DNA of 64,000 bases from Bacteroidota bacterium. GTDB lineage: Bacteria; Bacteroidota; Bacteroidia; Chitinophagales; Saprospiraceae. A program made the position numbers and the translations under genes. The stretch lies in the NCBI GenBank assembly GCA_016124585.1, contig WGNL01000011.1:62001-126000 (forward strand), read 5' to 3'. Shown piece by piece: positions 1 to 64,000 of the stretch; positions within the stretch are counted from its first letter, which is position 1; each line of letters begins with the position of its first letter. The notes under the pieces were generated by a model. That model saw only the letters and a list, made by a program, of their open reading frames with translations, made no database searches and was not told the DNA's origin.

Positions 1-177
1 ACTATATCCACCATTGACCCTGCTGGAGTGGCACTTGTTTCCATCCAAGAATTGTATAAAAAGCAATTGGAATTGGACGATAAAATCAACGAAATAGCCA
101 ATTTGAAAAGTGTGGTGGAGCGGCTCGTTTCAGAAGTTGAATCTTTGAAAGCGAAAGCGGACAACAAAAGCAATTGA
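1..177 (+). CDS. C-terminal end of a coiled-coil protein (possibly tail-fibre/S74-chaperone type)
   Basis: An open frame enters from the left edge and stops with TGA at 175-177, giving 58 residues. The visible part starts with TISTIDPAGVALVSIQELYK and then becomes a charged heptad-like helix (LDDKINEIANLKSVVERLV) ending in KADNKSN. An 'aIQely' segment followed by a short coiled coil is the usual end of Bacteroidota proteins with an endosialidase-type (peptidase S74) intramolecular chaperone domain. That assignment is inference, because the diagnostic domain lies outside the window. The T9SS gene downstream begins only 34 bases later on the same strand, so the two may be co-transcribed. Confidence 0.6.
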   Translation, partial: TISTIDPAGVALVSIQELYKKQLELDDKINEIANLKSVVERLVSEVESLKAKADNKSN

Positions 178-211
178 TATTTTGCACCAAAAAGCAAAAA
201 ATCGATATCAT

Positions 212-1726
212 ATGCGAAAACTGATTTGGGTAATTCTCCTATGGCAACCTCTTTTCTTGTTTGGCCAGACGATGGAAAGCGGGGATGTTTTCACCAAAAT
301 TTCTACCATCATTTCAAACATGCCATTGGAAAATGGAGATGATTACTCCGAGCCTACAAACGGTGAAATTCTGGATTGGATAGATATGCTGGACGACCTG
401 TTCACCGCCAACTATGCCAGTGCTGACGCCAAAGCCGATGCCCTTGGCTACGATGTGGTAGAGTTCTCTGACAACACCACCAGCGAGACTTATTATGTCT
501 TGGAAAAATTGGGGAACGGGGCTAATTATTGGGGCACCTATGTATTAAATCCAAATGCCGACAGGGAGGAAGTCATATTGATGTCGCCACATCCTAGATT
601 CGACTTCAATACCGCCAAAGAAGGAATATATTGTTTCAAAGCAATAGATGCCGGTTTTTTCATGATGGCGGGGACACACCGATGCAACCATACGGACGAG
701 TCAACTTGTTCGGGTACAACGGATGCTTGCGGTTCTTCCGCTCCCTACCGGATTTCAGATTTGGCACATTCCGTCAATTCAATCTGGCAAGCGACCACAG
801 AATATTTGTTCACCCTGACTTCCGACAGCTATTTCATCCAATTGCACGGGTTTACCAAAACAGGCAGCGACCCCTATGTCATCATGAGCAACGGCACCCG
901 GCAAACACCTGGGCCAGACCCCATCACTGCCATCCGTGATGAACTTTTGATTGCTGACCCGGTGCTGACCTTCAAGATAGCCCATATTGACCTCGATTGG
1001 GACAGGTTGATTGGATTCACCAACACCAATGGCCGCTTGATTAATTCAAGTGCCAACCATTGCACAACTAATGCCACCTCAACAAGTGGCAGGTTTGTTC
1101 ATATCGAACAGGAAAAAACGAGGCTACGGGACAATTCGACTGGCTGGCAAAAAATGGCCACGGCATTGACCGAAAGTTTTCCTCTCCAGCCGCTCACAGT
1201 CGAACTTGTATCATTTGATGCAGAGATGGTAGGGGAAAAAGTCATGTTGTCGTGGGTGGTAGCATCAGAAACGGACAATGATTTTTTTGCCATCGAAAAA
1301 TCCGCCGATGGGATAAAATTCCAAACAATTGGAAATATCACAGGACGAGGACAAGCCACCACCCCGAAAACTTACCAATACTTGGATACCCCCAGCATCG
1401 GCGATAATTATTACCGCCTACGCCAAGTTGATTTTGATGGGAAAATGGAATTGTCCCCCATCGTTTCCATCCAATATTCCGATAATTCAAAAATTGAGAT
1501 TCGAGTTTTTGCCTCAGATAGCCAAATTATCGCATTAATGGAAAATCCTGAACCCGATGGGATTCAGATTCAACTGTTCGATTCTCTGGGTAGGCTTTTG
1601 GTGAAGCGCACACTATTTTTGGGTGAAAATTCAATCCCTGTTGAAAATATCCAAAAGGGCATCTATCACTTTAGGGCAACAGGTAACGGGCAATTGTTCT
1701 CCGCTGGCTCTTTATTGATAAATTGA
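212..1726 (+). CDS. secreted T9SS type A sorting-domain protein, function unknown
   Basis: 504 residues. I start it at ATG 212, where MRKLIWVILLWQPLFLFGQ forms a good signal peptide; an upstream in-frame TTG at 182 would add ten polar residues before it. The first about 330 residues match no family I recognise and include a Cys/Thr/Ser-rich stretch (around CNHTDESTCSGTTDACGSS). Residues near 335-425 are the beta-sandwich module that often precedes sorting domains (SWVVASETDNDFF, NYYRLRQVDFDGK). The last about 75 residues resemble a T9SS type A sorting domain (LFDSLGRLLVKR, KGIYHFRATG). It is therefore probably exported, processed and released or anchored at the cell surface. The next gene has the same C-terminal architecture. 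Confidence 0.8.
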   Translation: MRKLIWVILLWQPLFLFGQTMESGDVFTKISTIISNMPLENGDDYSEPTNGEILDWIDMLDDLFTANYASADAKADALGYDVVEFSDNTTSETYYVLEKLGNGANYWGTYVLNPNADREEVILMSPHPRFDFNTAKEGIYCFKAIDAGFFMMAGTHRCNHTDESTCSGTTDACGSSAPYRISDLAHSVNSIWQATTEYLFTLTSDSYFIQLHGFTKTGSDPYVIMSNGTRQTPGPDPITAIRDELLIADPVLTFKIAHIDLDWDRLIGFTNTNGRLINSSANHCTTNATSTSGRFVHIEQEKTRLRDNSTGWQKMATALTESFPLQPLTVELVSFDAEMVGEKVMLSWVVASETDNDFFAIEKSADGIKFQTIGNITGRGQATTPKTYQYLDTPSIGDNYYRLRQVDFDGKMELSPIVSIQYSDNSKIEIRVFASDSQIIALMENPEPDGIQIQLFDSLGRLLVKRTLFLGENSIPVENIQKGIYHFRATGNGQLFSAGSLLIN

Positions 1727-1771
1727 ATCAATCTGATGGGTAATCCATCTTTACTACCAACAATTTATATC

Positions 1772-3127
1772 ATGAAATACGTATCCGCCATTCTGTTTTT
1801 ATTGCTGCCATTTTTCCTCCAAGCCCAAGGCGGCCTATTCATCGGTAGCGGCATCAATATGGTTGCTTCCGGCCAGCCACACATCATCGTTGAAAATGGG
1901 AAATTCAGCAATGACGGCGATTTTTCAGCTGACGCAAGCACAGTACATATCACTGGTACTGCAGCTACTGGTTACTCCACCATCGGTGGCACTTCGGTAA
2001 CCATATTCAACGATCTTGAAATCAACAAAAGTAGCAACGACACCTGGTTGGTTTACGACATCGAAATAGATGGCGACCTCACCATGAAAGGTGGTAACCT
2101 CATCCTGAATTACAGCGACATCAACTTGGGGGGTAGCATCAACGGTGAAACTGCCTCAACCAGAATAACTGGCACAGACGGTGGTGCTATCATCAAAACC
2201 GTCAATTTGAATATGCCAATTGCTGAAAACCCTGGGAACATCGGTGTGGAAATCACCTCGACCGAAAATCTTGGTTCCACCACCATCCAACGGCGGCATG
2301 TCCAACTGACCAACAACGGAAACCACAGCATTTACAGACACTTTGATATTTCTCCTGCCAATAATTCCGACTTGGACGCCACTTTGCGCATCCATTATTT
2401 CGATGAGGAATTGGCCGAACTTACAGAAACAGACCTCAAAATTTGGCAATCAGATGGGGTCAATTGGGCGACGCAAAACCTCAACAGTGTTAACCCGACT
2501 GCTAATTGGGTGGAAGCTTCGGGCTTTTCCTTCCTCCACACATTAACCCTCGCCGAAGAAATGAATGCTCCGTTGCCCATAGAACTGACAAATTTCGATG
2601 TCAGACTAAACCAGAAAAACGAAGTGGACATTTTCTGGACAACAGCCACTGAAATCAACAACGACTATTTCATCGTGGAGCGCTCACTCGACGGTAAATT
2701 CTTCAAGGAAATAGCAATTGTTGACGGTGCAGGCAATTCTAGCACCGAAATCAATTATCGTGCGTTGGACGCCCAACCCAATTTTGGTATCAATTACTAC
2801 AGGCTCAAACAGGTTGATTTCAACGGCACTTTAACTTATAGCGACATCAGGGCCGTAAATCTGGTGACCGATGAAAGGTTCACCGTTTTTCCTAACCCTA
2901 TGAATGATGTGCTGAACATTGGTGCAGCAGGCTTGAGTGGAGATGGGGAATTGGGTGTGGAAATTCATGATGAGCTTGGAAGGCTAGTTTACGAGGGCTC
3001 ACGCCCGATAGAAGGAACTAACCAATCTTTCACCATAAACGAGGTTTCAAAACTTGCCTCAGGTTCCTATTTTCTCACGCTAACATTGAGTAATGAAAGT
3101 TACAGCTTTGGATTGGTGAAAAAATGA
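1772..3127 (+). CDS. secreted T9SS type A sorting-domain protein, function unknown
   Basis: 451 residues. The start is placed at ATG 1772 (MKYVSAILFLLLPFFLQAQ, a clear signal peptide); an in-frame upstream start at 1736 would put 12 unrelated residues before it. The N-terminal half is rich in Thr, Asn and Gly beta-strands typical of a surface beta-solenoid or sandwich. Residues about 275-370 carry the same pre-sorting module as the preceding gene (FWTTATEINNDYFIVERS, NYYRLKQVDFNG). The C-terminal about 75 residues (VFPNPMNDVLNI, GSYFLTLTLSNE, GLVKK) form a type A sorting domain. It follows the preceding gene by 45 bases and is likely in the same transcript. No catalytic signature is visible. 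Confidence 0.82.
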   Translation: MKYVSAILFLLLPFFLQAQGGLFIGSGINMVASGQPHIIVENGKFSNDGDFSADASTVHITGTAATGYSTIGGTSVTIFNDLEINKSSNDTWLVYDIEIDGDLTMKGGNLILNYSDINLGGSINGETASTRITGTDGGAIIKTVNLNMPIAENPGNIGVEITSTENLGSTTIQRRHVQLTNNGNHSIYRHFDISPANNSDLDATLRIHYFDEELAELTETDLKIWQSDGVNWATQNLNSVNPTANWVEASGFSFLHTLTLAEEMNAPLPIELTNFDVRLNQKNEVDIFWTTATEINNDYFIVERSLDGKFFKEIAIVDGAGNSSTEINYRALDAQPNFGINYYRLKQVDFNGTLTYSDIRAVNLVTDERFTVFPNPMNDVLNIGAAGLSGDGELGVEIHDELGRLVYEGSRPIEGTNQSFTINEVSKLASGSYFLTLTLSNESYSFGLVKK

Positions 3128-3259
3128 GTATTCAAAAATGGGAAAAGCATGCAATGGAAATAATTTAAGTTTTCAATTTTTTTGTCATCAATTTAGTGTC
3201 AATTTTTGATTAATCATTCTTTAATTCCTTTTTTGATTAAAAAAAATTGTTTTAAAATT

Positions 3260-3289
3260 TTGTTTTTTAAAACAAGTAAAACATCTTTG
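3260..3289 (+). promoter_or_regulatory. Bacteroidota sigma-A promoter upstream of 3424
   Basis: CATCTTTG at 3282-3289 matches the -7 box TAnnTTTG in 7 of 8 positions. TTG at 3260-3262 lies 19 bases upstream, as expected for the -33 element. The surrounding 3128-3420 stretch is AT-rich non-coding DNA in which I see nothing else. Transcription would begin about 130 bases before the gene at 3424. Confidence 0.5.
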
Positions 3290-3423
3290 CAACAGGTTTT
3301 CGTTTAAAATGAACAAATTTCCCCATTCATACATTTAATTATTATGTTATGAATGGCTAATAAAAGAGAACAGAACGACAACCAACGGATAAAGGGAGGT
3401 CCACATCAATAAATCTTGTTGCA

Positions 3424-4248
3424 ATGGAACTACAAATCTTGGTTAGCAAAAAAGGAACGAAAGTCGTTTTGGCTTCCAGCCTCCACGCAGAGCTGGGCCT
3501 TCCGAACAAACAGTACGCCGCCAACCTACGGCACTGGCTTCACGACATTTACCAATTCTACGATGGCATCCGCAAACCAGAGCATTTTAAGGACTTTGCG
3601 AAGCGGCAAAGTAAGGAAGTAGCAATGGATGACTACTATCTGTCCATTGAGTTTGCGAAGCTAATTACCCTCAATTCAAAAAGTAAGGTTAAACTGAAAT
3701 ATGCCACTTGGCTACTAGGTCACGAAGACCCAATTGAGGAAAGCGACCTGCTTAGTGTTGAACAAGTGTTAGCCATGGTGGAACTCTCTAAGGTGATGGG
3801 ACTTGTCTCTTGCCAAACTGCCTGCGAGCAAAAGCACTTGGACACCTACGAAGAACGCAACCAAGGCAGTGCTGCCAATTGGTGGAATTTCCGCTCGGAA
3901 TTGCTTGGCTACTCCTCTGAAAAGTTGAAGAAAGCTATGATTAAAATTGGCAAACGTCCTGATGGCAAATCACAACGGCAGATGCTTATGCAGGTGGATA
4001 AATATGAAATGGTGCGCACAGCAGTGGTCGACCTTTTCATGAGCTTGGGCAAGTCGGCGCACTATGCCCGTAGCCTAGGTGATTTAGCTAAAGCCTTAGC
4101 TAGGGAAATGAATGTCGAAATTTTTGACGACCGGGAAGCCTCACCCGCATTTTTACCAGAACTCAACGGTGCACTGGCAGAAGAAGTGAAAGACGGGAGC
4201 AAGCGCAGGTATTTGCAACGTTGGGAAGGAATGAAAATGGCGAGCTAA
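3424..4248 (+). CDS. AntA/AntB antirepressor-like protein, function uncertain
   Basis: 274 residues, soluble, no signal peptide. The first about 100 residues have the layout of phage AntA/AntB or KilA-N-type antirepressor domains. There is a helix with ASSLHAELGLPNKQY and NLRHWLHDIYQFYD, where antirepressors have 'ARDLHEFLgv..f..WI'. It is followed by DDYYLSIEFAKLI and a long helix, where they have 'DYYLTLDMAKEL'. The remainder is helical and charged (ERNQGSAANWWNFRSELLG, DLFMSLGKSAHYARSLGDLA) and unassigned. The match is by pattern only. It converges with an endolysin-like gene. The ORF is intact with normal codon usage, so it may be a domesticated or lineage-conserved gene rather than an active phage component. 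Confidence 0.55.
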   Translation: MELQILVSKKGTKVVLASSLHAELGLPNKQYAANLRHWLHDIYQFYDGIRKPEHFKDFAKRQSKEVAMDDYYLSIEFAKLITLNSKSKVKLKYATWLLGHEDPIEESDLLSVEQVLAMVELSKVMGLVSCQTACEQKHLDTYEERNQGSAANWWNFRSELLGYSSEKLKKAMIKIGKRPDGKSQRQMLMQVDKYEMVRTAVVDLFMSLGKSAHYARSLGDLAKALAREMNVEIFDDREASPAFLPELNGALAEEVKDGSKRRYLQRWEGMKMAS

Positions 4249-4252
4249 CTAA

Positions 4253-4323
4253 AGGGATGAGGAATGAGGAAATAGGAATGAATTCGAAGCATTTTCATCG
4301 CTATTTCCTCATTCCTCATCCCT
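4253..4323. repeat. perfect 23-bp inverted repeat between convergent genes
   Basis: The arms at 4253-4275 and 4301-4323 are exact reverse complements built from the words GGATGAGG and AATGAGGAAA, with a 25-base loop. The repeat begins right after the stop of the 3424 gene and its right arm runs into the TAG stop of the opposing gene. It probably acts as a bidirectional terminator or mRNA 3'-end stabiliser, although no long T-run follows the stem. Confidence 0.85.
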
Positions 4324-5077
4324 ATTTTACCACTGCCACTTCAAAGTGCATCCCATCCATGCGGCTGAAATGGCCGCCCCAGTAGAATCCATTTTTGTTG
4401 GCAATTGCGACCAATTCACGGACGCTACCTTTTTGCCCAACTAAAGCAGGTACCTGTCCAAGTTTATTCCAAGCATAATTGATGTCGAAGGCCGTGCCGA
4501 ATGAGTGGTTACTCAAAGTGGTCCGGCTTCCCCTCACATACCTCGGAACGTAGGAGCCTTCGTATGTCAGGATATTTTTTATCAAATCTGCTTTTTCCCA
4601 ATCATTAAACAGTGACTGAAGCTGCTTAGCTCCCAGGCGGTGAAACTGGATTTTGCCACTTGGTGGCACGTTTTTCATACCATGCAATTGTGGAATGTCC
4701 ACCCGCACGATGTTTTTATCCGCCCAACCATCTGTGATTACAATTGCTTCCGTACCGTCTCCTGCAGACCTGAACTTGAAATTTCCGAAGATTTTAGCAC
4801 GGGCTGAATTGCCCACAAGTGGCTTGAAACCCGGTTTTGATGGATATTCATAAGCTTCCTTTAAATGGTAGCCAGCCTTAAATGCAGCTAAGTAAGATTT
4901 TGGACCTACGATGCCATCTGCGACTAAACCGTTTGCCTCTTGGAATTTCAAGGTAGCCGCATGGGTTTTCGGGCCGAAATCACCATCTGCCACAATATGA
5001 TTGTTGCCAAGACCGATGAGGAAATATTGCCAGTTCTTTACTTGTGGGGATTTTGAACCCAGTTTGATAGTTTCCAT
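4322..5077 (-). CDS. peptidoglycan-binding domain plus M15 peptidase (endolysin-like)
   Basis: 251 residues without a signal peptide. Residues about 5-60 are a peptidoglycan-binding type 1 domain (VKNWQYFLIGLG, DGDFGPKTHAATLKFQ, VADGIVGPKSYLA). Residues about 170-250 are a LAS-family M15 zinc peptidase of the L-alanyl-D-glutamate or D-Ala-D-Ala type. SNHSFGTAFDIN supplies the first His and Asp ligands, FYWGGHFSRMDGMHFE the final HFE motif. It should cleave the peptide stems of peptidoglycan. Lack of a leader suggests release by lysis, a holin-like route or a contractile device rather than Sec export. The adjacent convergent gene resembles a phage antirepressor, so a phage origin is plausible. 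Confidence 0.85.
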   Translation of the reverse strand: METIKLGSKSPQVKNWQYFLIGLGNNHIVADGDFGPKTHAATLKFQEANGLVADGIVGPKSYLAAFKAGYHLKEAYEYPSKPGFKPLVGNSARAKIFGNFKFRSAGDGTEAIVITDGWADKNIVRVDIPQLHGMKNVPPSGKIQFHRLGAKQLQSLFNDWEKADLIKNILTYEGSYVPRYVRGSRTTLSNHSFGTAFDINYAWNKLGQVPALVGQKGSVRELVAIANKNGFYWGGHFSRMDGMHFEVAVVK

Positions 5078-5220
5078 ATTTGAAAGGACTTTTGGTTTAA
5101 AATTGGGTGCAACTTAATTGTATTATTTGATATTTTGAAAAGATATGGATTGTAAGCTACAAATAATACATGTTTTCATATTTGAATGGGTAGTCACGGC
5201 TTTTGTAGGTTGATTGACAG

Positions 5221-5248
5221 TTGAGGGCGCTACAATATGGTACATTTG
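5221..5248 (+). promoter_or_regulatory. Bacteroidota sigma-A promoter for the M14 carboxypeptidase
   Basis: TACATTTG at 5241-5248 is a perfect TAnnTTTG -7 box. TTG at 5221-5223 lies 17 bases upstream as the -33 element. The start codon is 39 bases downstream of the box. Confidence 0.7.
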
Positions 5249-5286
5249 CGCCCTTTCAAACACACTAATTCAATAATCAATACACC

Positions 5287-7674
5287 ATGCGGAAAATCCT
5301 ATTCCTTTGTTTCCTTTCCATTTCCATTTCATTATCAGCCCAACAATTTTCAAGAGTAAAAATCAAATTTGATGAAAACCAGACTTTGGAAAAATTGGCT
5401 GGTCTAGGCTTAGAAGTTGACCATGGTAAACTACAACCGGGCAAGTATTTGATTGGTGAATTTTCTTCAACTGAAATTGACCAAATGAGGTCAGCGGGGT
5501 TTAGCACGGAAGTTCTCATCCCTGATTTAGTTGCTCACCGCCAATTCCTGGAACAGCAAATTGCTTCTACCGAAGAGCGTGTATTGCCACCTTGCGAACC
5601 CCAACAACCCACCAATTACCAGACTCCTGCCAACTATCACGCTGGTACAATGGGAGGTTACTTCAAATACCAAGAGATGTTGGATATGGTCGATCAAATG
5701 GCGGCTTTGTACCCAAATCTTGTGAAAGCACGGACCCCCATCACCAATGCGTACACCACGATTGAAGGCCGACCGATTTATTGGCTAAAAATATCAGACA
5801 ACCCCAATGTGGATGAGGACGAGCCAGAGGTACTGTATGATGCCGTTCACCATGCTCGTGAGCCTAACAGCATGTCGCAGCTGATATTTTACATGTGGTA
5901 TTTACTGGAAAACTATGACACTGACCCTGAAATCAAATACCTCGTCGACAACACAGAAATGTATTTCGTGCCTTGCGTGAACCCAGATGGGTATATTTAC
6001 AATGAAACCACCAATCCAAATGGCAGTGGTTTCTGGCGTAAAAACCGTCGTGATAATGGAAATGGCACATTTGGAATTGACCTAAATCGCAATTATGGTT
6101 ATAAATGGGGCTTCGACAATTCTGGCTCCTCGCCAAATCCAAACTCCGAGACATACCGTGGTACTGAACCGTTTTCTGAGCCCGAAACCCAAATGATGCG
6201 GGATTTTTGCCTTGCTCACCATTTTCAGATTGCGCTCAATTATCACACGTACGGTAACCTGCTCATCTATCCGTGGGGTTGGGTTGATGGTGCTTCACCA
6301 GACCATGCCACATTCTCCACTTTTGGCCCATATCTTACCCGTGAAAATGATTTTCTCACTGGCTTCGGCTCTCAGACCGTGGGCTACACCACGAATGGCG
6401 ACTCTGACGATTGGATGTACGGCGAGCAATCCACTAAACCAAAAATATACTCCATGACCCCGGAAGTTGGCCCCGATAATTACGGATTCTGGCCGCCTTC
6501 CATAGCCATTGATGACCTCAACCGTTCGAATATGACAATGAACCTGACTGCAGCGCACCTAGTATTGAATTTTGGGGTGCTGACACCAGGTGGCGATCGT
6601 TTTTTGAGTCAACAGCAAGGCTCTATCCTGTTTTCCTTGAAAAAAATGGGGCTAGCTTCTGGGCAGCTAACTGTCAAGCTGGAGCCTGTTAGCAGCAATA
6701 TCGCAGCAGTTGGAAACCCTATCAACTATGGCATGTTCCACTTAGAAGAAGCATCGAACAGTATACCGTTTACCCTAAAATCTACGGTGCAGGATGGCGA
6801 GCTAGTGCAATTTAACTTGGTGCTGGACAATGGCCTTTACCAATGGCGTACCCCAGTTGAGCGAGTTTATACCAGCCTTGTTCAAACAAATTTCTTGGAC
6901 GCAGCTGACAATGGAAACAACTGGAACACTGGTGGTTGGTCACTTACAAATGAGCAGTACCATTCAGCACCAACAAGTTTTACAGATTCTCCAAATGGTC
7001 AGTACGACTCAAATTCCATTACTGAAATTGAATTAAAAAATCCGGTAAAAGTAAAAGATGCGACCAGTGTAGTATTGAGCTATTGGGCAAAATGGGATAT
7101 TGAGGAGGATGAAGATTATGTGCAAATTTTGGGCAATTTCAATAATATCGGATACCAGTCGCTTTGCGGAAAATACACAGAGGCAGGTACCGATCAGCAG
7201 GTCTTCCTTGAGCCACTTTATGACGGACATCAGCAAAATTGGGTGCGGGAAGAAATCGATTTGACCGAATGGCTGGTGATTGGCGATAGCGTAAATTTCA
7301 AGTTTGCCTTTAAGTTGGTATCTGACGAGGCCATCCAAGAAGATGGGTTTTATTTTGATGACTTTGAGCTAAAGGTTGTCAAAAATGGCGGCACTACCAG
7401 CACTTTGGATTTTGATACTTCCGATTTTACGCTTACCACACGGCCAAATCCAGCCAGTGACCATGTCATCATTGATTTAAAAGGCGAAAACATACCTAAT
7501 TTGCCAATGCAGTTGCAGGTTTTCAATGCCTTAGGACAATTGGTTGATCAGCAGGTTTTTAGTGGCCAGATTTACAGGTTGGAAACTGGAAATTGGGAGC
7601 AAGGCTTTTACCAATATCGAATTTCGGTAGGTGGTAATTGGCTTCCTGCTGGCCGATTCTTGATTTCAAAATAA
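5287..7674 (+). CDS. secreted M14 zinc carboxypeptidase with T9SS sorting domain
   Basis: 795 residues. Signal peptide MRKILFLCFLSISISLSAQ. Residues about 20-100 look like a propeptide. The M14 catalytic domain covers about 120-430. Zinc ligands are His189 and Glu192 in HHAREPN and His320 in LNYHTYGN; substrate-binding NPDGY and DLNRNYGYKWG are present; the catalytic base is probably Glu393 in TPEVGPDNYGFW. A jelly-roll module with DGFYFDDFELKVV follows (about 540-700), and the last about 75 residues are a type A sorting domain (RPNPASDHVIIDL, GFYQYRISVGG). It presumably removes C-terminal residues from extracellular proteins or peptides. It stands alone behind its own promoter. Confidence 0.93.
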   Translation: MRKILFLCFLSISISLSAQQFSRVKIKFDENQTLEKLAGLGLEVDHGKLQPGKYLIGEFSSTEIDQMRSAGFSTEVLIPDLVAHRQFLEQQIASTEERVLPPCEPQQPTNYQTPANYHAGTMGGYFKYQEMLDMVDQMAALYPNLVKARTPITNAYTTIEGRPIYWLKISDNPNVDEDEPEVLYDAVHHAREPNSMSQLIFYMWYLLENYDTDPEIKYLVDNTEMYFVPCVNPDGYIYNETTNPNGSGFWRKNRRDNGNGTFGIDLNRNYGYKWGFDNSGSSPNPNSETYRGTEPFSEPETQMMRDFCLAHHFQIALNYHTYGNLLIYPWGWVDGASPDHATFSTFGPYLTRENDFLTGFGSQTVGYTTNGDSDDWMYGEQSTKPKIYSMTPEVGPDNYGFWPPSIAIDDLNRSNMTMNLTAAHLVLNFGVLTPGGDRFLSQQQGSILFSLKKMGLASGQLTVKLEPVSSNIAAVGNPINYGMFHLEEASNSIPFTLKSTVQDGELVQFNLVLDNGLYQWRTPVERVYTSLVQTNFLDAADNGNNWNTGGWSLTNEQYHSAPTSFTDSPNGQYDSNSITEIELKNPVKVKDATSVVLSYWAKWDIEEDEDYVQILGNFNNIGYQSLCGKYTEAGTDQQVFLEPLYDGHQQNWVREEIDLTEWLVIGDSVNFKFAFKLVSDEAIQEDGFYFDDFELKVVKNGGTTSTLDFDTSDFTLTTRPNPASDHVIIDLKGENIPNLPMQLQVFNALGQLVDQQVFSGQIYRLETGNWEQGFYQYRISVGGNWLPAGRFLISK

Positions 7675-7745
7675 TACGACTATCATTCTTTATTTTTTAA
7701 TTGGTTTTTTCAACGGAAAAAATAGTTTTTCCAAAATGCTGTGCC

Positions 7746-7753
7746 TATCTTTG
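7746..7753 (+). promoter_or_regulatory. -7 box for rplU-rpmA
   Basis: TATCTTTG at 7746-7753 is a perfect TAnnTTTG box with a T-rich stretch about 20 bases upstream. The leader to the rplU start is about 70 bases, room enough for translational autoregulation, but I cannot show a specific structure. Confidence 0.6.
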
Positions 7754-7823
7754 CGCCCGTTTTTGAAGAGCTTTTGTGCAATTCGAAACGACCATTAATA
7801 ATTTATTCATAAATTTTATAAGC

Positions 7824-8138
7824 ATGTTCGCAATCGTAACCATAGCCGGTCAGCAGTTTAAAGTGACAGAAGGCCAGGAGCTTTTTGTTCACCGGTTAGA
7901 AGCCGAAGAGGGTGCCAGCGTTTCGTTCGATCAGGTACACTTGGTTGACAACAGCGGTTCCGTCAACATCGGCACGCCGATAGTGAAGGGCGCCAAAATT
8001 GGTGCTACTGTCCTAAATCCACTCGTAAAGGGTGACAAAGTCATTGTTTTCAAAAAGAAAAGGCGCAAAGGCTACCGTGTAAAAAAAGGCCACCGTCAGC
8101 AGTTTTCGAAAATCAAAATCGACTCGATCACTGCATAA
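7824..8138 (+). CDS. rplU: 50S ribosomal protein L21
   Basis: 104 residues, the normal L21 length. The start is ATG 7824 (MFAIVTIAGQQFKVTEGQ); an in-frame ATG at 7776 would add 16 residues not seen in L21. Conserved L21 features: the IAGQQ(F/Y)KV start, GTPIVKGAKI and the C-terminal KKRRKGYRVKKGHRQ that binds 23S rRNA. The L27 gene follows after 64 bases, the standard rplU-rpmA operon. In many Bacteroidota L21 carries a C-terminal helix-hairpin-helix extension; here L21 is short and the extension is on L27. Confidence 0.97.
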   Translation: MFAIVTIAGQQFKVTEGQELFVHRLEAEEGASVSFDQVHLVDNSGSVNIGTPIVKGAKIGATVLNPLVKGDKVIVFKKKRRKGYRVKKGHRQQFSKIKIDSITA

Positions 8139-8202
8139 TACGGGCGTCTGTTCTTTCCAGCTAGTGAGCTGGGCAATTTTTCAACCATAAAATTTTTCAA
8201 AA

Positions 8203-8859
8203 ATGGCACATAAGAAAGGGGAAGGTTCAACCCAGAACGGTCGGGACAGTAATGCGAAACGACTTGGTGTGAAACTTTATGGCGGCCAAGCGGCCGTAGC
8301 AGGAAATATCATCGTTCGTCAGCGTGGCACTAAATTTCACGCAGGTGAGCATGTTTATATGGGCAAAGATTATACTCTCCATGCAGGCATTGATGGCACA
8401 GTGGTTTTCCGCAAGAGCCGTCGTGACCGTACTTTCGTGAGCATTATGCCTTTGACCGCAGAAACTGTGGCTCCAGTTGCTAAGGCCAAACCAGCTCCTA
8501 AGAAAGAGGAGAAAGTAGTGGTGCCTGTAGCAATCCCAGTCAAAGCTGCTGAGCCAGCAGCAGCGGCCAAACCAGCCGCTAGTAAAAAGGACGACCTGAA
8601 GAAAATTGAAGGAATCGGCCCAGCAATTGAGAAGTTGCTTAATGCAGAAGGAATCGTTACATTTGCAGGGTTGTCAGAAACAGCTGCTGACAAAATTAAA
8701 GACATCCTTGTTGCAGCTGGTTCACGTTTCGGCTTCCACGACCCAACCACATGGCCTCACCAAGCTAGCTTGGCAGCCGCTGGCAAATGGGATGAGCTGA
8801 AGAAACTGCAAGATGAACTCGATGGAGGCAAAGCAGTTTCCACCTCGGAAGAGGAATAA
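8203..8859 (+). CDS. rpmA: 50S ribosomal protein L27 with C-terminal helix-hairpin-helix extension
   Basis: 218 residues, against about 85-90 for ordinary L27. Residues 1-84 are canonical L27 ([54 protein letters not shown]). An Ala/Pro/Lys-rich flexible linker covers about 85-130. Residues about 133-170 form a helix-hairpin-helix unit ([20 protein letters not shown]), followed by a helical tail ([20 protein letters not shown]). The reading frame is uninterrupted across the junction, so this is a genuine fusion. The L27 part sits by the peptidyl-transferase centre; the HhH tail could contact rRNA or another ribosome-associated partner, which is inference. Confidence 0.95.
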
Positions 8860-8900
8860 TCAATCTGAATAGTTTTAGTTTTCATAGCTTTATATTTGGA

Positions 8901-8926
8901 GTCCTGCCCTTGGGCGGGACTTTTTT
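8901..8926 (+). terminator. intrinsic terminator of rplU-rpmA
   Basis: GTCCTGCCC (8901-8909) pairs with GGGCGGGAC (8912-8920), with one G-T wobble and a 2-base loop, and is followed by six T residues. It lies 41 bases after the rpmA stop. Confidence 0.85.
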
Positions 8927-8937
8927 ATGTGGGGGAA

Positions 8938-9006
8938 TATCAGGTAGAAAAATGAGAGGGGTGAGCATCTAGTTGACGCTCACCCCTCTCATTTTTCTAC
9001 CTGATA
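8938..9006. repeat. perfect 29-bp inverted repeat between rpmA and ftsY
   Basis: The arms at 8938-8966 and 8978-9006 are exact reverse complements containing the word GAAAAATGAGAGGGGTGAGC, with an 11-base loop. The repeat follows the rpmA terminator and ends 8 bases before the ftsY stop. It would form a very stable hairpin at the 3' end of the ftsY message. It belongs to the same style of element as 4253-4323. Confidence 0.85.
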
Positions 9007-9013
9007 ATATTTC

Positions 9014-9970
9014 TCAACGCTTAAAAAGCGATTCCACAAAAGCCCGTTTGTTAAAAACCTGCAGCTTGTCCATGGATTCCCCAACACCGATGTACTTGAT
9101 GGGAATTTTAAACTGGTCTGAAATACCAATGGCAACACCACCTTTGGCAGTGCCGTCCAGTTTGGTCAATGCAAGACAGCTAACTTCCGTGGCAGCGGTG
9201 AATTGTTTGGCCTGTTCAATGGCATTTTGGCCAGTGGTTGCATCCAAAATCAACATCACATCATGCGGTGCATCCGGTAAGCATTTGCTGATGGAGCGCT
9301 TGATCTTGGTCAACTCGTTCATCAGGTTGATTTTCGTGTGAAGGCGGCCAGCAGTGTCAATTATGCATACATCGAGATTGTTTTTAAGCGCATAATCTAC
9401 GGTTTCATAAGCCACAGCGGCGGGGTCGGTATTCATACCTTTTGCATAAAAATGGCACCCAACCCGTTCAGACCAGATTTTCAACTGGTCAACGGCAGCT
9501 GCCCGGAATGTGTCACCTGCACCTATCACGACTTTTTGACCTGCCTTCGTAAATTGGTAGGCTAACTTGCCGATGGTCGTAGTTTTGCCCACACCATTTA
9601 CCCCGACGACCAACAACACATAGGGCTTTTTTACTGGAGGTGGCATGAAATCCTCCGTGTCCCCAGTATTGTTCTCTTCCAACAACTGAACGATTTCGTC
9701 TCGCATGATGCGGTCCAATTCGCTGGTATTCAGGTATTTATCACGCTTGACACGGTCTTCAATCCGGTCAATGATTTTGACGGTAGTCTCCAGACCTACA
9801 TCCGAAGCGATGAGGATGTTTTCGACTTCGTCAAGTACTTCCACGTCCACTGTTGATTTGCCAGCTACAGCTTTGCTCAGTTTATCGAAGAAGCCAGTTT
9901 TGGTTTTTTCAAGCCCTTGGTCTAGGTCTTGCTCTTTTTCCTTGGTGAAGAATTTTTTGAAAAAACTCAT
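9014..9970 (-). CDS. ftsY: signal recognition particle receptor FtsY
   Basis: 318 residues. The start is placed at ATG 9970 (MSFFKKFFTKEKEQDLDQ); the frame stays open upstream to 10060 but the extra 30 residues are encoded by low-complexity GAGGTATGAG DNA and are not FtsY-like. The N domain (about 15-95) is followed by the SRP-type GTPase G domain: GVNGVGKTTTIGKLA (P-loop), the DTFRAAAVDQL insertion box, DTAGRLHTK and TKLDGTAKGG, ending in GVGESMDKLQVF. The acidic A domain is almost absent, as in many Bacteroidota. With Ffh it delivers ribosome-nascent-chain complexes to SecYEG. Confidence 0.96.
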   Translation of the reverse strand: MSFFKKFFTKEKEQDLDQGLEKTKTGFFDKLSKAVAGKSTVDVEVLDEVENILIASDVGLETTVKIIDRIEDRVKRDKYLNTSELDRIMRDEIVQLLEENNTGDTEDFMPPPVKKPYVLLVVGVNGVGKTTTIGKLAYQFTKAGQKVVIGAGDTFRAAAVDQLKIWSERVGCHFYAKGMNTDPAAVAYETVDYALKNNLDVCIIDTAGRLHTKINLMNELTKIKRSISKCLPDAPHDVMLILDATTGQNAIEQAKQFTAATEVSCLALTKLDGTAKGGVAIGISDQFKIPIKYIGVGESMDKLQVFNKRAFVESLFKR

Positions 9971-10059
9971 TTTGTGAGGAATGAGGTATGAGACATGAGG
10001 TAGAACGGGTGTAGAATTAAGTTTACCCCTAATGCCAATACCAGTTTCGTGAAACGACA

Positions 10060-10094
10060 AAGGCTTTTCTTAAAGCAGGTTTAAGAAAAGCCTT
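10060..10094 (-). terminator. hairpin terminator of the rpmB-rpmG-DUF4295 operon
   Basis: Perfect 15-bp inverted repeat: AAGGCTTTTCTTAAA at 10060-10074 and its complement at 10080-10094, with a 5-base loop. It lies 33 bases beyond the stop of the DUF4295 gene on the minus strand. The T-run after it is weak. Confidence 0.65.
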
Positions 10095-10126
10095 CGAGAT
10101 TTATCGGCAAAATGGTGTGCGGAAAA

Positions 10127-10300
10127 TTACTTCTTCTCGAAGAACTCCTTCACCTTGTCTTTGTGAATCATCAATTCTTTGTAAGTGTACCTGCCTGTCT
10201 TAGGATCTTTGATACTCTTTACGACTTTAACGAAATCACGCCCAGAACCTACGTTGGCAGCACGTTGGGCAACTTTTGCGTTCTTTGATACTTTTGCCAT
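10127..10300 (-). CDS. DUF4295 family small basic protein
   Basis: 57 residues from ATG 10300 to TAA 10127-10129. The sequence begins MAKVSKNAKVAQRAANVGSG and continues with DFVKVVKSIKDPKTGRYTYK, ending KDKVKEFFEKK. It matches DUF4295, a small Lys-rich protein encoded almost invariably after rpmB and rpmG in Bacteroidota. Its position and charge suggest a ribosome-associated role, but none is established to my knowledge. It lies 66 bases after rpmG and ends the operon. Confidence 0.9.
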   Translation of the reverse strand: MAKVSKNAKVAQRAANVGSGRDFVKVVKSIKDPKTGRYTYKELMIHKDKVKEFFEKK

Positions 10301-10366
10301 GACTTACGGAATTGAAAATGTTGATATTTTTTTACTTCCCAAGAACAATACCACGTTCCAAAAAGA

Positions 10367-10555
10367 TTACTTAATCTCCCGGTGAATGGTAACTTTTTTC
10401 AGAAAAGGGTTGTATTTTTTTAATTCGAGGCGATCTGGTGTGTTCTTGCGATTTTTCTCCGTTACATAACGGGAAATTCCAGAAACATCCATCTTGCGCT
10501 GCTCGGTGCACTCCAAAGTAATGAGAATGCGATTTCCTTTGCTTTTCTTAGCCAT
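10367..10555 (-). CDS. rpmG: 50S ribosomal protein L33
   Basis: 62 residues: [40 protein letters not shown] and the terminal [15 protein letters not shown] are the standard L33 landmarks. It lacks the zinc-binding Cys pairs, so it is the zinc-independent form. It sits 44 bases downstream of rpmB on the same strand. Confidence 0.96.
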
Positions 10556-10599
10556 TTTATTTCAGTTATACTGTTTTTAAAACAGAATTGGTTCAAAAA

Positions 10600-10863
10600 T
10601 TAGCCTTTCTTTGGCGTGAGGGAGATATGCTGTGCGAAACCCCTTGCTTGCTGTTTTTTCAAGTAAGCTGACAAGCCGTGCTTGCTGATACTCCGAAGTG
10701 CTGTGTTGGAGACCTTAAGTACAATCCATTCGCCAGTTTCAGGGATGAAAAAGCGCTTCTTGAACAAGTTCGGCAAAAACCTACGGCGGGTCTTCCGGTT
10801 CGAGTGCGATACCGAATTACCGGATACCGGACGTTTTCCTGTTAATTCACAAACTCTTGACAT
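10600..10863 (-). CDS. rpmB: 50S ribosomal protein L28
   Basis: 87 residues. MSRVCELTGKRPVSGNSVSH, the NRKTRRRFLPNLFKKRF box and the C-terminal STKHGLSAYL-like segment (SISKHGLSAYLKK) identify L28. One Cys near the start is retained but the full zinc-ribbon set is absent. First gene of the rpmB-rpmG-DUF4295 operon; a tRNA-Arg gene lies 79 bases upstream on the same strand and may be co-transcribed. Confidence 0.96.
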   Translation of the reverse strand: MSRVCELTGKRPVSGNSVSHSNRKTRRRFLPNLFKKRFFIPETGEWIVLKVSNTALRSISKHGLSAYLKKQQARGFAQHISLTPKKG

Positions 10864-10942
10864 AATTTCTAAGTTTCGAGTTTCGAGTATTGAATTTCAA
10901 GTTGTTCCAACCCAAAACCCAAAACCCAAAACATTTTACACG

Positions 10943-11016
10943 TGACTCCGAGAGGACTCGAACCTCTAACCTTCTGATCCGTAGTCAGATGCTCTATCCA
11001 ATTGAGCCACGGAGCC
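10943..11016 (-). tRNA. tRNA-Arg (ACG)
   Basis: 74 bases folding as a cloverleaf on the minus strand. The acceptor stem GGCTCCG pairs with CGGAGTC (one G-T pair), discriminator A. The D arm starts TGGCTCAATTGGATAGAGCA. The anticodon stem TCTGA/TCAGA encloses loop CTACGGA with anticodon ACG. The T arm is AGAGGTTCGAGTCCTCT. CCA is not encoded. Confidence 0.96.
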
Positions 11017-11194
11017 ATTTTTGAACGATGCACCTAACCACTTTTTCATGAAAAGAAGTTCATCCTGTGCTCGTTTTTCTAGTTTTCAAAGTTCCAAAAA
11101 ACTATTTTTTTCGGAAGCGGCTGCAAAAATAGCGCTTTCAAGAACAAAGAAAAATTTTTTACCGAAAAAACTTTTTAATTGTTTCGTCAAGGGT

Positions 11195-12865
11195 TCAAAG
11201 TTTGACAAATTTCGCCGAAATCCCTTTCCCAAGGTCAAAAATATTGACAAAATAAGTGCCTGCTGCCCAGCCGCTCACGTCAATTTCTAAAATCTGAGGT
11301 TCAAAAGGCTTTGCTTGTTCAAGAATTTCATAGTGTATTTCTTGACCCAGTATGTTGAACACCCTAAATCGGAGCAACTGAAAATCCGCAATTGAATATT
11401 CCACAGTCAATTTGTCAGCTACAGGATTGGGGTAAACGCTGAAAATATCCCTTCCACCGATGTAATCTTCCTCGAAACTTCCAGCCTCTCGTTCTTTTTG
11501 CATTGCGATGCAGTAGCTGTGGAGGTATTTCATACTGTTGTAAACATCAAGCCTTCCACCAGTTGAAGTCCTGTTTTTTAAGTTTGGCAATTTGTCAACT
11601 CCCTTTAGTATGGCATCCCGTACCAATCGGGCGGCTGCGGCAGGGTCAGTCTCAGCAAGTTTGTCGAGGTCGGAACAAGGTAGGCTGTAAAGCAAGGCAA
11701 TTGCACCAGCCACGTGTGGGCAGGCAGCAGAAGCACCTGAGAATCCTGCTCGGTATTTTCCGTTGAGGTCGGTAGTTGGCATAGAGGAACCAGGAGCGGT
11801 TAGGTCAATTGTCTTTTTTCCATAGGCAACACCAGGCAGTTTTTGGTCAAGCGAATCAGAGGCTGTCACAGTAATCAGGTATTCACTAGCACAAGAGGAG
11901 GGCATGTCGCCAGTTTGGTCAATATCAAAATTATCATTTCTGGTAGCTACCACATTTAGCACGCCAAGAGCGCCTAAGGTATCGTACAATGAAGCCCAAA
12001 CAGGCTGGGTTGCACAATCAACTGGATCATCTAGGCCAAATGAACCATTGGTAGCTACAATAAATGCACCTTTTTCGCCACCGGTGTCATTGTAAAGCTC
12101 CCTCATCGTGATTGCATATTCAAGAGCTTTAATTACCGGACCAATGGAATTGAATCCATAATTAATATGAAGTGGCAATATTTTTATGTGCCAGTTTACC
12201 CCGCTTACACCTTCGTTGTTATCGCCTTCGGCTCCAATTACACCGAGCACGTTGGTGCCATGATTTGTGGTAAACGGGAAATACAGGCTATCCGCACTGA
12301 AATTCCAACCATACAGGTCGTCAACATATCCATTGCCATCGTTGTCCATGCCGTCTAGCAATTCATTGGGGTTATGCCAAATATTAGCTTGCAAATCTTG
12401 GTGCAAAAGGTCAAAACCCCCGTCTATCACCGCCGCAACGATTTCCTTCCCACTTGTCGTTGGGCCACCCTGAGCAAGCGACCAAACCTCCGGTAAGCGG
12501 ATTTTATCCAAATTCCACTGGGTAGGAAAAAGTGGGTCGTTGGGCACCGAATCCCTTCGGGGTTCTACTTTCAAATTCCAGCTAGCCGAAATTATTGCCT
12601 CGTCGTTGCGGAGCGACTCCAAACCCACCGTTTTTTCTTTATCACAGGTTTGTGAAAGCAGGTAAAATTGGAAACGCTCCGAAATAGTGCTTTCTAAGTT
12701 AAAATTTGCCTGCGGCCATTTGGCTTGGAGCCGCATGACAAGTCTGTTCGGCGATTCGCTTTTTTTCAATTGAACGATAATTTCCGAATGTTCGCACGGA
12801 GATTGCGTAGTTGCGAGCCCAAGTACAGGCAGGAGAAGTAGGATGGGATAGAGTAACGTTTTCAT
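11195..12865 (-). CDS. secreted S8 family (subtilisin-like) peptidase with T9SS sorting domain
   Basis: 556 residues from ATG 12865 (MKTLLYPILLLLPVLGLATT, signal peptide); eight further residues are possible from 12889. Residues about 25-105 resemble an inhibitor-I9-type propeptide (EIIVQLKKSESPN, SERFQFYLLSQ). The catalytic domain (about 115-455) has Asp148 in AAVIDGG, His202 in NHGTNVLG and Ser379 in GASAACPHVAGAIALL. DNDGNGYVDDLYGWNF is a probable calcium-binding insertion. The last about 80 residues form a type A sorting domain (VYPNPVADKLTVEY, GTYFVNIFD). It is a tandem paralogue of the gene at 12934-14616, in the same orientation. Confidence 0.93.
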   Translation of the reverse strand: MKTLLYPILLLLPVLGLATTQSPCEHSEIIVQLKKSESPNRLVMRLQAKWPQANFNLESTISERFQFYLLSQTCDKEKTVGLESLRNDEAIISASWNLKVEPRRDSVPNDPLFPTQWNLDKIRLPEVWSLAQGGPTTSGKEIVAAVIDGGFDLLHQDLQANIWHNPNELLDGMDNDGNGYVDDLYGWNFSADSLYFPFTTNHGTNVLGVIGAEGDNNEGVSGVNWHIKILPLHINYGFNSIGPVIKALEYAITMRELYNDTGGEKGAFIVATNGSFGLDDPVDCATQPVWASLYDTLGALGVLNVVATRNDNFDIDQTGDMPSSCASEYLITVTASDSLDQKLPGVAYGKKTIDLTAPGSSMPTTDLNGKYRAGFSGASAACPHVAGAIALLYSLPCSDLDKLAETDPAAAARLVRDAILKGVDKLPNLKNRTSTGGRLDVYNSMKYLHSYCIAMQKEREAGSFEEDYIGGRDIFSVYPNPVADKLTVEYSIADFQLLRFRVFNILGQEIHYEILEQAKPFEPQILEIDVSGWAAGTYFVNIFDLGKGISAKFVKL

Positions 12866-12933
12866 GAGCGTAATTTTTGGTTTTGACAATTGTCAAACCT
12901 GTTTAATTGTCTAAGCTGAGTTGGTCTGGAATA

Positions 12934-14616
12934 TTAAATTTTCACAAAGCTAACCGAAATCTTTTTAGTTAAATCAAACATGTTTACAATGTAAACGCCT
13001 GATGACCAATCTGTTACGTCAAGCACAATGGATTGGGGTTCAAATGGTTTGGGGGTGGCGTCAAGGTCAATCGTCATTTCCTGACCCAACATGTTGAACA
13101 CACGGATTTTTACATCCTTGAAATCAACGTTGCCGTAATCAATCGAAATCAAATCAGAAGTTGGATTGGGCGTCACTCGGATTAGCCCTTTTTTGTCGAT
13201 GTACAATTCCTTAAAATTGCCTTCTTCCCGTTCTGGTGCACGGCTAATGCAATAGGCATGGAGGTATTTCATGGCTTCGTAAACATTCAGCCTGCCGCCA
13301 GAAACGGTTTCTTTGGCAAGGCTAGGTACGGCATCTGTGTTTTCCAAGACGGCATTCCGAATGAGCAGGGCACACTCAGCAGGAGCGGACAAAGCCAGAG
13401 AATCTAGTTCGGTGCAAGGCAAGCTGTACAATAGGGCTACTGACCCCGCTACATGCGGACATGCCGCTGAAGTGCCGCTGAAATCCTGCCTGAAAGTACT
13501 GTTCGTATTTGCAGTAGCTATGCCTTGACCGGGGGCGCCAAGGTCAATGCTTTCAAAGCCGTAGGCCGCACCATTTGCTCGCTTATCATCCTGCCCTGTA
13601 TTGGTCACTGATAGAAGATATGGGCTCGTACAGCTTGTGGGAATATCACCGACCACGTCCACATCCCAATCGCCATTAGCGGTAGCGGCCACGCTAAGCA
13701 CCCCAGCTTGTCCCAGCACATCGTACAATGAACCCCAGACAGGTTGCTCAATACATTTCACTTGGTCTATGCCAAAGGAGCCATTGGTCACCACAACGAA
13801 AGCTCCCTTCTCTCCATTTGTTTGGTTGTATAATTCCCGTTGGTCCAGCACATAATTGAAGGCAGAAATGACTTCATCCACATACTCAACAGCCAGATAC
13901 ATAAGCTTCACGTTCCAATTGATACCTGAAATGCCAATTCCGTTGTTCCCACTAGCTCCAATTATGCCACTGACCGAAGTGCCATGCTTTTCGACCGTGA
14001 AAATGGGGGAGTTTGCCCTGAAGTTCCAACCATACACGTCATCGGTGAAGCCATTGCCATCGTTGTCAATGCCATCATTGGGTATTTCAGCGGTATTTTT
14101 CCATGAATTGCCTAAGAGGTCAGGGTGGCTGATGTCAAAGCCTTTGTCAAGCACAGCTACCACGATTTCACGGCCAGTAGCGGAGGTGCCACCAGTGGAT
14201 ATTTCCCAAACTTTTGGCGCTCCAATGCGCTCCATACTCCATTGGGTATTGTAAAGTTCATCGTTCGGGATGCTGTCACGAAAGGTGATGGGGGCATTCC
14301 AAGATGCGGATACGACTTCCGGTTTGTTTTTGATGAAATCAATAAATGCTTGGCGGTCAATTATTTTGGAAGCGCTGAGGAGGTAAATATGAAATCGCTC
14401 GGATAGCGTTTTTTCAATTGTTATTTGCTTCGCAAATTGGCAGGAAATGTTGGCGTTGTCTATAAAAACGGACGGATTGGTTCCGCTTTGAAGCTGGACA
14501 ACTATTTCATCAAGCTTTTGACTGGTAACCTGTGGCTGTAAAGCAAAATTTGCTTGCGAAAAAGCAAACAGTCCATGAAGCATGAACAAGGTAGCGATGG
14601 GATAAAATAGTTTCAT
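12934..14616 (-). CDS. secreted S8 family (subtilisin-like) peptidase with T9SS sorting domain, paralogue
   Basis: 560 residues. Signal peptide MKLFYPIATLFMLHGLFAFS. Layout as in its neighbour: propeptide (about 25-110, TLSERFHIYLLSAS), catalytic domain with Asp157 in VAVLDKG, His211 in KHGTSVSGIIGASG and Ser383 in GTSAACPHVAGSVALL, a Ca-loop-like DNDGNGFTDDVYGWNF, and a sorting domain (RVTPNPTSDLISIDY, GVYIVNMFDLTK). The two genes share most of their length with the same insertions, so they look like a fairly old tandem duplication. The receptor-like gene at 14620 ends just three bases before this start, suggesting one operon. Confidence 0.93.
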   Translation of the reverse strand: MKLFYPIATLFMLHGLFAFSQANFALQPQVTSQKLDEIVVQLQSGTNPSVFIDNANISCQFAKQITIEKTLSERFHIYLLSASKIIDRQAFIDFIKNKPEVVSASWNAPITFRDSIPNDELYNTQWSMERIGAPKVWEISTGGTSATGREIVVAVLDKGFDISHPDLLGNSWKNTAEIPNDGIDNDGNGFTDDVYGWNFRANSPIFTVEKHGTSVSGIIGASGNNGIGISGINWNVKLMYLAVEYVDEVISAFNYVLDQRELYNQTNGEKGAFVVVTNGSFGIDQVKCIEQPVWGSLYDVLGQAGVLSVAATANGDWDVDVVGDIPTSCTSPYLLSVTNTGQDDKRANGAAYGFESIDLGAPGQGIATANTNSTFRQDFSGTSAACPHVAGSVALLYSLPCTELDSLALSAPAECALLIRNAVLENTDAVPSLAKETVSGGRLNVYEAMKYLHAYCISRAPEREEGNFKELYIDKKGLIRVTPNPTSDLISIDYGNVDFKDVKIRVFNMLGQEMTIDLDATPKPFEPQSIVLDVTDWSSGVYIVNMFDLTKKISVSFVKI

Positions 14617-14619
14617 AAC

Positions 14620-15435
14620 TTATTTTTTGAGCGAATTAATTAATTCATTACGCAAGCTAACCAAATATGGCACAGCCTGCAACATACGGTTGCCATACCA
14701 AGAAAACAACTCACCGTCAACAAGTTTTACGACTGCCAAAGGACAAAGTTGTTTAATTTCCTCAAAATGCTTTTCCTTGAACGGATACGGTTCAGAAGAA
14801 AGCATGACCACATCTGGATTCAAGGAAGCAAGCTCCTCCAACGTGATTTCCGGGTAGCGTGTTTTGGCGTTAAAAATATTTGTGAAACCTGCCTGCTCCA
14901 ACATGTTATCTATGAATGTATTGCTGCCAACGGCCATCCACGGGCGGTACCAAATGAGGTAAGCCACTTTAATAGAGGAATTGGCATTGACGGGTGCTAC
15001 CGAAGACACAAGTGAATGGAAGGCAGAGGCTATTCGGTTGGCAAGTGCACTTGCTTTTTCTGATGTCCCAGTTATTTCCCCAACTGATTTTATCATGCCC
15101 AAAGCATCTTCTAAAGTCGAAATGTCGCTGGCCCAAACTGGGTAAATTGCCTGCAACTGTTCAATTTGTGAGCGGTCGTTTTCCTCTTTGTTGGCGATGA
15201 TTAGGTCTGGCTTAAGCGCAGCAATTTTTTCGAAACTCACATTTTTAGTGCCTCCAACTTGGGTTTTTGAGCGGTATTTTTCTTTGGGGTGGACGCAAAA
15301 TTTGGTCACTCCAACCACCTCGTCTTCTAGGCCAAGACCAAACAGAAGTTCGGTCTGAGAGGGCACAAGTGAGATGATGCGCTTCGGGTTTGCGTCTAGC
15401 TGGATGGTATGTTCAATTTGGTCGGTAAATGTCAT
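14620..15435 (-). CDS. helical-backbone metal/cobalamin receptor-like protein (BtuF family)
   Basis: 271 residues. MTFTDQIEHTIQLDANPKRI followed by SLVPSQTELLFGLGLEDEVV is the hallmark start of class III periplasmic-binding proteins (BtuF/FhuD/TroA-like). Further family features are KPDLIIANKEEN, PVWASDISTLEDALGMI, ASLNPDVVMLSSEPYPF and a terminal LFSWYGNRMLQAVPYL. No signal peptide is visible from this start, which is usual for this Bacteroidota subfamily. No ABC permease or ATPase lies nearby, so its transport partner and ligand are unknown. The -7 box lies so close to the start codon that the mRNA may be leaderless. Confidence 0.82.
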   Translation of the reverse strand: MTFTDQIEHTIQLDANPKRIISLVPSQTELLFGLGLEDEVVGVTKFCVHPKEKYRSKTQVGGTKNVSFEKIAALKPDLIIANKEENDRSQIEQLQAIYPVWASDISTLEDALGMIKSVGEITGTSEKASALANRIASAFHSLVSSVAPVNANSSIKVAYLIWYRPWMAVGSNTFIDNMLEQAGFTNIFNAKTRYPEITLEELASLNPDVVMLSSEPYPFKEKHFEEIKQLCPLAVVKLVDGELFSWYGNRMLQAVPYLVSLRNELINSLKK

Positions 15436-15440
15436 TTTCG

Positions 15441-15448
15441 CAAATATA
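15441..15448 (-). promoter_or_regulatory. -7 box immediately before the BtuF-like gene
   Basis: On the minus strand TATATTTG is a perfect TAnnTTTG box, ending only 5 bases before ATG 15435. Transcription normally starts about 5-8 bases downstream of this box, which would coincide with the start codon. Confidence 0.5.
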
Positions 15449-15502
15449 ACTAAGTGTCTAGTTCTTTTTTACCTTCGCTGCATCACCTTTTTTGCTTCAA
15501 AA

Positions 15503-17437
15503 ATGAGCAACAACATTGCCACTCGCATTTATGATTTTTTGAAAAACTACCAGCCGTTCAACCTGCTGGAACGAGAGGTGCTGCTGCAAGTTTCAGCCAA
15601 TGTTGTGGTAAAATACTATCAGCAGGGACAGGAATTGTTTCATCAGGATGGTGACCCAGGTGCTTACTTTTTTGTAGTACGGGAAGGGGCAATCATGTTG
15701 TTTAAAGAAGAAAACGGCAAGGAAATCTTGGTGGATGAGTGCGGTGAGGGCGACTTGTTTGGCATGAGGCCGCTACTGGCTGGGCAGAACTATGCCTTCA
15801 CGGGCAAGGCAGAGGAAGAATCGTTGGTATATGCCATTCCCATCAGTGTTTTCAAACCTATTTTGAAGGGAAACCCGAAAGTGACTTGGTACCTCGCCAA
15901 ACACCTCGCAACGGATGCTGGCCGCAATTTTGCCAACCTGCACAAAGGCCACCTTTTTTTAGACCAAGATAAGTACCTCGATGGTCAGTTCAGGCTCGTA
16001 GAAATACAATCGCTGGAAACAAGCAAAAAGCCTGTGACCTGCCCGCCGACCTGCTCGATTCGAGATGCAGCTGTGATAATGACCAAGCATCGGGTTAGCA
16101 GTATTATTGTCGTGGACGAGGAGGGGCGCCCCGTTGGTATCGTGACAGATTTGGACTTTCGGAGCAAGGTAGTCACAGGAAAATTCGAGGCAACAGAGAC
16201 TGTCGCAGCGCTGATGAGTAGCCCAGTGATTACAGTCGGTGCCGAGGTGACGGTGGCCGACGTGCAAATAGAAATGGTTCGCCGCCGCATTCATCACCTC
16301 TGCGTGACGGAAGACGGTACTCCCCATACCAAGGTGCTCGGCGTCCTGAGCGAACATGACCTCTTAGTGATTCAAGGCAACAACCCCGCTGTATTGGTTC
16401 GGGAAATTTTGCGGAGCAAAACTGCCTTGGAATTGCGCCGAATCCGGGAGCGTTCTGAGCGGTTGTTGGAGAAATATATTTACCAAGAGGTCAGCATTTC
16501 CTACATCTGCAACATCATGTCCGAGGTGAACGATACGCTCGTGCGCAGGGCCATTGAACTGGGGATGGAAGATTTGGAACAAGAAGGCCAGCCAAGAACC
16601 GAAGTGCCATTCGCTTGGTTGACGCTTGGCAGTGGCGGCCGAAAGGAGCAACTCTTGCGCACCGACCAAGACAATGCCTTAGTGTTCGCTGATGTGCCTG
16701 AGATGGATTTGGAGAAAACACAAAACTATTTTCTGGCCCTGTCTGAACGGGTGACGAAAATGCTGTACGATATTGGCTTTGATTATTGCCCCGGCAAAAT
16801 GATGGCCAGCAACCCACTCTGGTGCAAGTCTCTGACTTCTTGGAAGCGCCAGTTTGCGAATTGGATGCTCACGCCGGACCCTCAGCACATCCGTTATTGC
16901 ACTATTTTCATTGACTATCGTCCGGTGTACGGAGATGAGGCGCTGACGGATTTATTGACCCAGCATATTTTCGATGTGGTGGAACATAATCCCGGCTTCC
17001 TGTCGCACATGGCCAAAAGCACGGTAGAGAATCCGCCACCGCTGAGCTTTTTCCGCAATTTCGTGGTGGAGGCCAGCGGAGAACACAAGGACAATTTTGA
17101 CATCAAAAAAAGGGCAATGATACCCCTGGCAGATGCTGCTAGGGTGTTGATTCTGGATGCCAAAGTGGGCAAAATCAACAACACGTTCCAGCGATTTGAA
17201 AAACTGGCGGAACTGGAGGAACAGAACCGGGAGCTGTTCGAATCTGCGGCAGAAGCTTATGAAATACTGATTCGATACCGCACCTTGCAGGGTTTGAAAA
17301 ACAAAAGTTCTGGCCGTTTTTTCAAACCTGCCGAACTTACCAAAATGGAACGACTGAACCTGAAGAACACTTTTCGACCGATTGATGAATTGATTTCACT
17401 GCTTACGCTCCGTTATCAGATTGGTTATTTGCGGTAA
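15503..17437 (+). CDS. CNMP-binding/CBS/DUF294 nucleotidyltransferase-like signalling protein
   Basis: 644 residues from ATG 15503 (MSNNIATRIYDFLKNYQPFN); the frame is open 43 codons upstream but this start fits the family. Domains in order: cyclic-nucleotide-binding (about 15-135, GDPGAYFFVVREGAIML, GEGDLFGMRPLL); a CBS pair (about 165-300, HRVSSIIVVDEEGRPVGI and RRRIHHLCVTEDGTP); DUF294, a GlnD-like nucleotidyltransferase (about 330-470, GSGGRKEQLLRTDQDNALVF); and a C-terminal helical substrate-binding domain (about 495-640). The family is thought to be a sensor that transfers or binds nucleotides; the substrate is unknown. It is divergent from the BtuF-like gene and followed 81 bases later by a membrane protein gene. 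Confidence 0.9.
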   Translation: MSNNIATRIYDFLKNYQPFNLLEREVLLQVSANVVVKYYQQGQELFHQDGDPGAYFFVVREGAIMLFKEENGKEILVDECGEGDLFGMRPLLAGQNYAFTGKAEEESLVYAIPISVFKPILKGNPKVTWYLAKHLATDAGRNFANLHKGHLFLDQDKYLDGQFRLVEIQSLETSKKPVTCPPTCSIRDAAVIMTKHRVSSIIVVDEEGRPVGIVTDLDFRSKVVTGKFEATETVAALMSSPVITVGAEVTVADVQIEMVRRRIHHLCVTEDGTPHTKVLGVLSEHDLLVIQGNNPAVLVREILRSKTALELRRIRERSERLLEKYIYQEVSISYICNIMSEVNDTLVRRAIELGMEDLEQEGQPRTEVPFAWLTLGSGGRKEQLLRTDQDNALVFADVPEMDLEKTQNYFLALSERVTKMLYDIGFDYCPGKMMASNPLWCKSLTSWKRQFANWMLTPDPQHIRYCTIFIDYRPVYGDEALTDLLTQHIFDVVEHNPGFLSHMAKSTVENPPPLSFFRNFVVEASGEHKDNFDIKKRAMIPLADAARVLILDAKVGKINNTFQRFEKLAELEEQNRELFESAAEAYEILIRYRTLQGLKNKSSGRFFKPAELTKMERLNLKNTFRPIDELISLLTLRYQIGYLR

Positions 17438-17518
17438 TTTCATGCTTTGTTCCCACTCTGATTTTTTACCGAAAAAATAGTATTTTGGCTGTTCTTCAAG
17501 CTTCAAAATATTGCCCAA

Positions 17519-18253
17519 ATGCAGCCATCCATTTACCGAAATCCATCCATTGACTTTTTTGGCCTTCGGGTTGATGAACCCATCACGATGCTCACCGACT
17601 TACTGGTGACTGTAGTTTGTTGGTTTGCTTTTCGCCAATTGGGCAAAATGCGACATCCGCTTCCCGTCGGCAAAGGCTCCATCCATCGCCTGCTTCGGGG
17701 CTATTTTTTGACGATGGGAATGGCCACATTGTTGGGCGGGCTCATTGGCCACAGCTTCAATTACGCACTAGGTATCCATTGGAAAATTCCCGGCTGGTAC
17801 ATCAGCATGTTTTCGGTTGCCTTTTTGGAGCGGGCTTCCATTTTTCATACATTCCCACTGATACGTCCCAGATTAGCTCAGTTTTTTGCCGTCCTCAATA
17901 TTGTGGAGCTGTTGTTTTTCCTCATTATTTCGGTCGCTACCATGAATTTTTACTTCGTCATGGGACATGCTGCTTACGGCATCCTGATAGTTACGGGCGG
18001 CTTCCAAGGATTTGTTTTTTTCAAAACCCGTCATGAGGGGAGCAAGCAATTTTTGAGAGGTGTGATCACGGCCACCATTGGGGCGCTTTTCTTCGTAAAT
18101 GAGTGGGCGATCGGCGTTTGGTTCAACCACATGGACATAGCCCACGTGACAATGGCACTCGGCTGTTGGTTTTTTTATTTGGGAGGTAAAAAAATTGTGG
18201 AAAAACCGCTTGAATCCGCAACTGAGAGCACTGAGCTTACTCCTCAGTCTTAA
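17519..18253 (+). CDS. seven-helix membrane protein (DUF6962-like), function unknown
   Basis: 244 residues with about seven hydrophobic helices: ITMLTDLLVTVVCWFAF, GYFLTMGMATLLGGLIG, WYISMFSVAFLER, FFAVLNIVELLFFLIIS, FVMGHAAYGILIVTGGF, GVITATIGALFFVNEW and AHVTMALGCWFFYLGG. The pattern of His, Asp and Trp at helix ends (GHSFNYALGIHW, NHMDIAH) could bind metal or haem, but that is only a suggestion. It resembles a conserved Bacteroidota membrane family; I do not know a function. It lies behind the DUF294 gene on the same strand and converges with the YihY-like gene, 9 bases apart. Confidence 0.75.
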   Translation: MQPSIYRNPSIDFFGLRVDEPITMLTDLLVTVVCWFAFRQLGKMRHPLPVGKGSIHRLLRGYFLTMGMATLLGGLIGHSFNYALGIHWKIPGWYISMFSVAFLERASIFHTFPLIRPRLAQFFAVLNIVELLFFLIISVATMNFYFVMGHAAYGILIVTGGFQGFVFFKTRHEGSKQFLRGVITATIGALFFVNEWAIGVWFNHMDIAHVTMALGCWFFYLGGKKIVEKPLESATESTELTPQS

Positions 18254-18262
18254 ATCGCTTAA

Positions 18263-19228
18263 TCAATCTTCTTCCTCGTTGACCTCGGTTTTCAAGTCCC
18301 TGTTGGCGGCAATGCTGGCATTCAGCTCAAAACCTATTTGTAGGATAAGACAATTGAGTTGTATCCAGAGCATCAGTACGATGATGGTGCCGATGGAGCC
18401 ATAAACTTTGTTGTAAGTGCCAAAAGAGTTGACGTAGAAAGAAAAGGCAACAGAAATGGTGATGGAAAGTAGCGTGGCGAGTGTAGCGCCTGGCGTAATC
18501 CATTTGAACCTAGTGCGCAAAGCAGAACCGTAGCGGTAAATGAGGGCTATGCTGAAATAGAAAAGTGACAAAATGACCACCCATCGGAATATTTCGATGG
18601 AACGTTCGGTGGCATTGTTTAGCTTCAACAGGTCTGCTATCCAATTAATTATGATGTCGCCAAGGATGATGAGCAGTACGGAACTGGCAAGTAGTAACCC
18701 CAATTGCATGGTCAGGCCGATTGCGATAAGCCGCTTTTTCCAGGCTGGCCTTTTTTGGAAAACGGCCACATGTGTTTTCTCGAAACCTTGCATCATGGAT
18801 AACATGCCATTCGAAGAGAAGTAAATGGCCAGCACAAAGCCCAAGGATAGAAAACTGGAGCTAGGCTTTACCAATTCCTTGATGGTGGATTGTAGCTCCA
18901 AGCCTGCGTTGTTAGGCATGATGAGGCTGATGTATGCATTGATTTCTTGCTCAAAATTTTCGTAAATGGGCAAATAGGTAGCCACTGTAAACAAAAAAAT
19001 AATAGCGGGAAACAAGGAGAGGAAGAAGCTGTAGGCCATCGCATTGGCCCTCGAGAAGAGCGTGATACGCTTGGATTCGTTATACAAGAACACCATCACA
19101 TCGTAGAGCGGAACACCAAAAAAACCGGGAAACGAATGTGTTTTAGCCCAATTCAAAATCGCCTGCACCCAAGGGTGCCGCTCGAAAGCTTCGGCGATTT
19201 TCGGATAGGATGGTAGGCGAAAACGCAT
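18263..19228 (-). CDS. YihY/virulence factor BrkB family membrane protein
   Basis: 321 residues from ATG 19228 (MRFRLPSYPKIAEAFERHPW); 20 more residues are possible from 19288 but overlap the promoter region. Six hydrophobic segments and the family landmarks RANAMAYSFFLSLFPAIIFLF, LGFVLAIYFSSNGMLSMMQ, RFKWITPGATLATLL and YNKVYGSIGTIIVLMLWIQL identify the YihY/BrkB family, inner-membrane proteins once annotated as RNase BN. The transported substrate is not established. Expressed divergently from the PorP/SprF gene. Confidence 0.92.
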   Translation of the reverse strand: MRFRLPSYPKIAEAFERHPWVQAILNWAKTHSFPGFFGVPLYDVMVFLYNESKRITLFSRANAMAYSFFLSLFPAIIFLFTVATYLPIYENFEQEINAYISLIMPNNAGLELQSTIKELVKPSSSFLSLGFVLAIYFSSNGMLSMMQGFEKTHVAVFQKRPAWKKRLIAIGLTMQLGLLLASSVLLIILGDIIINWIADLLKLNNATERSIEIFRWVVILSLFYFSIALIYRYGSALRTRFKWITPGATLATLLSITISVAFSFYVNSFGTYNKVYGSIGTIIVLMLWIQLNCLILQIGFELNASIAANRDLKTEVNEEED

Positions 19229-19261
19229 GGTGATAGTTGGCTGGTTTTGGTAATTCGTTGG

Positions 19262-19269
19262 CAAATGTA
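19262..19269 (-). promoter_or_regulatory. -7 box of the YihY-family gene
   Basis: On the minus strand TACATTTG is a perfect TAnnTTTG box, 33 bases before the chosen start at 19228. No good -33 TTG is visible at the usual distance. Its position supports the 19228 start over 19288. Confidence 0.45.
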
Positions 19270-19325
19270 GGGAAATCGGGTCAACCACTCGCTTACAGCT
19301 CCAATCCTTTCCCTAACTTCGCAAG

Positions 19326-20279
19326 ATGAAAAAAAACATCCTGCTTGCTTCCCTGGTTTTTGCCTTTTTAGGGGCCAAATCACAAGATATTCAGAGCCTG
19401 AGAGCTTCGCTGATGCAATATCAATTTAATGCCCTGCCGCTTAATCCTGCCTATGCCGGACGGTTGGAGGCAACAAGTTTTGAGGCATTTTACTACGGAA
19501 GTTTTGCTTCGCAACAGCAGGTCAGCCGCTCTGCGATGGTCAGTCTGCATGGGCGTGGCGGTGCTTCACAACAGTTGGGGTGGGGTGGTGTGCTCCAGTT
19601 TCACAACCAGGAATTTTACAACGAACTGAATTTTCACCCAGCTTTTTCAAGGATACTTCGATTATCTTCAGGGAATGTTTCCTTTGGCGCTACTGTCGGT
19701 TTCAATTATTTCGATGTGGATGAAACGGTGCTTACATCCCTCAGTTCCAGTTTTTTTTCCGTGGATGGTGGGGTAGGTGTTTTTTATCACAATCAACGTT
19801 CATTCCTAGGGGTGTCCATGCTCAGTTTTTTTGAAAAAACCTTGTCGACCCAAGATGACAACACCGGCAGCCTGCCCCGTTCCCGCCCTATCAATTTGCA
19901 CATGGGCAGCCTCTTTCGCATCAACGATGATATTTATTTGAAACCTACGCTCTTGTTCCGTTACGCCAATGTTTATGGAATTCCCGAACAAAACTCCATG
20001 ACAGACTACACAGTTGTTTCTGTGGATGCACATGCCAGTGTGTTTGTGCAGGGTACTTATGTGATTGGGCTATTGGCTGGATATTCGCACCCAGAATTCG
20101 GTTTCAACCAGACCCGTTTAGGGCTCTCGGCCACCCTTCTTTTTGGCAATATCCGCTTTGGCTATGCTATCCAATACAACAACCAAGCTGCTAGCTCTGT
20201 CTCTTTGCCAGCCAGCCATACAATTACCGCAGGTTACGATTTTTTTGAAGACCCCGAGGAGGGTAGGCGGGTATTTTGA
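19326..20279 (+). CDS. type IX secretion system PorP/SprF family membrane protein
   Basis: 317 residues. Signal peptide MKKNILLASLVFAFLGAKSQ. LMQYQFNALPLNPAYAGRLE is the typical PorP/SprF start ('npAyaG'). The rest is amphipathic beta-strands of an outer-membrane barrel (HNQEFYNELNFHPAFSRILR, GATVGFNYFD, DIYLKPTLLFRY, GLLAGYSHPEF), ending in FGYAIQYNN and HTITAGYDFF. Family members either belong to the T9SS translocon or anchor partner proteins with OmpA-like domains at the outer membrane. Here it is solitary, with no PorE-like partner next to it, so it may serve one specific secreted adhesin. Confidence 0.9.
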   Translation: MKKNILLASLVFAFLGAKSQDIQSLRASLMQYQFNALPLNPAYAGRLEATSFEAFYYGSFASQQQVSRSAMVSLHGRGGASQQLGWGGVLQFHNQEFYNELNFHPAFSRILRLSSGNVSFGATVGFNYFDVDETVLTSLSSSFFSVDGGVGVFYHNQRSFLGVSMLSFFEKTLSTQDDNTGSLPRSRPINLHMGSLFRINDDIYLKPTLLFRYANVYGIPEQNSMTDYTVVSVDAHASVFVQGTYVIGLLAGYSHPEFGFNQTRLGLSATLLFGNIRFGYAIQYNNQAASSVSLPASHTITAGYDFFEDPEEGRRVF

Positions 20280-20328
20280 GTTGGCAGTGGGTAGTCGAGG
20301 AGTGCAACTCAGGTACTGACTGCCAACT
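20279..20328. repeat. 10-bp inverted repeat between convergent genes
   Basis: AGTTGGCAGT (20279-20288) and ACTGCCAACT (20319-20328) are exact complements around a 30-base loop between the ends of the PorP/SprF and proline dehydrogenase genes. A weak bidirectional terminator is likely. Confidence 0.5.
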
Positions 20329-20329
20329 T

Positions 20330-21586
20330 TCAAATACTCCTTCTTTTCACTTCTTTCATCACCAAAGTCAGCTCCCGGCTCAGGTCACCCGTCATGGAGG
20401 TATTCTCCTGTGTCCGCCGAATCAGGTATGGAATTACTTCCTTCACTTGGCCATACACCATGTATTTTGCTACGTTGTAGCCTGCGGCGGCGAGATTGAA
20501 AGTGATGTTGTCGCTCATGCCGAGCAGTTGGCAGAACTGAAGGTGGGGATGGTTCTTTGGCAAATTTTTCTTTGAAATAAGGGCCGCCATTTGGAGGTTG
20601 CTCTCGGCATTGTGGCTTGCACAACACACAGCTATTTGCTCAAAATTTTCGATGCAGAACTGAATGCCAAGGTTGAAATCGTGGTCGGTAGCGGCCTTGT
20701 TCGGTTGGATTGGGGAGGGATAGCCCATTTCTTCCGCCCGTTTCCGCTCTTTTTCCATGTAAGCACCCCGCACGAGTTTTGCACCTAACAAGTAGCCTTG
20801 CTCTTTGGCGAGATCGAATGACTCGGCGATGTAAGCCAAGCGGTCAGTGCGGTACATCTGAAAAGTATTGAAAACAACGACTTTTTCCTTGTTATAGCGC
20901 TTCATCATGCGGTTGGCTAGGAGGTCGATGGCAGGCTGAATCCAAGTTTCCTCCGCATCAATGAACACGGACATGCCCATCTCATTGGCATGATGGCAAA
21001 TGGCATCAATTCTTTTAAGCACGTTTTTGAACTCCCCTTTTTCCTCTGCACTCAGCGCAGGGTTGCTGCTACTGATTTTTTCCAGCAACTCAAACCGAGC
21101 CAACCCAGTGATTTTTGTACTAATAACTGGTACTGATCCGAGCGTTGCTGCAAAATCAATGGCCCGCAAATTTTCGTTCATCGTGCGGTTGAAATCTTCC
21201 TCATTTTCCTTGGCCTCGGCCCCATAATCCAGCACCGAGTCCACATTCAACTCGTGCAGATGTTCGATGGCAGGAAGTGATTCTAGCAGGGTAGTTCCAC
21301 CGCAAAATTGTTTGAAAATGGTGCTTTTGACTGTTGCTTCAAAAAATGGAAGTGGGATTTTGGTGCCCAGCAAACCTAGTTTGGAGCCGATATTGACAAG
21401 GTGGCGATTGTTCATCATCTTGAACAACCATTGGGTTTTCAACAACTCCTCATCGGATTTCCCGGCAAATGCAATTTGGGTATTGGAAAAATCTAAGGCA
21501 GGCTCACCACCCGGCGATGCACCAAAGGCTTTGGCAATTTTCTCAAGTTGCTCAAGGGATTTTACAGGTTTCCCCTCTTTCTTCAT
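20330..21586 (-). CDS. proline dehydrogenase
   Basis: 418 residues, no signal. It is a monofunctional PRODH with a flavin-binding beta/alpha barrel. LESLPAIEHLHELNVDSVLDYGAE starts the barrel; VSVFIDAEETWIQ-like (MSVFIDAEETWIQPAIDLLA), VVFNTFQMYRTDRL, GAKLVRGAYMEKERKRAEEM and the C-terminal VIPYLIRRTQENTSM are conserved FAD/proline-site motifs. It oxidises proline to pyrroline-5-carboxylate, passing electrons to quinone. No P5C dehydrogenase domain or gene is in the window. The DUF2723 gene lies upstream on the same strand, separated by a hairpin. Confidence 0.93.
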   Translation of the reverse strand: MKKEGKPVKSLEQLEKIAKAFGASPGGEPALDFSNTQIAFAGKSDEELLKTQWLFKMMNNRHLVNIGSKLGLLGTKIPLPFFEATVKSTIFKQFCGGTTLLESLPAIEHLHELNVDSVLDYGAEAKENEEDFNRTMNENLRAIDFAATLGSVPVISTKITGLARFELLEKISSSNPALSAEEKGEFKNVLKRIDAICHHANEMGMSVFIDAEETWIQPAIDLLANRMMKRYNKEKVVVFNTFQMYRTDRLAYIAESFDLAKEQGYLLGAKLVRGAYMEKERKRAEEMGYPSPIQPNKAATDHDFNLGIQFCIENFEQIAVCCASHNAESNLQMAALISKKNLPKNHPHLQFCQLLGMSDNITFNLAAAGYNVAKYMVYGQVKEVIPYLIRRTQENTSMTGDLSRELTLVMKEVKRRSI

Positions 21587-21612
21587 GTATGGTTAGGAGG
21601 AAAGAATGTTAA

Positions 21613-21655
21613 AATGGAGGATTGGATAAGTTGTGAAAATATCCAATCCTCCATT
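21613..21655. repeat. perfect 16-bp inverted repeat between DUF2723 gene and proline dehydrogenase gene
   Basis: The arms at 21613-21628 (AATGGAGGATTGGATA) and 21640-21655 are exact reverse complements with an 11-base loop. It lies just after the DUF2723 stop on the minus strand and probably ends or trims that transcript. Confidence 0.75.
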
Positions 21656-21665
21656 CCAATATTCA

Positions 21666-24600
21666 TTACTTAAAAGGTTCGAACATAGTATCTAATTCCT
21701 TCTTGAATTCTTCATCTTTTTGGCTTTCTACAGCCCGGGTCAGCAGGTCTTTCACATTCATGAATAACTGCAAATCCTGCTCAAAAGTACCATCTTTTCC
21801 TGTAAGTCGTGGATCGAGTCCATTCAAGAAGGTCAATTGCTGCCTAGTTTCTTCAGCTAATATTTTCAAATGTGGCTTGGCTTTTTCGTAGCCCCCAGCA
21901 GCCACCATCACGTTCAGCATCTGCATTGTATTCCAGTCGTACGGGAAATTGTAGTTCGGGAAAGATTGCAGGTATTTTTCGATGAGGTTGACAGCTTTTT
22001 CTTTTTCGCCTTTGTCAGCCAGCCTTCTTGCGCCACGCAACATCACTACCCGCATACTCTGGATGCTTGGGCCGTAGCTGCGGTCAATGAAAGTTGGGTG
22101 TGTATCGAAATTGCCCCATTTAAACTTGTTCATCACGTTGTCGTAGAGCAAATCGGTGTTCACTCGGCCATAACCATAAACGTACAGCCCTTGTTCACTC
22201 TGTGATTTGATTGGTGTGATTCGCAAGCCGAGTCCTTCCAACTGCATGTAATCCTCAAGGCCCAACATTTTATCTGGCCGACAAGTCACGGCGAAGTAAA
22301 CTGGACGGTCATTGATATTTGAAGCAACAACGTCGAGTACAGCCAATTCGTCTTTGGTCAAGTAAGACAGGTCCTTGTTCCCGGTTTTATGGAACGGCAA
22401 TTTCAAAGGAACTTTATCGGTCAGGGTCAGGCTGTCGCCTGGGTTAATACCGAACAATTCACCAGCTTTTGACAGGTCAATTGGAAGGTACACGTTGGCA
22501 GATGGGAAAATCGCATCCACCCGGTTGTTTTTGGAAGTTTTATCCTCACCCGTCATTTCCAACGCACGTTGAGCGGTCATTTCACCAGCATCTTGGTTGG
22601 CTAGATAGTAAACGGCGTTGCGTTTTTTCCCGCGGTAGGCATCCGCTGGTATCGTCAATTTGACAGGTGGTGAATCGTTGATTTTGCGCCGCAACAAATT
22701 GATGTACCAATCCACTTGGATGAGCGAAAGGTTTACTACACGCACATCCCGACGGATGCCCTCCACCTCTTGCGCATACCAAAGCGGATAAGTGTCATTG
22801 TCACCGTAGGTGAAAATAATGGCGTTCGGTTGACAACTGTTCAAGAAGTTGGACGCATAGTCACGGGATGCATAATGTCCAGCGCGGCTGTGGTCGTCCC
22901 AGTTTTGGCTCCCCATGAGGTATGGGGCAGAAAGTGCTAGTACCGTGGCCAAGCCACCAGCACCAAGTCCGCCTATTTTGTCCTTGAGCATATGATAAAC
23001 CGCCAGCACGCCCATGCCAATCCAAATACAGAAGGTAAACATGGAGCCGACCAACACGTAGTCCCGTTCACGAGGCTCGTTTGGTGGTTGGTTAGAGTAA
23101 ATGATGATGCCGAGGCCAGTTATCAGGAACATGGCCATAATGGACATCGCATCTTCTGGTTTTCTGTAAAAATGGAAGAACAAACCGAGCAAGCCAAAAA
23201 TCAAGGGAATAAAGAAATAATGGTTTTTCGATTGGTCGTTCTTCATCGAATCAGGAAGGTTGCGGGCTTTGTAAAGCCGCATTTCATCAATGAATTTGAT
23301 ACCACTTTCCCAGTTACCGCTTTTCACATCCCAAGAATAGTAGCCTTGCTCGGCATTTTGGCGACCAATGAAATTCCAGGCAAAATAGCGCCAGTACATC
23401 CAGCCGAACTGGTAACGGAACATGTAGGTCATGTTGTCCCCGAAGGTGATGCGACCTGTAGGTTTATCCACCCAAGCCCGATATTTCTCAGGGCGGTTTT
23501 GTGAATCATCGCCCATGCGGGGGAAGAGGTGCTTGTCTTCAGGATTGTATTTGTAGGATACTTTCTCGTCGGTGATTTCGTAGCTGCATTCTTCTTTACC
23601 ATTCACTGTTTTCACCACCTGGCCATAGCGTGGCGTGACATCGTTGTCAACAGGATCGGCATCGAAATCAGTGCCATAGAGTAGGGGACGCTCTCCGTAT
23701 TGCTCACGGTTCACATAGCTCAAGAGTCGGATTGGGTCACTTGGCTTGTTCATGTTGACGGGTGGGTCAACATTGGCACGAACCAATACGACGCCGATGG
23801 TTGAGAACCCTACGACCGCCATTAGGGCACTGAAAATCAGCACTTGCAACAAGTGGCGATCTGCATTGCGCAAGCCAAAATGGAATAATAATGCGACAAC
23901 GGGCGAAATCAAAAGGTTTGCCCAACCAAATGCAAAAAAACCATATAAAACGGCTAAGCTGCAAAGTATGATTTGGTCAACTTTACCACGTCGGGAAGCA
24001 TACCGCATTCCGAAGAAAAAGATGGCCATGAGGACTAAGGCAGTTGGTATCAAGCCAGAATTGAAAGGCATACCAAATCCATTGACCATTTGAAGTTCCA
24101 TCCAACTCCACATATTGGCAATCCCTGTGATTACCAAACTTTGAATGGCAGCAATGATGAGAAAACCCATTGCGAAAGCACCCAATGCACCAATATACTT
24201 GTCCTCGCTTTTCCAAGGCAGGTAAATGGCTAAAGCCAAAACTAGCAGTGAGCCTAGACCTTTCATCAGAATTCCGCTTGCGCCGGAGGCGACTACAATC
24301 AGGGTGACCAAAAGGCCAATTGCCAATCCAATGCGAAGCAATACCGAAACAGGCTTGCTGATTTGTATGTCTCTTTTAAAATAATACAACATTGCCAGAG
24401 CGGGGAAGGTCAGCAAGCTCAACAAGTGTACACCAATAGACAGTGCTGCAGCATAAATTGTGAAGACCAACCAGCGGTCATGCTTAGATTCATTAGGTAG
24501 GTTGTACCATTTCAACATGCTCCAGACCGTGAGGCAGGTGAAGAACGTGGACATGGCGTACACCTCCCCCTCTACCGCAGAAAACCAAACGGAAGTGGCA

Positions 24601-25019
24601 AAGGTCATGCACAAACCTGCGACGAGGCCAGCACCTGCCAATGCGATGTTTTGGCCATTGTCGGTTTCACCTTCACGACCTACCAGTGACAACTTGCCCA
24701 AAATAATGGTAATCCAAGCCAGGAACATGGCACCAAACGCCGTGCAAATGCCCGACATGAAGTTGACAGCAAAAGCAATATTTTCAGGATGAGCCTTGGT
24801 ATCGCTGAATGTTTCGGCGAACCAAATGAACATGCGTCCAACCAGCAGGAACAACGGTGCTCCAGGGGGGTGGACAACTTCCTGTTTGTAGGCGCCCAAT
24901 ATGAACTCACCACAGTCCCAAAGGCTACCGGTAGGTTCGGCCGTTTGGAAATAGACGAAAGCGGCAATGGCAAAAACTAGCCAGCCTGTGATGTTACTAA
25001 TTGTTTTTAAGGAATTCAT
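21666..25019 (-). CDS. DUF2723 membrane protein (protein-O-mannosyltransferase-like)
   Basis: 1117 residues. The N-terminus (KTISNITGWLVFAIAAFVYF, TGSLWDCGEFILGAYKQEVV, HPPGAPLFLLVGRMF) is the DUF2723 signature, related to GT-C glycosyltransferases using lipid-linked sugars; the Asp-Cys-Gly-Glu corresponds to the catalytic acidic region of PMT-like enzymes. About 12 membrane helices fill residues 10-420 and 600-720, then a soluble C-terminal part begins. Around residue 735 lies TYGDNDTYPLW with GIRRDVRVVNLSL, also found in the SUMF1 protein at 26619. The last about 130 residues are TPR-like helical. A role in glycosylation of exported proteins is inferred from the family. Confidence 0.9.
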   Translation of the reverse strand: MNSLKTISNITGWLVFAIAAFVYFQTAEPTGSLWDCGEFILGAYKQEVVHPPGAPLFLLVGRMFIWFAETFSDTKAHPENIAFAVNFMSGICTAFGAMFLAWITIILGKLSLVGREGETDNGQNIALAGAGLVAGLCMTFATSVWFSAVEGEVYAMSTFFTCLTVWSMLKWYNLPNESKHDRWLVFTIYAAALSIGVHLLSLLTFPALAMLYYFKRDIQISKPVSVLLRIGLAIGLLVTLIVVASGASGILMKGLGSLLVLALAIYLPWKSEDKYIGALGAFAMGFLIIAAIQSLVITGIANMWSWMELQMVNGFGMPFNSGLIPTALVLMAIFFFGMRYASRRGKVDQIILCSLAVLYGFFAFGWANLLISPVVALLFHFGLRNADRHLLQVLIFSALMAVVGFSTIGVVLVRANVDPPVNMNKPSDPIRLLSYVNREQYGERPLLYGTDFDADPVDNDVTPRYGQVVKTVNGKEECSYEITDEKVSYKYNPEDKHLFPRMGDDSQNRPEKYRAWVDKPTGRITFGDNMTYMFRYQFGWMYWRYFAWNFIGRQNAEQGYYSWDVKSGNWESGIKFIDEMRLYKARNLPDSMKNDQSKNHYFFIPLIFGLLGLFFHFYRKPEDAMSIMAMFLITGLGIIIYSNQPPNEPRERDYVLVGSMFTFCIWIGMGVLAVYHMLKDKIGGLGAGGLATVLALSAPYLMGSQNWDDHSRAGHYASRDYASNFLNSCQPNAIIFTYGDNDTYPLWYAQEVEGIRRDVRVVNLSLIQVDWYINLLRRKINDSPPVKLTIPADAYRGKKRNAVYYLANQDAGEMTAQRALEMTGEDKTSKNNRVDAIFPSANVYLPIDLSKAGELFGINPGDSLTLTDKVPLKLPFHKTGNKDLSYLTKDELAVLDVVASNINDRPVYFAVTCRPDKMLGLEDYMQLEGLGLRITPIKSQSEQGLYVYGYGRVNTDLLYDNVMNKFKWGNFDTHPTFIDRSYGPSIQSMRVVMLRGARRLADKGEKEKAVNLIEKYLQSFPNYNFPYDWNTMQMLNVMVAAGGYEKAKPHLKILAEETRQQLTFLNGLDPRLTGKDGTFEQDLQLFMNVKDLLTRAVESQKDEEFKKELDTMFEPFK

Positions 25020-25152
25020 GTAGGTGAAAATGGTTGGAAATTAAACTTGCGCTACCTGATTTTGAATGGGTAATTGATTGATACTCAACGCCAAATTTCA
25101 AAGAAGAAGAATATTGACGGGCAAATGCAGGTAGCCCTTCCAAAAAGCTGCG

Positions 25153-25160
25153 CAAATGTA
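25153..25160 (-). promoter_or_regulatory. -7 box of the DUF2723 gene
   Basis: On the minus strand TACATTTG is a perfect TAnnTTTG box, 133 bases before ATG 25019. That leaves a long 5' leader in the 25020-25150 gap, which otherwise shows nothing I can name. Confidence 0.5.
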
Positions 25161-25267
25161 TAAAAGAGTTTGGTTTTTTTAGTTACTGTTAGACAGTGGG
25201 TTGTTTACAGTTATTAGCCGCAAATAAGGCATTGGCCATTAAAATGCCGTTTGTCCGACCGATAAAT

Positions 25268-25933
25268 TCAATGCACTTCCCCTAAAAACTGCCAAAGCTC
25301 TTCCATCTCATTGGCGGAGCGGCCTGCCGGTTGCTCAAAACTGAGGCGGAAGCCCGGTAAAGTATCGGGAAGGTCGCTGAAGCGTCCTTGATGACGAAAG
25401 GCAGTATCGGCAAGTGCCTCCGAAGACAGGCTGGCGGGGGCAACGTTTTTGACCATGGAAGGCCGCACATTCACACGGCTGACGGGGGGCTTAGTCGCAG
25501 TATCGGCTACGGGCAGCGCCACTTCTTTGTAAATGGTATCTGTCGTGTTTACGTAAACGGTTTCGGTGCGTAGGGATTCAGACATTGGTTTTTGAAGTGC
25601 AAAATGAGCGGCCAGCAACAATGCCAACCCTGCCGCTGCCTGCCAAGCGGGCAAACGGTATTGCGCCAGCCGTACCAAAATACCAGTCCGTCGAACTGGC
25701 AGCGGCTTAGGCTGCTGCCGCAATGCAGTCAACAAGCGTTCCCGAATAGCCGGGTTGGGTGCTGGACTTTGCTTGAGGACCGCTCGGCTCCGGTTCAAAA
25801 CTTGATGCAAATGCTGGTATTGCCATTCTGGCATCTCCGCCAAAACGGCTTCTTTTTCCGAAGTGGACAACAGTTCAAACGGCCGTTCAGCCAACAACTG
25901 CTTCATGGATATATCTTTACTGTTTTTCATCAT
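25268..25933 (-). CDS. probable anti-sigma factor, single-pass membrane protein
   Basis: 221 residues. It begins MMKNSKDISMKQLLAERPFE and has a helical cytoplasmic half (SEKEAVLAEMPEWQYQHLHQ, APNPAIRERLLTALRQQ). One membrane helix lies at about 93-112 (PAWQAAAGLALLLAAHFAL). The periplasmic half is Pro/Ser/Ala-rich (about 120-221). It lies 62 bases downstream of an ECF sigma gene on the same strand, the normal position for a sigma regulator. No zinc HxxxCxxC motif of ZAS anti-sigmas is present. A possible alternative start is ATG 25906 (MKQLLAERP). Role inferred from position and topology. Confidence 0.7.
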   Translation of the reverse strand: MMKNSKDISMKQLLAERPFELLSTSEKEAVLAEMPEWQYQHLHQVLNRSRAVLKQSPAPNPAIRERLLTALRQQPKPLPVRRTGILVRLAQYRLPAWQAAAGLALLLAAHFALQKPMSESLRTETVYVNTTDTIYKEVALPVADTATKPPVSRVNVRPSMVKNVAPASLSSEALADTAFRHQGRFSDLPDTLPGFRLSFEQPAGRSANEMEELWQFLGEVH

Positions 25934-25995
25934 TTTTAAATTTGATGCATTGTTTTTGGGTAAAAGATTTTCTCCAAAAACCTTAATACCACAAC

Positions 25996-26562
25996 CTAAA
26001 AAGCACTAGCAAACGCCCGCAGCTTGTGTCCCAGTTTTTTTAAAGTGTAAAACATCCTAGACTTCACGGTGCCTTCCGGGCAATCCAGTATTTCAGCAAT
26101 TTCCCGAACGCTCAATTCTTCTTGGTAGCGCAATACAAAGCATTGGCGCTGTGTTTCGTCCAGTTCGCCGAGAGCTTGGTGCAGTTGCTCCGCAAAAACT
26201 TGATTGTCAAAATCTTCCGAAAAGTTTTCACTTAAAAAATCGTCCACACTAGGTGGTGCCGCTTGTCTGGAAGTACGTCGGTACTCATTTTTTACCATAT
26301 TTCCTGCTACGGCATACAGCCAAGTCGAGAACCGCCGCTCTGGGTCGAAAAGGGAAGTTTTTTCAACTACTTTCATGAAAAGCTCTTGCGTGAAATCGTC
26401 GGCCCGGTGTGCGTCATTGCCCAATAGTCGATAAAAATAGCGGTGCATCCGGTCGCTGTAACGATTGTACAACTCCTCAAACGACGCTTCGCAGCCATCG
26501 CTGGCAAGGCGTCGCATCAGCTGCTCGTCGGAAAGGGTTTGGTATGTTTTATCGCTTGACAA
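25996..26562 (-). CDS. ECF-type RNA polymerase sigma-70 factor
   Basis: 188 residues. Region 2 covers about 20-95 (SFEELYNRYSDRMHRYFYRL, DDFTQELFMKVVEK, RFSTWLYAVAGNMVKNEYRR). Region 4 covers about 130-180 (LDETQRQCFVLRYQEELSV, REIAEILDCPEGTVKSRMFY with the recognition helix). A short acidic linker separates them. It should direct transcription of a regulon controlled by the downstream anti-sigma-like membrane protein. The SUMF1 gene lies 56 bases upstream on the same strand. Confidence 0.95.
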   Translation of the reverse strand: MSSDKTYQTLSDEQLMRRLASDGCEASFEELYNRYSDRMHRYFYRLLGNDAHRADDFTQELFMKVVEKTSLFDPERRFSTWLYAVAGNMVKNEYRRTSRQAAPPSVDDFLSENFSEDFDNQVFAEQLHQALGELDETQRQCFVLRYQEELSVREIAEILDCPEGTVKSRMFYTLKKLGHKLRAFASAF

Positions 26563-26618
26563 AAGTTTATGATAAATCCTGAGGGTATTAATTTATTGTT
26601 TTAATGCTGGTAACAACC

Positions 26619-28553
26619 TCATTCAACTACCTCCATAAATACCCGAAATCCAATAAACGGTTGAGGGCTGGTGTAAGTATTGTGGCTAGTAATTTGACCG
26701 TAATATGGAATTTCGTTCCAGCTACCACCTTTTGTCACACCGGGTTGGTCAATCATCTCTGCGACGTTCCCACTTACGTTGTAAAGGCCGAAATCATTGG
26801 GGAAATAAGAGTCCACTTTTACTGGGAAAAAACCGCCATCGTCGGGTCTGCCAGTGTTAGCGCTGGGGCAATCCTTACAGGGTTCTTCTTTTTGAACATC
26901 GTAATTAGCCAAGAAACAGCCTTTCGAATTCCGAATAAAATAACCGCCCCATGGATAGGGTACATCCTTCCTACCCGCTTTGGCAGCGAGTTCCCATTCT
27001 GCTTCAGAGGGCAGGCGGAACCGCACTTTTCGGAAGGCTTTCTTCTTGTCGTTACTGGCATTGTACACTTTCGTTATCCATGCACAATACTGTTCAGCAG
27101 CCTCGTGGCTGATGTTGACAATCGGGGCTTGCGGGTCGTCCGGATTTGCGTTTTTGAAGACTTCGCTGTCAGGCAGGTTTTTGTACTGTTCGGGGAGAAG
27201 ACTGCGCCAATCGGTGCGAGGGGCTTTGCAAGTTTCGAGCAGGTCGTAGGCCCTGTTTTTCACCAAATCCATCAAAAAGGCTTCGTATTGTCCATTGGTT
27301 ACTTCCGTATCGAATGCGTAAAGCCCCTGTGCGCCATGTATTTTTTTTAGACCCTTGTCTAAACCTCGAACCGAGATAGTGGACTCCAGAACTCCGCTAG
27401 ATTTCGAATAGCTGGCAAGGTAGTTTTCCAACTCGGCTTCACGGCCTCCTTCCTTGGCCACACGCCGCATGATGGGTTCCAAATTGGCAGCTTTGAATTT
27501 TTCACCACTTGCTTCGTAGTGTTGGTGCAATAAAATAAAGGCGGGTAGGTACTGAAGGTTCATGCTGGATAGCACCGAGGATACAGAGTCAGGGCTAAAA
27601 TCAACCCGCAGGTAATCGAGCAGGAAGCGGTTTTCATAATTATTTTTTAAAAGGGCCAAATTGTCGAATGCAACTGGTGCATAGCAAAATGCAAGTCCCG
27701 TTAGGTAGAGGCTGTCGCCTAATGCTTGACGAAGGGGTTCGGGCATCGTGTTGGCAACGTATACGGGCTTGACAGTACTGGCTGTTATTTGTTTTAAAAC
27801 TTTGAGGCATTTTTCTTTGTACTCCTCGCTGGGATTAAGGTCAACTTTGGCAATGCCTAGTTCTTTTAGTGCTTTCTCCCGATAGTCATCCATCAACAAC
27901 AGGTTGATGTTCAGTACTTTAACATCTTTTCGGATGCCCCTTGCCGATTGTAGCACCCAGAGCGGATAAGTATCGTTATCGCCATAGGTCAGCAGGATAG
28001 CGTCTGGCTCCACTGAGGCTAGGAGATTATAGTTCCATGCCAATAATTCAGCAGGGAAATCACCGGCTTCAAACAGTTTTTCAAGATAAAACAGTGCTTG
28101 GGATTGCTCACCCTTGGTTTCGTAATATGTGACAAGGTCGTGATAGACTTCAGTGCGCTGCGGTGCAATCTCGTGTGCTTTCAACAAGTACTCGAAGCGC
28201 CTTTCATCCCAATTAGCATTCAAGAACCGGATGAACTGGTACTCGAAAGTATTGGTCAATGCAGTTGGTATCGATGTCACAATTGCTGGCAGATCGAAAG
28301 CTGGCTGGCCGTCACGAGACAATATATTGGCATAGCGAGCTGCCCTAAAATAGTTGAGCCAAGCATCGGGGTTCATCGTGTTCTTGACCGTTTCGAGCTG
28401 CCAAAGATTGGCTTGGTCGGCGTAATACTCCATCGGATAAGCCACTTTGGAGAGCGGCTGGATGGGCTCTGGCAACAGGAGGTTGCTTCTGTTGGCAAAA
28501 ATGTTCGTTGCGAAAAGCAGCACTAAAATTGAAACTGGTAAGGTCGTTTTCAT
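26619..28553 (-). CDS. exported SUMF1/formylglycine-enzyme-like protein with a DUF2723-tail-like region
   Basis: 644 residues from ATG 28553 (MKTTLPVSILVLLFATNIFA, signal peptide). Residues about 40-165 are helical and TPR-like. Residues about 170-330 match the soluble C-terminal part of the DUF2723 protein encoded 1.6 kb away: TYGDNDTYPLW at 189-199 and GIRKDVKVLNINLLLMDDY. Residues about 415-640 form a SUMF1/FGE-sulfatase domain (TEVTNGQYEAFLMDL, VNISHEAAEQYCAWITKV, RLPSEAEWELAAKAGRKDVP, NVSGNVAEMIDQ, IGFRVFMEV). Catalytic Cys residues of true formylglycine-generating enzymes are not evident, so it may be a structural or ligand-binding SUMF1 protein. Confidence 0.85.
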   Translation of the reverse strand: MKTTLPVSILVLLFATNIFANRSNLLLPEPIQPLSKVAYPMEYYADQANLWQLETVKNTMNPDAWLNYFRAARYANILSRDGQPAFDLPAIVTSIPTALTNTFEYQFIRFLNANWDERRFEYLLKAHEIAPQRTEVYHDLVTYYETKGEQSQALFYLEKLFEAGDFPAELLAWNYNLLASVEPDAILLTYGDNDTYPLWVLQSARGIRKDVKVLNINLLLMDDYREKALKELGIAKVDLNPSEEYKEKCLKVLKQITASTVKPVYVANTMPEPLRQALGDSLYLTGLAFCYAPVAFDNLALLKNNYENRFLLDYLRVDFSPDSVSSVLSSMNLQYLPAFILLHQHYEASGEKFKAANLEPIMRRVAKEGGREAELENYLASYSKSSGVLESTISVRGLDKGLKKIHGAQGLYAFDTEVTNGQYEAFLMDLVKNRAYDLLETCKAPRTDWRSLLPEQYKNLPDSEVFKNANPDDPQAPIVNISHEAAEQYCAWITKVYNASNDKKKAFRKVRFRLPSEAEWELAAKAGRKDVPYPWGGYFIRNSKGCFLANYDVQKEEPCKDCPSANTGRPDDGGFFPVKVDSYFPNDFGLYNVSGNVAEMIDQPGVTKGGSWNEIPYYGQITSHNTYTSPQPFIGFRVFMEVVE

Positions 28554-28790
28554 CTTCTCGAATTTAAAAATCACAGTGCCTTTTACACGGGTAATTGTGT
28601 TGGGTTCAAAAATGCAACAGATTTTTTTGCTGTTTTCTTCAAATTATCATTTATCCGTATGGCTTAGTATTTGATTCATAACAAGCACCTTCACGAATTG
28701 CTCACTTATTTAACTTTATTCACTCTCCCCCTCGACTTCGATTTTTAGGAACTATATACCATGAAGCAGTCGCTATAAATTAACCTTTCA

Positions 28791-30356
28791 ATGCGCTATT
28801 GGAACTTATTTATTGCAGCTTTTATGCTGACTTCCAATCTTGCTTATGGGCAATATTTGGAAAACTACGAGAAGCGAGCGCTAACTGCTTTCCATTCGAA
28901 GGATTATCAATCGGCATTGTTGTTCTGCGAGAAAGTGTTGGAAGTAGACAGTACTAGTATTTCTTCCCTTTTTGTTGCTGGCGAAGCTGCTAGGCTTTCG
29001 AGCGATTTTGTCAAGGCTGAGACTTACCTGGAGCGCATCCCTGATGAGGCAAAAGTGGGCTACTATGCTGTCGCTGATTTCCAATTGGCCAGTGTAAAAA
29101 TGGACTTGAACAAAACCAGCGACGCCAAATTTTATTTCCAAAAATACCTCAACCAACACAACGAGGCTAACAACCTTTTCGCTTACCTCGCCTTGGAAGC
29201 ACTTAAATCGATTGGTAAAGAAGACAAAAGCAAGGAGAGTCCTTTGGCTACCCATTCGGTAGGTAGCAACGTGAACTCCCCTAAAGATGAATATGCACCG
29301 CTTCGGTATGGCGACAAAATGTACTTTACCACACTGAAGGAATTCAATATTGGCAAGCGAAATGATAAAATGGAGGTGAGTCGAATTTATGAGGCTAGGC
29401 CTAATTATCCTGCCATTGAATTTGAAGGTAATCCCCAAAAAAACAGCATCAGTGCTGGTAATATATCGCTCACGCCGGATGCTAGTAGGGTTTACTACAC
29501 GCTTTGCAGCGGTGAGTTTGCCAAAAATGAAGGCTGTAAAATATGGTACCGGGAGCGTGAGTACGAAGGCAATTGGGGGCCTCCCAAGCGGTTGCCAGAG
29601 CAAGTAAACTTGAAAGGCTATTCATCCACCCAACCGTCCATTGGTTGGGATAAAAATAGAAAACAGTACATCCTCTACTATGCCAGCGATAGGCCAGGGG
29701 GCCGTGGTGGTATGGATATCTGGTGCAGTACCATTCGTAGGGACGGGACATTTTCAAAACCGTTTTGCTTACCTTTCAATACGCCTGATGACGACATTAC
29801 GCCATTTTTCCACCAACCTAGCCAGACACTTTTCTTTAGTTCCAACGGCTGGCCTGGCATGGGCGGTTTTGATGTTTATAGAGAAGCAAAAACAGAGGAT
29901 GGAGAATGGAGGGTACCAGAAAACTTGGGTGATATGCTCAACAGTGCCTACGATGACACTTACTACAGCTTTCATACGCAGAGCCAAAATGCCTACCTAG
30001 TTTCAAATCGACCAACCAACAACAAGCAAGATTTGGATTCCGGCTCCAGTTTTGATATTTACGAAGCCCGCATTTTCGCTGAGATTGAGTTGAAAGTCTT
30101 TCGCTCTTTGGACAATTTGCCAGTTTACGCCCCTCAGGTGGAAATTCGGGAAATCAATACAAGTGAAACGGGTTCCTTTGCCGCCCGCAATGACGAAAAC
30201 GGTGTCAAGATTCGACTCGAAACTGGAAAACGCTACCAATTCACCATCTTGGCAGATGGCTACTCACCTTATAAATTCGAATTTAGCACTGAGGATATCA
30301 GCTATTTCATTCAATTGAACCGCCAGATTTACCTTAAACGACCACTCGACCCTTGA
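28791..30356 (+). CDS. exported TPR and PD40 beta-propeller protein
   Basis: 521 residues. Signal peptide MRYWNLFIAAFMLTSNLAYGQ. Residues about 25-125 are TPR-like (YEKRALTAFHSKDYQSALLF, VADFQLASVKMDLNKTSDAK). Residues about 150-420 are PD40/WD40-like blades (YAPLRYGDKMYFTTL, ISLTPDASRVYYTLCSG, YILYYASDRPGGRGGMDIWC, LFFSSNGWPGMGGFDVYRE). About 425-521 is a beta-sandwich tail. This is the layout of T9SS-linked outer-membrane-associated proteins of the PorE/OmpA type, but without the OmpA domain. A shorter paralogue lies 358 bases downstream. Confidence 0.82.
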   Translation: MRYWNLFIAAFMLTSNLAYGQYLENYEKRALTAFHSKDYQSALLFCEKVLEVDSTSISSLFVAGEAARLSSDFVKAETYLERIPDEAKVGYYAVADFQLASVKMDLNKTSDAKFYFQKYLNQHNEANNLFAYLALEALKSIGKEDKSKESPLATHSVGSNVNSPKDEYAPLRYGDKMYFTTLKEFNIGKRNDKMEVSRIYEARPNYPAIEFEGNPQKNSISAGNISLTPDASRVYYTLCSGEFAKNEGCKIWYREREYEGNWGPPKRLPEQVNLKGYSSTQPSIGWDKNRKQYILYYASDRPGGRGGMDIWCSTIRRDGTFSKPFCLPFNTPDDDITPFFHQPSQTLFFSSNGWPGMGGFDVYREAKTEDGEWRVPENLGDMLNSAYDDTYYSFHTQSQNAYLVSNRPTNNKQDLDSGSSFDIYEARIFAEIELKVFRSLDNLPVYAPQVEIREINTSETGSFAARNDENGVKIRLETGKRYQFTILADGYSPYKFEFSTEDISYFIQLNRQIYLKRPLDP

Positions 30357-30714
30357 TTGCTTGCCACCCATTAAAGTTTTTTTTCTTTGGAGATAGGGGC
30401 TGAATTATCGCTTGAAAGGCGTTTAACTCATTCATTTTCAATAAAATAATGATTGTGTGAAAACATTTATCGGAATGCTACCGCTTTCGATGTAGTTTGC
30501 TGGCGCAACGCTTCATCCCCTTGCCTTTGGCCATTTCCAACCTTATCTTTGCACCACAATTCTTACCATCTCCTTCTCCACATCACAGTTTTTTACGAAC
30601 ACATTCTGGTTTCATTTCACTCAATTTAAGTCTGACAATTCACTTACGATTTTGACCTCGTCCGGCAATTGACCCCGGCGTTTTTTTGATTTTTTATACC
30701 AAAACTTACGTAAA
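30357..30714. other. intergenic gap with a promoter, otherwise empty
   Basis: No ORF of note. It includes the promoter at 30521-30551 and a long pyrimidine-rich leader (about 160 bases) before the gene at 30715. I see no convincing terminator for the preceding gene. Confidence 0.6.
30521..30551 (+). promoter_or_regulatory. Bacteroidota sigma-A promoter for the PD40 paralogue
   Basis: TATCTTTG at 30544-30551 is a perfect -7 box; TTG at 30521-30523 lies 20 bases upstream. Confidence 0.65.
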
Positions 30715-31674
30715 ATGTTAACCAGAATCCTGACGCTTGCGGGCTGCATCCTTGCAGTCGCCAACTTGGCTGCACAGCTGCCAACGACCAAACCCACTGT
30801 TCAAGTCAAACGGCTCGACAACACGGTGAACTCGCCCATCGCTGACTTTGCCCCCGTCCGTTACGGCGACCGAGTCTATTTTTCCAGCCTTCGTCAAGAG
30901 ACGTCCAATGGCACACCTTTTAGCCGCATCTTCTCCTATACGCCCGGGCAGCCACCTACAGTTGATACGGAATTTAACCCAAAAAACAACAGCAGCCACA
31001 TGGCTTGTCCCACGTTGATGCCTGACGCCAGCCGTATGTACTTCACACTTTGCCGAGATGAGGCGATGCAGAAATGTGAAATCTGGTACCGTGACCGGGA
31101 ATATGAAGGTACCTATGGTGCGCCGCAAAAACTACCAGAAATCATCAATGAACGTGGTGCCAACACCACGCAACCTGCCATCGGCTGGGATGCTGTTTCA
31201 AAAAAATATACCCTGTTCTTCGCCACCAACCGTACTGGCGGCAAGGGTAAAATGGACATCTGGGCCAGCACCATCACCTGGGATGGCAAGTTTGAAGCAC
31301 CAGTTTGCCTACCGTTCAACACCCCGGAAGACGAGGTAACTCCTAGCTACAGCCAAACTGGTCAGACCCTGTTCTTCAGCTCCAACGGCATCAAAGGCTT
31401 TGGCCGCTTCGATGTTTTTTCCACAAAGAAGACCCTTGGCGGGGTATGGGTTGCGCCGCAAAACCTTGGCCGCCCCTACAATACAGCCTACGACGATATG
31501 TTCTACACTTACCATGAGTCTTCGCAGACGGGCTACCTCGCATCCGACCGTCCCGGTTCGCAATGCACTGGTAGCATTGAAGGCTTTGGTTGTTTCGATA
31601 TTTACGAAGTGAAAAAATCGATGACAACAACCCCGGTCAACCTAACTTCCAGCGATGGAAATGCCAAGCAGTAA
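30715..31674 (+). CDS. exported PD40 beta-propeller protein, TPR-less paralogue
   Basis: 319 residues. Signal peptide MLTRILTLAGCILAVANLAAQ. It consists almost only of the propeller seen in its upstream neighbour. FAPVRYGDRVYFSSLRQ, MPDASRMYFTLCRDEAMQKC, IWYRDREYEGTYGAPQKLPE, TLFFATNRTGGKGKMDIWAS, TLFFSSNGIKGFGRFDVFS and GYLASDRPGS align blade by blade with the larger protein. The N-terminal TPR part and the C-terminal sandwich are missing, so it is either a cut-down duplicate or a separate subunit. Likely periplasmic or surface-located. No enzymatic residues are recognisable. Confidence 0.8.
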   Translation: MLTRILTLAGCILAVANLAAQLPTTKPTVQVKRLDNTVNSPIADFAPVRYGDRVYFSSLRQETSNGTPFSRIFSYTPGQPPTVDTEFNPKNNSSHMACPTLMPDASRMYFTLCRDEAMQKCEIWYRDREYEGTYGAPQKLPEIINERGANTTQPAIGWDAVSKKYTLFFATNRTGGKGKMDIWASTITWDGKFEAPVCLPFNTPEDEVTPSYSQTGQTLFFSSNGIKGFGRFDVFSTKKTLGGVWVAPQNLGRPYNTAYDDMFYTYHESSQTGYLASDRPGSQCTGSIEGFGCFDIYEVKKSMTTTPVNLTSSDGNAKQ

Positions 31675-31782
31675 GCCAGTTGAAGAGACCTCCACACTTT
31701 GTCTTCTGTTTTTGAGAATGAAAAACTTGGGTAACTTGCCCTCGCTAACGCAAGGCATTTATTTACCCAACTTTTTATTTTT

Positions 31783-33066
31783 ATGAAAAAACTGGCGCTA
31801 CACTGGCAAATTCTGATTGGTATTGCAATAGGTATTCTTTTTGGGCTTTTGGGGGCAGAGATGGGATGGAGCAGCTTTATCCAGGACTGGATAAAACCCT
31901 TTGGCACCATCTTCATCAATTTGCTGAAAATGATAGCTGTGCCGCTCATCGTGACTTCGCTCGTCACCGGAGTGGCTGACCTCAAGGACATCCGCAAGCT
32001 CGGCAAAATGGGTGGGCGTACCTTCGGCATCTACGTGCTGACAACTGCCGTCGCCATCAGCGTTGGCCTCATTGTCGTCAATATCATCCAGCCTGGGCAT
32101 TTCATCCAACCGGAGACCCGTGAAATGATGTCCACTACCTTTGGTGCCAGTGCCGCCGATAAAATCAAGGCGGCCGATGATGTACGGAAAAGCGGCCCGC
32201 TCCAGCCCCTCGTCGATATGGTTCCCGATAACCTCTTCAAGGCTGCCACGGAGAATTCCAGCATGTTGAAGGTCATTTTCTTTGTCGTTTTCTTTGGCAT
32301 CGGGCTCATTCTCATACCTGCCGAAAAAGCCAAACCCGTTGTGGATTTCTTTGGCGGTGCCAATGAGGTCATCATGAAATTGATTGACATCATCATGCTT
32401 TTTGCACCAATCGGTGTATTTGCACTGCTGGCCTCGCTCATCGTGGAATTGCCTTCCACAGACCTACTGGTGGCACTGCTTGGCTATTCCTTCTGTGTGC
32501 TGCTTGGCCTTGCTATCCTCATTTTTGGCTTCTACCCATTTTTGGTTAAAACCTTCGCAAAAAAGGGTTACGGCTTTTTTCTAAAGGGTATCGCCCCAGC
32601 GCAATTGCTGGCGTTCAGTACCAGTTCAAGTGCCGCCACACTTCCCGTTTCGATGGAACGTGCAGAGGAACACCTCGGTGTGGATGAGGAAGTGGCCAGC
32701 TTCGTGCTGCCCATCGGTGCCACCATCAACATGGACGGCACAGCGCTTTACCAAGGCGTAGCGGCGGTATTCATCGCACAGGCTTTCGGCATGAATCTCG
32801 GCCTTGGGGCGCAGCTCGGCATCATCCTAACGGCGACGCTGGCCAGTATCGGCACGGCAGCCGTGCCTGGGGCAGGCATGGTCATGCTCGTCATCGTGCT
32901 GGCGCAAGCGGGCATCCCAGAGGCTGGCCTTGCGCTCATCTTCGCTGTTGACCGTCCCTTAGACATGTGCCGGACCATTGCCAATGTGACCAGCGACCTC
33001 TGTGTCTCCATGATAGTGGCGAAGAGTTTGGATAAATTGGGTGAGCCTATGCCGAAGGATTTGTAA
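31783..33066 (+). CDS. dicarboxylate/amino acid:cation symporter (DAACS family)
   Basis: 427 residues with eight membrane helices and two re-entrant loops. Family motifs: FINLLKMIAVPLIVTSLVTG, the first hairpin STSSSAATLPVSMERAE, GATINMDGTALYQGVAAVFI (NMDGT, cation and substrate site), GTAAVPGAGMVMLVIVLAQAG and DRPLDMCRTIANVTSDLC. It imports glutamate, aspartate or C4-dicarboxylates with H+ or Na+. A long loop around residues 110-150 is typical for Bacteroidota members. Its 3' side is unusual: the transcript would run directly into the repeat array at 33087-33294. Confidence 0.95.
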   Translation: MKKLALHWQILIGIAIGILFGLLGAEMGWSSFIQDWIKPFGTIFINLLKMIAVPLIVTSLVTGVADLKDIRKLGKMGGRTFGIYVLTTAVAISVGLIVVNIIQPGHFIQPETREMMSTTFGASAADKIKAADDVRKSGPLQPLVDMVPDNLFKAATENSSMLKVIFFVVFFGIGLILIPAEKAKPVVDFFGGANEVIMKLIDIIMLFAPIGVFALLASLIVELPSTDLLVALLGYSFCVLLGLAILIFGFYPFLVKTFAKKGYGFFLKGIAPAQLLAFSTSSSAATLPVSMERAEEHLGVDEEVASFVLPIGATINMDGTALYQGVAAVFIAQAFGMNLGLGAQLGIILTATLASIGTAAVPGAGMVMLVIVLAQAGIPEAGLALIFAVDRPLDMCRTIANVTSDLCVSMIVAKSLDKLGEPMPKDL

Positions 33067-33086
33067 GCTTGGGTATTTCCTATTTA

Positions 33087-33294
33087 GGGTCTTACCAACC
33101 CCAATGGAGGACTTCACCAACCCCGTGGATGGGGTCCTATAACCCCATCCACGGGGTTGGTGAACCACAAATATGTGGTCAAGTGACCATAAATTTGGGG
33201 TCTCATAACCCCAGTTTTGGGTTTGTACCACCCCATTGGTGTGGTTGTACGACCCCACGCTTGTGGTCATATAACCCCATCGTTGGGGTTGACA
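33087..33294. repeat. rigid 22-nt-period array with complementary conserved blocks
   Basis: Nine full units of exactly 22 bases plus a partial tenth, starting at 33087, 33109, 33131, 33153, 33175, 33197, 33219, 33241, 33263 and 33285, with no insertion or deletion. Each unit reads GKGGTY, four variable bases, AACCCCA (first A sometimes G or C), then five variable bases. The A-C-C core is invariant in all nine units. The two conserved blocks are complementary, so every unit can form a hairpin with its neighbour, and exceptions often compensate: AACCAC of unit 4 faces GTGGTC of unit 5, GACC of unit 5 faces GGTC of unit 6. The unit length is not a multiple of three. It lies in the presumed 3' UTR of the symporter gene, before the hairpin at 33361. 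Confidence 0.92.
33113..33164. repeat. perfect 23-bp inverted repeat inside the 22-nt array
   Basis: The arms at 33113-33135 and 33142-33164 are exact reverse complements around the 6-base loop CCTATA. They span units 2 to 4, so even the otherwise variable bases of these units are complementary (GTGGAT faces ATCCAC). Confidence 0.95.
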
Positions 33295-33360
33295 GATTAC
33301 TGCTTTAAAGTGGTGAAATTGTTTATTTCGCTGAAAATCAAATATTTGTGCAAAAAAATA

Positions 33361-33385
33361 GGGCTCCCGAGTACATCGGGAGCCC
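33361..33385. terminator. bidirectional intrinsic terminator
   Basis: GGGCTCCCGA (33361-33370) and TCGGGAGCCC (33376-33385) form a perfect 10-bp stem with loop GTACA. On the plus strand TTCCTTTT follows; on the minus strand TATTTTTTTG follows. It ends the symporter-plus-array transcript and the opposing gene at 33411. Confidence 0.9.
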
Positions 33386-33410
33386 TTCCTTTTAATACAA
33401 ACAAGCCTGA

Positions 33411-33929
33411 TCAGGTTGTAGGTGAGTCGTTGGTATCTGATGGCAAATTGCTTCCCGCATTGGCATCATAAGTGGAGCTGTTTTTTTCGAAGAACTGGGC
33501 AAGCTCGGTGCGCTTTTTCTGAAAGCCAGGTGCCTGTGTGCCAGCCTTGTACTTGGTGTAATCATAATCCGTCAGGGCATTCTGGTAATTGTCCCAGTCA
33601 TGGAGCATCTTGGCATTGACCATGCGCTCCACGAGGCTGAGAAATCGGATGCTGCGGGTCTCGAAGAAGAGACGGTCTTTAAGGTCGGCCTCGAACTCCA
33701 CCCAGTCCACATCGGGGCTGCTGAGGTCGGGCTGTGACACCCTAAAATCCCAGACCTTGTTCACCACAAGTTTGTTCTTTTCGTGGATGCTGCCGTAGCG
33801 CTGGCGTTCCTCCGGTGTAAGGTTGGCTACTTTCCCCATCAATTTAGCCTCGATAAGCTCGATGGCCGCATCAATGTCTGTAATATCAGACTCGCTGACA
33901 TGCTGCTGAATAAGATTGTGAAGTGGCAT
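33411..33929 (-). CDS. unrecognised helical protein, lineage-type orphan
   Basis: 172 residues from ATG 33929 (MPLHNLIQQHVSESDITDID); the frame is open 25 codons further but those codons look non-coding. No signal peptide or membrane segment; mostly charged helix (AAIELIEAKLMGKVANLTPE, ERQRYGSIHEKNKLVVNKVW, HDWDNYQNALTDYDYTKYKA) with a polar disordered tail (SSTYDANAGSNLPSDTNDSP). I have the impression of a Bacteroidota-restricted family often present in several copies, but cannot assign a domain. It ends at the strong terminator that also closes the 22-nt array. Function unknown. Confidence 0.75.
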   Translation of the reverse strand: MPLHNLIQQHVSESDITDIDAAIELIEAKLMGKVANLTPEERQRYGSIHEKNKLVVNKVWDFRVSQPDLSSPDVDWVEFEADLKDRLFFETRSIRFLSLVERMVNAKMLHDWDNYQNALTDYDYTKYKAGTQAPGFQKKRTELAQFFEKNSSTYDANAGSNLPSDTNDSPTT

Positions 33930-34282
33930 AATATGAAATATTAAATAGTTACAAATGATTGTTAAAATGCTATGCGGTTTGACTGTTGCCCCCAGAGGCT
34001 GCAAAGTGGTTGTTGTATCACGACGTGAATTATTTGTTCAAGTAACATGCATAGTAAAAAAATGTAAAATTTTAACACCCAATATCTGGGGCACTTCCAG
34101 CTTTGGGTGATAGTTGCGGTCTAAATTGTTTTTTAATGTTTACTCAATGGAGTCAAAAGAACTTCTCGGCGGATAACCCACATTTAAATGGTTTACTGCT
34201 CAGTGACGCTCTACAGATTTTAGGTTTTAATTTAAATAATAGACATTGTATGGTTTAATCTATTCAAGGCGGCTGCCTATGT
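33930..34282. other. AT-rich non-coding gap
   Basis: No ORF or clear motif in this stretch. It must contain the promoter of the gene at 33411; ATCATTTG on the minus strand near 33955 is a 7-of-8 match to the -7 box but has no good -33 partner. Confidence 0.5.
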
Positions 34283-34388
34283 CTGAAACTAGGTGCTAAT
34301 GAAGTCACCGACAGTGGGGTTGTACCTGTACGAAGTAGAGGACACGAAGGGAGTGCTTGGTCGAGGGAAGCTTATTAAAGTCGAGTAA
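34283..34388 (+). pseudogene. decayed 3' end of a T9SS cargo gene
   Basis: Read on the plus strand, 34283-34312 encodes LKLGANEVTD. After a one-base shift the next frame continues GLYLYEVEDTKGVLGRGKLI and ends KVE at TAA 34386-34388. Joined, this is the usual end of a type A sorting domain. Upstream stops (TGA, TAG) interrupt the second frame and nothing else of the gene is recognisable, so this is a frameshifted remnant. Confidence 0.5.
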
Positions 34389-34395
34389 AAAAGCA

Positions 34396-34427
34396 AAGCC
34401 CCTCCCGGCATCTACCGGAAAGGGCTT
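34396..34427 (-). terminator. intrinsic terminator of the T9SS gene at 34462
   Basis: AAGCCCCTCCCGG pairs with CCGGAAAGGGCTT (two mismatches) around CATCTA. On the minus strand it is followed by TTTGCTTTTTT. It lies 35 bases past the stop of the 34462 gene. Confidence 0.75.
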
Positions 34428-34461
34428 GTATATTGAACTTTGTATGAAGCGAATGGAATGT

Positions 34462-35529
34462 TTATCTACTGACCTCAAACTTCTTATAGCCTACGATTCG
34501 ATTTTTGTTGTTTTTTAATACGGCTATATAATGGCCTTGCTGCAAAGCATGGGTATCCAGTGTGGCAAAATGGCCAGCTATATTTTGGGAAATAAGTTCC
34601 CGGCTTACCATATCATATACTGCTACCGTGCCATCAAAGCCATCCGGCAAATCCAGTGAAAGCTGGTCACTACATGGGTTTGGAAATACATCGAAAGCTA
34701 TGTCCTGCTTGTCCTCGTAGGTTGGGCTGACTGCAAAATCACGCAAATAAGTGGCCGAAACTGTGTTGCCGTTTTCATCGGCCTGGATGGAAGCGATGGG
34801 GAAGCTCACACCATTTTGTTTTGTCCAAAAATTATAAGCAATATCCGTTATCTGGTCACCAGGCAGTTCCGTCCAAGCGCCCAAGAACAAGATATAGCTC
34901 GTATCAGTGGATACTTCCGTTTCTTTCACCCGCAATACTTGGAAAGTGCCAGCAGGGGTGGTCAAGCTACCATAAGCGTCATATTGTACGCTGCGCTGCA
35001 CCGTGCTCACCACTTTAAAGCTATCAACCGGAAAGCCAGCATCCACGCCGGACATCTCAAATACCCGCTTATAAGACTCCGTATACCCGTCATTAAAAGT
35101 GGTTGGGAACCTCAATATGCTGGAGGCTGGGGTCGAGCGGACGGCCAACTCTATATTGCCATCTTCCACCGGAAATGAACCATATATGCCGAGCATACGA
35201 AGGCCATTATTATCCTTTTCAAAATAAGCATAGGCGCTGTCATTTTCGATGGCCGCCACATTTGCGGTAGGAAACATGGCTGCGTAAGGTGTCGCATTTG
35301 GTGCCACGATACTAAAGGAATATACCTCATGGTCATGCAGCGCTGAGAAATCCCAGATTTTGTTCTGACCGCCTGTGCCTGCTACGATGGAGGCGTCGGG
35401 CAGCGTGTCGTTGACTTGTGTCATGCTCTGTCCGGCGATGGCTACGTCGGCAGCGGTAAGGGTGATTTGGGAAAAACCAGCAATTGCCATGCAGGCAAAA
35501 GCAAAGATGAATGTCAATTTTAATTTCAT
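34462..35529 (-). CDS. secreted T9SS type A sorting-domain protein, function unknown
   Basis: 355 residues from ATG 35529 (MKLKLTFIFAFACMAIAGFS, signal peptide); an upstream in-frame start at 35625 would bury this leader. The body (about 22-275) is a beta-rich domain with DLPDASIVAGTGGQNKIWDF-like start (LPDASIVAGTGGQNKIWDFS), SILRFPTTFNDGYTESYKR and TPAGTFQVLRVKETEVS. That layout occurs in Bacteroidota surface proteins of unknown function. The last about 80 residues are a sorting domain (VFPNPCSDQLSLDL, QQGHYIAVLKNNKNR). Own promoter and terminator; it lies next to the glycan-utilisation genes and may be a surface component used with them. Confidence 0.82.
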   Translation of the reverse strand: MKLKLTFIFAFACMAIAGFSQITLTAADVAIAGQSMTQVNDTLPDASIVAGTGGQNKIWDFSALHDHEVYSFSIVAPNATPYAAMFPTANVAAIENDSAYAYFEKDNNGLRMLGIYGSFPVEDGNIELAVRSTPASSILRFPTTFNDGYTESYKRVFEMSGVDAGFPVDSFKVVSTVQRSVQYDAYGSLTTPAGTFQVLRVKETEVSTDTSYILFLGAWTELPGDQITDIAYNFWTKQNGVSFPIASIQADENGNTVSATYLRDFAVSPTYEDKQDIAFDVFPNPCSDQLSLDLPDGFDGTVAVYDMVSRELISQNIAGHFATLDTHALQQGHYIAVLKNNKNRIVGYKKFEVSR

Positions 35530-35673
35530 GATTTTCAAAAGGAATTTTAAAAAACACAGGCGGTGTTGGCCGCCTGTGTCGTCAGGTGATAAAAAATGGT
35601 TCTTGATAAAAAAGATTGTTTTCAATGGTCTTCAAATGTTTTCAATGGTTTTGAATTGTCTCATTTGGTGATG

Positions 35674-35703
35674 CAAAGGTGCAGCGGCCAAGAAGGGCAA
35701 CAA
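35674..35703 (-). promoter_or_regulatory. Bacteroidota promoter of the T9SS gene at 34462
   Basis: On the minus strand CACCTTTG (35674-35681) matches TAnnTTTG in 7 of 8 positions. A tandem TTGTTG (35698-35703) lies 16-19 bases upstream. The leader would be about 140 bases. Confidence 0.5.
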
Positions 35704-35791
35704 ATCGCATGATTTAGCTAAAAAAACGGGAAAGGGTGGGGTGGTATAGCATGATTGGGTGAGAGGAGGTTGCCTACTGCAATGACAAACA

Positions 35792-35829
35792 AAAATGGCG
35801 ACACCTTTTAGAAAAGGTGTCGCCATTTT
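35792..35829 (-). terminator. strong intrinsic terminator after the GH30 gene
   Basis: Perfect 18-bp inverted repeat: 35792-35809 (AAAATGGCGACACCTTTT) against 35812-35829, separated by only AG. On the minus strand it is followed by TGTTTGTC. It closes the glycan-utilisation gene cluster 33 bases after the GH30 stop. Confidence 0.85.
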
Positions 35830-35862
35830 TAATGATAAATATCGAATGGCCAAATGGCTAAG

Positions 35863-37266
35863 TCACCAAACAAAGGTCCCCACTGTCTTCCCTTGCAGCG
35901 ACGCTTTGATGTAACGACGGCCCAATTGTATATTGAAAGATTGGGGTGCTGAAGCTTCGTTCAGCACGATCAGCACCGTTTTGCCATCTGGCCTTCTGAA
36001 AGCCACGTTCCACATTTCATTTGGTATATTGCTGCCAAGCCTCACCGAGCCCGGCGTCACAAATTTTGAAGCTTGACCAATGATATAATAGCTTACGTTT
36101 TTGGTGACAGCGTTGCCATCAATTGTCACGGCGCCCCGACATTCCGTGCAGCCGCCAGGGGTATGTGGGCCGAAATTGGGGTCGTTGGCCAAGTTCCATT
36201 CGAGGGCTACCTGGCTCCAGTTGCGCATCGTACCAATGATGACGTGGCGGATGTGCCACATTAAATCGCCGCCAAAGTCGCCGTTTTTACCTGTCCATTG
36301 CTCCGTAAAATATAGTGCCTTATCCGGGTGGGTGTCGTGAACTGCGCTGAGGGCCGCCTCGTCACCAGCATAGAGATGGAAGGCAGAGCCCTGCACATAT
36401 TCCTTGGCCGCTGGGTCGCTCAGCACTTCGATGGGGTAGTTCGGTTCATCGCAATTGTGGTCCCAAACGATGATTTTTGTGGAAATGCCCGCAGCCCGAA
36501 ATGCAGGACCAAGGCTAGTTTTGATGAATGCCGCTTGCTGTGCAGAAGACATTACCATGCTAGGATTATTGCCACCGTGGTGCGGTTCGTTCTGTATCGT
36601 CACTGCATCGATGGAGATGCCATGTGCTTTGTACGCTTGAATATATTTGACAAAATACTGGGCGTAAACGCTGTAATATGCTGGATTCAGGTTACCGCCC
36701 ATGCTGCTGCCGTTGTTTTTCATCCAGGAGGGCGGGCTCCAAGGTGAGCCCATGAATTTCATGTTTGGATTGATGGCTAGCACTTCTTTCAGCACAGGAA
36801 TCAAGCTGGCTTCATCCTTAGCAATGCTGAATTTCGAAAGGTCGGTATCCGTCTGCCCTGCTGGCAAATCATCGTAGCTGAACACCTCGGCATCCAAATC
36901 GGAAGCCCCGATGCTGATGCGTAGATAGCTCACACCGATGGCCGTGCTGTCGGTACCGAAGAATTGACGGAGCAAGGCAGTGCGTTCCGCAGCGCCCATC
37001 TGCACCAGGAGTTTGGCGCTGCCACCTGTCATCGTGTAGCCAAAGCCTTCGATGGCCTGGTAGTGTTGGGTCGTATCAATTTGAAGGATAGGGAGCCTAT
37101 TGTCTGCTGCACTGACAAAAACTAGCGACGCTTGGCTCAGAAGGTTTTGCCCATCGGCGGAAGTTGTCCAGACTTGAATGTTGCCCGACGAATGCCTTTT
37201 GAAACAATGCTCATTTTGGAAAACTAAAACTGTGAAACCTAGAATAAATAGTAGTTTGTTTTTCAT
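35863..37266 (-). CDS. glycoside hydrolase family 30 enzyme
   Basis: 467 residues. A hydrophobic leader (MKNKLLFILGFTVLVF) is followed by a GH30 TIM barrel plus side beta-domain. IEGFGYTMTGGSAKLL opens the barrel; SYLRISIGASDLD and MGSPWSPPSWMK are conserved. The acid/base is probably Glu227 in VTIQNEPHHGG and the nucleophile Glu322 in LYFTEQWTG. The C-terminal beta-sheet (SVRLGSNIPNEMWNVAFRRP, GKTVLIVLNEASAPQSF) completes the fold. GH30 subfamilies include beta-1,6-glucanase, glucosylceramidase and beta-glucosidase/xylosidase activities; the neighbourhood favours a glucan substrate, which is inference. No sorting domain, so probably periplasmic. It lies 27 bases after the beta-helix gene. 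Confidence 0.93.
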   Translation of the reverse strand: MKNKLLFILGFTVLVFQNEHCFKRHSSGNIQVWTTSADGQNLLSQASLVFVSAADNRLPILQIDTTQHYQAIEGFGYTMTGGSAKLLVQMGAAERTALLRQFFGTDSTAIGVSYLRISIGASDLDAEVFSYDDLPAGQTDTDLSKFSIAKDEASLIPVLKEVLAINPNMKFMGSPWSPPSWMKNNGSSMGGNLNPAYYSVYAQYFVKYIQAYKAHGISIDAVTIQNEPHHGGNNPSMVMSSAQQAAFIKTSLGPAFRAAGISTKIIVWDHNCDEPNYPIEVLSDPAAKEYVQGSAFHLYAGDEAALSAVHDTHPDKALYFTEQWTGKNGDFGGDLMWHIRHVIIGTMRNWSQVALEWNLANDPNFGPHTPGGCTECRGAVTIDGNAVTKNVSYYIIGQASKFVTPGSVRLGSNIPNEMWNVAFRRPDGKTVLIVLNEASAPQSFNIQLGRRYIKASLQGKTVGTFVW

Positions 37267-37293
37267 AGTTGTTATTGCAGACTAAAACCTGTG

Positions 37294-38718
37294 CTAGTTT
37301 TTTATAAAAAGGTAGCTTCCAAACCCCTGTATTTCAATCATATTCACACCACTTGGACTTTCCTCTAGATTGAATTCAAAGCTATATGTTCCTTTCGGAA
37401 TTATGGACCGCACAATTATTTTACCTGATAAATCCATGATGTAAGCCTGGCATTCCTCCCGCAGTAGTTCCTCGAAACTCAATTGCAATCGGTTGCCAAT
37501 GACCGGGTTGGGAGCAATGCTAAATGAAGGGCTGTACAATATCGGCACAATGGCCGAGACTTCCGGCTCAAACTCAAAAGCACCGATATCGGTTGCCGTA
37601 CCATGTGTTTGGCGAGCTACCGACATCATAGGGTGAAGGTATTGAAAATGTGCCTTCCAGTTTTCACCTGCAAAAAATATGGAATCCACGCCAGCGTCCA
37701 CACTGGTTGCATTTTCAAGGAGGTGATAATCATAATTAGCGGGGTCGGCTAGCATTCCGCTGGCAATGTCAAGATGGTGGATGTTGTTGGTGGTGTCCAA
37801 GCTGGCAGTGTTCCCTTGCAACAATTGGCCGGGACCAAGGAAGAGGTTGTTGGCCATTTTTACCAAATCTATTTCATTTGAAAACTGCACAAAACGCCCA
37901 TCGAAGCGGTCGTTGACAACTGTATTGTTTAAAAGCAATAGTGTTTTTTCAGGATTGGTTGCACCCTCCAGCCCGAAGGAAATAATCCCACCGTTCTGCG
38001 AATTGGGCGACTGTTCGATGATATTGCCAATCAGCAATGCCTTGCCCGCATTGGGTAAGTCTATTTCATAGCTGCCGTCCCCGTTTTCCCCTGTCAATCG
38101 ATTATAAAACAGGTAATTATTGTTTGCCCGGCTTTTCACCAAATGCCCGACTTTAGCGTCATGCGAATAGCAAAAACGCATGGTAAGGCTGTTGACATGG
38201 CCGACGTAAATATTATGGGAATAACCATCGCCGTAGCCGTTTTCTGAAAATTCGCAATATTCGAAAACATAGTTGCTCACACCGTCATTATTGGTTAAAA
38301 TGCCCATTTCGTTATTGTGGAAATAGCAATGCTGCAGTGTGAGGTTGATGCCTTCTTGTCGGATGCCAGCGCCATTTTGGTCAGGTACTTGGCAACCCGA
38401 AAACTCGATGCCTTCCACCGAGCAGTTATTCCCTTTAATGACCCAAATAGCCTTGCCTTCAGCATTGTTGCCACCCGCAGCAAGGTGTGCGTAGCCTACA
38501 CCTACACTTCTCAGAAGTAGGTCATTGGCAAACCATTTGGCCACATCGCCAGTGTAAAGTCCTGCATCTATTTCCACTGTATCTCCATCGGAAACGAGTC
38601 CCGCAACAGCGGATGGGACAGGGTAGGAGCGGGTAGGGCCAACTTTCCAAGTTGTGGCGTTTGCTTGCGTGATTATTAATGTCAAAGAACAAATTGATAT
38701 TAAGCTGCTTAATTTCAT
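37294..38718 (-). CDS. secreted right-handed parallel beta-helix protein with T9SS sorting domain
   Basis: 474 residues. Signal peptide MKLSSLISICSLTLIITQANA. About 25-380 has the short repeating turns of a parallel beta-helix (GNNCSVEGIEFSGCQV, GINLTLQHCYFHNNEMG, NYVFEYCEFSENGYG, SLTMRFCYSHDAKVGH). The start, TWKVGPTRSYPVPSAVAGLV, and the segment GDTVEIDAGLYTGD are typical of polysaccharide lyases and epimerases of the PL6/chondroitinase-B clan. I cannot point to a complete catalytic set, so it may bind or cleave an acidic or decorated glycan. The last about 80 residues are a type A sorting domain. The gene follows a strong terminator behind susD. Confidence 0.82.
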   Translation of the reverse strand: MKLSSLISICSLTLIITQANATTWKVGPTRSYPVPSAVAGLVSDGDTVEIDAGLYTGDVAKWFANDLLLRSVGVGYAHLAAGGNNAEGKAIWVIKGNNCSVEGIEFSGCQVPDQNGAGIRQEGINLTLQHCYFHNNEMGILTNNDGVSNYVFEYCEFSENGYGDGYSHNIYVGHVNSLTMRFCYSHDAKVGHLVKSRANNNYLFYNRLTGENGDGSYEIDLPNAGKALLIGNIIEQSPNSQNGGIISFGLEGATNPEKTLLLLNNTVVNDRFDGRFVQFSNEIDLVKMANNLFLGPGQLLQGNTASLDTTNNIHHLDIASGMLADPANYDYHLLENATSVDAGVDSIFFAGENWKAHFQYLHPMMSVARQTHGTATDIGAFEFEPEVSAIVPILYSPSFSIAPNPVIGNRLQLSFEELLREECQAYIMDLSGKIIVRSIIPKGTYSFEFNLEESPSGVNMIEIQGFGSYLFIKN

Positions 38719-38803
38719 GTGAATAATTTTACCTGCAATATGCAGTGATTATTTGCAAGTTCTAAATTCTATGTTTTTTATAAAACTCAATGCGATAAAA
38801 TAA

Positions 38804-38838
38804 AAAAGCCCCATTAAATCTAATTTAATGAGGCTTTT
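38804..38838 (-). terminator. intrinsic terminator between susD-like and beta-helix genes
   Basis: AAAAGCCCCATTAAAT (38804-38819) pairs with 38823-38838 with one mismatch around CTA. On the minus strand it is followed by TTATTTTATC after the T-rich stem end. It implies separate or attenuated expression of the beta-helix and GH30 genes relative to susCD. Confidence 0.8.
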
Positions 38839-38858
38839 AAAAGACGCTATATAATCAC

Positions 38859-40352
38859 TTAATAATTCGGATTTTGTTTCAAATTATTGGCGCTCAAATC
38901 AATTTCAGCCTGCGGCAATGGCAAAAGTTCATGTTTGCCATCTACGAAATCCTTCCCAACAGCCCGCATTCTTTCACCCGCAATACCCCAGCGGAGCAGG
39001 TCGAACCAGCGTTGCTGTTCCATGGCCAATTCAACTCGGCGTTCATGGCGAATAGCCGTACGAAGCTCAGCCTGGTCAGTAGTGGTTACTTCAGGCAGGA
39101 TAAAATTATTGCTGCCTCTAGCCCTAGCCCGCACCATATTTAGGTAAACAAGGGCATCGGCCGCTTTGCCGTCCTCGTTCAGCGCCTCGGCAGCAAGCAG
39201 CAAAATATCGGCGTAACGTAGAATGCGGATATTGCCGGGACCATTGTCCTGCAAGCCAGCATGGGCAGGTACCCATGCTTTTTGGTTGTAGCGTTCGTTC
39301 AGGATTTCTGGGTTGTCCTGCACGATGGTGGCACCGTCAGGCAGCACCTCACCCACGTAAATGATAGTTGCTTGCCGACGTGGGTCGCCTGCTTCGAATT
39401 CCGATACAAGATCATCGCTTGGGCGGTTGAAGCCCCAGCCTAGGTTCGGCACGCCACGCACACCCTGAATCATGTTGAAAGGTGTTGCCCCAGGGCCAGC
39501 TACGGCGGCTTGCACAGCTACTGCTCCAATTTCAAAAATGCTTTCTGCGCCGTTTTCGCTCGCCTCCGCAAAATTGTCGGCATATTTTGGCAACAGGCTG
39601 TACTCCCCAGAATTGATGATGTCAAGGCATTGTGTTTCAGCTTTGTCATACTCTTTTTTCAGCATGTACAATTTTGCCAAAATCCCTTTTGCAGCACCTT
39701 GCGTTGCCCGGCCAAGGTCGGCTGTAGCATACCCAGATTTCAATGGCAATGCAGCGGCTGCATCCAATAAATCCTTTTCGATAAGGTCATACACTTCGGC
39801 CACCGGGCGGCGGGTTTGGGTGAAATATTCGTCATCGCTGAGTAGGCTGGTGATGATAGGCACATCGCCATACCATTGTACCAACCGGAAATAGCAGTAG
39901 GCCCGCAAGAACTTTGCTTCCCCCACCAGGCGTGCCCGAAGCGCTTCGTCCATGTCGATATTTGGTATATTTTCAATTGCCTGGTTGGCCCTGAAAATTG
40001 TGTGGTAGGTGCCTTTCCAGGAGAGACTGAACATCTCGTTGGTGGCATCGAAGGTGAAATTGTCTATTTGCAAAAGCGGCAAACCATCGTTTTCTGTGCT
40101 GCCCTTATCCGCATCATCGCTGATAATGTCCGTAATGCCGATATACGGAAAAGCGCACATTTCCCACGACCGGAAGTTCTGGTAAATGGCGTTGGTAGCC
40201 CAAAGCGCATGGTCTTCCGTCTGAAAATAGGTGTCGTAGGTGAGTTGGCCCTTTGGTTTGCGGTCGAGAAAGTCTTTTTTGCAACTGGTCATCAGTAGCA
40301 TGGCCGCTCCGATGAGCATCCATGTATTGCGATATGATTTGTGCATTTTCAT
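38859..40352 (-). CDS. SusD/RagB family glycan-binding outer-membrane lipoprotein
   Basis: 497 residues. The lipoprotein leader ends LLMTSCKKDF with the lipid-attachment Cys24; Lys at +2/+3 resembles a surface-export signal. Family features: DTYFQTEDHALWATNAIYQN, the SusD TPR helices (LVGEAKFLRAYCYFRLVQWY, AAKGILAKLYMLKKEYDKAE), RYADILLLAAEALNEDGKAA and the C-terminal ELAMEQQRWFDLLRWG. It forms the hinged lid over the SusC-like transporter and hands oligosaccharides to it. It starts 34 bases after the susC-like stop, so the pair is co-transcribed. Confidence 0.96.
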   Translation of the reverse strand: MKMHKSYRNTWMLIGAAMLLMTSCKKDFLDRKPKGQLTYDTYFQTEDHALWATNAIYQNFRSWEMCAFPYIGITDIISDDADKGSTENDGLPLLQIDNFTFDATNEMFSLSWKGTYHTIFRANQAIENIPNIDMDEALRARLVGEAKFLRAYCYFRLVQWYGDVPIITSLLSDDEYFTQTRRPVAEVYDLIEKDLLDAAAALPLKSGYATADLGRATQGAAKGILAKLYMLKKEYDKAETQCLDIINSGEYSLLPKYADNFAEASENGAESIFEIGAVAVQAAVAGPGATPFNMIQGVRGVPNLGWGFNRPSDDLVSEFEAGDPRRQATIIYVGEVLPDGATIVQDNPEILNERYNQKAWVPAHAGLQDNGPGNIRILRYADILLLAAEALNEDGKAADALVYLNMVRARARGSNNFILPEVTTTDQAELRTAIRHERRVELAMEQQRWFDLLRWGIAGERMRAVGKDFVDGKHELLPLPQAEIDLSANNLKQNPNY

Positions 40353-40386
40353 TTTTGTAAAATTTTGATTTTCAAAAATTCAGTCT

Positions 40387-43368
40387 CTAAAACGTCACCT
40401 CAATGCCAGCTTGCCAAGACTTGGCCACCGGGTAACCTCCGTTGTCAAATCCCACTTCAAACGGGTTGCCGCCATTCGGGAATTCAGGTGAGTAGCCGCT
40501 GTAATCCTGCTTGGTCCATAGGTTGTTGCCAATGGCAAACACTCGCAGCTTGGAGATTTTCGCTTTCTCCAACATGGCAATCGGCAAGGAGTAGCCAATC
40601 GAAATGCTGCGCAAACGGAAGAAGCTGCCATCCTCCAAAAAGCGATCGCTCACCCGGTAGTTATGCCCCCCATTGGTTATACGAGGTTCGGTGTCACTTG
40701 GATTTTCTTCCGTCCAGGCTTTCGTGAAGGATTTCTCCCAATTGTAAACGCTAAAGCGAAAAGTCTTTTTGGCATTGAAGACCATATTGCCCTGGGAGCC
40801 AAGAAAGTCGGCGGCAAAGTCGATTCCTTTCCATTCAAACCCAGCAGTGAAAGAATAAATCAGGTCTGGGATTGGGCTTCCGAGGTTGGTGCGGTCATCG
40901 CCGTCAACCACACCGTCACCGTTGAGGTCAGCGTAGCGGACGTCTCCAACTTGTTCACCGCCAATTTTCGGCAGGGTAGCGAGTTCATCTTCATTTTGGA
41001 AAATACCCGCCACTTTGTAACCATAAAATGAGCCGATTGGTTGGCCAACCTCGGTGTGCGAAGCGGGCTCACCTTGAATGAAGGCGGCAAATATCTCATT
41101 CCTTCCCTGCGCCAATTTGATTACTTCATTTTTCACGGGAGAAACGGTAGCACCTATATTCCAGACGAATTTGCCGGATTGGCGCCAGTTGGCGGTGAAG
41201 TCCCATCCTCGGTTTCGAACGGCGGCAGTGTTCACAACAGGGTCCGACTGGGAGCCTACATAATCTGGAATAGGCACGGCAGCAATGATATCGTAGGTGT
41301 ATCGGTTGTACCAGTCCGTTTCCAGTTCCAATCTGTTTTTGAAAAAGCCTATCTCTAAGCCAGCGTCGGTTTGGCGACTGGTTTCCCATTTGAGATTAGG
41401 ATTGGCAAGGGACGTGAGTATTGCTCCTTGGTTCAATGCTTCGTTGGGTCCGAAAACGCCGTAAAGTCCGCTTGTCACCACGCCTGAACTAGGATAGGCG
41501 GAGGCGGAGGCTTGATTGCCGAGGATGCCGTAGCTAAAGCGCAGTTTCAGGCGGTCGAACAGCCCCATGTTTTGCACAAAGTTTTCTTGACCTAAATTCC
41601 AACCAACGCTGAACGATGGAAAATTGCCATCCCGATTGGCTTCCTTGAAGCGGGAAGAAAGGTCACGACGGAACGAGACCGTCAGCAAGTAGCGGTCCAT
41701 CAACGTGTAGTTCAAGCGGAAAAGGTAGGAGACCAAAGCTTCGTCAACAGCCCCACCGTAATTCTGCTGGGTGGTGTCGTTTCCGGCAGACAAATACAAC
41801 AACTCATCTGCCGTACCTGGGAAGTTTTCCCGGCTGGCGCCGAAATATTCGCTAGCACGTTCTTCCGCCGTATAACCTGCCAGAACGCTGATGTGGTGTC
41901 TTCCCAAATCCTTGTTGTAGTTTAAAGTTTGTTCCCAAATCCAATCATTGCCCAGGCTGTAGCTGACGCTGAGGCGGTCTTGCACATTACGTTGCGAGGC
42001 ACTCACTTCAAATTTTGGTTCAAAATATTTGCCTTGGGAGTTTTTTCTATCAAAACCAAAATTGGAGCGAAAGCTAAAGTCTTTCAGGAAATTGACCTGT
42101 GCGTAGATGTTTCCAAACAGACGGTTGCCTTTGCCATGGTTGTTGCTTTTATAGTACAAATCTGCTGCTGGGTTAGCAATGGCCAAACCGAAAAAAGTAG
42201 GATCCGTGAAATCGCCTGTGCTGTCACGAGGAGCAAAAACAGGCGGCATTCGATACGCACTGGTAATCACATCAGGCGAATTTTGGGTACCCACATTGGC
42301 GTACGAAATATTGTTTCCGAGTGTAAGCCAGGAGTTTAGTTTGTATTCGAGGTTGAGGCGCAGGGTGGTACGTTCGAAATTGGAATTTTTGATGATACCG
42401 TCCTGAGCGAAATAGTTAGCGCTGAAATTATAGGAGAACATTTCCGTACCACCGTTCGCTGAAAGCTGCACATTGCCGATGGGGGCACTTCGGAAAATCT
42501 CGTTCTGCCAGTTAGTGCCTTCGCCCAATGCGGCAGGGTCTGGGAAGTAGGACTGCCCACGGAGTTCGTTGTACAGGGTGGCAAATTCCGTGGCGTTGGC
42601 CATTGAAATTTGCTTGGTTACCTGCTGTGTGCCGTAGTAACTGGTGAGTGAAATGACTGCATGGTCTCGCTTCACACCGCTCTTGGTAGTGATGATGATG
42701 ACCCCATTGGAACCTCGGCTGCCGTAGATTGCTGCAGCAGAGGCGTCTTTCAACACCTCCACACTTGCCACATCCTGTGGATTGACAAAGCTGGCATCGT
42801 AAGTAATCATGCCGTCAATGACGAAGAGGGGGTTGGCGTTGTTCAATGTACCAGTACCACGGATCCTGATGACTGCCCCCGCACCGGGTACCCCAGAGCT
42901 TGGAGCGACGTACACCCCGGCTATTTTACCCTGCAATGCCTGTTCGATATTTGCCGTCGGTATGCGTTCTATGTCCTTTGTTTTCACAGAACCCACAGCG
43001 CCTGTGAGGTCGCTTTTCCGTTGTGTTCCGTAACCAACGACCACGATTTGGTTGAGCAAAGTGATGGCTTCAGACATGACAACATCCACTGTTGCCCGCC
43101 CAGCAATGGGGATTTCTTGCGAAGCAAAACCCGTAAAACTGAATTCGAGCACAGCTTCCGATGAAGCAACCGTCAACTCGTAACTGCCATCCAAATCAGA
43201 GATTGTACCATTGGAAGTGCCTTTTTCCAAGATATTGGTACCGATGATAGTCTGCCCTGTTGTATGGTCAGTCACGATACCTTTGACCCGGTGCTGTGCT
43301 AAAAGTTTTTCTGAAAAAAGTTGGCTTAAAGAAAAGGCGAGAAATATGAGTAGGTAGGAATGTTTCAT
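40387..43368 (-). CDS. SusC/RagA family TonB-linked outer-membrane transporter
   Basis: 993 residues. Signal peptide MKHSYLLIFLAFSLSQLFSE. About 27-110 is a carboxypeptidase-regulatory-like domain (VKGIVTDHTTGQTIIGTNIL). A TonB box-like IVVVGYGTQRKSDLTGAVGS is followed by the plug (about 115-235, NIEQALQGKIAGV, IRIRGTGTLNNANPLFVIDG, VLKDASAAAIYGSRGSNGVI). The 22-strand barrel fills the rest, ending with an aromatic strand (WQAGIEVTF). It imports oligosaccharides using TonB energy together with the SusD-like lid. Upstream, a degenerate inverted repeat separates it from the six-repeat protein gene. Confidence 0.97.
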   Translation of the reverse strand: MKHSYLLIFLAFSLSQLFSEKLLAQHRVKGIVTDHTTGQTIIGTNILEKGTSNGTISDLDGSYELTVASSEAVLEFSFTGFASQEIPIAGRATVDVVMSEAITLLNQIVVVGYGTQRKSDLTGAVGSVKTKDIERIPTANIEQALQGKIAGVYVAPSSGVPGAGAVIRIRGTGTLNNANPLFVIDGMITYDASFVNPQDVASVEVLKDASAAAIYGSRGSNGVIIITTKSGVKRDHAVISLTSYYGTQQVTKQISMANATEFATLYNELRGQSYFPDPAALGEGTNWQNEIFRSAPIGNVQLSANGGTEMFSYNFSANYFAQDGIIKNSNFERTTLRLNLEYKLNSWLTLGNNISYANVGTQNSPDVITSAYRMPPVFAPRDSTGDFTDPTFFGLAIANPAADLYYKSNNHGKGNRLFGNIYAQVNFLKDFSFRSNFGFDRKNSQGKYFEPKFEVSASQRNVQDRLSVSYSLGNDWIWEQTLNYNKDLGRHHISVLAGYTAEERASEYFGASRENFPGTADELLYLSAGNDTTQQNYGGAVDEALVSYLFRLNYTLMDRYLLTVSFRRDLSSRFKEANRDGNFPSFSVGWNLGQENFVQNMGLFDRLKLRFSYGILGNQASASAYPSSGVVTSGLYGVFGPNEALNQGAILTSLANPNLKWETSRQTDAGLEIGFFKNRLELETDWYNRYTYDIIAAVPIPDYVGSQSDPVVNTAAVRNRGWDFTANWRQSGKFVWNIGATVSPVKNEVIKLAQGRNEIFAAFIQGEPASHTEVGQPIGSFYGYKVAGIFQNEDELATLPKIGGEQVGDVRYADLNGDGVVDGDDRTNLGSPIPDLIYSFTAGFEWKGIDFAADFLGSQGNMVFNAKKTFRFSVYNWEKSFTKAWTEENPSDTEPRITNGGHNYRVSDRFLEDGSFFRLRSISIGYSLPIAMLEKAKISKLRVFAIGNNLWTKQDYSGYSPEFPNGGNPFEVGFDNGGYPVAKSWQAGIEVTF

Positions 43369-43405
43369 GTTATTAGTATCGAGCTAATGAAGTCAAATGA
43401 AAAAA

Positions 43406-43452
43406 TAGGAGTGAGAGATGAAGTTGGCGTACCAACTCATCCCTCATTCCTA
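43406..43452. repeat. imperfect 21-bp inverted repeat before the susC-like gene
   Basis: TAGGAGTGAGAGATGAAG and following bases at 43406-43427 pair with 43432-43452 (two mismatches, one bulge), loop of four bases. The words GAATGAGG and GATGAG recur in the hairpins at 4253, 8938 and 58128. It may be a processing or attenuation hairpin within the operon. Confidence 0.65.
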
Positions 43453-43464
43453 AATTCCTAGATA

Positions 43465-46400
43465 TTATTCTTTCACAAACTTGGAGTTGGCCATGAGCAG
43501 GCCATTGCCGTTGTATCCTGCCAAGAGGTACATACCAGCAGGTAAGCTGGTCACGTCCAATGCAGCATCAGCATCATTGCCTACCCAAACTGAAGCAACC
43601 CGGTTGCCGACGAGGTTGAAGATGTCCAAGCGTGAAACTTGGGCGAGATTGTCCACCCGAAGTACACTGCTAACTGGGTTCGGTGCAACTTTGAGCGCCT
43701 CCACTTGGAGTGGTTCAAATACGCCAGTAGTGGTGCAGCTGCCGTTGTCCAATTTTACATCGTCGAAATAGTGAATCCGGTCTGTCGTTGGCAATTCGTT
43801 GATGTCCCAAATGAGGGTAACCCTGCGGTAGTCGCCATCGTCAGGAAGTGGGTTTGGCGAAGCCGAGAAGTCCCAAGTCAGTTCCTCCCATTCGTTGGCT
43901 TTTGTATTGGCAACCGTGTTATCACCCGATGAACCAGGTGCGTTCGGGTTGGCTGGGTTTTCCAGTTTCATGGTCACAGAGGCCACTACTGGCATGTAAA
44001 CCTTCATTTTCACCAGTTTGTTAGCCCCGAACTTGATAGGTGCCGGAAGGTCGGCGTACATGCCCTGCCAAGGTTGACCACTGCTGGCATTTTCAACGGC
44101 TTTACCAACTTTGGCACTGGTGTTGATGCCACCAGGTGCAGGATTATCCACCAAAGAGAATGGGCCATCCGTGTCATTAGGGAAGTATTTCCACTCCAAG
44201 GACGTGAACGCTGGGCTTTCAAAGTTCATGATGCAGCCATCAAATGGTGCATGGTCGAAACGGATATTATCGAGGTAATACTCGTCTTCCGCAGTAGGTG
44301 CATTGCCTGCATTCATGAACAAGCAAACTCGTTTGTGGTCTTGGCCAGCTTGGTTGGAGAAGTCCACCGTAAGTTTTTGCCAATCACCAGTAGTGGTGAT
44401 GTCTGTAGAAATTTCAGAAGCTGGGCTTGAGCCACCTTCCAGTTTCATCAAAACTGGGATGGGTGTTGGGAGGTTGCTCGGTGCCAAAACCATGACTGAA
44501 AGTTGATTGAAAACAGAGAGGTCGATGCCATCTGGCACCTCAGCGCAGAGCGCAGCGTAGGCTTCACCTACTGGGTCTTTATACAGACCTACTTTGGAAG
44601 ACTGATTGGCCTGCACCAACAGCGGGTTGTCCACTACTGAAAGCTGTCCTGCACCTGCGCCATAACTGTAGTTCCGCTGGCACTCGAAGTCGTCGATGAT
44701 ATTGGCGATTGGCAGAATATCTTCGCAAGGATCCACGGAGGAGGCACTTTGGGTCAAATTATCGAAGAAGAACATTGCACCCTGCTCGGCCACGCCTGGG
44801 TTGAAAATCAGGTTCATGCTTACCCAGTCCGTGATGTTTTGGAAGGCGGAGAAGTCGAAATTAACTGTCTCCCAGCTACCTGGACTTTGTAGGTCACGTG
44901 TTACTTCCTTGTTGCCCTGTGATACGCTTTCCAATTGGAAGGTCACGTTCACGGAACCGACAGGTGCCCACACATCCAAGTTGTATTGTGGTTTTGATGA
45001 AATGTCAATGACGCCAGGTGCAACCGCCGTTACGATGGAGAAGGCAGCAGTTCCTTTGGTGTATTTACCCACATTGGCAGAGGTATTGACACCACCTGGA
45101 GCGGGGTTGGCCACTACGGCAAAAGTGCCGTTTAGCAATGTTTGCTGGTCTTTTGGTTCCCAAGGAAGGAATGCGCCGTTTTCAAAATCTTCGATAACGG
45201 TAGAAGTAGGCTCGCCCCATTTGATGTCGTCAATATAGTAAACATCACCAGCCTCACCATCTTGTCCTCCATTGAAGAAGAACACAATTTTTTTGTGGCT
45301 AGCGAGAGCTTGATCGCTAAAATCCACACTGTAGTCTACCCATTTGTTGGCTTCGGTCACGTCCACCCAAACCTCTTTGGCTGGGGAGGAACCGCCTTCC
45401 AGTTTGAACAAAATCTGGCAAACCTTTGGCGACCAAATTTTTGCGTTCAACTGGTTTTTGGTGCTCAAATCAATGGGGTTTTGGTAATCGATCAACAAGG
45501 CAGCGTATGGTTCACCCACAGGGTCGTTGTACTGACCCACCAAGGAAGAGTTGTTCACTGTGCTCGGTGCAGGATTTGGAACCACGCTGAGGCTGTCCCA
45601 GCCGTTGACGTAGGTAGCATTGCGGCTGCACTCAAAATCATCGATAATCTCTGGGTCTGAGTCAACGCCTGTACAAGCGCCTTTTGGCATAGCGCATAGG
45701 TTGTCGAAATAGTAGGTGTCTGTGCTGGTCGCAACACCGGGGTCAAAGAAAATGATGACTTTGGTGAGGTTGGTGTAAGTCGCTGCAGCAGAGAAATCAA
45801 AGGTGTAGGTCTGCCAAGCATTCGTTACGCCGATGTTCTTGGTCACCTCAATGTTCGGGCCGCTTGGGCCTTCCAATTTCAGCAAAACCTGCGTTGCAGC
45901 GGTCGTGTAAACATCCAATTTGAATTGATTTTGAACGCTCAGGTCAAAAGTCGTGGTGCCGTTGTCGGCCAACAGCAAGCTGTAGCCTGTGGCACCTGAT
46001 TTAACGTATTCACCACATTTTGCGGAGCTGTTTACGCTGTTTGGTGCAGGGTTGTCCACTGGGCCAGTGAAAGTGCCATCAAGTGCATTCCAAGGTAGTT
46101 CATTGCCCGATTCAAAAGTCTCGTAGCATGTTACTGGGCTTACCGCACGGATGTCGTCCCAATAAAATGTGCCTGTGATGCCAGGCAAAAAGCTGTGAAA
46201 GCTGATGAGGCATTTGGTGAGACCAGTGGTGTTGCCAGCACCGCCACTCATGTCAAAAGTGTATTCAACCCATTGATTGGCGACCGTGATGTCGGCGAAG
46301 CGCTCTACGGCTGGGCCGCTTCCCTCAAACTTCAACAAGCATTTCGATGGTGCAACTGGTGACCAAATTTTCACTTTGAAGAGGTTGTATTCTGTTAAAT

Positions 46401-46650
46401 CGGCAGGGCCATTCGGTAAAACGCCAATGGCAAAATTGAAGTCAGATGCCGGATTAGTGGTGTAGGAACCTACAGTAGCACTGGTATTGATGCCTGACAT
46501 ATCAGGGTTGGCAACGGCGCCGTCATAAGTGCCGTTGATTCCCTCCCAAGGAATAGTGGCTCCTCCCTCGAAGGTTTCGTAGGTGATTTGCGCCTGCGCC
46601 CATGATGCGCCAAAACACAAAAAGAGCAAGATTAGTAATGAGTTTTTCAT
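43465..46650 (-). CDS. secreted protein of six tandem carbohydrate-binding-like repeats with T9SS domain
   Basis: 1061 residues from ATG 46650 (MKNSLLILLFLCFGASWAQA, signal peptide). Six repeats of roughly 150-165 residues each begin with an (I)-(D/E)-x-F-E element (TYETFEGGATIPW, CYETFESGNELPW, IIDDFECSRN, VIEDFENGAFLPW, IIDDFECQRN, CIMNFESPAF). Each continues with NPAP-x-x-V/I-N-x-S-x-x-VG-x-Y, a 'V-LKLEG' strand and a final FYFDNI/YYIDDI strand, the pattern of beta-jelly-roll carbohydrate-binding modules. Repeats 3 and 5 form one subtype (DPVGEPYAAL, DPVGEAYAAL). A type A sorting domain ends it (VAPNPVSSVLRVDN, AGMYLLAGYNG). It probably acts as the surface glycan-binding protein of this locus. 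Confidence 0.88.
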   Translation of the reverse strand: MKNSLLILLFLCFGASWAQAQITYETFEGGATIPWEGINGTYDGAVANPDMSGINTSATVGSYTTNPASDFNFAIGVLPNGPADLTEYNLFKVKIWSPVAPSKCLLKFEGSGPAVERFADITVANQWVEYTFDMSGGAGNTTGLTKCLISFHSFLPGITGTFYWDDIRAVSPVTCYETFESGNELPWNALDGTFTGPVDNPAPNSVNSSAKCGEYVKSGATGYSLLLADNGTTTFDLSVQNQFKLDVYTTAATQVLLKLEGPSGPNIEVTKNIGVTNAWQTYTFDFSAAATYTNLTKVIIFFDPGVATSTDTYYFDNLCAMPKGACTGVDSDPEIIDDFECSRNATYVNGWDSLSVVPNPAPSTVNNSSLVGQYNDPVGEPYAALLIDYQNPIDLSTKNQLNAKIWSPKVCQILFKLEGGSSPAKEVWVDVTEANKWVDYSVDFSDQALASHKKIVFFFNGGQDGEAGDVYYIDDIKWGEPTSTVIEDFENGAFLPWEPKDQQTLLNGTFAVVANPAPGGVNTSANVGKYTKGTAAFSIVTAVAPGVIDISSKPQYNLDVWAPVGSVNVTFQLESVSQGNKEVTRDLQSPGSWETVNFDFSAFQNITDWVSMNLIFNPGVAEQGAMFFFDNLTQSASSVDPCEDILPIANIIDDFECQRNYSYGAGAGQLSVVDNPLLVQANQSSKVGLYKDPVGEAYAALCAEVPDGIDLSVFNQLSVMVLAPSNLPTPIPVLMKLEGGSSPASEISTDITTTGDWQKLTVDFSNQAGQDHKRVCLFMNAGNAPTAEDEYYLDNIRFDHAPFDGCIMNFESPAFTSLEWKYFPNDTDGPFSLVDNPAPGGINTSAKVGKAVENASSGQPWQGMYADLPAPIKFGANKLVKMKVYMPVVASVTMKLENPANPNAPGSSGDNTVANTKANEWEELTWDFSASPNPLPDDGDYRRVTLIWDINELPTTDRIHYFDDVKLDNGSCTTTGVFEPLQVEALKVAPNPVSSVLRVDNLAQVSRLDIFNLVGNRVASVWVGNDADAALDVTSLPAGMYLLAGYNGNGLLMANSKFVKE

Positions 46651-46746
46651 GTAATACAATTTAAGCGGTTAAGTGTGAAATGGATTGTTTAATAGTTTGA
46701 ATTGTTGTTTTGCATGATTGTTCAAACTGGCGTTTCGTCTGGGTTG

Positions 46747-48594
46747 TCAATTTTTCAGAAAACCCAACACCTGTTTTTGATTGTCGATGTTCAGCACTAG
46801 AAAATACACCCCTACCGGCAGTTTTTCGACTGCTACAGACTGGCGATGTGTACCCGAACTGAACAACTTATTTTTGAAAACTGAGCTGATTGGTTGCCCA
46901 TTGGCATTGAACAAGTCAAGGCTGGCTGTTTGTGTTTTTTGTGTAGCAACCTCCACGTTTATCACGCTATTTGCTGGGTTTGGGAAAACATTCCAACCCC
47001 ATTCCTTATTTGGCTCTGCCGCTGTGGCTGATAAATCTTCGGTGAACCCGATGGCATCCAATGCTGGCTGAATTTCAGGATTCGACATGAAAAGGTTCCA
47101 AAGCAGGTTCGTACGGTAGTTTTCAATCATGCCGATGATAGGCCCTTGGTCAATGGCAAGGTAACTGTCAGCAAACCAATCTTGGTCGAGGTTGAAGGCA
47201 TCGTAGAAACCCATTTCTCCCCAAAGCCGCTCGCCATGCTCCCGGTAAAAATGCTTCAGTGCCGCCATGCTTTCATTGAAAGTATAGGGCATGGAAGACA
47301 GGGCTGCCGTCGGCGAAATCGTGCCGTTGTCGGTACTGCCACCAGGCGCATGGGCTAGGTAGCCGAAAGGGTCGTCGCTGGCGGTCAGCCCCCAACAGGT
47401 TTCGCCGTAGCCTTCGTGATTCAGCGGATTTGCGATGCAAAATGCCCGGTTGATGAGCGTATGGTTTTTGTTTTGAAGGAAATAATTGGCGTAGGCGTCT
47501 TTTTTATTCCGTGGGTCGAAGCCCAAGAATGAATAGTGGGCAAAGAACAATGGCCCACCATAGGAAGGCCCAACGTACAATTGGTGACCGTACCAACTGA
47601 GGCCACTGACATAGTTTTGCGAAGCCCAACCATTCGCCCAAAGACTAGCAGGAACTGGGTGTGTAGGCGAAGCAATGGCTAGTAGATAGACCATCATCGC
47701 TTCGTTGTAGCCCCGAATAGGAAAGTTCATCTGCCAGGCGTAGTTCGGTGACCAGTGCCAGTAAAGCACATTGGAATTGTTTTTCCGGTAAAAATCCCAT
47801 TCTACATCCTCCCAGAGGTTGGTAGTCGCTTGACGAAGCGCATCCTCGTAGGGTTCGCTTTGGTCAAAATATTGGCGAGCCGCCAACAGCCCTTCCATCA
47901 GAAAAGCCGTTTCAACGAGGTCTCCGCCGTTGTCGTATGTTCCAAATGGGATGACATTGCCCGTGTTTCCGTTCATCCAATGCGGAAAAGCACCATGAAA
48001 ACTGTCGGCAAACTGCAAGAAACTGACTATTTTCAAAATACGGTCACGCCCCTCCTGCCGGGTGATGAAGCCCCGCTCTATGCCTACCAACACTGCCATG
48101 ACGCCGAAACCAGTGCCTCCTGTCGTAACCACATCGCCACTTGAATTCCGTTCCCGAGCCATGCCGCTCACCGGATGGCCAAAATCCCAGAAATAACGGA
48201 AAGTGTACCGCTGCACCATGTCGAGCAGCTGGTTGTCGGTGAATTTTTGGACGATGGTCGTTAGCGTGTCGGAATTTGCCACGACGGTACCAATACCGTT
48301 CAGCCCCTGCACAAAATAGGAGTAGGTATCCGGTGTGTCCCCGGCAAACCCCGTGAAATCGATGCTGGAATTTTGATTTACTGTTTTTAGAAAGGAAAAG
48401 CCTTGACCTGATGTGGAACGATAAATTTTGTAAGAATCTGGTACTTGGCCACTGGGAATGGGCCAGCGAAGTTCTACATGGCTATCGTAACCGTTGACGG
48501 AAAGCGGAAAACTGACCTGCGCTCCCATTTGCAAGGAAAACAACATGGCGCAGGCAAACAAACAACGGCTAGGGAAGTGTACAGTTCTTAACAT
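46747..48594 (-). CDS. glucoamylase-like/GH144-type beta-glucanase with FN3 and T9SS domains
   Basis: 615 residues. A signal-like leader ends MLFSLQMGAQ. About 28-115 is a fibronectin type III-like domain (SHVELRWPIPSGQVPDSYKI). About 120-520 is the 'glucoamylase' (alpha6/alpha6) domain: LLDMVQRYTFRYFWDFGHPV, RNSSGDVVTTGGTGFGVMAV, HGAFPHWMNGNTGNV, DNGGDLVETAFLMEGLLAAR, YAWQMNFPIRGYNEAM, FFAHYSFLGFDPRNK, ETCWGLTASDDP and ADSYLAIDQGPIIGMIENYR. This matches the family containing GH144 endo-beta-1,2-glucanases. The last about 80 residues are a sorting domain (VFPNPANSVINVEV), so it is exported to the cell surface or medium. Assignment to beta-1,2-glucan specifically is inference. Confidence 0.88.
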   Translation of the reverse strand: MLRTVHFPSRCLFACAMLFSLQMGAQVSFPLSVNGYDSHVELRWPIPSGQVPDSYKIYRSTSGQGFSFLKTVNQNSSIDFTGFAGDTPDTYSYFVQGLNGIGTVVANSDTLTTIVQKFTDNQLLDMVQRYTFRYFWDFGHPVSGMARERNSSGDVVTTGGTGFGVMAVLVGIERGFITRQEGRDRILKIVSFLQFADSFHGAFPHWMNGNTGNVIPFGTYDNGGDLVETAFLMEGLLAARQYFDQSEPYEDALRQATTNLWEDVEWDFYRKNNSNVLYWHWSPNYAWQMNFPIRGYNEAMMVYLLAIASPTHPVPASLWANGWASQNYVSGLSWYGHQLYVGPSYGGPLFFAHYSFLGFDPRNKKDAYANYFLQNKNHTLINRAFCIANPLNHEGYGETCWGLTASDDPFGYLAHAPGGSTDNGTISPTAALSSMPYTFNESMAALKHFYREHGERLWGEMGFYDAFNLDQDWFADSYLAIDQGPIIGMIENYRTNLLWNLFMSNPEIQPALDAIGFTEDLSATAAEPNKEWGWNVFPNPANSVINVEVATQKTQTASLDLFNANGQPISSVFKNKLFSSGTHRQSVAVEKLPVGVYFLVLNIDNQKQVLGFLKN

Positions 48595-48732
48595 TCGTTT
48601 TTTTGACTGGGTCGGAAAAATCGCATTCTCGCTGGCGATAAGAATTTGGTGAAATTAGGAAGAATGACTCGAACCGAGGATAAAAACCACCTCACTATGA
48701 CTACGCCATTTGAAAAAATGAACGCATCAACC

Positions 48733-51471
48733 TTAAATGCTCATCAGTACTTCTGTCAGGTTATCTGCTTCGTTGAGGGCCATTTTCTTGCGCAAACGAT
48801 AGCGTTTGTTCTCTACGCCACGCACGGAGAGTCCGAGTAGGGAGGCGATTTCCTTGGAGGATAGGTTCAACTTGAGAAATGCAGCAAGGCGGAGGTCGCC
48901 GGTCGTGAGTTCGGGATATTGATTTTTTAGTTTTTTGAAAAAAGCATCGTGGACTTGATTGAAAGCTGCCTCGAAAAGCTCCCAGTCTTTGTCGCCGCTC
49001 AAATGCGCCTCGATGTGCCGGTCAATTCGGTCAGATTCCTTCTGCGGCAGTTCCGTTTTTTCCAGTTCCGATTTCAGGGAAAGCAACGCCTCATTTTTTC
49101 TGATAAGGTTGAGTGTGGCATTGGAGAGTTCCCGGTTTTTATTGTCCACCTCCGATTGTAGCCTTTGTCGTTCGGCAGCCATGCGCTCGGCGGCCAGTTC
49201 CCGTTCTTTTTCTTTTTGCAAGAGTGCCAACTGCTTCGCCAAGCGTTTTCGGTTGTAATTTTCAACTAAAAAGAATACGCCAATCAGGCAGATGAACCAC
49301 AGCAGAAGGGCCCACCAAGCCCTCCACCACGGAGGACGTATATAGATTCCAAAATTTTCGGAAACAGCCCCATTCGACGACTCCAATTTGATGAGATGTG
49401 TACCCGATGACAGGCCCGTCAGTTCAATGGCATCTGTTTTTCCACAATTTAATACGTTACCGTTTCGCACCCAGCAGGCATCGGAAATCTGCGCCAGCGA
49501 CCCGCCAGTCCGGTAAATCCGGATATTGTTGTGCCCAGCTAGCAACTCCATCCGCTTGGTTTCTTTGCCAGGGTAAAACCACTGCGGCGGGTTGGTTAGA
49601 ATTTCAACGGCACTAATTTTTAGGGCAAAATCACAGTTTTGTTTGCTAGTTGGCACCTGTTTTTTGTTCAGCAATGCGAAGCCGTTTTCGAGGCAGAACA
49701 GCTGGATGTCTTGTGTCAGTGACACAATGTTTTCGTACCCTGGCACCAGCGTCAAAGGCAAGGTCCAACCTTGCTCTAAGCCAGTACTGAAATCAATTAC
49801 TGCAGCTGGCAAAACGCTGTAACTTTCCCCGTTTGGCAAGGCAAATACTTTACCTTCCCCTAAAAATGGATGCGTCATCTCTACCAAATGGTCGTTATCT
49901 ACCCGAAAAAAAGCCGTATCCAATTGGGCGCAAATTTGCCCATTCCAGTCCAGCAGCCTTGGTTTGAAAACGGAGGGGAGTCCATCTGCGGTGGTGAACT
50001 GCCGGATTTCAACAATCCGACGAAGGTCCTCCGAGAGTCGTACCCGCCAAATACCACGGTTCGGGTGCGCCAACCAAAGTGAGCCGTTGGCATCGAACTG
50101 TATCTGTTTCACAGGTTCCAAAAAGCCTTCCACCCGGTGGCTGAATGCCCATTCTCCCAGTTGGTTTTTCAAAAAAACGATGAGGCCCGTGTAGGTTCCC
50201 TGAATCATCGCACTTGGGTTGCCGGGGACGGGCTGGGTTGTCCACCCCCCCGTGACATCCGAGATTTTGGTAGCCCGGTTGTTTTTTATCAAAAAACTGC
50301 CCTCGTTGTGGCCGCAGAGCAGTTGGTCGCCCAGGGTTTGGAGTTCCCAGACCTGACCCTGCGTGCCGGGCACCAGTTCGAACGGGGTATTGCCCGGTTC
50401 GAGCCGCCAAGGTTTTTGAAAAACGCCATGATTGGTGCCAATGAAAAGTTTCCCCTCGAATAATGCAGCCGTAAATACGGCCCCAACCTTCCCGCTGCGG
50501 TCATTGAAAAAAGTGAGTGGAGAATTCAGCTCCAATAGGTCGATGCCCTTGTCCAGCCCAAGCCAAAGATTGCCAGAACAATCAGCAAACATGGACAGTA
50601 TGGTATTGTCTTGCAGCCCGTTTTCTTGGTTGAGGTGGTAGCGCAGGTTCTCAAGGCTGTCCAGCAGGAAAACACCGTCCAGCACCGTACCCAAGGCCAA
50701 GCCTCCATCGGGCAGCAGTGCGGCTTTGTTGAGCTGGTGTGCTTTCAGGTATTCGTTGAGGGGGTTGGCCCAGGGCCTGCACGCACCGTTTTTGCAAATA
50801 AAAACGCCGTTGTTTTTGGTGCCCACGAACAGGTCGCCGCCCTTGCCGGGCAGGATGAACGCAACGATGAAATTGGCCAAAGCTTGCGAACCATCCAATA
50901 ATCGGAACCCACCGTCGGGCAGCAGTTCGTAGAGTCCACGGCTGATTCCCTGAAACACCAACTGCTCCCTAGCTTCCTGCAAAAACATCAGATTGGAAGG
51001 TGTTTCCACCTGCTCCACCTGCTTGCCGTCAAATTTGTAAATGGAGGAGAACGACTGGAAATAGACTGCATCTGGGGTAGCGAGGATATGCCATATCTCC
51101 TCTTTTCGCACCAGGTCGCTGTTCAGGTTTAGGCTGAGCGAATGGTAGCGCCACTTAGTCATGGGGTCTGGCTCAAAGTAGCCGAACTCGGCAAATCCAC
51201 CTACAAATACCCGCTCGTTTTGATAGGCTACAGCCCTCACCACTTGCCGGTCGGGCAGTTGGAAGCTGCGCCAACGGGCACCGTCGAACTCCAAGAGCCC
51301 GGCATTGTTGGCGAAGTATATGCTGCCGTCCGGTGCTTGCGCAATGGACCAGTTCTGGTTCTGTGCACCATAGCTCGACCTGTCAAAATTGATGATATGC
51401 GGCAGTTCTTGCCCCGTGGCAGGCAGTATCTTCAAAAACAAGAAAAGCAATAAGTTCAGGCGGCGCCGCAT
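48733..51471 (-). CDS. membrane-spanning propeller sensor with LuxR-type HTH (glycan-locus regulator)
   Basis: 912 residues. A leader (MRRRLNLLLFLFLKILPATG) is followed by a periplasmic sensor with two seven-blade-like propeller repeats (SIAQAPDGSIYFANNAGLLE, LFVGTKNNGVFICKNG, NTILSMFADCSGNLWLGLDK, WLAHPNRGIWRVRL) and a Y_Y_Y-type domain (about 620-700). A membrane helix lies at about 708-727 (WWALLLWFICLIGVFFLVEN), then a long coiled coil (about 730-815). The C-terminal HTH (about 845-912) reads LTTGDLRLAAFLKLNLSSKE, IASLLGLSVRGVENKRYRLR. No kinase or receiver domain is present, so it is a one-component regulator that could sense oligosaccharides in the periplasm. First gene of the minus-strand locus; it probably controls it. 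Confidence 0.9.
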   Translation of the reverse strand: MRRRLNLLLFLFLKILPATGQELPHIINFDRSSYGAQNQNWSIAQAPDGSIYFANNAGLLEFDGARWRSFQLPDRQVVRAVAYQNERVFVGGFAEFGYFEPDPMTKWRYHSLSLNLNSDLVRKEEIWHILATPDAVYFQSFSSIYKFDGKQVEQVETPSNLMFLQEAREQLVFQGISRGLYELLPDGGFRLLDGSQALANFIVAFILPGKGGDLFVGTKNNGVFICKNGACRPWANPLNEYLKAHQLNKAALLPDGGLALGTVLDGVFLLDSLENLRYHLNQENGLQDNTILSMFADCSGNLWLGLDKGIDLLELNSPLTFFNDRSGKVGAVFTAALFEGKLFIGTNHGVFQKPWRLEPGNTPFELVPGTQGQVWELQTLGDQLLCGHNEGSFLIKNNRATKISDVTGGWTTQPVPGNPSAMIQGTYTGLIVFLKNQLGEWAFSHRVEGFLEPVKQIQFDANGSLWLAHPNRGIWRVRLSEDLRRIVEIRQFTTADGLPSVFKPRLLDWNGQICAQLDTAFFRVDNDHLVEMTHPFLGEGKVFALPNGESYSVLPAAVIDFSTGLEQGWTLPLTLVPGYENIVSLTQDIQLFCLENGFALLNKKQVPTSKQNCDFALKISAVEILTNPPQWFYPGKETKRMELLAGHNNIRIYRTGGSLAQISDACWVRNGNVLNCGKTDAIELTGLSSGTHLIKLESSNGAVSENFGIYIRPPWWRAWWALLLWFICLIGVFFLVENYNRKRLAKQLALLQKEKERELAAERMAAERQRLQSEVDNKNRELSNATLNLIRKNEALLSLKSELEKTELPQKESDRIDRHIEAHLSGDKDWELFEAAFNQVHDAFFKKLKNQYPELTTGDLRLAAFLKLNLSSKEIASLLGLSVRGVENKRYRLRKKMALNEADNLTEVLMSI

Positions 51472-51987
51472 AGTTGGGTGGTTCTGAGGGGGTAAAAGTA
51501 GGGATTTTGGGAGAGTACGCTCGCTGCATGAGCAGCTTCACCAAACCTTCGCTTGAACGATGGTTTTTTGCAAGTTGGGGTTGGCAATTTCCATTGTGGC
51601 AAAACCTAAGTGGCAATGACTTCATGGAATCGCATTTAAAACTTCTAAACATCTTTTATTAAACTTTTTGAGGGGTGTTGTAAGATAGAAATACGGTGTT
51701 AACTTAGCGGGTGTTGATTTATACACTGCCCAGCGCTGGGATTTACTGAGCACACAAAGGGAAAACTTAAAAAACAAATGGATGGTGGCGATTTCGTATT
51801 TTACTGAGTCGTTTTCGGGAGTGGGGTAGTTGGCATCAATTAAGAAAAAAAGAAAAATAGAAAAGAAAAACGCCCTTGGGGAAGCCCTGTCAGAAAATTA
51901 ACAGGCCATATTTCACCGCACAGAAAAGAAAAAATGAAAACTGATGCCAACAACGCATCAGTTAAATAATGAAATAAAAGAAGAATT
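51472..51987. other. AT-rich gap between the glycan locus and the Fic gene
   Basis: No convincing ORF. Base composition shifts to AT-rich from about 51650. The regulator's promoter must lie here; TACTTTTA on the minus strand near 51500 is only a partial -7 match. A purine-rich stretch (GAAAAAAAGAAAAATAGAAAAG, about 51843-51868) and a 9-bp palindrome at 51939-51963 precede the Fic gene. Confidence 0.5.
51939..51963. repeat. 9-bp inverted repeat 24 bases before the Fic start
   Basis: AACTGATGC (51939-51947) and GCATCAGTT (51955-51963) are exact complements around CAACAAC. It could be an operator for Fic autoregulation or part of a cassette boundary; there is no further evidence for either. Confidence 0.6.
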
Positions 51988-53358
51988 ATGATTCAACTAA
52001 GTAACGACTTTTTGTCACCAGATTTGAGGCAAGAAATCAAAAATCTTCAAGATGAAATTGAAGATTTTAGAAAACAACCATTAGATTCCATCGCTGTAGA
52101 AAAGTTGAGGGAGCACTTCAGAACTCACCATATTTACCACAGCTCTGGGATAGAAGGGAACCGACTTACCTTACAAGAAACCTCTTTGGTGTTAAAAGAG
52201 GGAATCGACATTACTGGAAAACCATTAAAAGACAGTATTGAAGTAAAAAACCTTGGTATTGCATTCGATTTTCTACATGAATTAGTCGATCAAGATGTTG
52301 AGATTACAGAAAACTATCTGAAACAGCTTCATAGTCTGATAATTGGGGATAATCCATCATTAAACCCCGGAGACTACAGAAATATTGGCGTATTAATTAC
52401 TGGTTCTGAGCATAAACCACCAGAACCGTTTGAAGTGCCAATTAGAATGAGGGAACTTTTTGAATGGATAAAAGCCAACAAAGACGAAAATCCAATAATA
52501 GTCGCAGCCATTGCGCATCATGAATTAGTAAAAATTCATCCATTTAAGGACGGAAATGGTAGAACTGCCAGATTGCTTTTGAACCTTATTTTATTAAAAA
52601 ATGGATTTCCAATTTGCAACATCAAGAGAAGTGAAAGACCTGACTATTACAATGCACTTAGCTTGGCTGATGAAGGAGAATATGAGCCAATAATCGAGGT
52701 AGTTGCAAAAAATTGTATTGAATTGTTTTCAGAGTACACGAGGGTCAGAGACGAATCTAATCGATTGAAGGACTGGGCTAAGAGGATTGGTTCAATTGAC
52801 ACCCAGCAAAGGCTTGCTATGAGAAAGGCTGAATTCGAATTGTGGCTAAACCGAGTCAATCAGATAAAATTAGAATTTAAACAAATAGTTTCTGTAATTG
52901 ATGAGAATATTGAAAGTTACTATGTTAGTTTTTATGAATACCCCCCTATCACCTTCGAAAAGTATCAGCAACTAAAAGAAAGAGGAATCGCACCAAGCAC
53001 CAACTTTTTTTCAATTAGATTCCACAATAATGATACAAATAGAATAGTAGCAACCCTAATGTTTCGATTCTATCGTTCTAATAACAAGTATCCTTTGACT
53101 CCTAATGTGATTCCTATTGAGTTAAATATGTATGATGCCGATTCTGGAGATTTCAAGTTTATTGGCTATACAGAGTACTCAAAAGCCATTTCATTGAGGT
53201 CGTTTTACATTGCGGATGATGGAAGAGTAGTCATTAGATATGCAAATAGTGACGAAGGAAACCCAAACTGGGAAAAAGACCATACGGATGAAAATGTAAC
53301 CGATGCTGTTCAAAGGTTTTTTGAAAAAGTGTTTTCGTCCATTTTGGGAATAAGATAA
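51988..53358 (+). CDS. Fic family protein, class II with N-terminal inhibitory helix
   Basis: 456 residues. The Fic motif HPFKDGNGRTAR occupies residues 184-195 (His184 the catalytic base, Asp188 metal, Arg192 for phosphates), matching the AMP-transfer consensus. The inhibitory motif SSGIEGN is at 52-58 (Ser52, Glu56), N-terminal to the core, the arrangement of class II Fic enzymes; Glu56 should block ATP gamma-phosphate binding until relieved. The flap and core lie at about 100-200. Residues 260-456 are an unassigned mixed domain (FYEYPPITFEKYQQL, FIGYTEYSKAISLRS) not typical of short Fic proteins. It probably AMPylates, and possibly de-AMPylates, a protein target. The gene is AT-rich compared with its surroundings; no antitoxin gene is adjacent. 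Confidence 0.93.
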   Translation: MIQLSNDFLSPDLRQEIKNLQDEIEDFRKQPLDSIAVEKLREHFRTHHIYHSSGIEGNRLTLQETSLVLKEGIDITGKPLKDSIEVKNLGIAFDFLHELVDQDVEITENYLKQLHSLIIGDNPSLNPGDYRNIGVLITGSEHKPPEPFEVPIRMRELFEWIKANKDENPIIVAAIAHHELVKIHPFKDGNGRTARLLLNLILLKNGFPICNIKRSERPDYYNALSLADEGEYEPIIEVVAKNCIELFSEYTRVRDESNRLKDWAKRIGSIDTQQRLAMRKAEFELWLNRVNQIKLEFKQIVSVIDENIESYYVSFYEYPPITFEKYQQLKERGIAPSTNFFSIRFHNNDTNRIVATLMFRFYRSNNKYPLTPNVIPIELNMYDADSGDFKFIGYTEYSKAISLRSFYIADDGRVVIRYANSDEGNPNWEKDHTDENVTDAVQRFFEKVFSSILGIR

Positions 53359-53375
53359 AATGAAGGATAAATGTA

Positions 53376-53441
53376 GCCAACACTGCGCCAGCGTCTATGT
53401 CCAGCAAAAGCTGGGCACGTCGCCGGCGCTAACCATTAGGC
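53376..53441. repeat. attC-like imperfect stem-loop between orphan genes
   Basis: Nested pairing arms: GCC 53376-53378 with GGC 53439-53441; GCGCCAGCGTC 53385-53395 with 53419-53429 (two mismatches); TGTCCAGC 53398-53405 with GCTGGGCA 53410-53417 (one G-T), loop AAAA. Outer unpaired spacers AACACT and TAACCATTA leave a bulged stem of integron attC shape. The right end ATTAGGC is one base off the GTTRRRY core. GC-rich arms in AT-rich surroundings stand out. No integrase is in the window. Confidence 0.5.
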
Positions 53442-53455
53442 ATCACAAATAAAAA

Positions 53456-53992
53456 ATGAAAAAAACAACAATCATATTAACCATTTTAGGAATTGGAATA
53501 TTTGGATTGTTTTACCTGAATAAGAATTTCTTGAATATATGGAATGCTAATCAAGTAATGGTAAGTGTAGATAGTGGATTATCAGAGGATAAGGTGAAAA
53601 TTGAACATGGAATAAGCGTGAATACAATCAGTAGGGTAAACGACTTGGATTTATTTAATGATAGAGGAAAGTATGCAATTGTTTTCGACGGAAAACCAAG
53701 GACTAAAATAGAAAACGAATATGGCGAAAATGACTTCTTGTTAACTTATGAAGATGAATACTACTTATCGTTCCGACAATTCAAATTTAATCGAAAACAT
53801 CAGCATAATTACAAATTCAAATTCATAAAATCAGAAGATAATCCAATAGTGGAAGCTGATATTGACGGCAAAGACGGAATGAATTTTAGACGAAAGATGA
53901 TTAAAATTAAAGATGCTGAAAAGTACGTATGTAACACACCACTTGACAGCGCAGGAACAATTTATAATATGGTAGAATTGAAAAAAGAATAA
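53456..53992 (+). CDS. unrecognised membrane-anchored protein
   Basis: 178 residues. One N-terminal hydrophobic helix (TTIILTILGIGIFGLFYLNK) acts as a signal-anchor. The rest is a soluble alpha/beta domain with basic and acidic patches (RGKYAIVFDGKPRTKIENEY, YYLSFRQFKFNRKHQHNYKF, VEADIDGKDGMNFRRKMIKI) ending in CNTPLDSAGTIYNMVELKKE. No family recognised. It is AT-rich, begins 14 bases after the attC-like hairpin and has no close relative in the window. Its isolated position and hairpin context are like those of integron or island cassette genes, which is inference. Confidence 0.7.
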   Translation: MKKTTIILTILGIGIFGLFYLNKNFLNIWNANQVMVSVDSGLSEDKVKIEHGISVNTISRVNDLDLFNDRGKYAIVFDGKPRTKIENEYGENDFLLTYEDEYYLSFRQFKFNRKHQHNYKFKFIKSEDNPIVEADIDGKDGMNFRRKMIKIKDAEKYVCNTPLDSAGTIYNMVELKKE

Positions 53993-54192
53993 TCATGAAG
54001 GCCCAGTTGTTCTGAGTATATGCCTAAAAATAGCCACCGCTCTTTCAAGTTTAGCACAGCGTACCTTAGACAGTTGTTGCAACCCGTTTGCGCAAACCTT
54101 CCACTCTCCCAATTCACCAACTCATTCATCCAACAACCAAATATTCATTCAAATGTTAATCTTCAAATTTATGCTAAAATGAAGAACAACCA

Positions 54193-54462
54193 ATGATATT
54201 ATTATTTCTGATTATCTGCTTTTGCTTGCCTTATTTGTTATTGCTCTATGAAGGCGTTAGTGTCTGGGTCAGACTACTGTTCATTTCATTGTTTGAAATT
54301 CTTGGGGTAATATTCTTAGTTATTATTAGCAGGTTATGCAAAACTTCAGATTTGCTATATACGCTATTTTTTTTCAACATGATAATAGTTTTTAGCGTGA
54401 TACTTAAAATTGCATTGATAACTATAGTATGGTTAGTAAAGAAAGCCTCCAAAGGCAAATAG
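54193..54462 (+). CDS. small three-helix membrane protein, unrecognised
   Basis: 89 residues, overwhelmingly hydrophobic. Three helices are visible: ILLFLIICFCLPYLLLLYEG, VRLLFISLFEILGVIFLVII and LFFFNMIIVFSVILKIALIT, with a basic C-terminus (WLVKKASKGK). Positive residues after helix 3 suggest a cytoplasmic C-terminus. ATG 54193 follows a short AT-rich gap of 200 bases with no clear promoter. No homology recognised. It may be a genuine small gene of the AT-rich island or a chance ORF; the even spacing of helices favours the first. Confidence 0.5.
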   Translation: MILLFLIICFCLPYLLLLYEGVSVWVRLLFISLFEILGVIFLVIISRLCKTSDLLYTLFFFNMIIVFSVILKIALITIVWLVKKASKGK

Positions 54463-54931
54463 GTTGCCCCCAGTTGCGTCAAGTCTTCCACAGCCTTAAC
54501 AATGCTAGTAAGTTCTTTTTTAAATTTATGCAGTAGTTCAAGCAAGGTACTGTAGGTTATTTCACAGAAAGATAGGTAGGTTTATGGGATAAGTTATGGA
54601 AGACTTGGCACAACTGGGAAAGGCAGTACACCTTAACCTCTGTTCAGATTGGCATCAATGTTTTTCTATTTATTTACTATTAAGGAACTACTTATTGCTG
54701 GAAGAATTGTTTTGACAGAACTAGCATGGTGTTGTCTATCTAATAAAACAGACGAGGCACAAAAAGGGCATCAAGGCTTTTGAAGAGCATTTACGCCAAC
54801 TTCGGTTGGCCAAGGGAAGGGTCTCTACACTAGGAAAGCTTTTACCAAAAAATATTTCTACCAGCTTTTGGTGGCGAAGTGGCACTTGCGCTGGTCTGTC
54901 CTGCATACACAAATGCCGCTGTGCTAAACAA
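54463..54931. other. decayed non-coding stretch with an inverted repeat
   Basis: No intact gene. CAGTTGCGTCAAGTCTTCCA at 54471-54490 and TGGAAGACTTGGCACAACTG at 54597-54616 are inverted copies matching in 18 of 20 positions, about 105 bases apart. Reading outward both encode a peptide like EDL-x-QLG, so the copies may come from the same former coding sequence. The region also contains a possible HTH remnant (54759-54818). Confidence 0.55.
54759..54818 (+). pseudogene. possible remnant of an XRE-family HTH regulator
   Basis: The frame reads HKKGIKAFEEHLRQLRLAKG, the usual start of XRE HTH proteins ('F-g-x-x-L-R-x-L-R-x-A-K-G'). After it, the sequence no longer resembles the 'lsQeeLA' helix and no start codon fits upstream. 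If real, it is a 20-residue relic. Weak evidence. Confidence 0.3.
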
Positions 54932-55146
54932 TGGCTAAAAATGCGGTCTTCTAGGGGTTTAAAACGTCATCATAGACCTACAATGTCCGCTTTCTATCCG
55001 ACAATAGGGGCATTGATGACCTACAACGCCTGCTTTCTATCCGACAACGGGGTCATTGATGGCCTACTACGCTGCCTTTCTATGCTACAATGAGGCTATT
55101 GTTGACCTATCATGCCCACTTTCTAGGTGATAAAGGAGCCTTGTAC
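54932..55146. repeat. rigid 43-nt-period array of paired 22+21-nt half-units
   Basis: Five units of exactly 43 bases starting at 54932, 54975, 55018, 55061 and 55104, with no insertion or deletion. The first half (22 nt) reads about GACCTACAAY, five or six variable bases, then CTTTCTA; the second half (21 nt) reads about TCCGACAAYRGGG, variable base, CATTGAT. The first unit is the most diverged. Units differ mainly in the middle of each half (TGTCCG, CGCCTG, CGCTGC, TGCCCA in half one). The period is not a multiple of three, and the overlapping 95-codon ORF shows no protein signature. It ends 75 bases before the promoter of the gene at 55268. Confidence 0.85.
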
Positions 55147-55220
55147 CAACTTTTTACAGGCCATTCAAAACAAAATAACAAAAAAGGCACAAAAAATATT
55201 TTTTACAATTTATTTTTATT

Positions 55221-55228
55221 TAAATTTG
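55221..55228 (+). promoter_or_regulatory. -7 box of the gene at 55268
   Basis: TAAATTTG is a perfect TAnnTTTG box, 39 bases before the ATG, in a very AT-rich stretch. The -33 element is not distinct. Confidence 0.5.
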
Positions 55229-55267
55229 TAAAGTCTTTAAATTTAATCCTTCACTAAATTTCAAATC

Positions 55268-55996
55268 ATGGAAACACCCAGAATCTATTATTTCCCGCCC
55301 ACTCCATCTGAGTATCCGGCATGGCTGGCCAATTTCTACACGGTATTGGATGCCAACAAAGTATTGCTCGGTATTACGGTAGACGTGCTGGCCCGAGTGA
55401 ACAAGTTCAACCTTGGCCTCGGCTACTACGGTAATTGTATTACTACTTTTGATGGGTTTCTCAGCAAATGTTACAGCAACCGCAATATCATGATATATGG
55501 CGACCCTGCGAATCTAGAACTTGAACTGACAGAATATGAGCCTGTGCCTGCTGGCCCAGCAGTGCCAGCCGATCAGGTGCCGCCCAATGAGCATGCTTGG
55601 ATTACCTCCTTGGTGGCTAACCTTCGTACCAATCCTAATATGAATGCTACCCTGTCCAAAGCATTGGGCTTGGATAATAGGCCAATTTCTAAATATGAGG
55701 ATGGTGACATGCCACTGTTAAAAGGTAAAATCGTTAATGGCCAAGCTCAATTGAACTGCCCTCTGCGGAATTTCAAGGGATATGAAGTATGGCGGCAGGA
55801 TACACCGGGTGGTTCTTTTGTCAAGATTGGCATTAGTTTGTCCCGATATTATTTGGATATAACTGAGCTACCGGAGGGGGTGAACACTGCACAATATGCT
55901 TATATTATACGCATGATTGGCAATGATAACGTACCAGTTGGTTCACCTTCCAATGAAGTGACCTTGGTTGTTTATCGCTCTGTGGTACCTGTATGA
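55268..55996 (+). CDS. unrecognised two-domain protein with a fibronectin III-like C-terminus
   Basis: 242 residues, no signal peptide. Residues 1-90 are helical with aromatic positions (YYFPPTPSEYPAWLANFYTV, LLGITVDVLARVNKFNLGLG). A Pro/Ala-rich linker lies around 93-112. About 112-150 is a helical stretch (ITSLVANLRTNPNMNATLSK). About 150-240 looks like one FN3-type sandwich (GQAQLNCPLRNFKGYEVWRQ, AQYAYIIRMIGNDNVPVGSP). I have the impression of a multi-copy Bacteroidota family but no function. Codon usage is like the chromosome, unlike the AT-rich genes before it. The 43-nt array lies just upstream. Confidence 0.78.
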   Translation: METPRIYYFPPTPSEYPAWLANFYTVLDANKVLLGITVDVLARVNKFNLGLGYYGNCITTFDGFLSKCYSNRNIMIYGDPANLELELTEYEPVPAGPAVPADQVPPNEHAWITSLVANLRTNPNMNATLSKALGLDNRPISKYEDGDMPLLKGKIVNGQAQLNCPLRNFKGYEVWRQDTPGGSFVKIGISLSRYYLDITELPEGVNTAQYAYIIRMIGNDNVPVGSPSNEVTLVVYRSVVPV

Positions 55997-56109
55997 GTTA
56001 ATGCTAATGTAGCGTTAGGCGGCATAAACGGCATTGTCCACATGGCCAAGCAGGTCGTAGCCGATCCTTCGGATTTAACAATATTAAAAGGTACAATAAT
56101 TTTATGAAC

Positions 56110-56141
56110 AAAAAAGCCCAGCTTCACAGCCGGGCTTTTTT
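56110..56141. terminator. bidirectional intrinsic terminator after nqrF
   Basis: AAAAAAGCCC (56110-56119) and GGGCTTTTTT (56132-56141) form a 10-bp stem. A/T runs on both sides serve both directions: the minus-strand nqr operon (nqrF stop at 56145) and the plus-strand gene at 55268. Confidence 0.88.
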
Positions 56142-56144
56142 GTT

Positions 56145-57434
56145 TTAGCTTCCGAAATCGTCGAAGGCGATGTTTTCCTCCGGTACGCCGAGGTCGGTAA
56201 GCATTTTCTGTACCGCCGATAGCATGAGCGGCGGGCCACAGAGGTAGTATTCGATTTCCTCCGGCTCCGGGTGGTTTTTGAGGTAGTTCTCTAGCACCAC
56301 TTGGTGGATGAATCCGACTGGGCCAGTCCAGTTGTCCTCTGGTAAAGGCTCGCTGAGGGCGATATGGTACTTGAAGTTTGGGAACTCTCTTTCGATTTCC
56401 CGGAAATCTTCTGTATAGAACAACTCCCGGCTGGAGCGGCCACCGTACCAGTAGCTTACCTGGCGGTCACGGGTCTTTTCCGTGTGGAACAGGTGGAAAA
56501 TATGCGAGCGCAGCGGCGCCATACCTGCACCACCACCGATGTAGAGCATTTCCCGCTTCGTGTTTTTGATGTGGAACTCACCATAAGGGCCAGAGATAAC
56601 CACTTTGTCACCAGGCTTGCGGGTAAAAACGTAGCTGGAACAGATGCCGGGGTTCACGTTCATCCAACCTTTCGCTGCACGGTCCCAAGGTGGGGTGGCG
56701 ATACGGATATTGAGCATGATGCGGTTGCCCTCGGCAGGGTGGTTGGCCATGGAGTATGCCCGGAAAATCGGTTCCGGGTTCTTCATTTTCAGACCCCACA
56801 TATTGAATTTATCCCATTCAGGACGGTATTCGTCTGGCTGTTTGCCCATCCGTGGGTGCGCCGTGATGTCTATGTCCTTGAAATCACATTCGATGGCTGG
56901 CACATCCACTTGGATGTAGCCGCCCGATTCGAAGTCGAGGTTTTCGCCCGGCGGCAGTTTCACCACAAACTCCTTGATGAAAGTGGCCACGTTGTAATTG
57001 GATTCCACTTCGCACTCCCATTTTTTGATACCAAAGACCTCCTCTGGTACTCGGATGTCCATGTCGGTGCGCACCTTCACTTGGCAAGCCAGCCGCATGT
57101 GCTCAGCAGCCTGCTTGCGGCTGAGGTGGTTCATTTCCGTGGGGAGCACATCGCCACCACCGCTGTCCACATGGCATTTGCACATGGCACAGGTTCCACC
57201 ACCGCCACAGGCAGAAGGTAGGAACATGTTTTTGTTGGAAAGTGCCGTAAGCAGTGACCCACCGGGCTGTACTATCAGCGGATTGGCGGTGTCACCGTTG
57301 ACGATTATCTTGACATCACCCTGCGGTACGAGCTTCTTTTGAGCTACCAGCAGCCCGAAAGTCAGCACCAGAATGACAGCGGTAAACGCCACCGCACCCC
57401 AGAGAACAAACATTGCATCGAATAGAAAAATCAT
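56145..57434 (-). CDS. nqrF: Na+-translocating NADH:quinone reductase subunit F
   Basis: 429 residues. An N-terminal membrane helix (about 9-30, [20 protein letters not shown]) anchors a 2Fe-2S ferredoxin domain with Cys76, Cys82, Cys85 ([14 protein letters not shown]) and Cys117 (RLACQVKV). The FAD-binding domain has [10 protein letters not shown] and [15 protein letters not shown]; the NADH-binding domain has [36 protein letters not shown] and [17 protein letters not shown]. It oxidises NADH and passes electrons via FAD and 2Fe-2S to the membrane subunits. Last gene of the nqrABCDEF operon. Confidence 0.97.
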
Positions 57435-57450
57435 AATGCTATTGAAAATG

Positions 57451-57488
57451 GAAAACGGATAATTGACCGAAGACGATTATCCGTTTTC
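57451..57488. repeat. 13-bp inverted repeat between nqrE and nqrF
   Basis: GAAAACGGATAAT (57451-57463) and ATTATCCGTTTTC (57476-57488) are exact complements with a 12-base loop. An intercistronic hairpin could tune the nqrF level. Confidence 0.7.
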
Positions 57489-57490
57489 AA

Positions 57491-58105
57491 TTAATGATGT
57501 GTCATGTAGTTGCCGGGGTTGATACCCATCAGGCTCATAAAGGCAATTCCCATCAAGCCTGTGAGTAGGAATGCAATACCCAATCCCCGCAGTGCTGGCG
57601 GAACCGCACTGTACCTGATTTTTTCACGAATGGCTGCCATGACAACGATGGCTACCATGAACCCAATCCCTGAACCAAAGCCAAATGTAGTGGCCTCGGC
57701 AAGGTTGTATTCCCTTGCCACCATGAAAAGGGCGCCCCCGAGGATGGAGCAGTTCACCGTGATTAGCGGTAGGAAAATGCCCAATGCGTTGTAGAGCGAT
57801 GGTGAAAATTTCTCCACGGCCATTTCCACTAATTGCACGAAAGCGGCAATGGTAGCGATGAACAGAATGAAGCGCAGGAAGGTCAGGTCCATCCCGAAAA
57901 TGCCATTTGGCCCCAAGATTTTCTCGTTGATGAACCAATTGATGGGCACGGTAAGCGTAAGTACGAAGACCACGGCAGCGCCAAGTCCGATGGCCGTTTT
58001 CACTGACTTGGAAACAGCAAGGAAGGAGCACATCCCAAGGAAGTACGCCAGCACCATGTTTTCAATGAAAACGGATTTTATGAAGATATTGAGTAAATCA
58101 CCCAT
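57491..58105 (-). CDS. nqrE: Na+-translocating NADH:quinone reductase subunit E
   Basis: 204 residues from ATG 58105 ([20 protein letters not shown]); the 21 codons upstream are low-complexity repeat DNA. Six membrane helices, with [20 protein letters not shown] supplying the Cys of the membrane 2Fe-2S site shared with NqrD, and [20 protein letters not shown] the second Cys. [20 protein letters not shown] and the C-terminal FMSLMGI are conserved. Part of the Na+-pumping core. Confidence 0.96.
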
Positions 58106-58127
58106 TTTTATAAAGGTATGAGGTGAA

Positions 58128-58179
58128 AGGTATGAGGTATGAGCGGCGCGACACATCGCATTCCTCATACCTCATACCT
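58128..58179. repeat. 16-bp inverted repeat between nqrD and nqrE
   Basis: AGGTATGAGGTATGAG (58128-58143) and its exact complement (58164-58179), with a 20-base loop; another AAAGGTATGAGG copy lies just to the left at 58113-58124. Same word family as the hairpins at 4253, 8938 and 43406. Confidence 0.8.
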
Positions 58180-58189
58180 CTTTCCAAAT

Positions 58190-58888
58190 TTAAGAAACGT
58201 CAACTAAGTTTTGATTCTTGGAACGCTGAATCCAAATGATGGAACCAATCAGGAACAGTGCCGCAGCGGGAATCACCATCATATTGTTAGGCATGTACCA
58301 AGAGAAGAAGCTGTTCTTTGTGGTATCAATCAAATAATCAGGCGTGTTGCCGATGATTTGAAAACCAGCCAAGCTGCCTTTTCCAAACAGTTCCCTGAAT
58401 GCCGCTACGATGATGAGGATGACGCCATAGCCCAACCCGTTGCCGATACCGTCCACAAAGGAGCGCCAAGGCTTGTTGGCCATTGCGTAAGCCTCCAAAC
58501 GGCCCATCACGATACAGTTCGTGATGATGAGCCCGATGTACACCGAAAGTTCCTTCCAGATGGGGTAGTTGGCAGCTTTGAGCGCCAGCTCCACCAAGGT
58601 CACCAAGAAGGCTACCACGACCAACTGTACAATCATCCGGATCTGCTTGGGCATGCCTTTGCGAAGAAATGAAACCGCAAAATTGGACATGGCAGTCACA
58701 AAGGTTACGGCAATTGCCATGACGAATGCTTTGTTTACCAAGGTTGTTACAGCTAGCGCCGAGCAAATACCCAAGACCTGCACGGTGATGGGGTTGTTGT
58801 CGCTGAGTGGGTCGGTCAAGAGCTTGCGTTCTTTCTTGCCGAAGAACGGTTCTTTTTCCTGCTCTACCTGTGTTGCAATTTCAGCCAT
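58190..58888 (-). CDS. nqrD: Na+-translocating NADH:quinone reductase subunit D
   Basis: 232 residues. A short hydrophilic N-terminus (EQEKEPFFGKKERKLLTDPL) precedes six membrane helices. DNNPITVQVLGICSALAVTT and GLIITNCIVMGRLEAYAMAN contribute the Cys residues paired with those of NqrE for the membrane 2Fe-2S cluster. GIGNGLGYGVILIIVAAFRE is also conserved. Part of the Na+-pumping core. Confidence 0.96.
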   Translation of the reverse strand: MAEIATQVEQEKEPFFGKKERKLLTDPLSDNNPITVQVLGICSALAVTTLVNKAFVMAIAVTFVTAMSNFAVSFLRKGMPKQIRMIVQLVVVAFLVTLVELALKAANYPIWKELSVYIGLIITNCIVMGRLEAYAMANKPWRSFVDGIGNGLGYGVILIIVAAFRELFGKGSLAGFQIIGNTPDYLIDTTKNSFFSWYMPNNMMVIPAAALFLIGSIIWIQRSKNQNLVDVS

Positions 58889-58948
58889 TGTGATATTGTT
58901 TAATGATTCAATTCGGCGACCGCAAACCTGCTTTTGCCGAAAGAGAAT

Positions 58949-59659
58949 TTATTTTTTCAAGCTTTCAAAATAGGGGAGGTAAATCCTGAGCCCCCGGTCA
59001 AGCATTTCGGTAACACCTTTGGATGTGATGGTAGCACCTGTGATGGCATCCACCTGGTGAGCGGGCTTTTTGATGCCCCCTTTTACCACTGCTACCGAAA
59101 CATACTTCCCGTCTTCGTTAATGGTTTTGCCTTCGAATTGTTTTGGGAAAGCTGGATTGTCCGAAATCTCGGCACCAAGGCCGGGCGTTTCACCAACATG
59201 TCCAAAAGATGCGCCAGCAATGGTGTTGAAGTCATCTTTTAGCGCTATGGTACCCCAAATTTTATCCCAAAGTCCGTTGCCACGAATGGAAACGAGATAA
59301 AATGTGCCCTTATCGCTTTCAAAGGTAAAAACTGGGTAGTGGCGGTCGGCAAGTGGTTTCTTTTCCTCCTGCGCCATGTCAAGGTCTTCTGCCTTTTCAC
59401 CTTCCACAGGTTTACCATTGGCATCGATGACGACTTGCTTGATATTTTTGTCAAAGAGGTCAAGCACTTCTTTGTCGGACATCTTGTCCAAATCACTGCC
59501 GAGATAACCTTTGACGGCTTTCAGTATTTCCCTTTTTTTGTAAACGGCAGCGTTGTCGTCGTGGATGGGTTTCAACCCAGAAACAACGACCGCCAATACA
59601 ACCGAAACAACCAAGGTCATGATGACGGTATAAACGGTTACATATTTATTACTGTGCAT
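58949..59659 (-). CDS. nqrC: Na+-translocating NADH:quinone reductase subunit C
   Basis: 236 residues. One N-terminal membrane helix (VTVYTVIMTLVVSVVLAVVV) and a periplasmic FMN-binding domain. Family features are NGLWDKIWGTIALKDDFNTI, GASFGHVGETPGLGAEISDN and DAITGATITSKGV, whose Thr in TGAT carries the covalent FMN attached by ApbE. The last segment GLRIYLPYF is typical. No apbE gene is in the window. Confidence 0.96.
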   Translation of the reverse strand: MHSNKYVTVYTVIMTLVVSVVLAVVVSGLKPIHDDNAAVYKKREILKAVKGYLGSDLDKMSDKEVLDLFDKNIKQVVIDANGKPVEGEKAEDLDMAQEEKKPLADRHYPVFTFESDKGTFYLVSIRGNGLWDKIWGTIALKDDFNTIAGASFGHVGETPGLGAEISDNPAFPKQFEGKTINEDGKYVSVAVVKGGIKKPAHQVDAITGATITSKGVTEMLDRGLRIYLPYFESLKK

Positions 59660-59709
59660 TTTTCAATTTTTTGAAAAACAAAATCCTTTGTTCATTTTCC
59701 GATCAGGAA

Positions 59710-60978
59710 TCAATTGCCCGAAGCCGTTGCCAGTTTTTGGCGGCGCTTGATGTTTGATTCGATTACGAAGTGGTCAATCAGTGGTGCAAATACGTTCATG
59801 AACAGGATGGCCAACATCCAGCCCTCTGGGTATGCAGGGTTCATTACCCGAATGATGATGCCTAGCATACCGATGAAGAATCCGTAAATCCACTTGCCCC
59901 GATTGGTGCTGGCGGCAGTGACTGGATCGGTCGCCATGAAAGCCATTGCAAACCAAAAACTACCCATGTAAAAATGGTAGTACCAAGGTATATTCATAAA
60001 CGCATCGAAACCCCACCAGTTGAAAACGATGGCCATGAACCCAGCACCCAGCAGGCAGGAAAGCATGATCCGCCAACTAGCAATTCCCGTAGCAATCAGC
60101 ATCAATGCACCGATGATAATCAAAGGTTTACAGGTTTCACCGACAGACCCAGGTATAGCGCCCCAGAACATTTGCATTGGTGAGTAAACGGATGTCACTT
60201 TATCCCAGCCTTGCGAAGCAAGACCCAGCGGTGTGGCACCCGTAAAGGCATCCGCCACTGTACGTCCGCCTTCGCCAAAGGTCGCCCAGCCTAACCCGTT
60301 GAATATCCAGTCGAAGAAATGATACACCCCACCGTAGGTTTGGCCAGTAGCGGCACCGTTGGCATATTCAAGACCAGCTACCCAGCATTGGTCGCCGGAA
60401 ATAGTAGTAGGGTAAGCAAAGAAGACAAAGACCCTCGACAAGAGAGCGATGTTCACGACATTCATGCCAGTGCCACCAAATGCTTCTTTTCCCAAGATAA
60501 CGGCAAATGCAACGGCCATTGCCAATATCCAAAGTGGAATATCCGGCGGCATGATCAGTGGGATAAGTGCGCCTGTTACCAAGAACCCCTCTTCGATACC
60601 GTGGCCTTTTTTGGCGGCATAATAGAACTCAATTCCCAGACCAACCAAGTGCGTCACGACGAAAATTGGCAGTATTTTTATTAATCCGTACGCCAGTTTC
60701 AGGTGAATAGCAGCCAAGAACGATGTGTGCTGACCCAGCGCCAAAAAATGCTGATGGCCAATATTATAGGTGCCAAAAACATAGCACAATTGAAGCGCCA
60801 ACACCACCATCACCATGGTACGCTTGAGGTCCATACGGTCACGGATGTGAACGCCTACGCCTTGCGTCGTGTGGTCCGGCGTATAAAGGAAGGTGAAAAA
60901 GCCGTCATACAGTGTATGGAGGAAACGCTTTTCCTTCGGTGGCTCCAGCTTCTTTATCTTTTCTAAAAGAGTACTCAT
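59710..60978 (-). CDS. nqrB: Na+-translocating NADH:quinone reductase subunit B
   Basis: 422 residues with about ten membrane helices. HVRDRMDLKRTM-like start (VHIRDRMDLKRTMVMVVLAL), GHGIEEGFLVTGALIPLIMP, ILGKEAFGGTGMNVVNIALL and VADAFTGATPLGLASQGWD are conserved; the Thr in TGAT is the covalent FMN site. NWWGFDAFMNIPWYYHFYMG and AFMATDPVTAASTNRGKWIY near the end are also typical. It carries the main Na+ channel with NqrD/E and the quinone-reducing riboflavin/FMN path. Confidence 0.97.
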   Translation of the reverse strand: MSTLLEKIKKLEPPKEKRFLHTLYDGFFTFLYTPDHTTQGVGVHIRDRMDLKRTMVMVVLALQLCYVFGTYNIGHQHFLALGQHTSFLAAIHLKLAYGLIKILPIFVVTHLVGLGIEFYYAAKKGHGIEEGFLVTGALIPLIMPPDIPLWILAMAVAFAVILGKEAFGGTGMNVVNIALLSRVFVFFAYPTTISGDQCWVAGLEYANGAATGQTYGGVYHFFDWIFNGLGWATFGEGGRTVADAFTGATPLGLASQGWDKVTSVYSPMQMFWGAIPGSVGETCKPLIIIGALMLIATGIASWRIMLSCLLGAGFMAIVFNWWGFDAFMNIPWYYHFYMGSFWFAMAFMATDPVTAASTNRGKWIYGFFIGMLGIIIRVMNPAYPEGWMLAILFMNVFAPLIDHFVIESNIKRRQKLATASGN

Positions 60979-61101
60979 TTATAGTTGATTGTTTGCCCAG
61001 TTGGGCTTAATTGTTCGATTGTTCTATTGTTTGATTGTTAAATTAAGCTAGTTGAACCGAGAGGAAATCAATTCAACAATTTAGCAATCCAACATTTCAA
61101 A

Positions 61102-62739
61102 TCACCCCTGCTCGTGAACCATATCTAGTCCTTCCCGCAAAATCCGCTGCAAAGGCTGCTTGGAAGTGCAGGCAAATTCACACAATGCCACGTCTTCCTC
61201 GATTAGTTCGTGGATACCAAGGCCTTCCATTTTTTCGTAATCATTGGTCAAAATGGCCTTCATCAAATGTTGCGGGTAAATATCCATTGGCAACATTTCT
61301 TCATATTGTCCAGTAACGACGAATGCCCTTTTCTCACCGTGCATATTGGTATTTGCCCGATAAACTGTATCTGGAAAACGGCTGCCCGGCAATGCCTTTG
61401 ATGCACTTGGAGTTGATAGGTCCGGCAGCAGCCAACCAAACATTTCCACTTGATCGCCTTCTTCCACCACGGTTATTTGGTCGTCGTAAAAATGTAGGAA
61501 CCCATCTTTGGATACCTTGCTGCCACTGAGTACATCGCCAGTGAGGATGCGCACGTGGTCATTCGCTAGGTTGCCCTCCAGCAGCTCACCAATATTTGCC
61601 CCAATCTTGGTCTGTACGTATTTGGGCTGAATCAATTCAGCACCAGTAATTGCGACAACCCGGTCAGCATTGAAACGACCTTCGGTAAATAGAGCACCAA
61701 TCGTGGCAACATCCTGCACACCAACTGTCCATACAGTATTTTTGGTTGTAATGGGTGCAGTGTGGTGAATTTGTACACCCACGTTTCCGACCGGGTGCTT
61801 GCCGCTGAACCAGGTTTTTCCAACGCCTGTGGCGGTAGTGAAAACGGCACTCGGTGGATTTTCACCCGTGGCATCCAGTCCAAGCTGAACCTTTCCTTTT
61901 GTCAATTTGCCCAAAACATCAAGACCACGTTGGAAAGCTGCGCCTTTGCCTTCCATCACAACATCGAGATTAGGCGCAAGTGGGGCAGTATCAAAAGTGG
62001 AAACGAAAATATTGTCTGGAATTTCGGTCGTGCTGGCAATGATGTCGAACGGACGCTGACGCAAAAAAGACCAACCACCGGAATCGAGCAGAAAGCTCAC
62101 AAGTTCTTCCCGGCTGCAAGTCTCCAAATTTGGTGCGTTCAAACTGCGATATTGCTGCTGCTTATCGGCCAGTATGACGATATTGGCGATGGAACGACGG
62201 TCGCCACGGTTCACGGCAATAACCTCGCCGCTCACTGGGGACACATACTTTACATCAGGATTCTTTTTGTCAAAAAACAGGTGGTCACCAGCCTTAACTG
62301 TATTGCCTACCTCCACTTCGACCTTCGGGATAGGTGACATGCCACGGAAATTGGCAGGCTGCAGGGCGAAAGTATTGGCATTAGCAGCTATAACTGGCCC
62401 TTCAGCTTTACCTTCCAATAAAATGTTATGGCCTTTTTTCAAGGCCACATATCTGCCTTTGGCATAAGCAGGTCCATTCTTTTGCTTGAAAATATCCGAA
62501 GCGGCGGGCAGAGAAGATAGGCTTTCATCTTCACTGTTGAGGCCACTTTTATTTGCCTCGATGCGAACAAGGTTGTCAGAGACCCGCAGGATGATGAAAA
62601 ACGCAATCAGCACCACGATCGCCAGCAGAATCATTGTGAAACTGTTGGCACCACTGCCAGATGGGGATTGCGCTTGTGCCAGTTGATGGATGAACAATAA
62701 GGAAGTAATCAGGTGGAGCCTCGTAAAACCCTTTCTCAT
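61102..62739 (-). CDS. nqrA: Na+-translocating NADH:quinone reductase subunit A with N-terminal membrane anchor
   Basis: 545 residues; NqrA is usually about 450. Residues from about 93 on are canonical NqrA (YVALKKGHNILLEGKAEGPV, GMSPIPKVEVEVGNTVKAGD, VKYVSPVSGEVIAVNRGDRR, RPFDIIASTTEIPDNIFVST, TGVGKTWFSGKHPVGNVGVQ, CEFACTSKQPLQRIL). The extra N-terminus has a signal peptide (1-23, ending QLAQAQS), a membrane helix at about 35-55 (MILLAIVVLIAFFIILRVSD) and a short polar linker. After cleavage the helix would leave the NqrA body on the cytoplasmic side, where NqrA normally sits. First gene of the operon. Confidence 0.95.
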   Translation of the reverse strand: MRKGFTRLHLITSLLFIHQLAQAQSPSGSGANSFTMILLAIVVLIAFFIILRVSDNLVRIEANKSGLNSEDESLSSLPAASDIFKQKNGPAYAKGRYVALKKGHNILLEGKAEGPVIAANANTFALQPANFRGMSPIPKVEVEVGNTVKAGDHLFFDKKNPDVKYVSPVSGEVIAVNRGDRRSIANIVILADKQQQYRSLNAPNLETCSREELVSFLLDSGGWSFLRQRPFDIIASTTEIPDNIFVSTFDTAPLAPNLDVVMEGKGAAFQRGLDVLGKLTKGKVQLGLDATGENPPSAVFTTATGVGKTWFSGKHPVGNVGVQIHHTAPITTKNTVWTVGVQDVATIGALFTEGRFNADRVVAITGAELIQPKYVQTKIGANIGELLEGNLANDHVRILTGDVLSGSKVSKDGFLHFYDDQITVVEEGDQVEMFGWLLPDLSTPSASKALPGSRFPDTVYRANTNMHGEKRAFVVTGQYEEMLPMDIYPQHLMKAILTNDYEKMEGLGIHELIEEDVALCEFACTSKQPLQRILREGLDMVHEQG

Positions 62740-62858
62740 GCTTCAAATGCATTAAATGAAGGAATGTTGGTCAAATCAAAATTAGGCTGAAACAGCCGCT
62801 CCGCAGGAAAATTGGCAGCCCGTTCATTTACCAAGCCCAACCTTCTGTCAAAGCGTGG

Positions 62859-62866
62859 CAAAGTTA
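62859..62866 (-). promoter_or_regulatory. -7 box for the nqrABCDEF operon
   Basis: On the minus strand TAACTTTG matches TAnnTTTG perfectly, 119 bases before the nqrA start. No TTG at the standard distance, so strength is uncertain. Confidence 0.45.
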
Positions 62867-63009
62867 TAAAAGGTTTGAAACTAGGAAATAGTAGGCAAAA
62901 TCATTCTTTCCACTATGGCTTATTTAGATTTAATCAAAATTAAAAAAATGGGTAAGCAGACTTGTCGCCCTTGTTTTTTGTCAAAAACTTAAGGTTTTCG
63001 CAAAGAAAT

Positions 63010-63039
63010 TTGGAGGTTTAAGCCAATTACCTACATTTG
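63010..63039 (+). promoter_or_regulatory. Bacteroidota sigma-A promoter for the DUF3276 gene
   Basis: TACATTTG at 63032-63039 is a perfect -7 box and TTG at 63010-63012 lies 19 bases upstream. The best promoter in the window. Confidence 0.75.
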
Positions 63040-63112
63040 TCAGGCCGGAAATTCCCAGTTTAACAGAATACTGGGGTTTTCAGCCCATTTTTTCACTAAA
63101 ATCCTTTAACCA

Positions 63113-63580
63113 GTGGACAGAGACAGAAGGTTTGAGAGCGTTTTCTCAAAAAAAATGAATGCTGGTAAACGAAGAACTTACTTCTTTGACGTTCGCCAAA
63201 CAAAGGGCGATGATTTTTACCTCACGCTCACAGAAAGCACGAAACGCTTTAATGGCGATGGCTTTGAGCGCCACAAAATTTTTCTTTACAAGGAAGATTT
63301 CAACCGTTTTGTGAACAACCTTGAAGAGGTTATCAATTACATCAAAACGGAGTTGATGCCTGATTACGACTATGAGGAGTTTGACCGTCTGCACGAAGAG
63401 TGGGATGCGCAGGACGAGGCCAATGGCTATGAACGCTCACCTCGGTCTTCTCGGGAAAATAGCAATGTTGATGATGAAATTGAAGAGGATGGCAACCAAT
63501 GGAAGAAGCCATCACAATCAGCTGATTCCCCGCCGCCATCATCTCACAATGTGAAGTTTGACGACGACCTTAGCTGGTAA
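63113..63580 (+). CDS. DUF3276 (PUR-alpha-like) nucleic-acid-binding protein
   Basis: 155 residues from GTG 63113 (read as MDRDRRFESVFSKKMNAGKR). An ATG 14 codons later would cut into the conserved start. Residues about 8-90 match DUF3276, bacterial PUR-repeat proteins related to Pur-alpha: KMNAGKRRTYFFDVRQTKGD, DFYLTLTESTKR and HKIFLYKEDFNRFVNNLEEV. The tail (about 95-155) is acidic and polar (DYDYEEFDRLHEEWDAQDEA) and likely disordered. Family members bind single-stranded nucleic acid; the cellular role is not settled. It lies divergent from nqr behind a strong promoter. Confidence 0.92.
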   Translation: MDRDRRFESVFSKKMNAGKRRTYFFDVRQTKGDDFYLTLTESTKRFNGDGFERHKIFLYKEDFNRFVNNLEEVINYIKTELMPDYDYEEFDRLHEEWDAQDEANGYERSPRSSRENSNVDDEIEEDGNQWKKPSQSADSPPPSSHNVKFDDDLSW

Positions 63581-63599
63581 CCTGTAATTAAAGTCTCCT

Positions 63600-63660
63600 C
63601 AGTCGGTGGAGTCATTTGTCTTTGGATTGAAAGATTACGGCAAATGACTCCGACCGACTG
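63600..63660. repeat. 19-bp inverted repeat between convergent genes
   Basis: CAGTCGGTGGAGTCATTTG (63600-63618) pairs with 63641-63660, which has one extra base, around a 22-base loop. It ends 2 bases before the stop of the phosphoesterase gene and likely acts as a shared terminator. Confidence 0.75.
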
Positions 63661-63662
63661 AT

Positions 63663-64000
63663 TTAAGTTCCCCGCCTGCCCAATTCTACCACTTCCAAGT
63701 TTTCGATACGGCCAGCATGCAGGTCAAATCGCAGCAAGGTTTTGACCTTGTGCCACCCTTCGTTGCCGCAAGCACCTGGGTTCATGTGCAATAGTCCGAG
63801 TGCCTTGTCAGGTATCACTTTTAGGATATGCGAGTGACCGCAGATGTATAATTTCGGTGGATTAGTGCTTAAAATCTCTCGCACCCGCGGTACGTACTTG
63901 GTTGGGTAGCCGCCAATATGCGTCATGAAAACATCCACACCTTCGCATTCAAAACGCAAATCCAATGGAAAGCGGTGCTGAATTGGTAACCCATCAATAT
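63663..64000 (-). CDS. YfcE/MJ0936-type metallophosphoesterase, N-terminus beyond the window
   Basis: About 112 residues visible; the frame continues past the right edge. The visible part starts IDGLPIQHRFPLDLRFECEG, followed by VDVFMTHIGGYPTKYVPRVR, LYICGHSHILKVIPDKALGL and LHMNPGACGNEGWHKVKTLL. MTHI (for the usual VTHG), CGHSH and NPGA are metal-ligand and active-site motifs of calcineurin-like phosphoesterases of the small YfcE type. The first ligand set (D-x-H, GD) lies outside. Substrate unknown, probably a phosphodiester. Confidence 0.88.
   Translation of the reverse strand, partial: IDGLPIQHRFPLDLRFECEGVDVFMTHIGGYPTKYVPRVREILSTNPPKLYICGHSHILKVIPDKALGLLHMNPGACGNEGWHKVKTLLRFDLHAGRIENLEVVELGRRGT

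Follow-up and report, generated by a model that had tools for sequence, protein, structure and literature searches.

What is a run of short, dissimilar but evenly spaced DNA units doing between two genes of a Bacteroidota genome, and to which of the genes does it belong? The question is raised by an array of 22-bp units in a 64,000-nt stretch of a Saprospiraceae contig, here called the window, whose features are collected in Table 1. The array lies between the stop codon of a symporter gene (31783-33066) and a terminator-like hairpin readable on both strands. A first-pass annotation of the window had offered two readings, RNA hairpins lined up in the symporter 3' UTR or helically phased DNA sites; the second is the better option and the first did not survive comparison with related genomes. 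It had also overlooked the coupling of the array to the minus-strand gene at 33411-33929 and a second array in the window. The array is one half of a two-part locus, the partner of that minus-strand gene and not a 3'-UTR feature of the symporter. It exemplifies a widespread type of bacterial locus, apparently not described before, that combines a small orphan helical protein with DNA sites about two helical turns apart.

Table 1. Coordinates of the features discussed (positions in the window).
Feature	Position	Strand	Description
Array	33087..33299	.	Nine 22-bp units (starts 33087, 33109, ... 33263) and a 15-bp partial unit
Perfect inverted repeat within array	33113..33164	.	Arms 33113-33135 / 33142-33164, 23 bp each, 6-nt centre
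Terminator-like hairpin	33360..33386	- (found on both strands)	Between partner gene and array
Partner gene, array-linked family A	33411..33929	-	Orphan all-helical 172-aa protein (MPLHNLI...)
Second array, same kind (period 43)	~54933..55154	.	Upstream of family-2 gene
Family-2 gene	55268..55996	+	242 aa, no Pfam match; most testable homologues with 5' arrays

The nine full units (33087-33284) follow one another at exactly 22 bp, as had been claimed, and the partial unit occupies 33285-33299. The consensus, GGGGTt-nnan-AACCCCA-nnnn-T, bears out the description of two conserved, mutually complementary blocks (GGGGTt and AACCCCA) with two freely varying windows between the blocks. Two dyads about 11 bp apart can be read in each unit. 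Identity at lag 22 was 0.581, compared with a maximum of 0.402 for the best of lags 10-60 in 2000 two-base-block shuffles; Tandem Repeats Finder reported only 2.3 copies because the units are so dissimilar. The further claim that several deviations compensate one another found no statistical support: blocks paired within units at 40 of 54 positions versus 39.6 when the blocks were permuted (P 0.53), and between units at 44 of 54 versus 41.5 (P 0.15). The perfect inverted repeat extends over the "variable" windows too. It resembles the product of quasi-palindrome correction, and probably arose by template switching of this kind. The RNA fold of 33080-33300 has a z of -9.8 versus dinucleotide shuffles and is 8.3 SD better with DNA parameters; the strength of the fold is in part due to this 23-bp inverted repeat. 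Rfam covariance models detected only a tRNA at gathering threshold in the whole window.

When a relaxed form of the pattern (up to 3 mismatches) was searched in 14 genomes of the genus, three places were found beyond the window, two in G006 and one in G004. Both G006 places are arrays built like the window array, and the G004 match is not visibly an array. The first G006 array (L024) lies 3' of a homologue of the minus-strand window gene. The second (L026, ~1445-1640) has no such gene beside it; its flanking sequence is shared with L024, and it looks like a duplicate.

The family of the minus-strand gene, here family A, was found in 38 of 395 genomes of the class, with up to 6 matches per genome; of the 204 relatives confirmed among GTDB contigs, 80 were kept. 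Homologues are present in, among others, Flavobacterium saliperosum (L076) and F. aquatile (L071 and L135). Gene and array co-occur and diverge together. An array with a period of 21/22 bp was present within about 1 kb of 140 of 161 distinct Bacteroidota family-A loci, a count that leaves out second copies of the same place and a Thiodictyon plasmid copy. The array was 3' of the gene at 123 loci and 5' at 17; 13 further loci were weak (scores of 0.46-0.50) and 8 had none, so that 21 loci were without a clear array. Among shuffled flanks (n=320), 0.9% reached 0.5 and 6.9% reached 0.46. Under a stricter test, in which all other periods from 6 to 60 had to score lower at the same place as a guard against short repeats aliasing to 21, an array was retained at 137/161 loci (122 3', 15 5' only), leaving 24 without, compared with 3/148 control stretches at least 1.5 kb away. 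For the first 117 loci, the best period between 10 and 60 was 21, 22, 42, 43 or 44 in 94/116 3' flanks (700 nt) and 32/115 5' flanks, versus 6/72 and 14/76 in controls farther out; scores of at least 0.5 were reached in 90/116 and 17/115 flanks, versus 2/72 and 1/76 controls. In the gammaproteobacterial plasmid homologue (Thiodictyon) no array was found between the homologue and the next gene. The window genome has five family-A copies, one of them broken, all with periodicity of the 21/22/42 type, which in L034 (0.49) and L183 (0.50) is at the threshold.

Similarity between arrays climbs with protein identity, while control DNA remains flat; arrays of distant loci, at protein identities under 50%, have 5-mer cosines of 0.16-0.23. 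Four sets of four loci were compared, only one of which had close orthologues at two loci in a single pair of genomes. In this genome pair, with two copies each, the arrays of orthologues scored 0.75 and 0.85 and all paralogue pairs 0.32-0.33. In another set the arrays of a 91%-identical pair scored only 0.41, and the remaining pairs 0.23-0.31.

The 172-aa window protein had no convincing match in Pfam, NCBIfam, PHROGs or PADLOC, and no sequence relative in PDB up to E 1. The best matches of the family were weak: a PHROG helicase loader (0.005), a PADLOC candidate (0.0062), DUF6730 in 10 of 62 members (0.0092) and, in single distant members, Gag_p15 (2.4e-4) and an NCBIfam model (8.3e-4). The predicted structure of the window protein (pLDDT 85.8, pTM 0.67) contains only helices, one of them 55 residues long, and has a tail of low confidence; no significant structural relative was found. 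By our reading of the model, residues 39-45 and 50-65 may form a helix-turn-helix-like pair, in which the conserved R42, K53, N57 and K58 are suggested as a candidate contact surface.

Family-A genes carry arrays in varied gene neighbourhoods. When flanking ORFs of at least 55 aa (from 3 kb of flank at most of L071-L150 and 1.5 kb elsewhere) were clustered at E 1e-5, no partner family recurred beyond lineage synteny; the sole NTPase-like neighbour, RsgA-like by eye, occurs at 6 loci which all have the same neighbours. In one subfamily (L038, L056, L059, L070, L182) an 81-aa gene (MKKLSVEEAK.. / MEILNEEQSK..) recurs past the array; three of these genes had no Pfam match above cut-off. In a second subfamily (L045, L046, L047, L050) the array is followed by a gene of 117-124 aa that is helix-turn-helix-like by eye. 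At L055, a family-A locus without a clear array, the 3' frame starts Cas9-like by eye.

The arrays are under a spacing constraint, and spacing is kept far better than sequence. When all steps from 15 to 28 bp were equally allowed, 780 unit-to-unit steps were of 21 bp and 285 of 22 bp, together 1065 of 1228; no peak at 21/22 was seen in 72 control stretches. In the most diverged arrays 334 of 410 steps are still 21 or 22 bp, and the spacing is therefore not just a trace of fresh copying. The motif itself is locus-specific and drifts fast: an array has 5-21 units, which at many loci share little sequence, and between orthologues 80-99% alike in protein the arrays differ at 30% of aligned sites. 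Gaps per substitution, from pairs that are not independent, were 0.067 in arrays, 0.219 in the 5' flank of the gene and 0.008 in the gene, so that by the same non-independent pairs the arrays have 3.3 times fewer than the 5' flank. The first-pass attribution of the array to selection on spacing, and not to recent duplication, is thus supported across relatives by step sizes and by the few gaps per substitution. A distance of 21-22 bp is two turns of B-DNA.

Arrays of this kind also accompany other genes. Scanning 464 kb of the window genome turned up eight places scoring at least 0.52, a density near one per 60 kb. Of these, one falls within a long reading frame and a second scores higher at a different period; the remaining six are the window array, the second array of Table 1, an array upstream of a gene of family 3, and three that adjoin other genes, of which one is readable into the next frame. 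For family 2, 19 places were found and 17 tested, two being set aside as a second piece and a likely duplicate, and 10 of the 13 homologues with a usable 5' flank have a 5' array. The family-3 example (L209) has a 21/42-bp array at 5033-5290 upstream of a gene at 5349-6470 with a C-terminal carboxypeptidase-regulatory-like domain. Family 3 has eight matches in the window genome; of 56 places found, 30 were fetched and tested, and five whose match is confined to the C-terminal carboxypeptidase-regulatory region were left out, although one of the five reaches 0.51. Family 3 proper has an array at 15/25 places, 14 of them 5'. No sequence similarity was detected among families A, 2 and 3. Genomes with family 3 proper also have family A in 14 of 20 cases (hypergeometric P 8e-9) and those with family 2 in 8 of 10 (P 6e-6), values that place all 38 A-genomes in the 247, include the window genome, which has all three families, and are uncorrected for kinship. 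In the window genome, 21-bp arrays stand at L210 (10534-11120), L212 (3965-4250) and L213 (292-500); the genes beside these resemble, by eye, those for multihaem cytochromes, a secreted protein and a TonB-dependent receptor, and the L212 array is readable into the next frame.

Does the array act as DNA or as RNA? It might have a promoter of its own and give rise, after processing, to a large number of small structured or guide RNAs bound by the helical protein, in the style of TIGR-Tas or of type III toxin-antitoxin systems. A layout like this one, with a single array next to a single small protein gene and repeats that resemble each other inside a locus but vary across loci, is reported for TIGR (PMC12045711). 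The strong fold of the window array would also suit such RNAs, as would a gene-strand z below -2 in 74% of 108 arrays. However, the two strands fold alike (median z -4.0 and -3.3; no detectable difference, P 0.35), and 15% of the arrays have a gene-strand z above -1, that is, little excess folding or none. G-U pairs are about as common as A-C mismatches (136 versus 150). Of 92 3' arrays, 43 have a terminator-like hairpin in the interval separating them from the gene and 14 have one there on the opposite strand; a hairpin following the array was seen in only 5. Among 34 5' arrays, the Bacteroidota promoter motif TAnnTTTG occurs 7 times in the interval from array to ATG (expected 2.2) and 0 times inside the array (expected 2.4). 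The array seems to lie outside the transcription unit of its gene, and would therefore act as DNA and not as RNA. The repeat is a single 21-22-nt unit, instead of two repeats with two 9-nt spacers. At E 0.1, the Pfam families listed for 62 members (set A4; 25 of 30) and for 14 distant members (set A5; 11) include no Nop family. We consider an RNA array unlikely. Since the strands fold alike, G-U pairs are not in excess and some arrays are unfolded, the data, together with the terminator, promoter-motif and spacing results, favour phased DNA sites on one helix face over RNA hairpins. In 83 of 109 arrays inverted symmetry is stronger than mirror symmetry; a stricter palindrome cut was passed by 28 of 92 3' arrays, in which 1483 pairs were counted versus 1439 after permutation (mean z 0.62, 3/28 above 2), and dyad symmetry is not universal.

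Our preferred reading, to which we give a probability of about 45%, is that a protein oligomer assembles along the array, whose sites are degenerate DNA sequences kept in phase at two helical turns; the phase and the link to the gene are observed directly, and we infer the reader and the function. At a phasing of 21-22 bp each successive dyad would present itself on about the same face of the helix. The oligomer may assemble cooperatively along the array as a nucleoprotein cluster, like initiators on iterons or adaptors on a centromere. Fixed spacing would supply avidity, and single sites may therefore drift. The cluster could serve in marking, tethering or copy control of the locus, or might affect its neighbours. 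The simplest reader would be the elongated helical protein of the locus itself, or a complex containing that protein. Against this reader count the acidity of the family (median pI 5.1 over 157 proteins, 3% above 8), the lack of a convincing match to a DNA-binding family or fold in the libraries searched, and a gene promoter in which no array-like site was found above chance. Counting against the phased-site reading as a whole are the 21 loci without a clear array (24 under the stricter test), the plasmid homologue with none before the next gene, and a dyad symmetry that not all arrays show.

The reader could instead be a common host factor, because unrelated families, the L026 copy and arrays by other genes all have the same type of array. 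A nucleoid protein, a recombinase or the repair machinery would then recognise or create the 21-bp-phased arrays, and the neighbouring proteins would be cargo. Arrays common to three families without sequence similarity, the few arrays that adjoin other genes and the acidic family A all suit such a factor. On the other hand, in the single pair of genomes where this can be read, array similarity goes with the gene lineage instead of with the genome, and distant arrays share so little sequence (the 5-mer cosines given above) that a single sequence-reading factor is hard to see. We regard this explanation as improbable.

More doubtful still is a functionless mutational by-product, that is, a slippage minisatellite with palindromes perfected by template switching. 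Some arrays do consist of near-identical units (e.g. L063, L030), the 23-bp inverted repeat of the window has the look of a corrected quasi-palindrome, and in the relatives L007, L011 and L013 other types of tandem repeat occupy the same intergenic slot in the symporter 3' flank. Against it stand the steps of 21/22 bp in diverged arrays, the depletion of gaps relative to flanking DNA (in pairs that are not independent) and the arrays at 140/161 loci of one gene family. Finally, a hairpin chain in the symporter 3' UTR is very improbable despite the position of the array behind the symporter stop, as no 21/22-type period of at least 0.5 was found in the 3' flanks of 14 symporter-like loci from 12 other genomes of the genus (best score 0.48; 230 nt testable at L008; symporter matches in 13/14 genus genomes, window genome included) and the opposite-strand family carries the array in varied neighbourhoods.

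A broader and slightly more tentative reading is that Bacteroidota have a general, undescribed class of loci, in which several unrelated proteins each recognise their own phased array and build a chromosomal filament or cluster by which the locus marks itself, a system not known to have a counterpart. Selection would keep the phase, and sequence would drift into private, locus-specific codes. A family present in about a tenth of the class genomes searched, and nameless in the protein libraries searched, would then work with a DNA element that is hardly visible to sequence-similarity searches, since what is conserved in it is rhythm, not letters. This would offer a way into the function of several orphan families together, and a natural example of DNA recognition by spacing and avidity instead of by sequence.

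How does the locus compare with known systems? No published description of such a gene-array locus was found in the literature searched. Like iteron origins, of which 22-bp examples exist (R6K), it has direct repeats about two helical turns apart beside a small-protein gene, and the spacing of iteron repeats is found here in the same 1065 of 1228 steps. Unlike iterons, the arrays are on chromosomal contigs, with several paralogous loci in a genome; a terminator-like hairpin often separates gene and array, and at many loci the 5-21 units have little sequence in common. No Rep family was found among the Pfam or NCBIfam matches, and no Rep fold, that would provide the winged-helix initiator of an iteron origin. 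Plasmid centromeres (parC with ParR, tubC with TubR) have phased 10-12-bp half-sites that build a nucleoprotein complex, and phased sites of this type are the likeness here; unlike in ParMRC or TubZRC, no NTPase partner gene recurs in the flanks beyond the synteny of one lineage.

Bacterial minisatellites resemble those loci with near-identical, evidently recent copies, but here spacing is kept while sequence drifts, and the arrays are tied to particular gene families. CRISPR arrays are likewise regularly spaced with variable intervals; the blocks conserved here are of 5-7 nt, the variable windows of 4-6 nt, and there are no long identical repeats. CRISPR was rejected: such arrays have near-identical repeats of some 23-50 nt separated by unique spacers of comparable length, and the units here have only these short blocks in common. 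TIGR loci pair one small protein with a neighbouring array, which may be upstream or downstream, and the repeats are similar inside each locus but not from one locus to the next; some variants are palindromic (PMC12045711). TIGR-Tas features are a Nop-domain protein, two alternating 8-12-nt repeats with 9-nt spacers, and an array transcribed and processed into 36-nt RNAs. The loci here have one 21/22-bp unit, no 9-nt spacer pair, few terminators after the array, strands that fold alike and no Nop match among the Pfam families listed. By the features tested a member of none of these systems, the locus works like iterons or a centromere, through phased sites, in a layout like that of TIGR loci.
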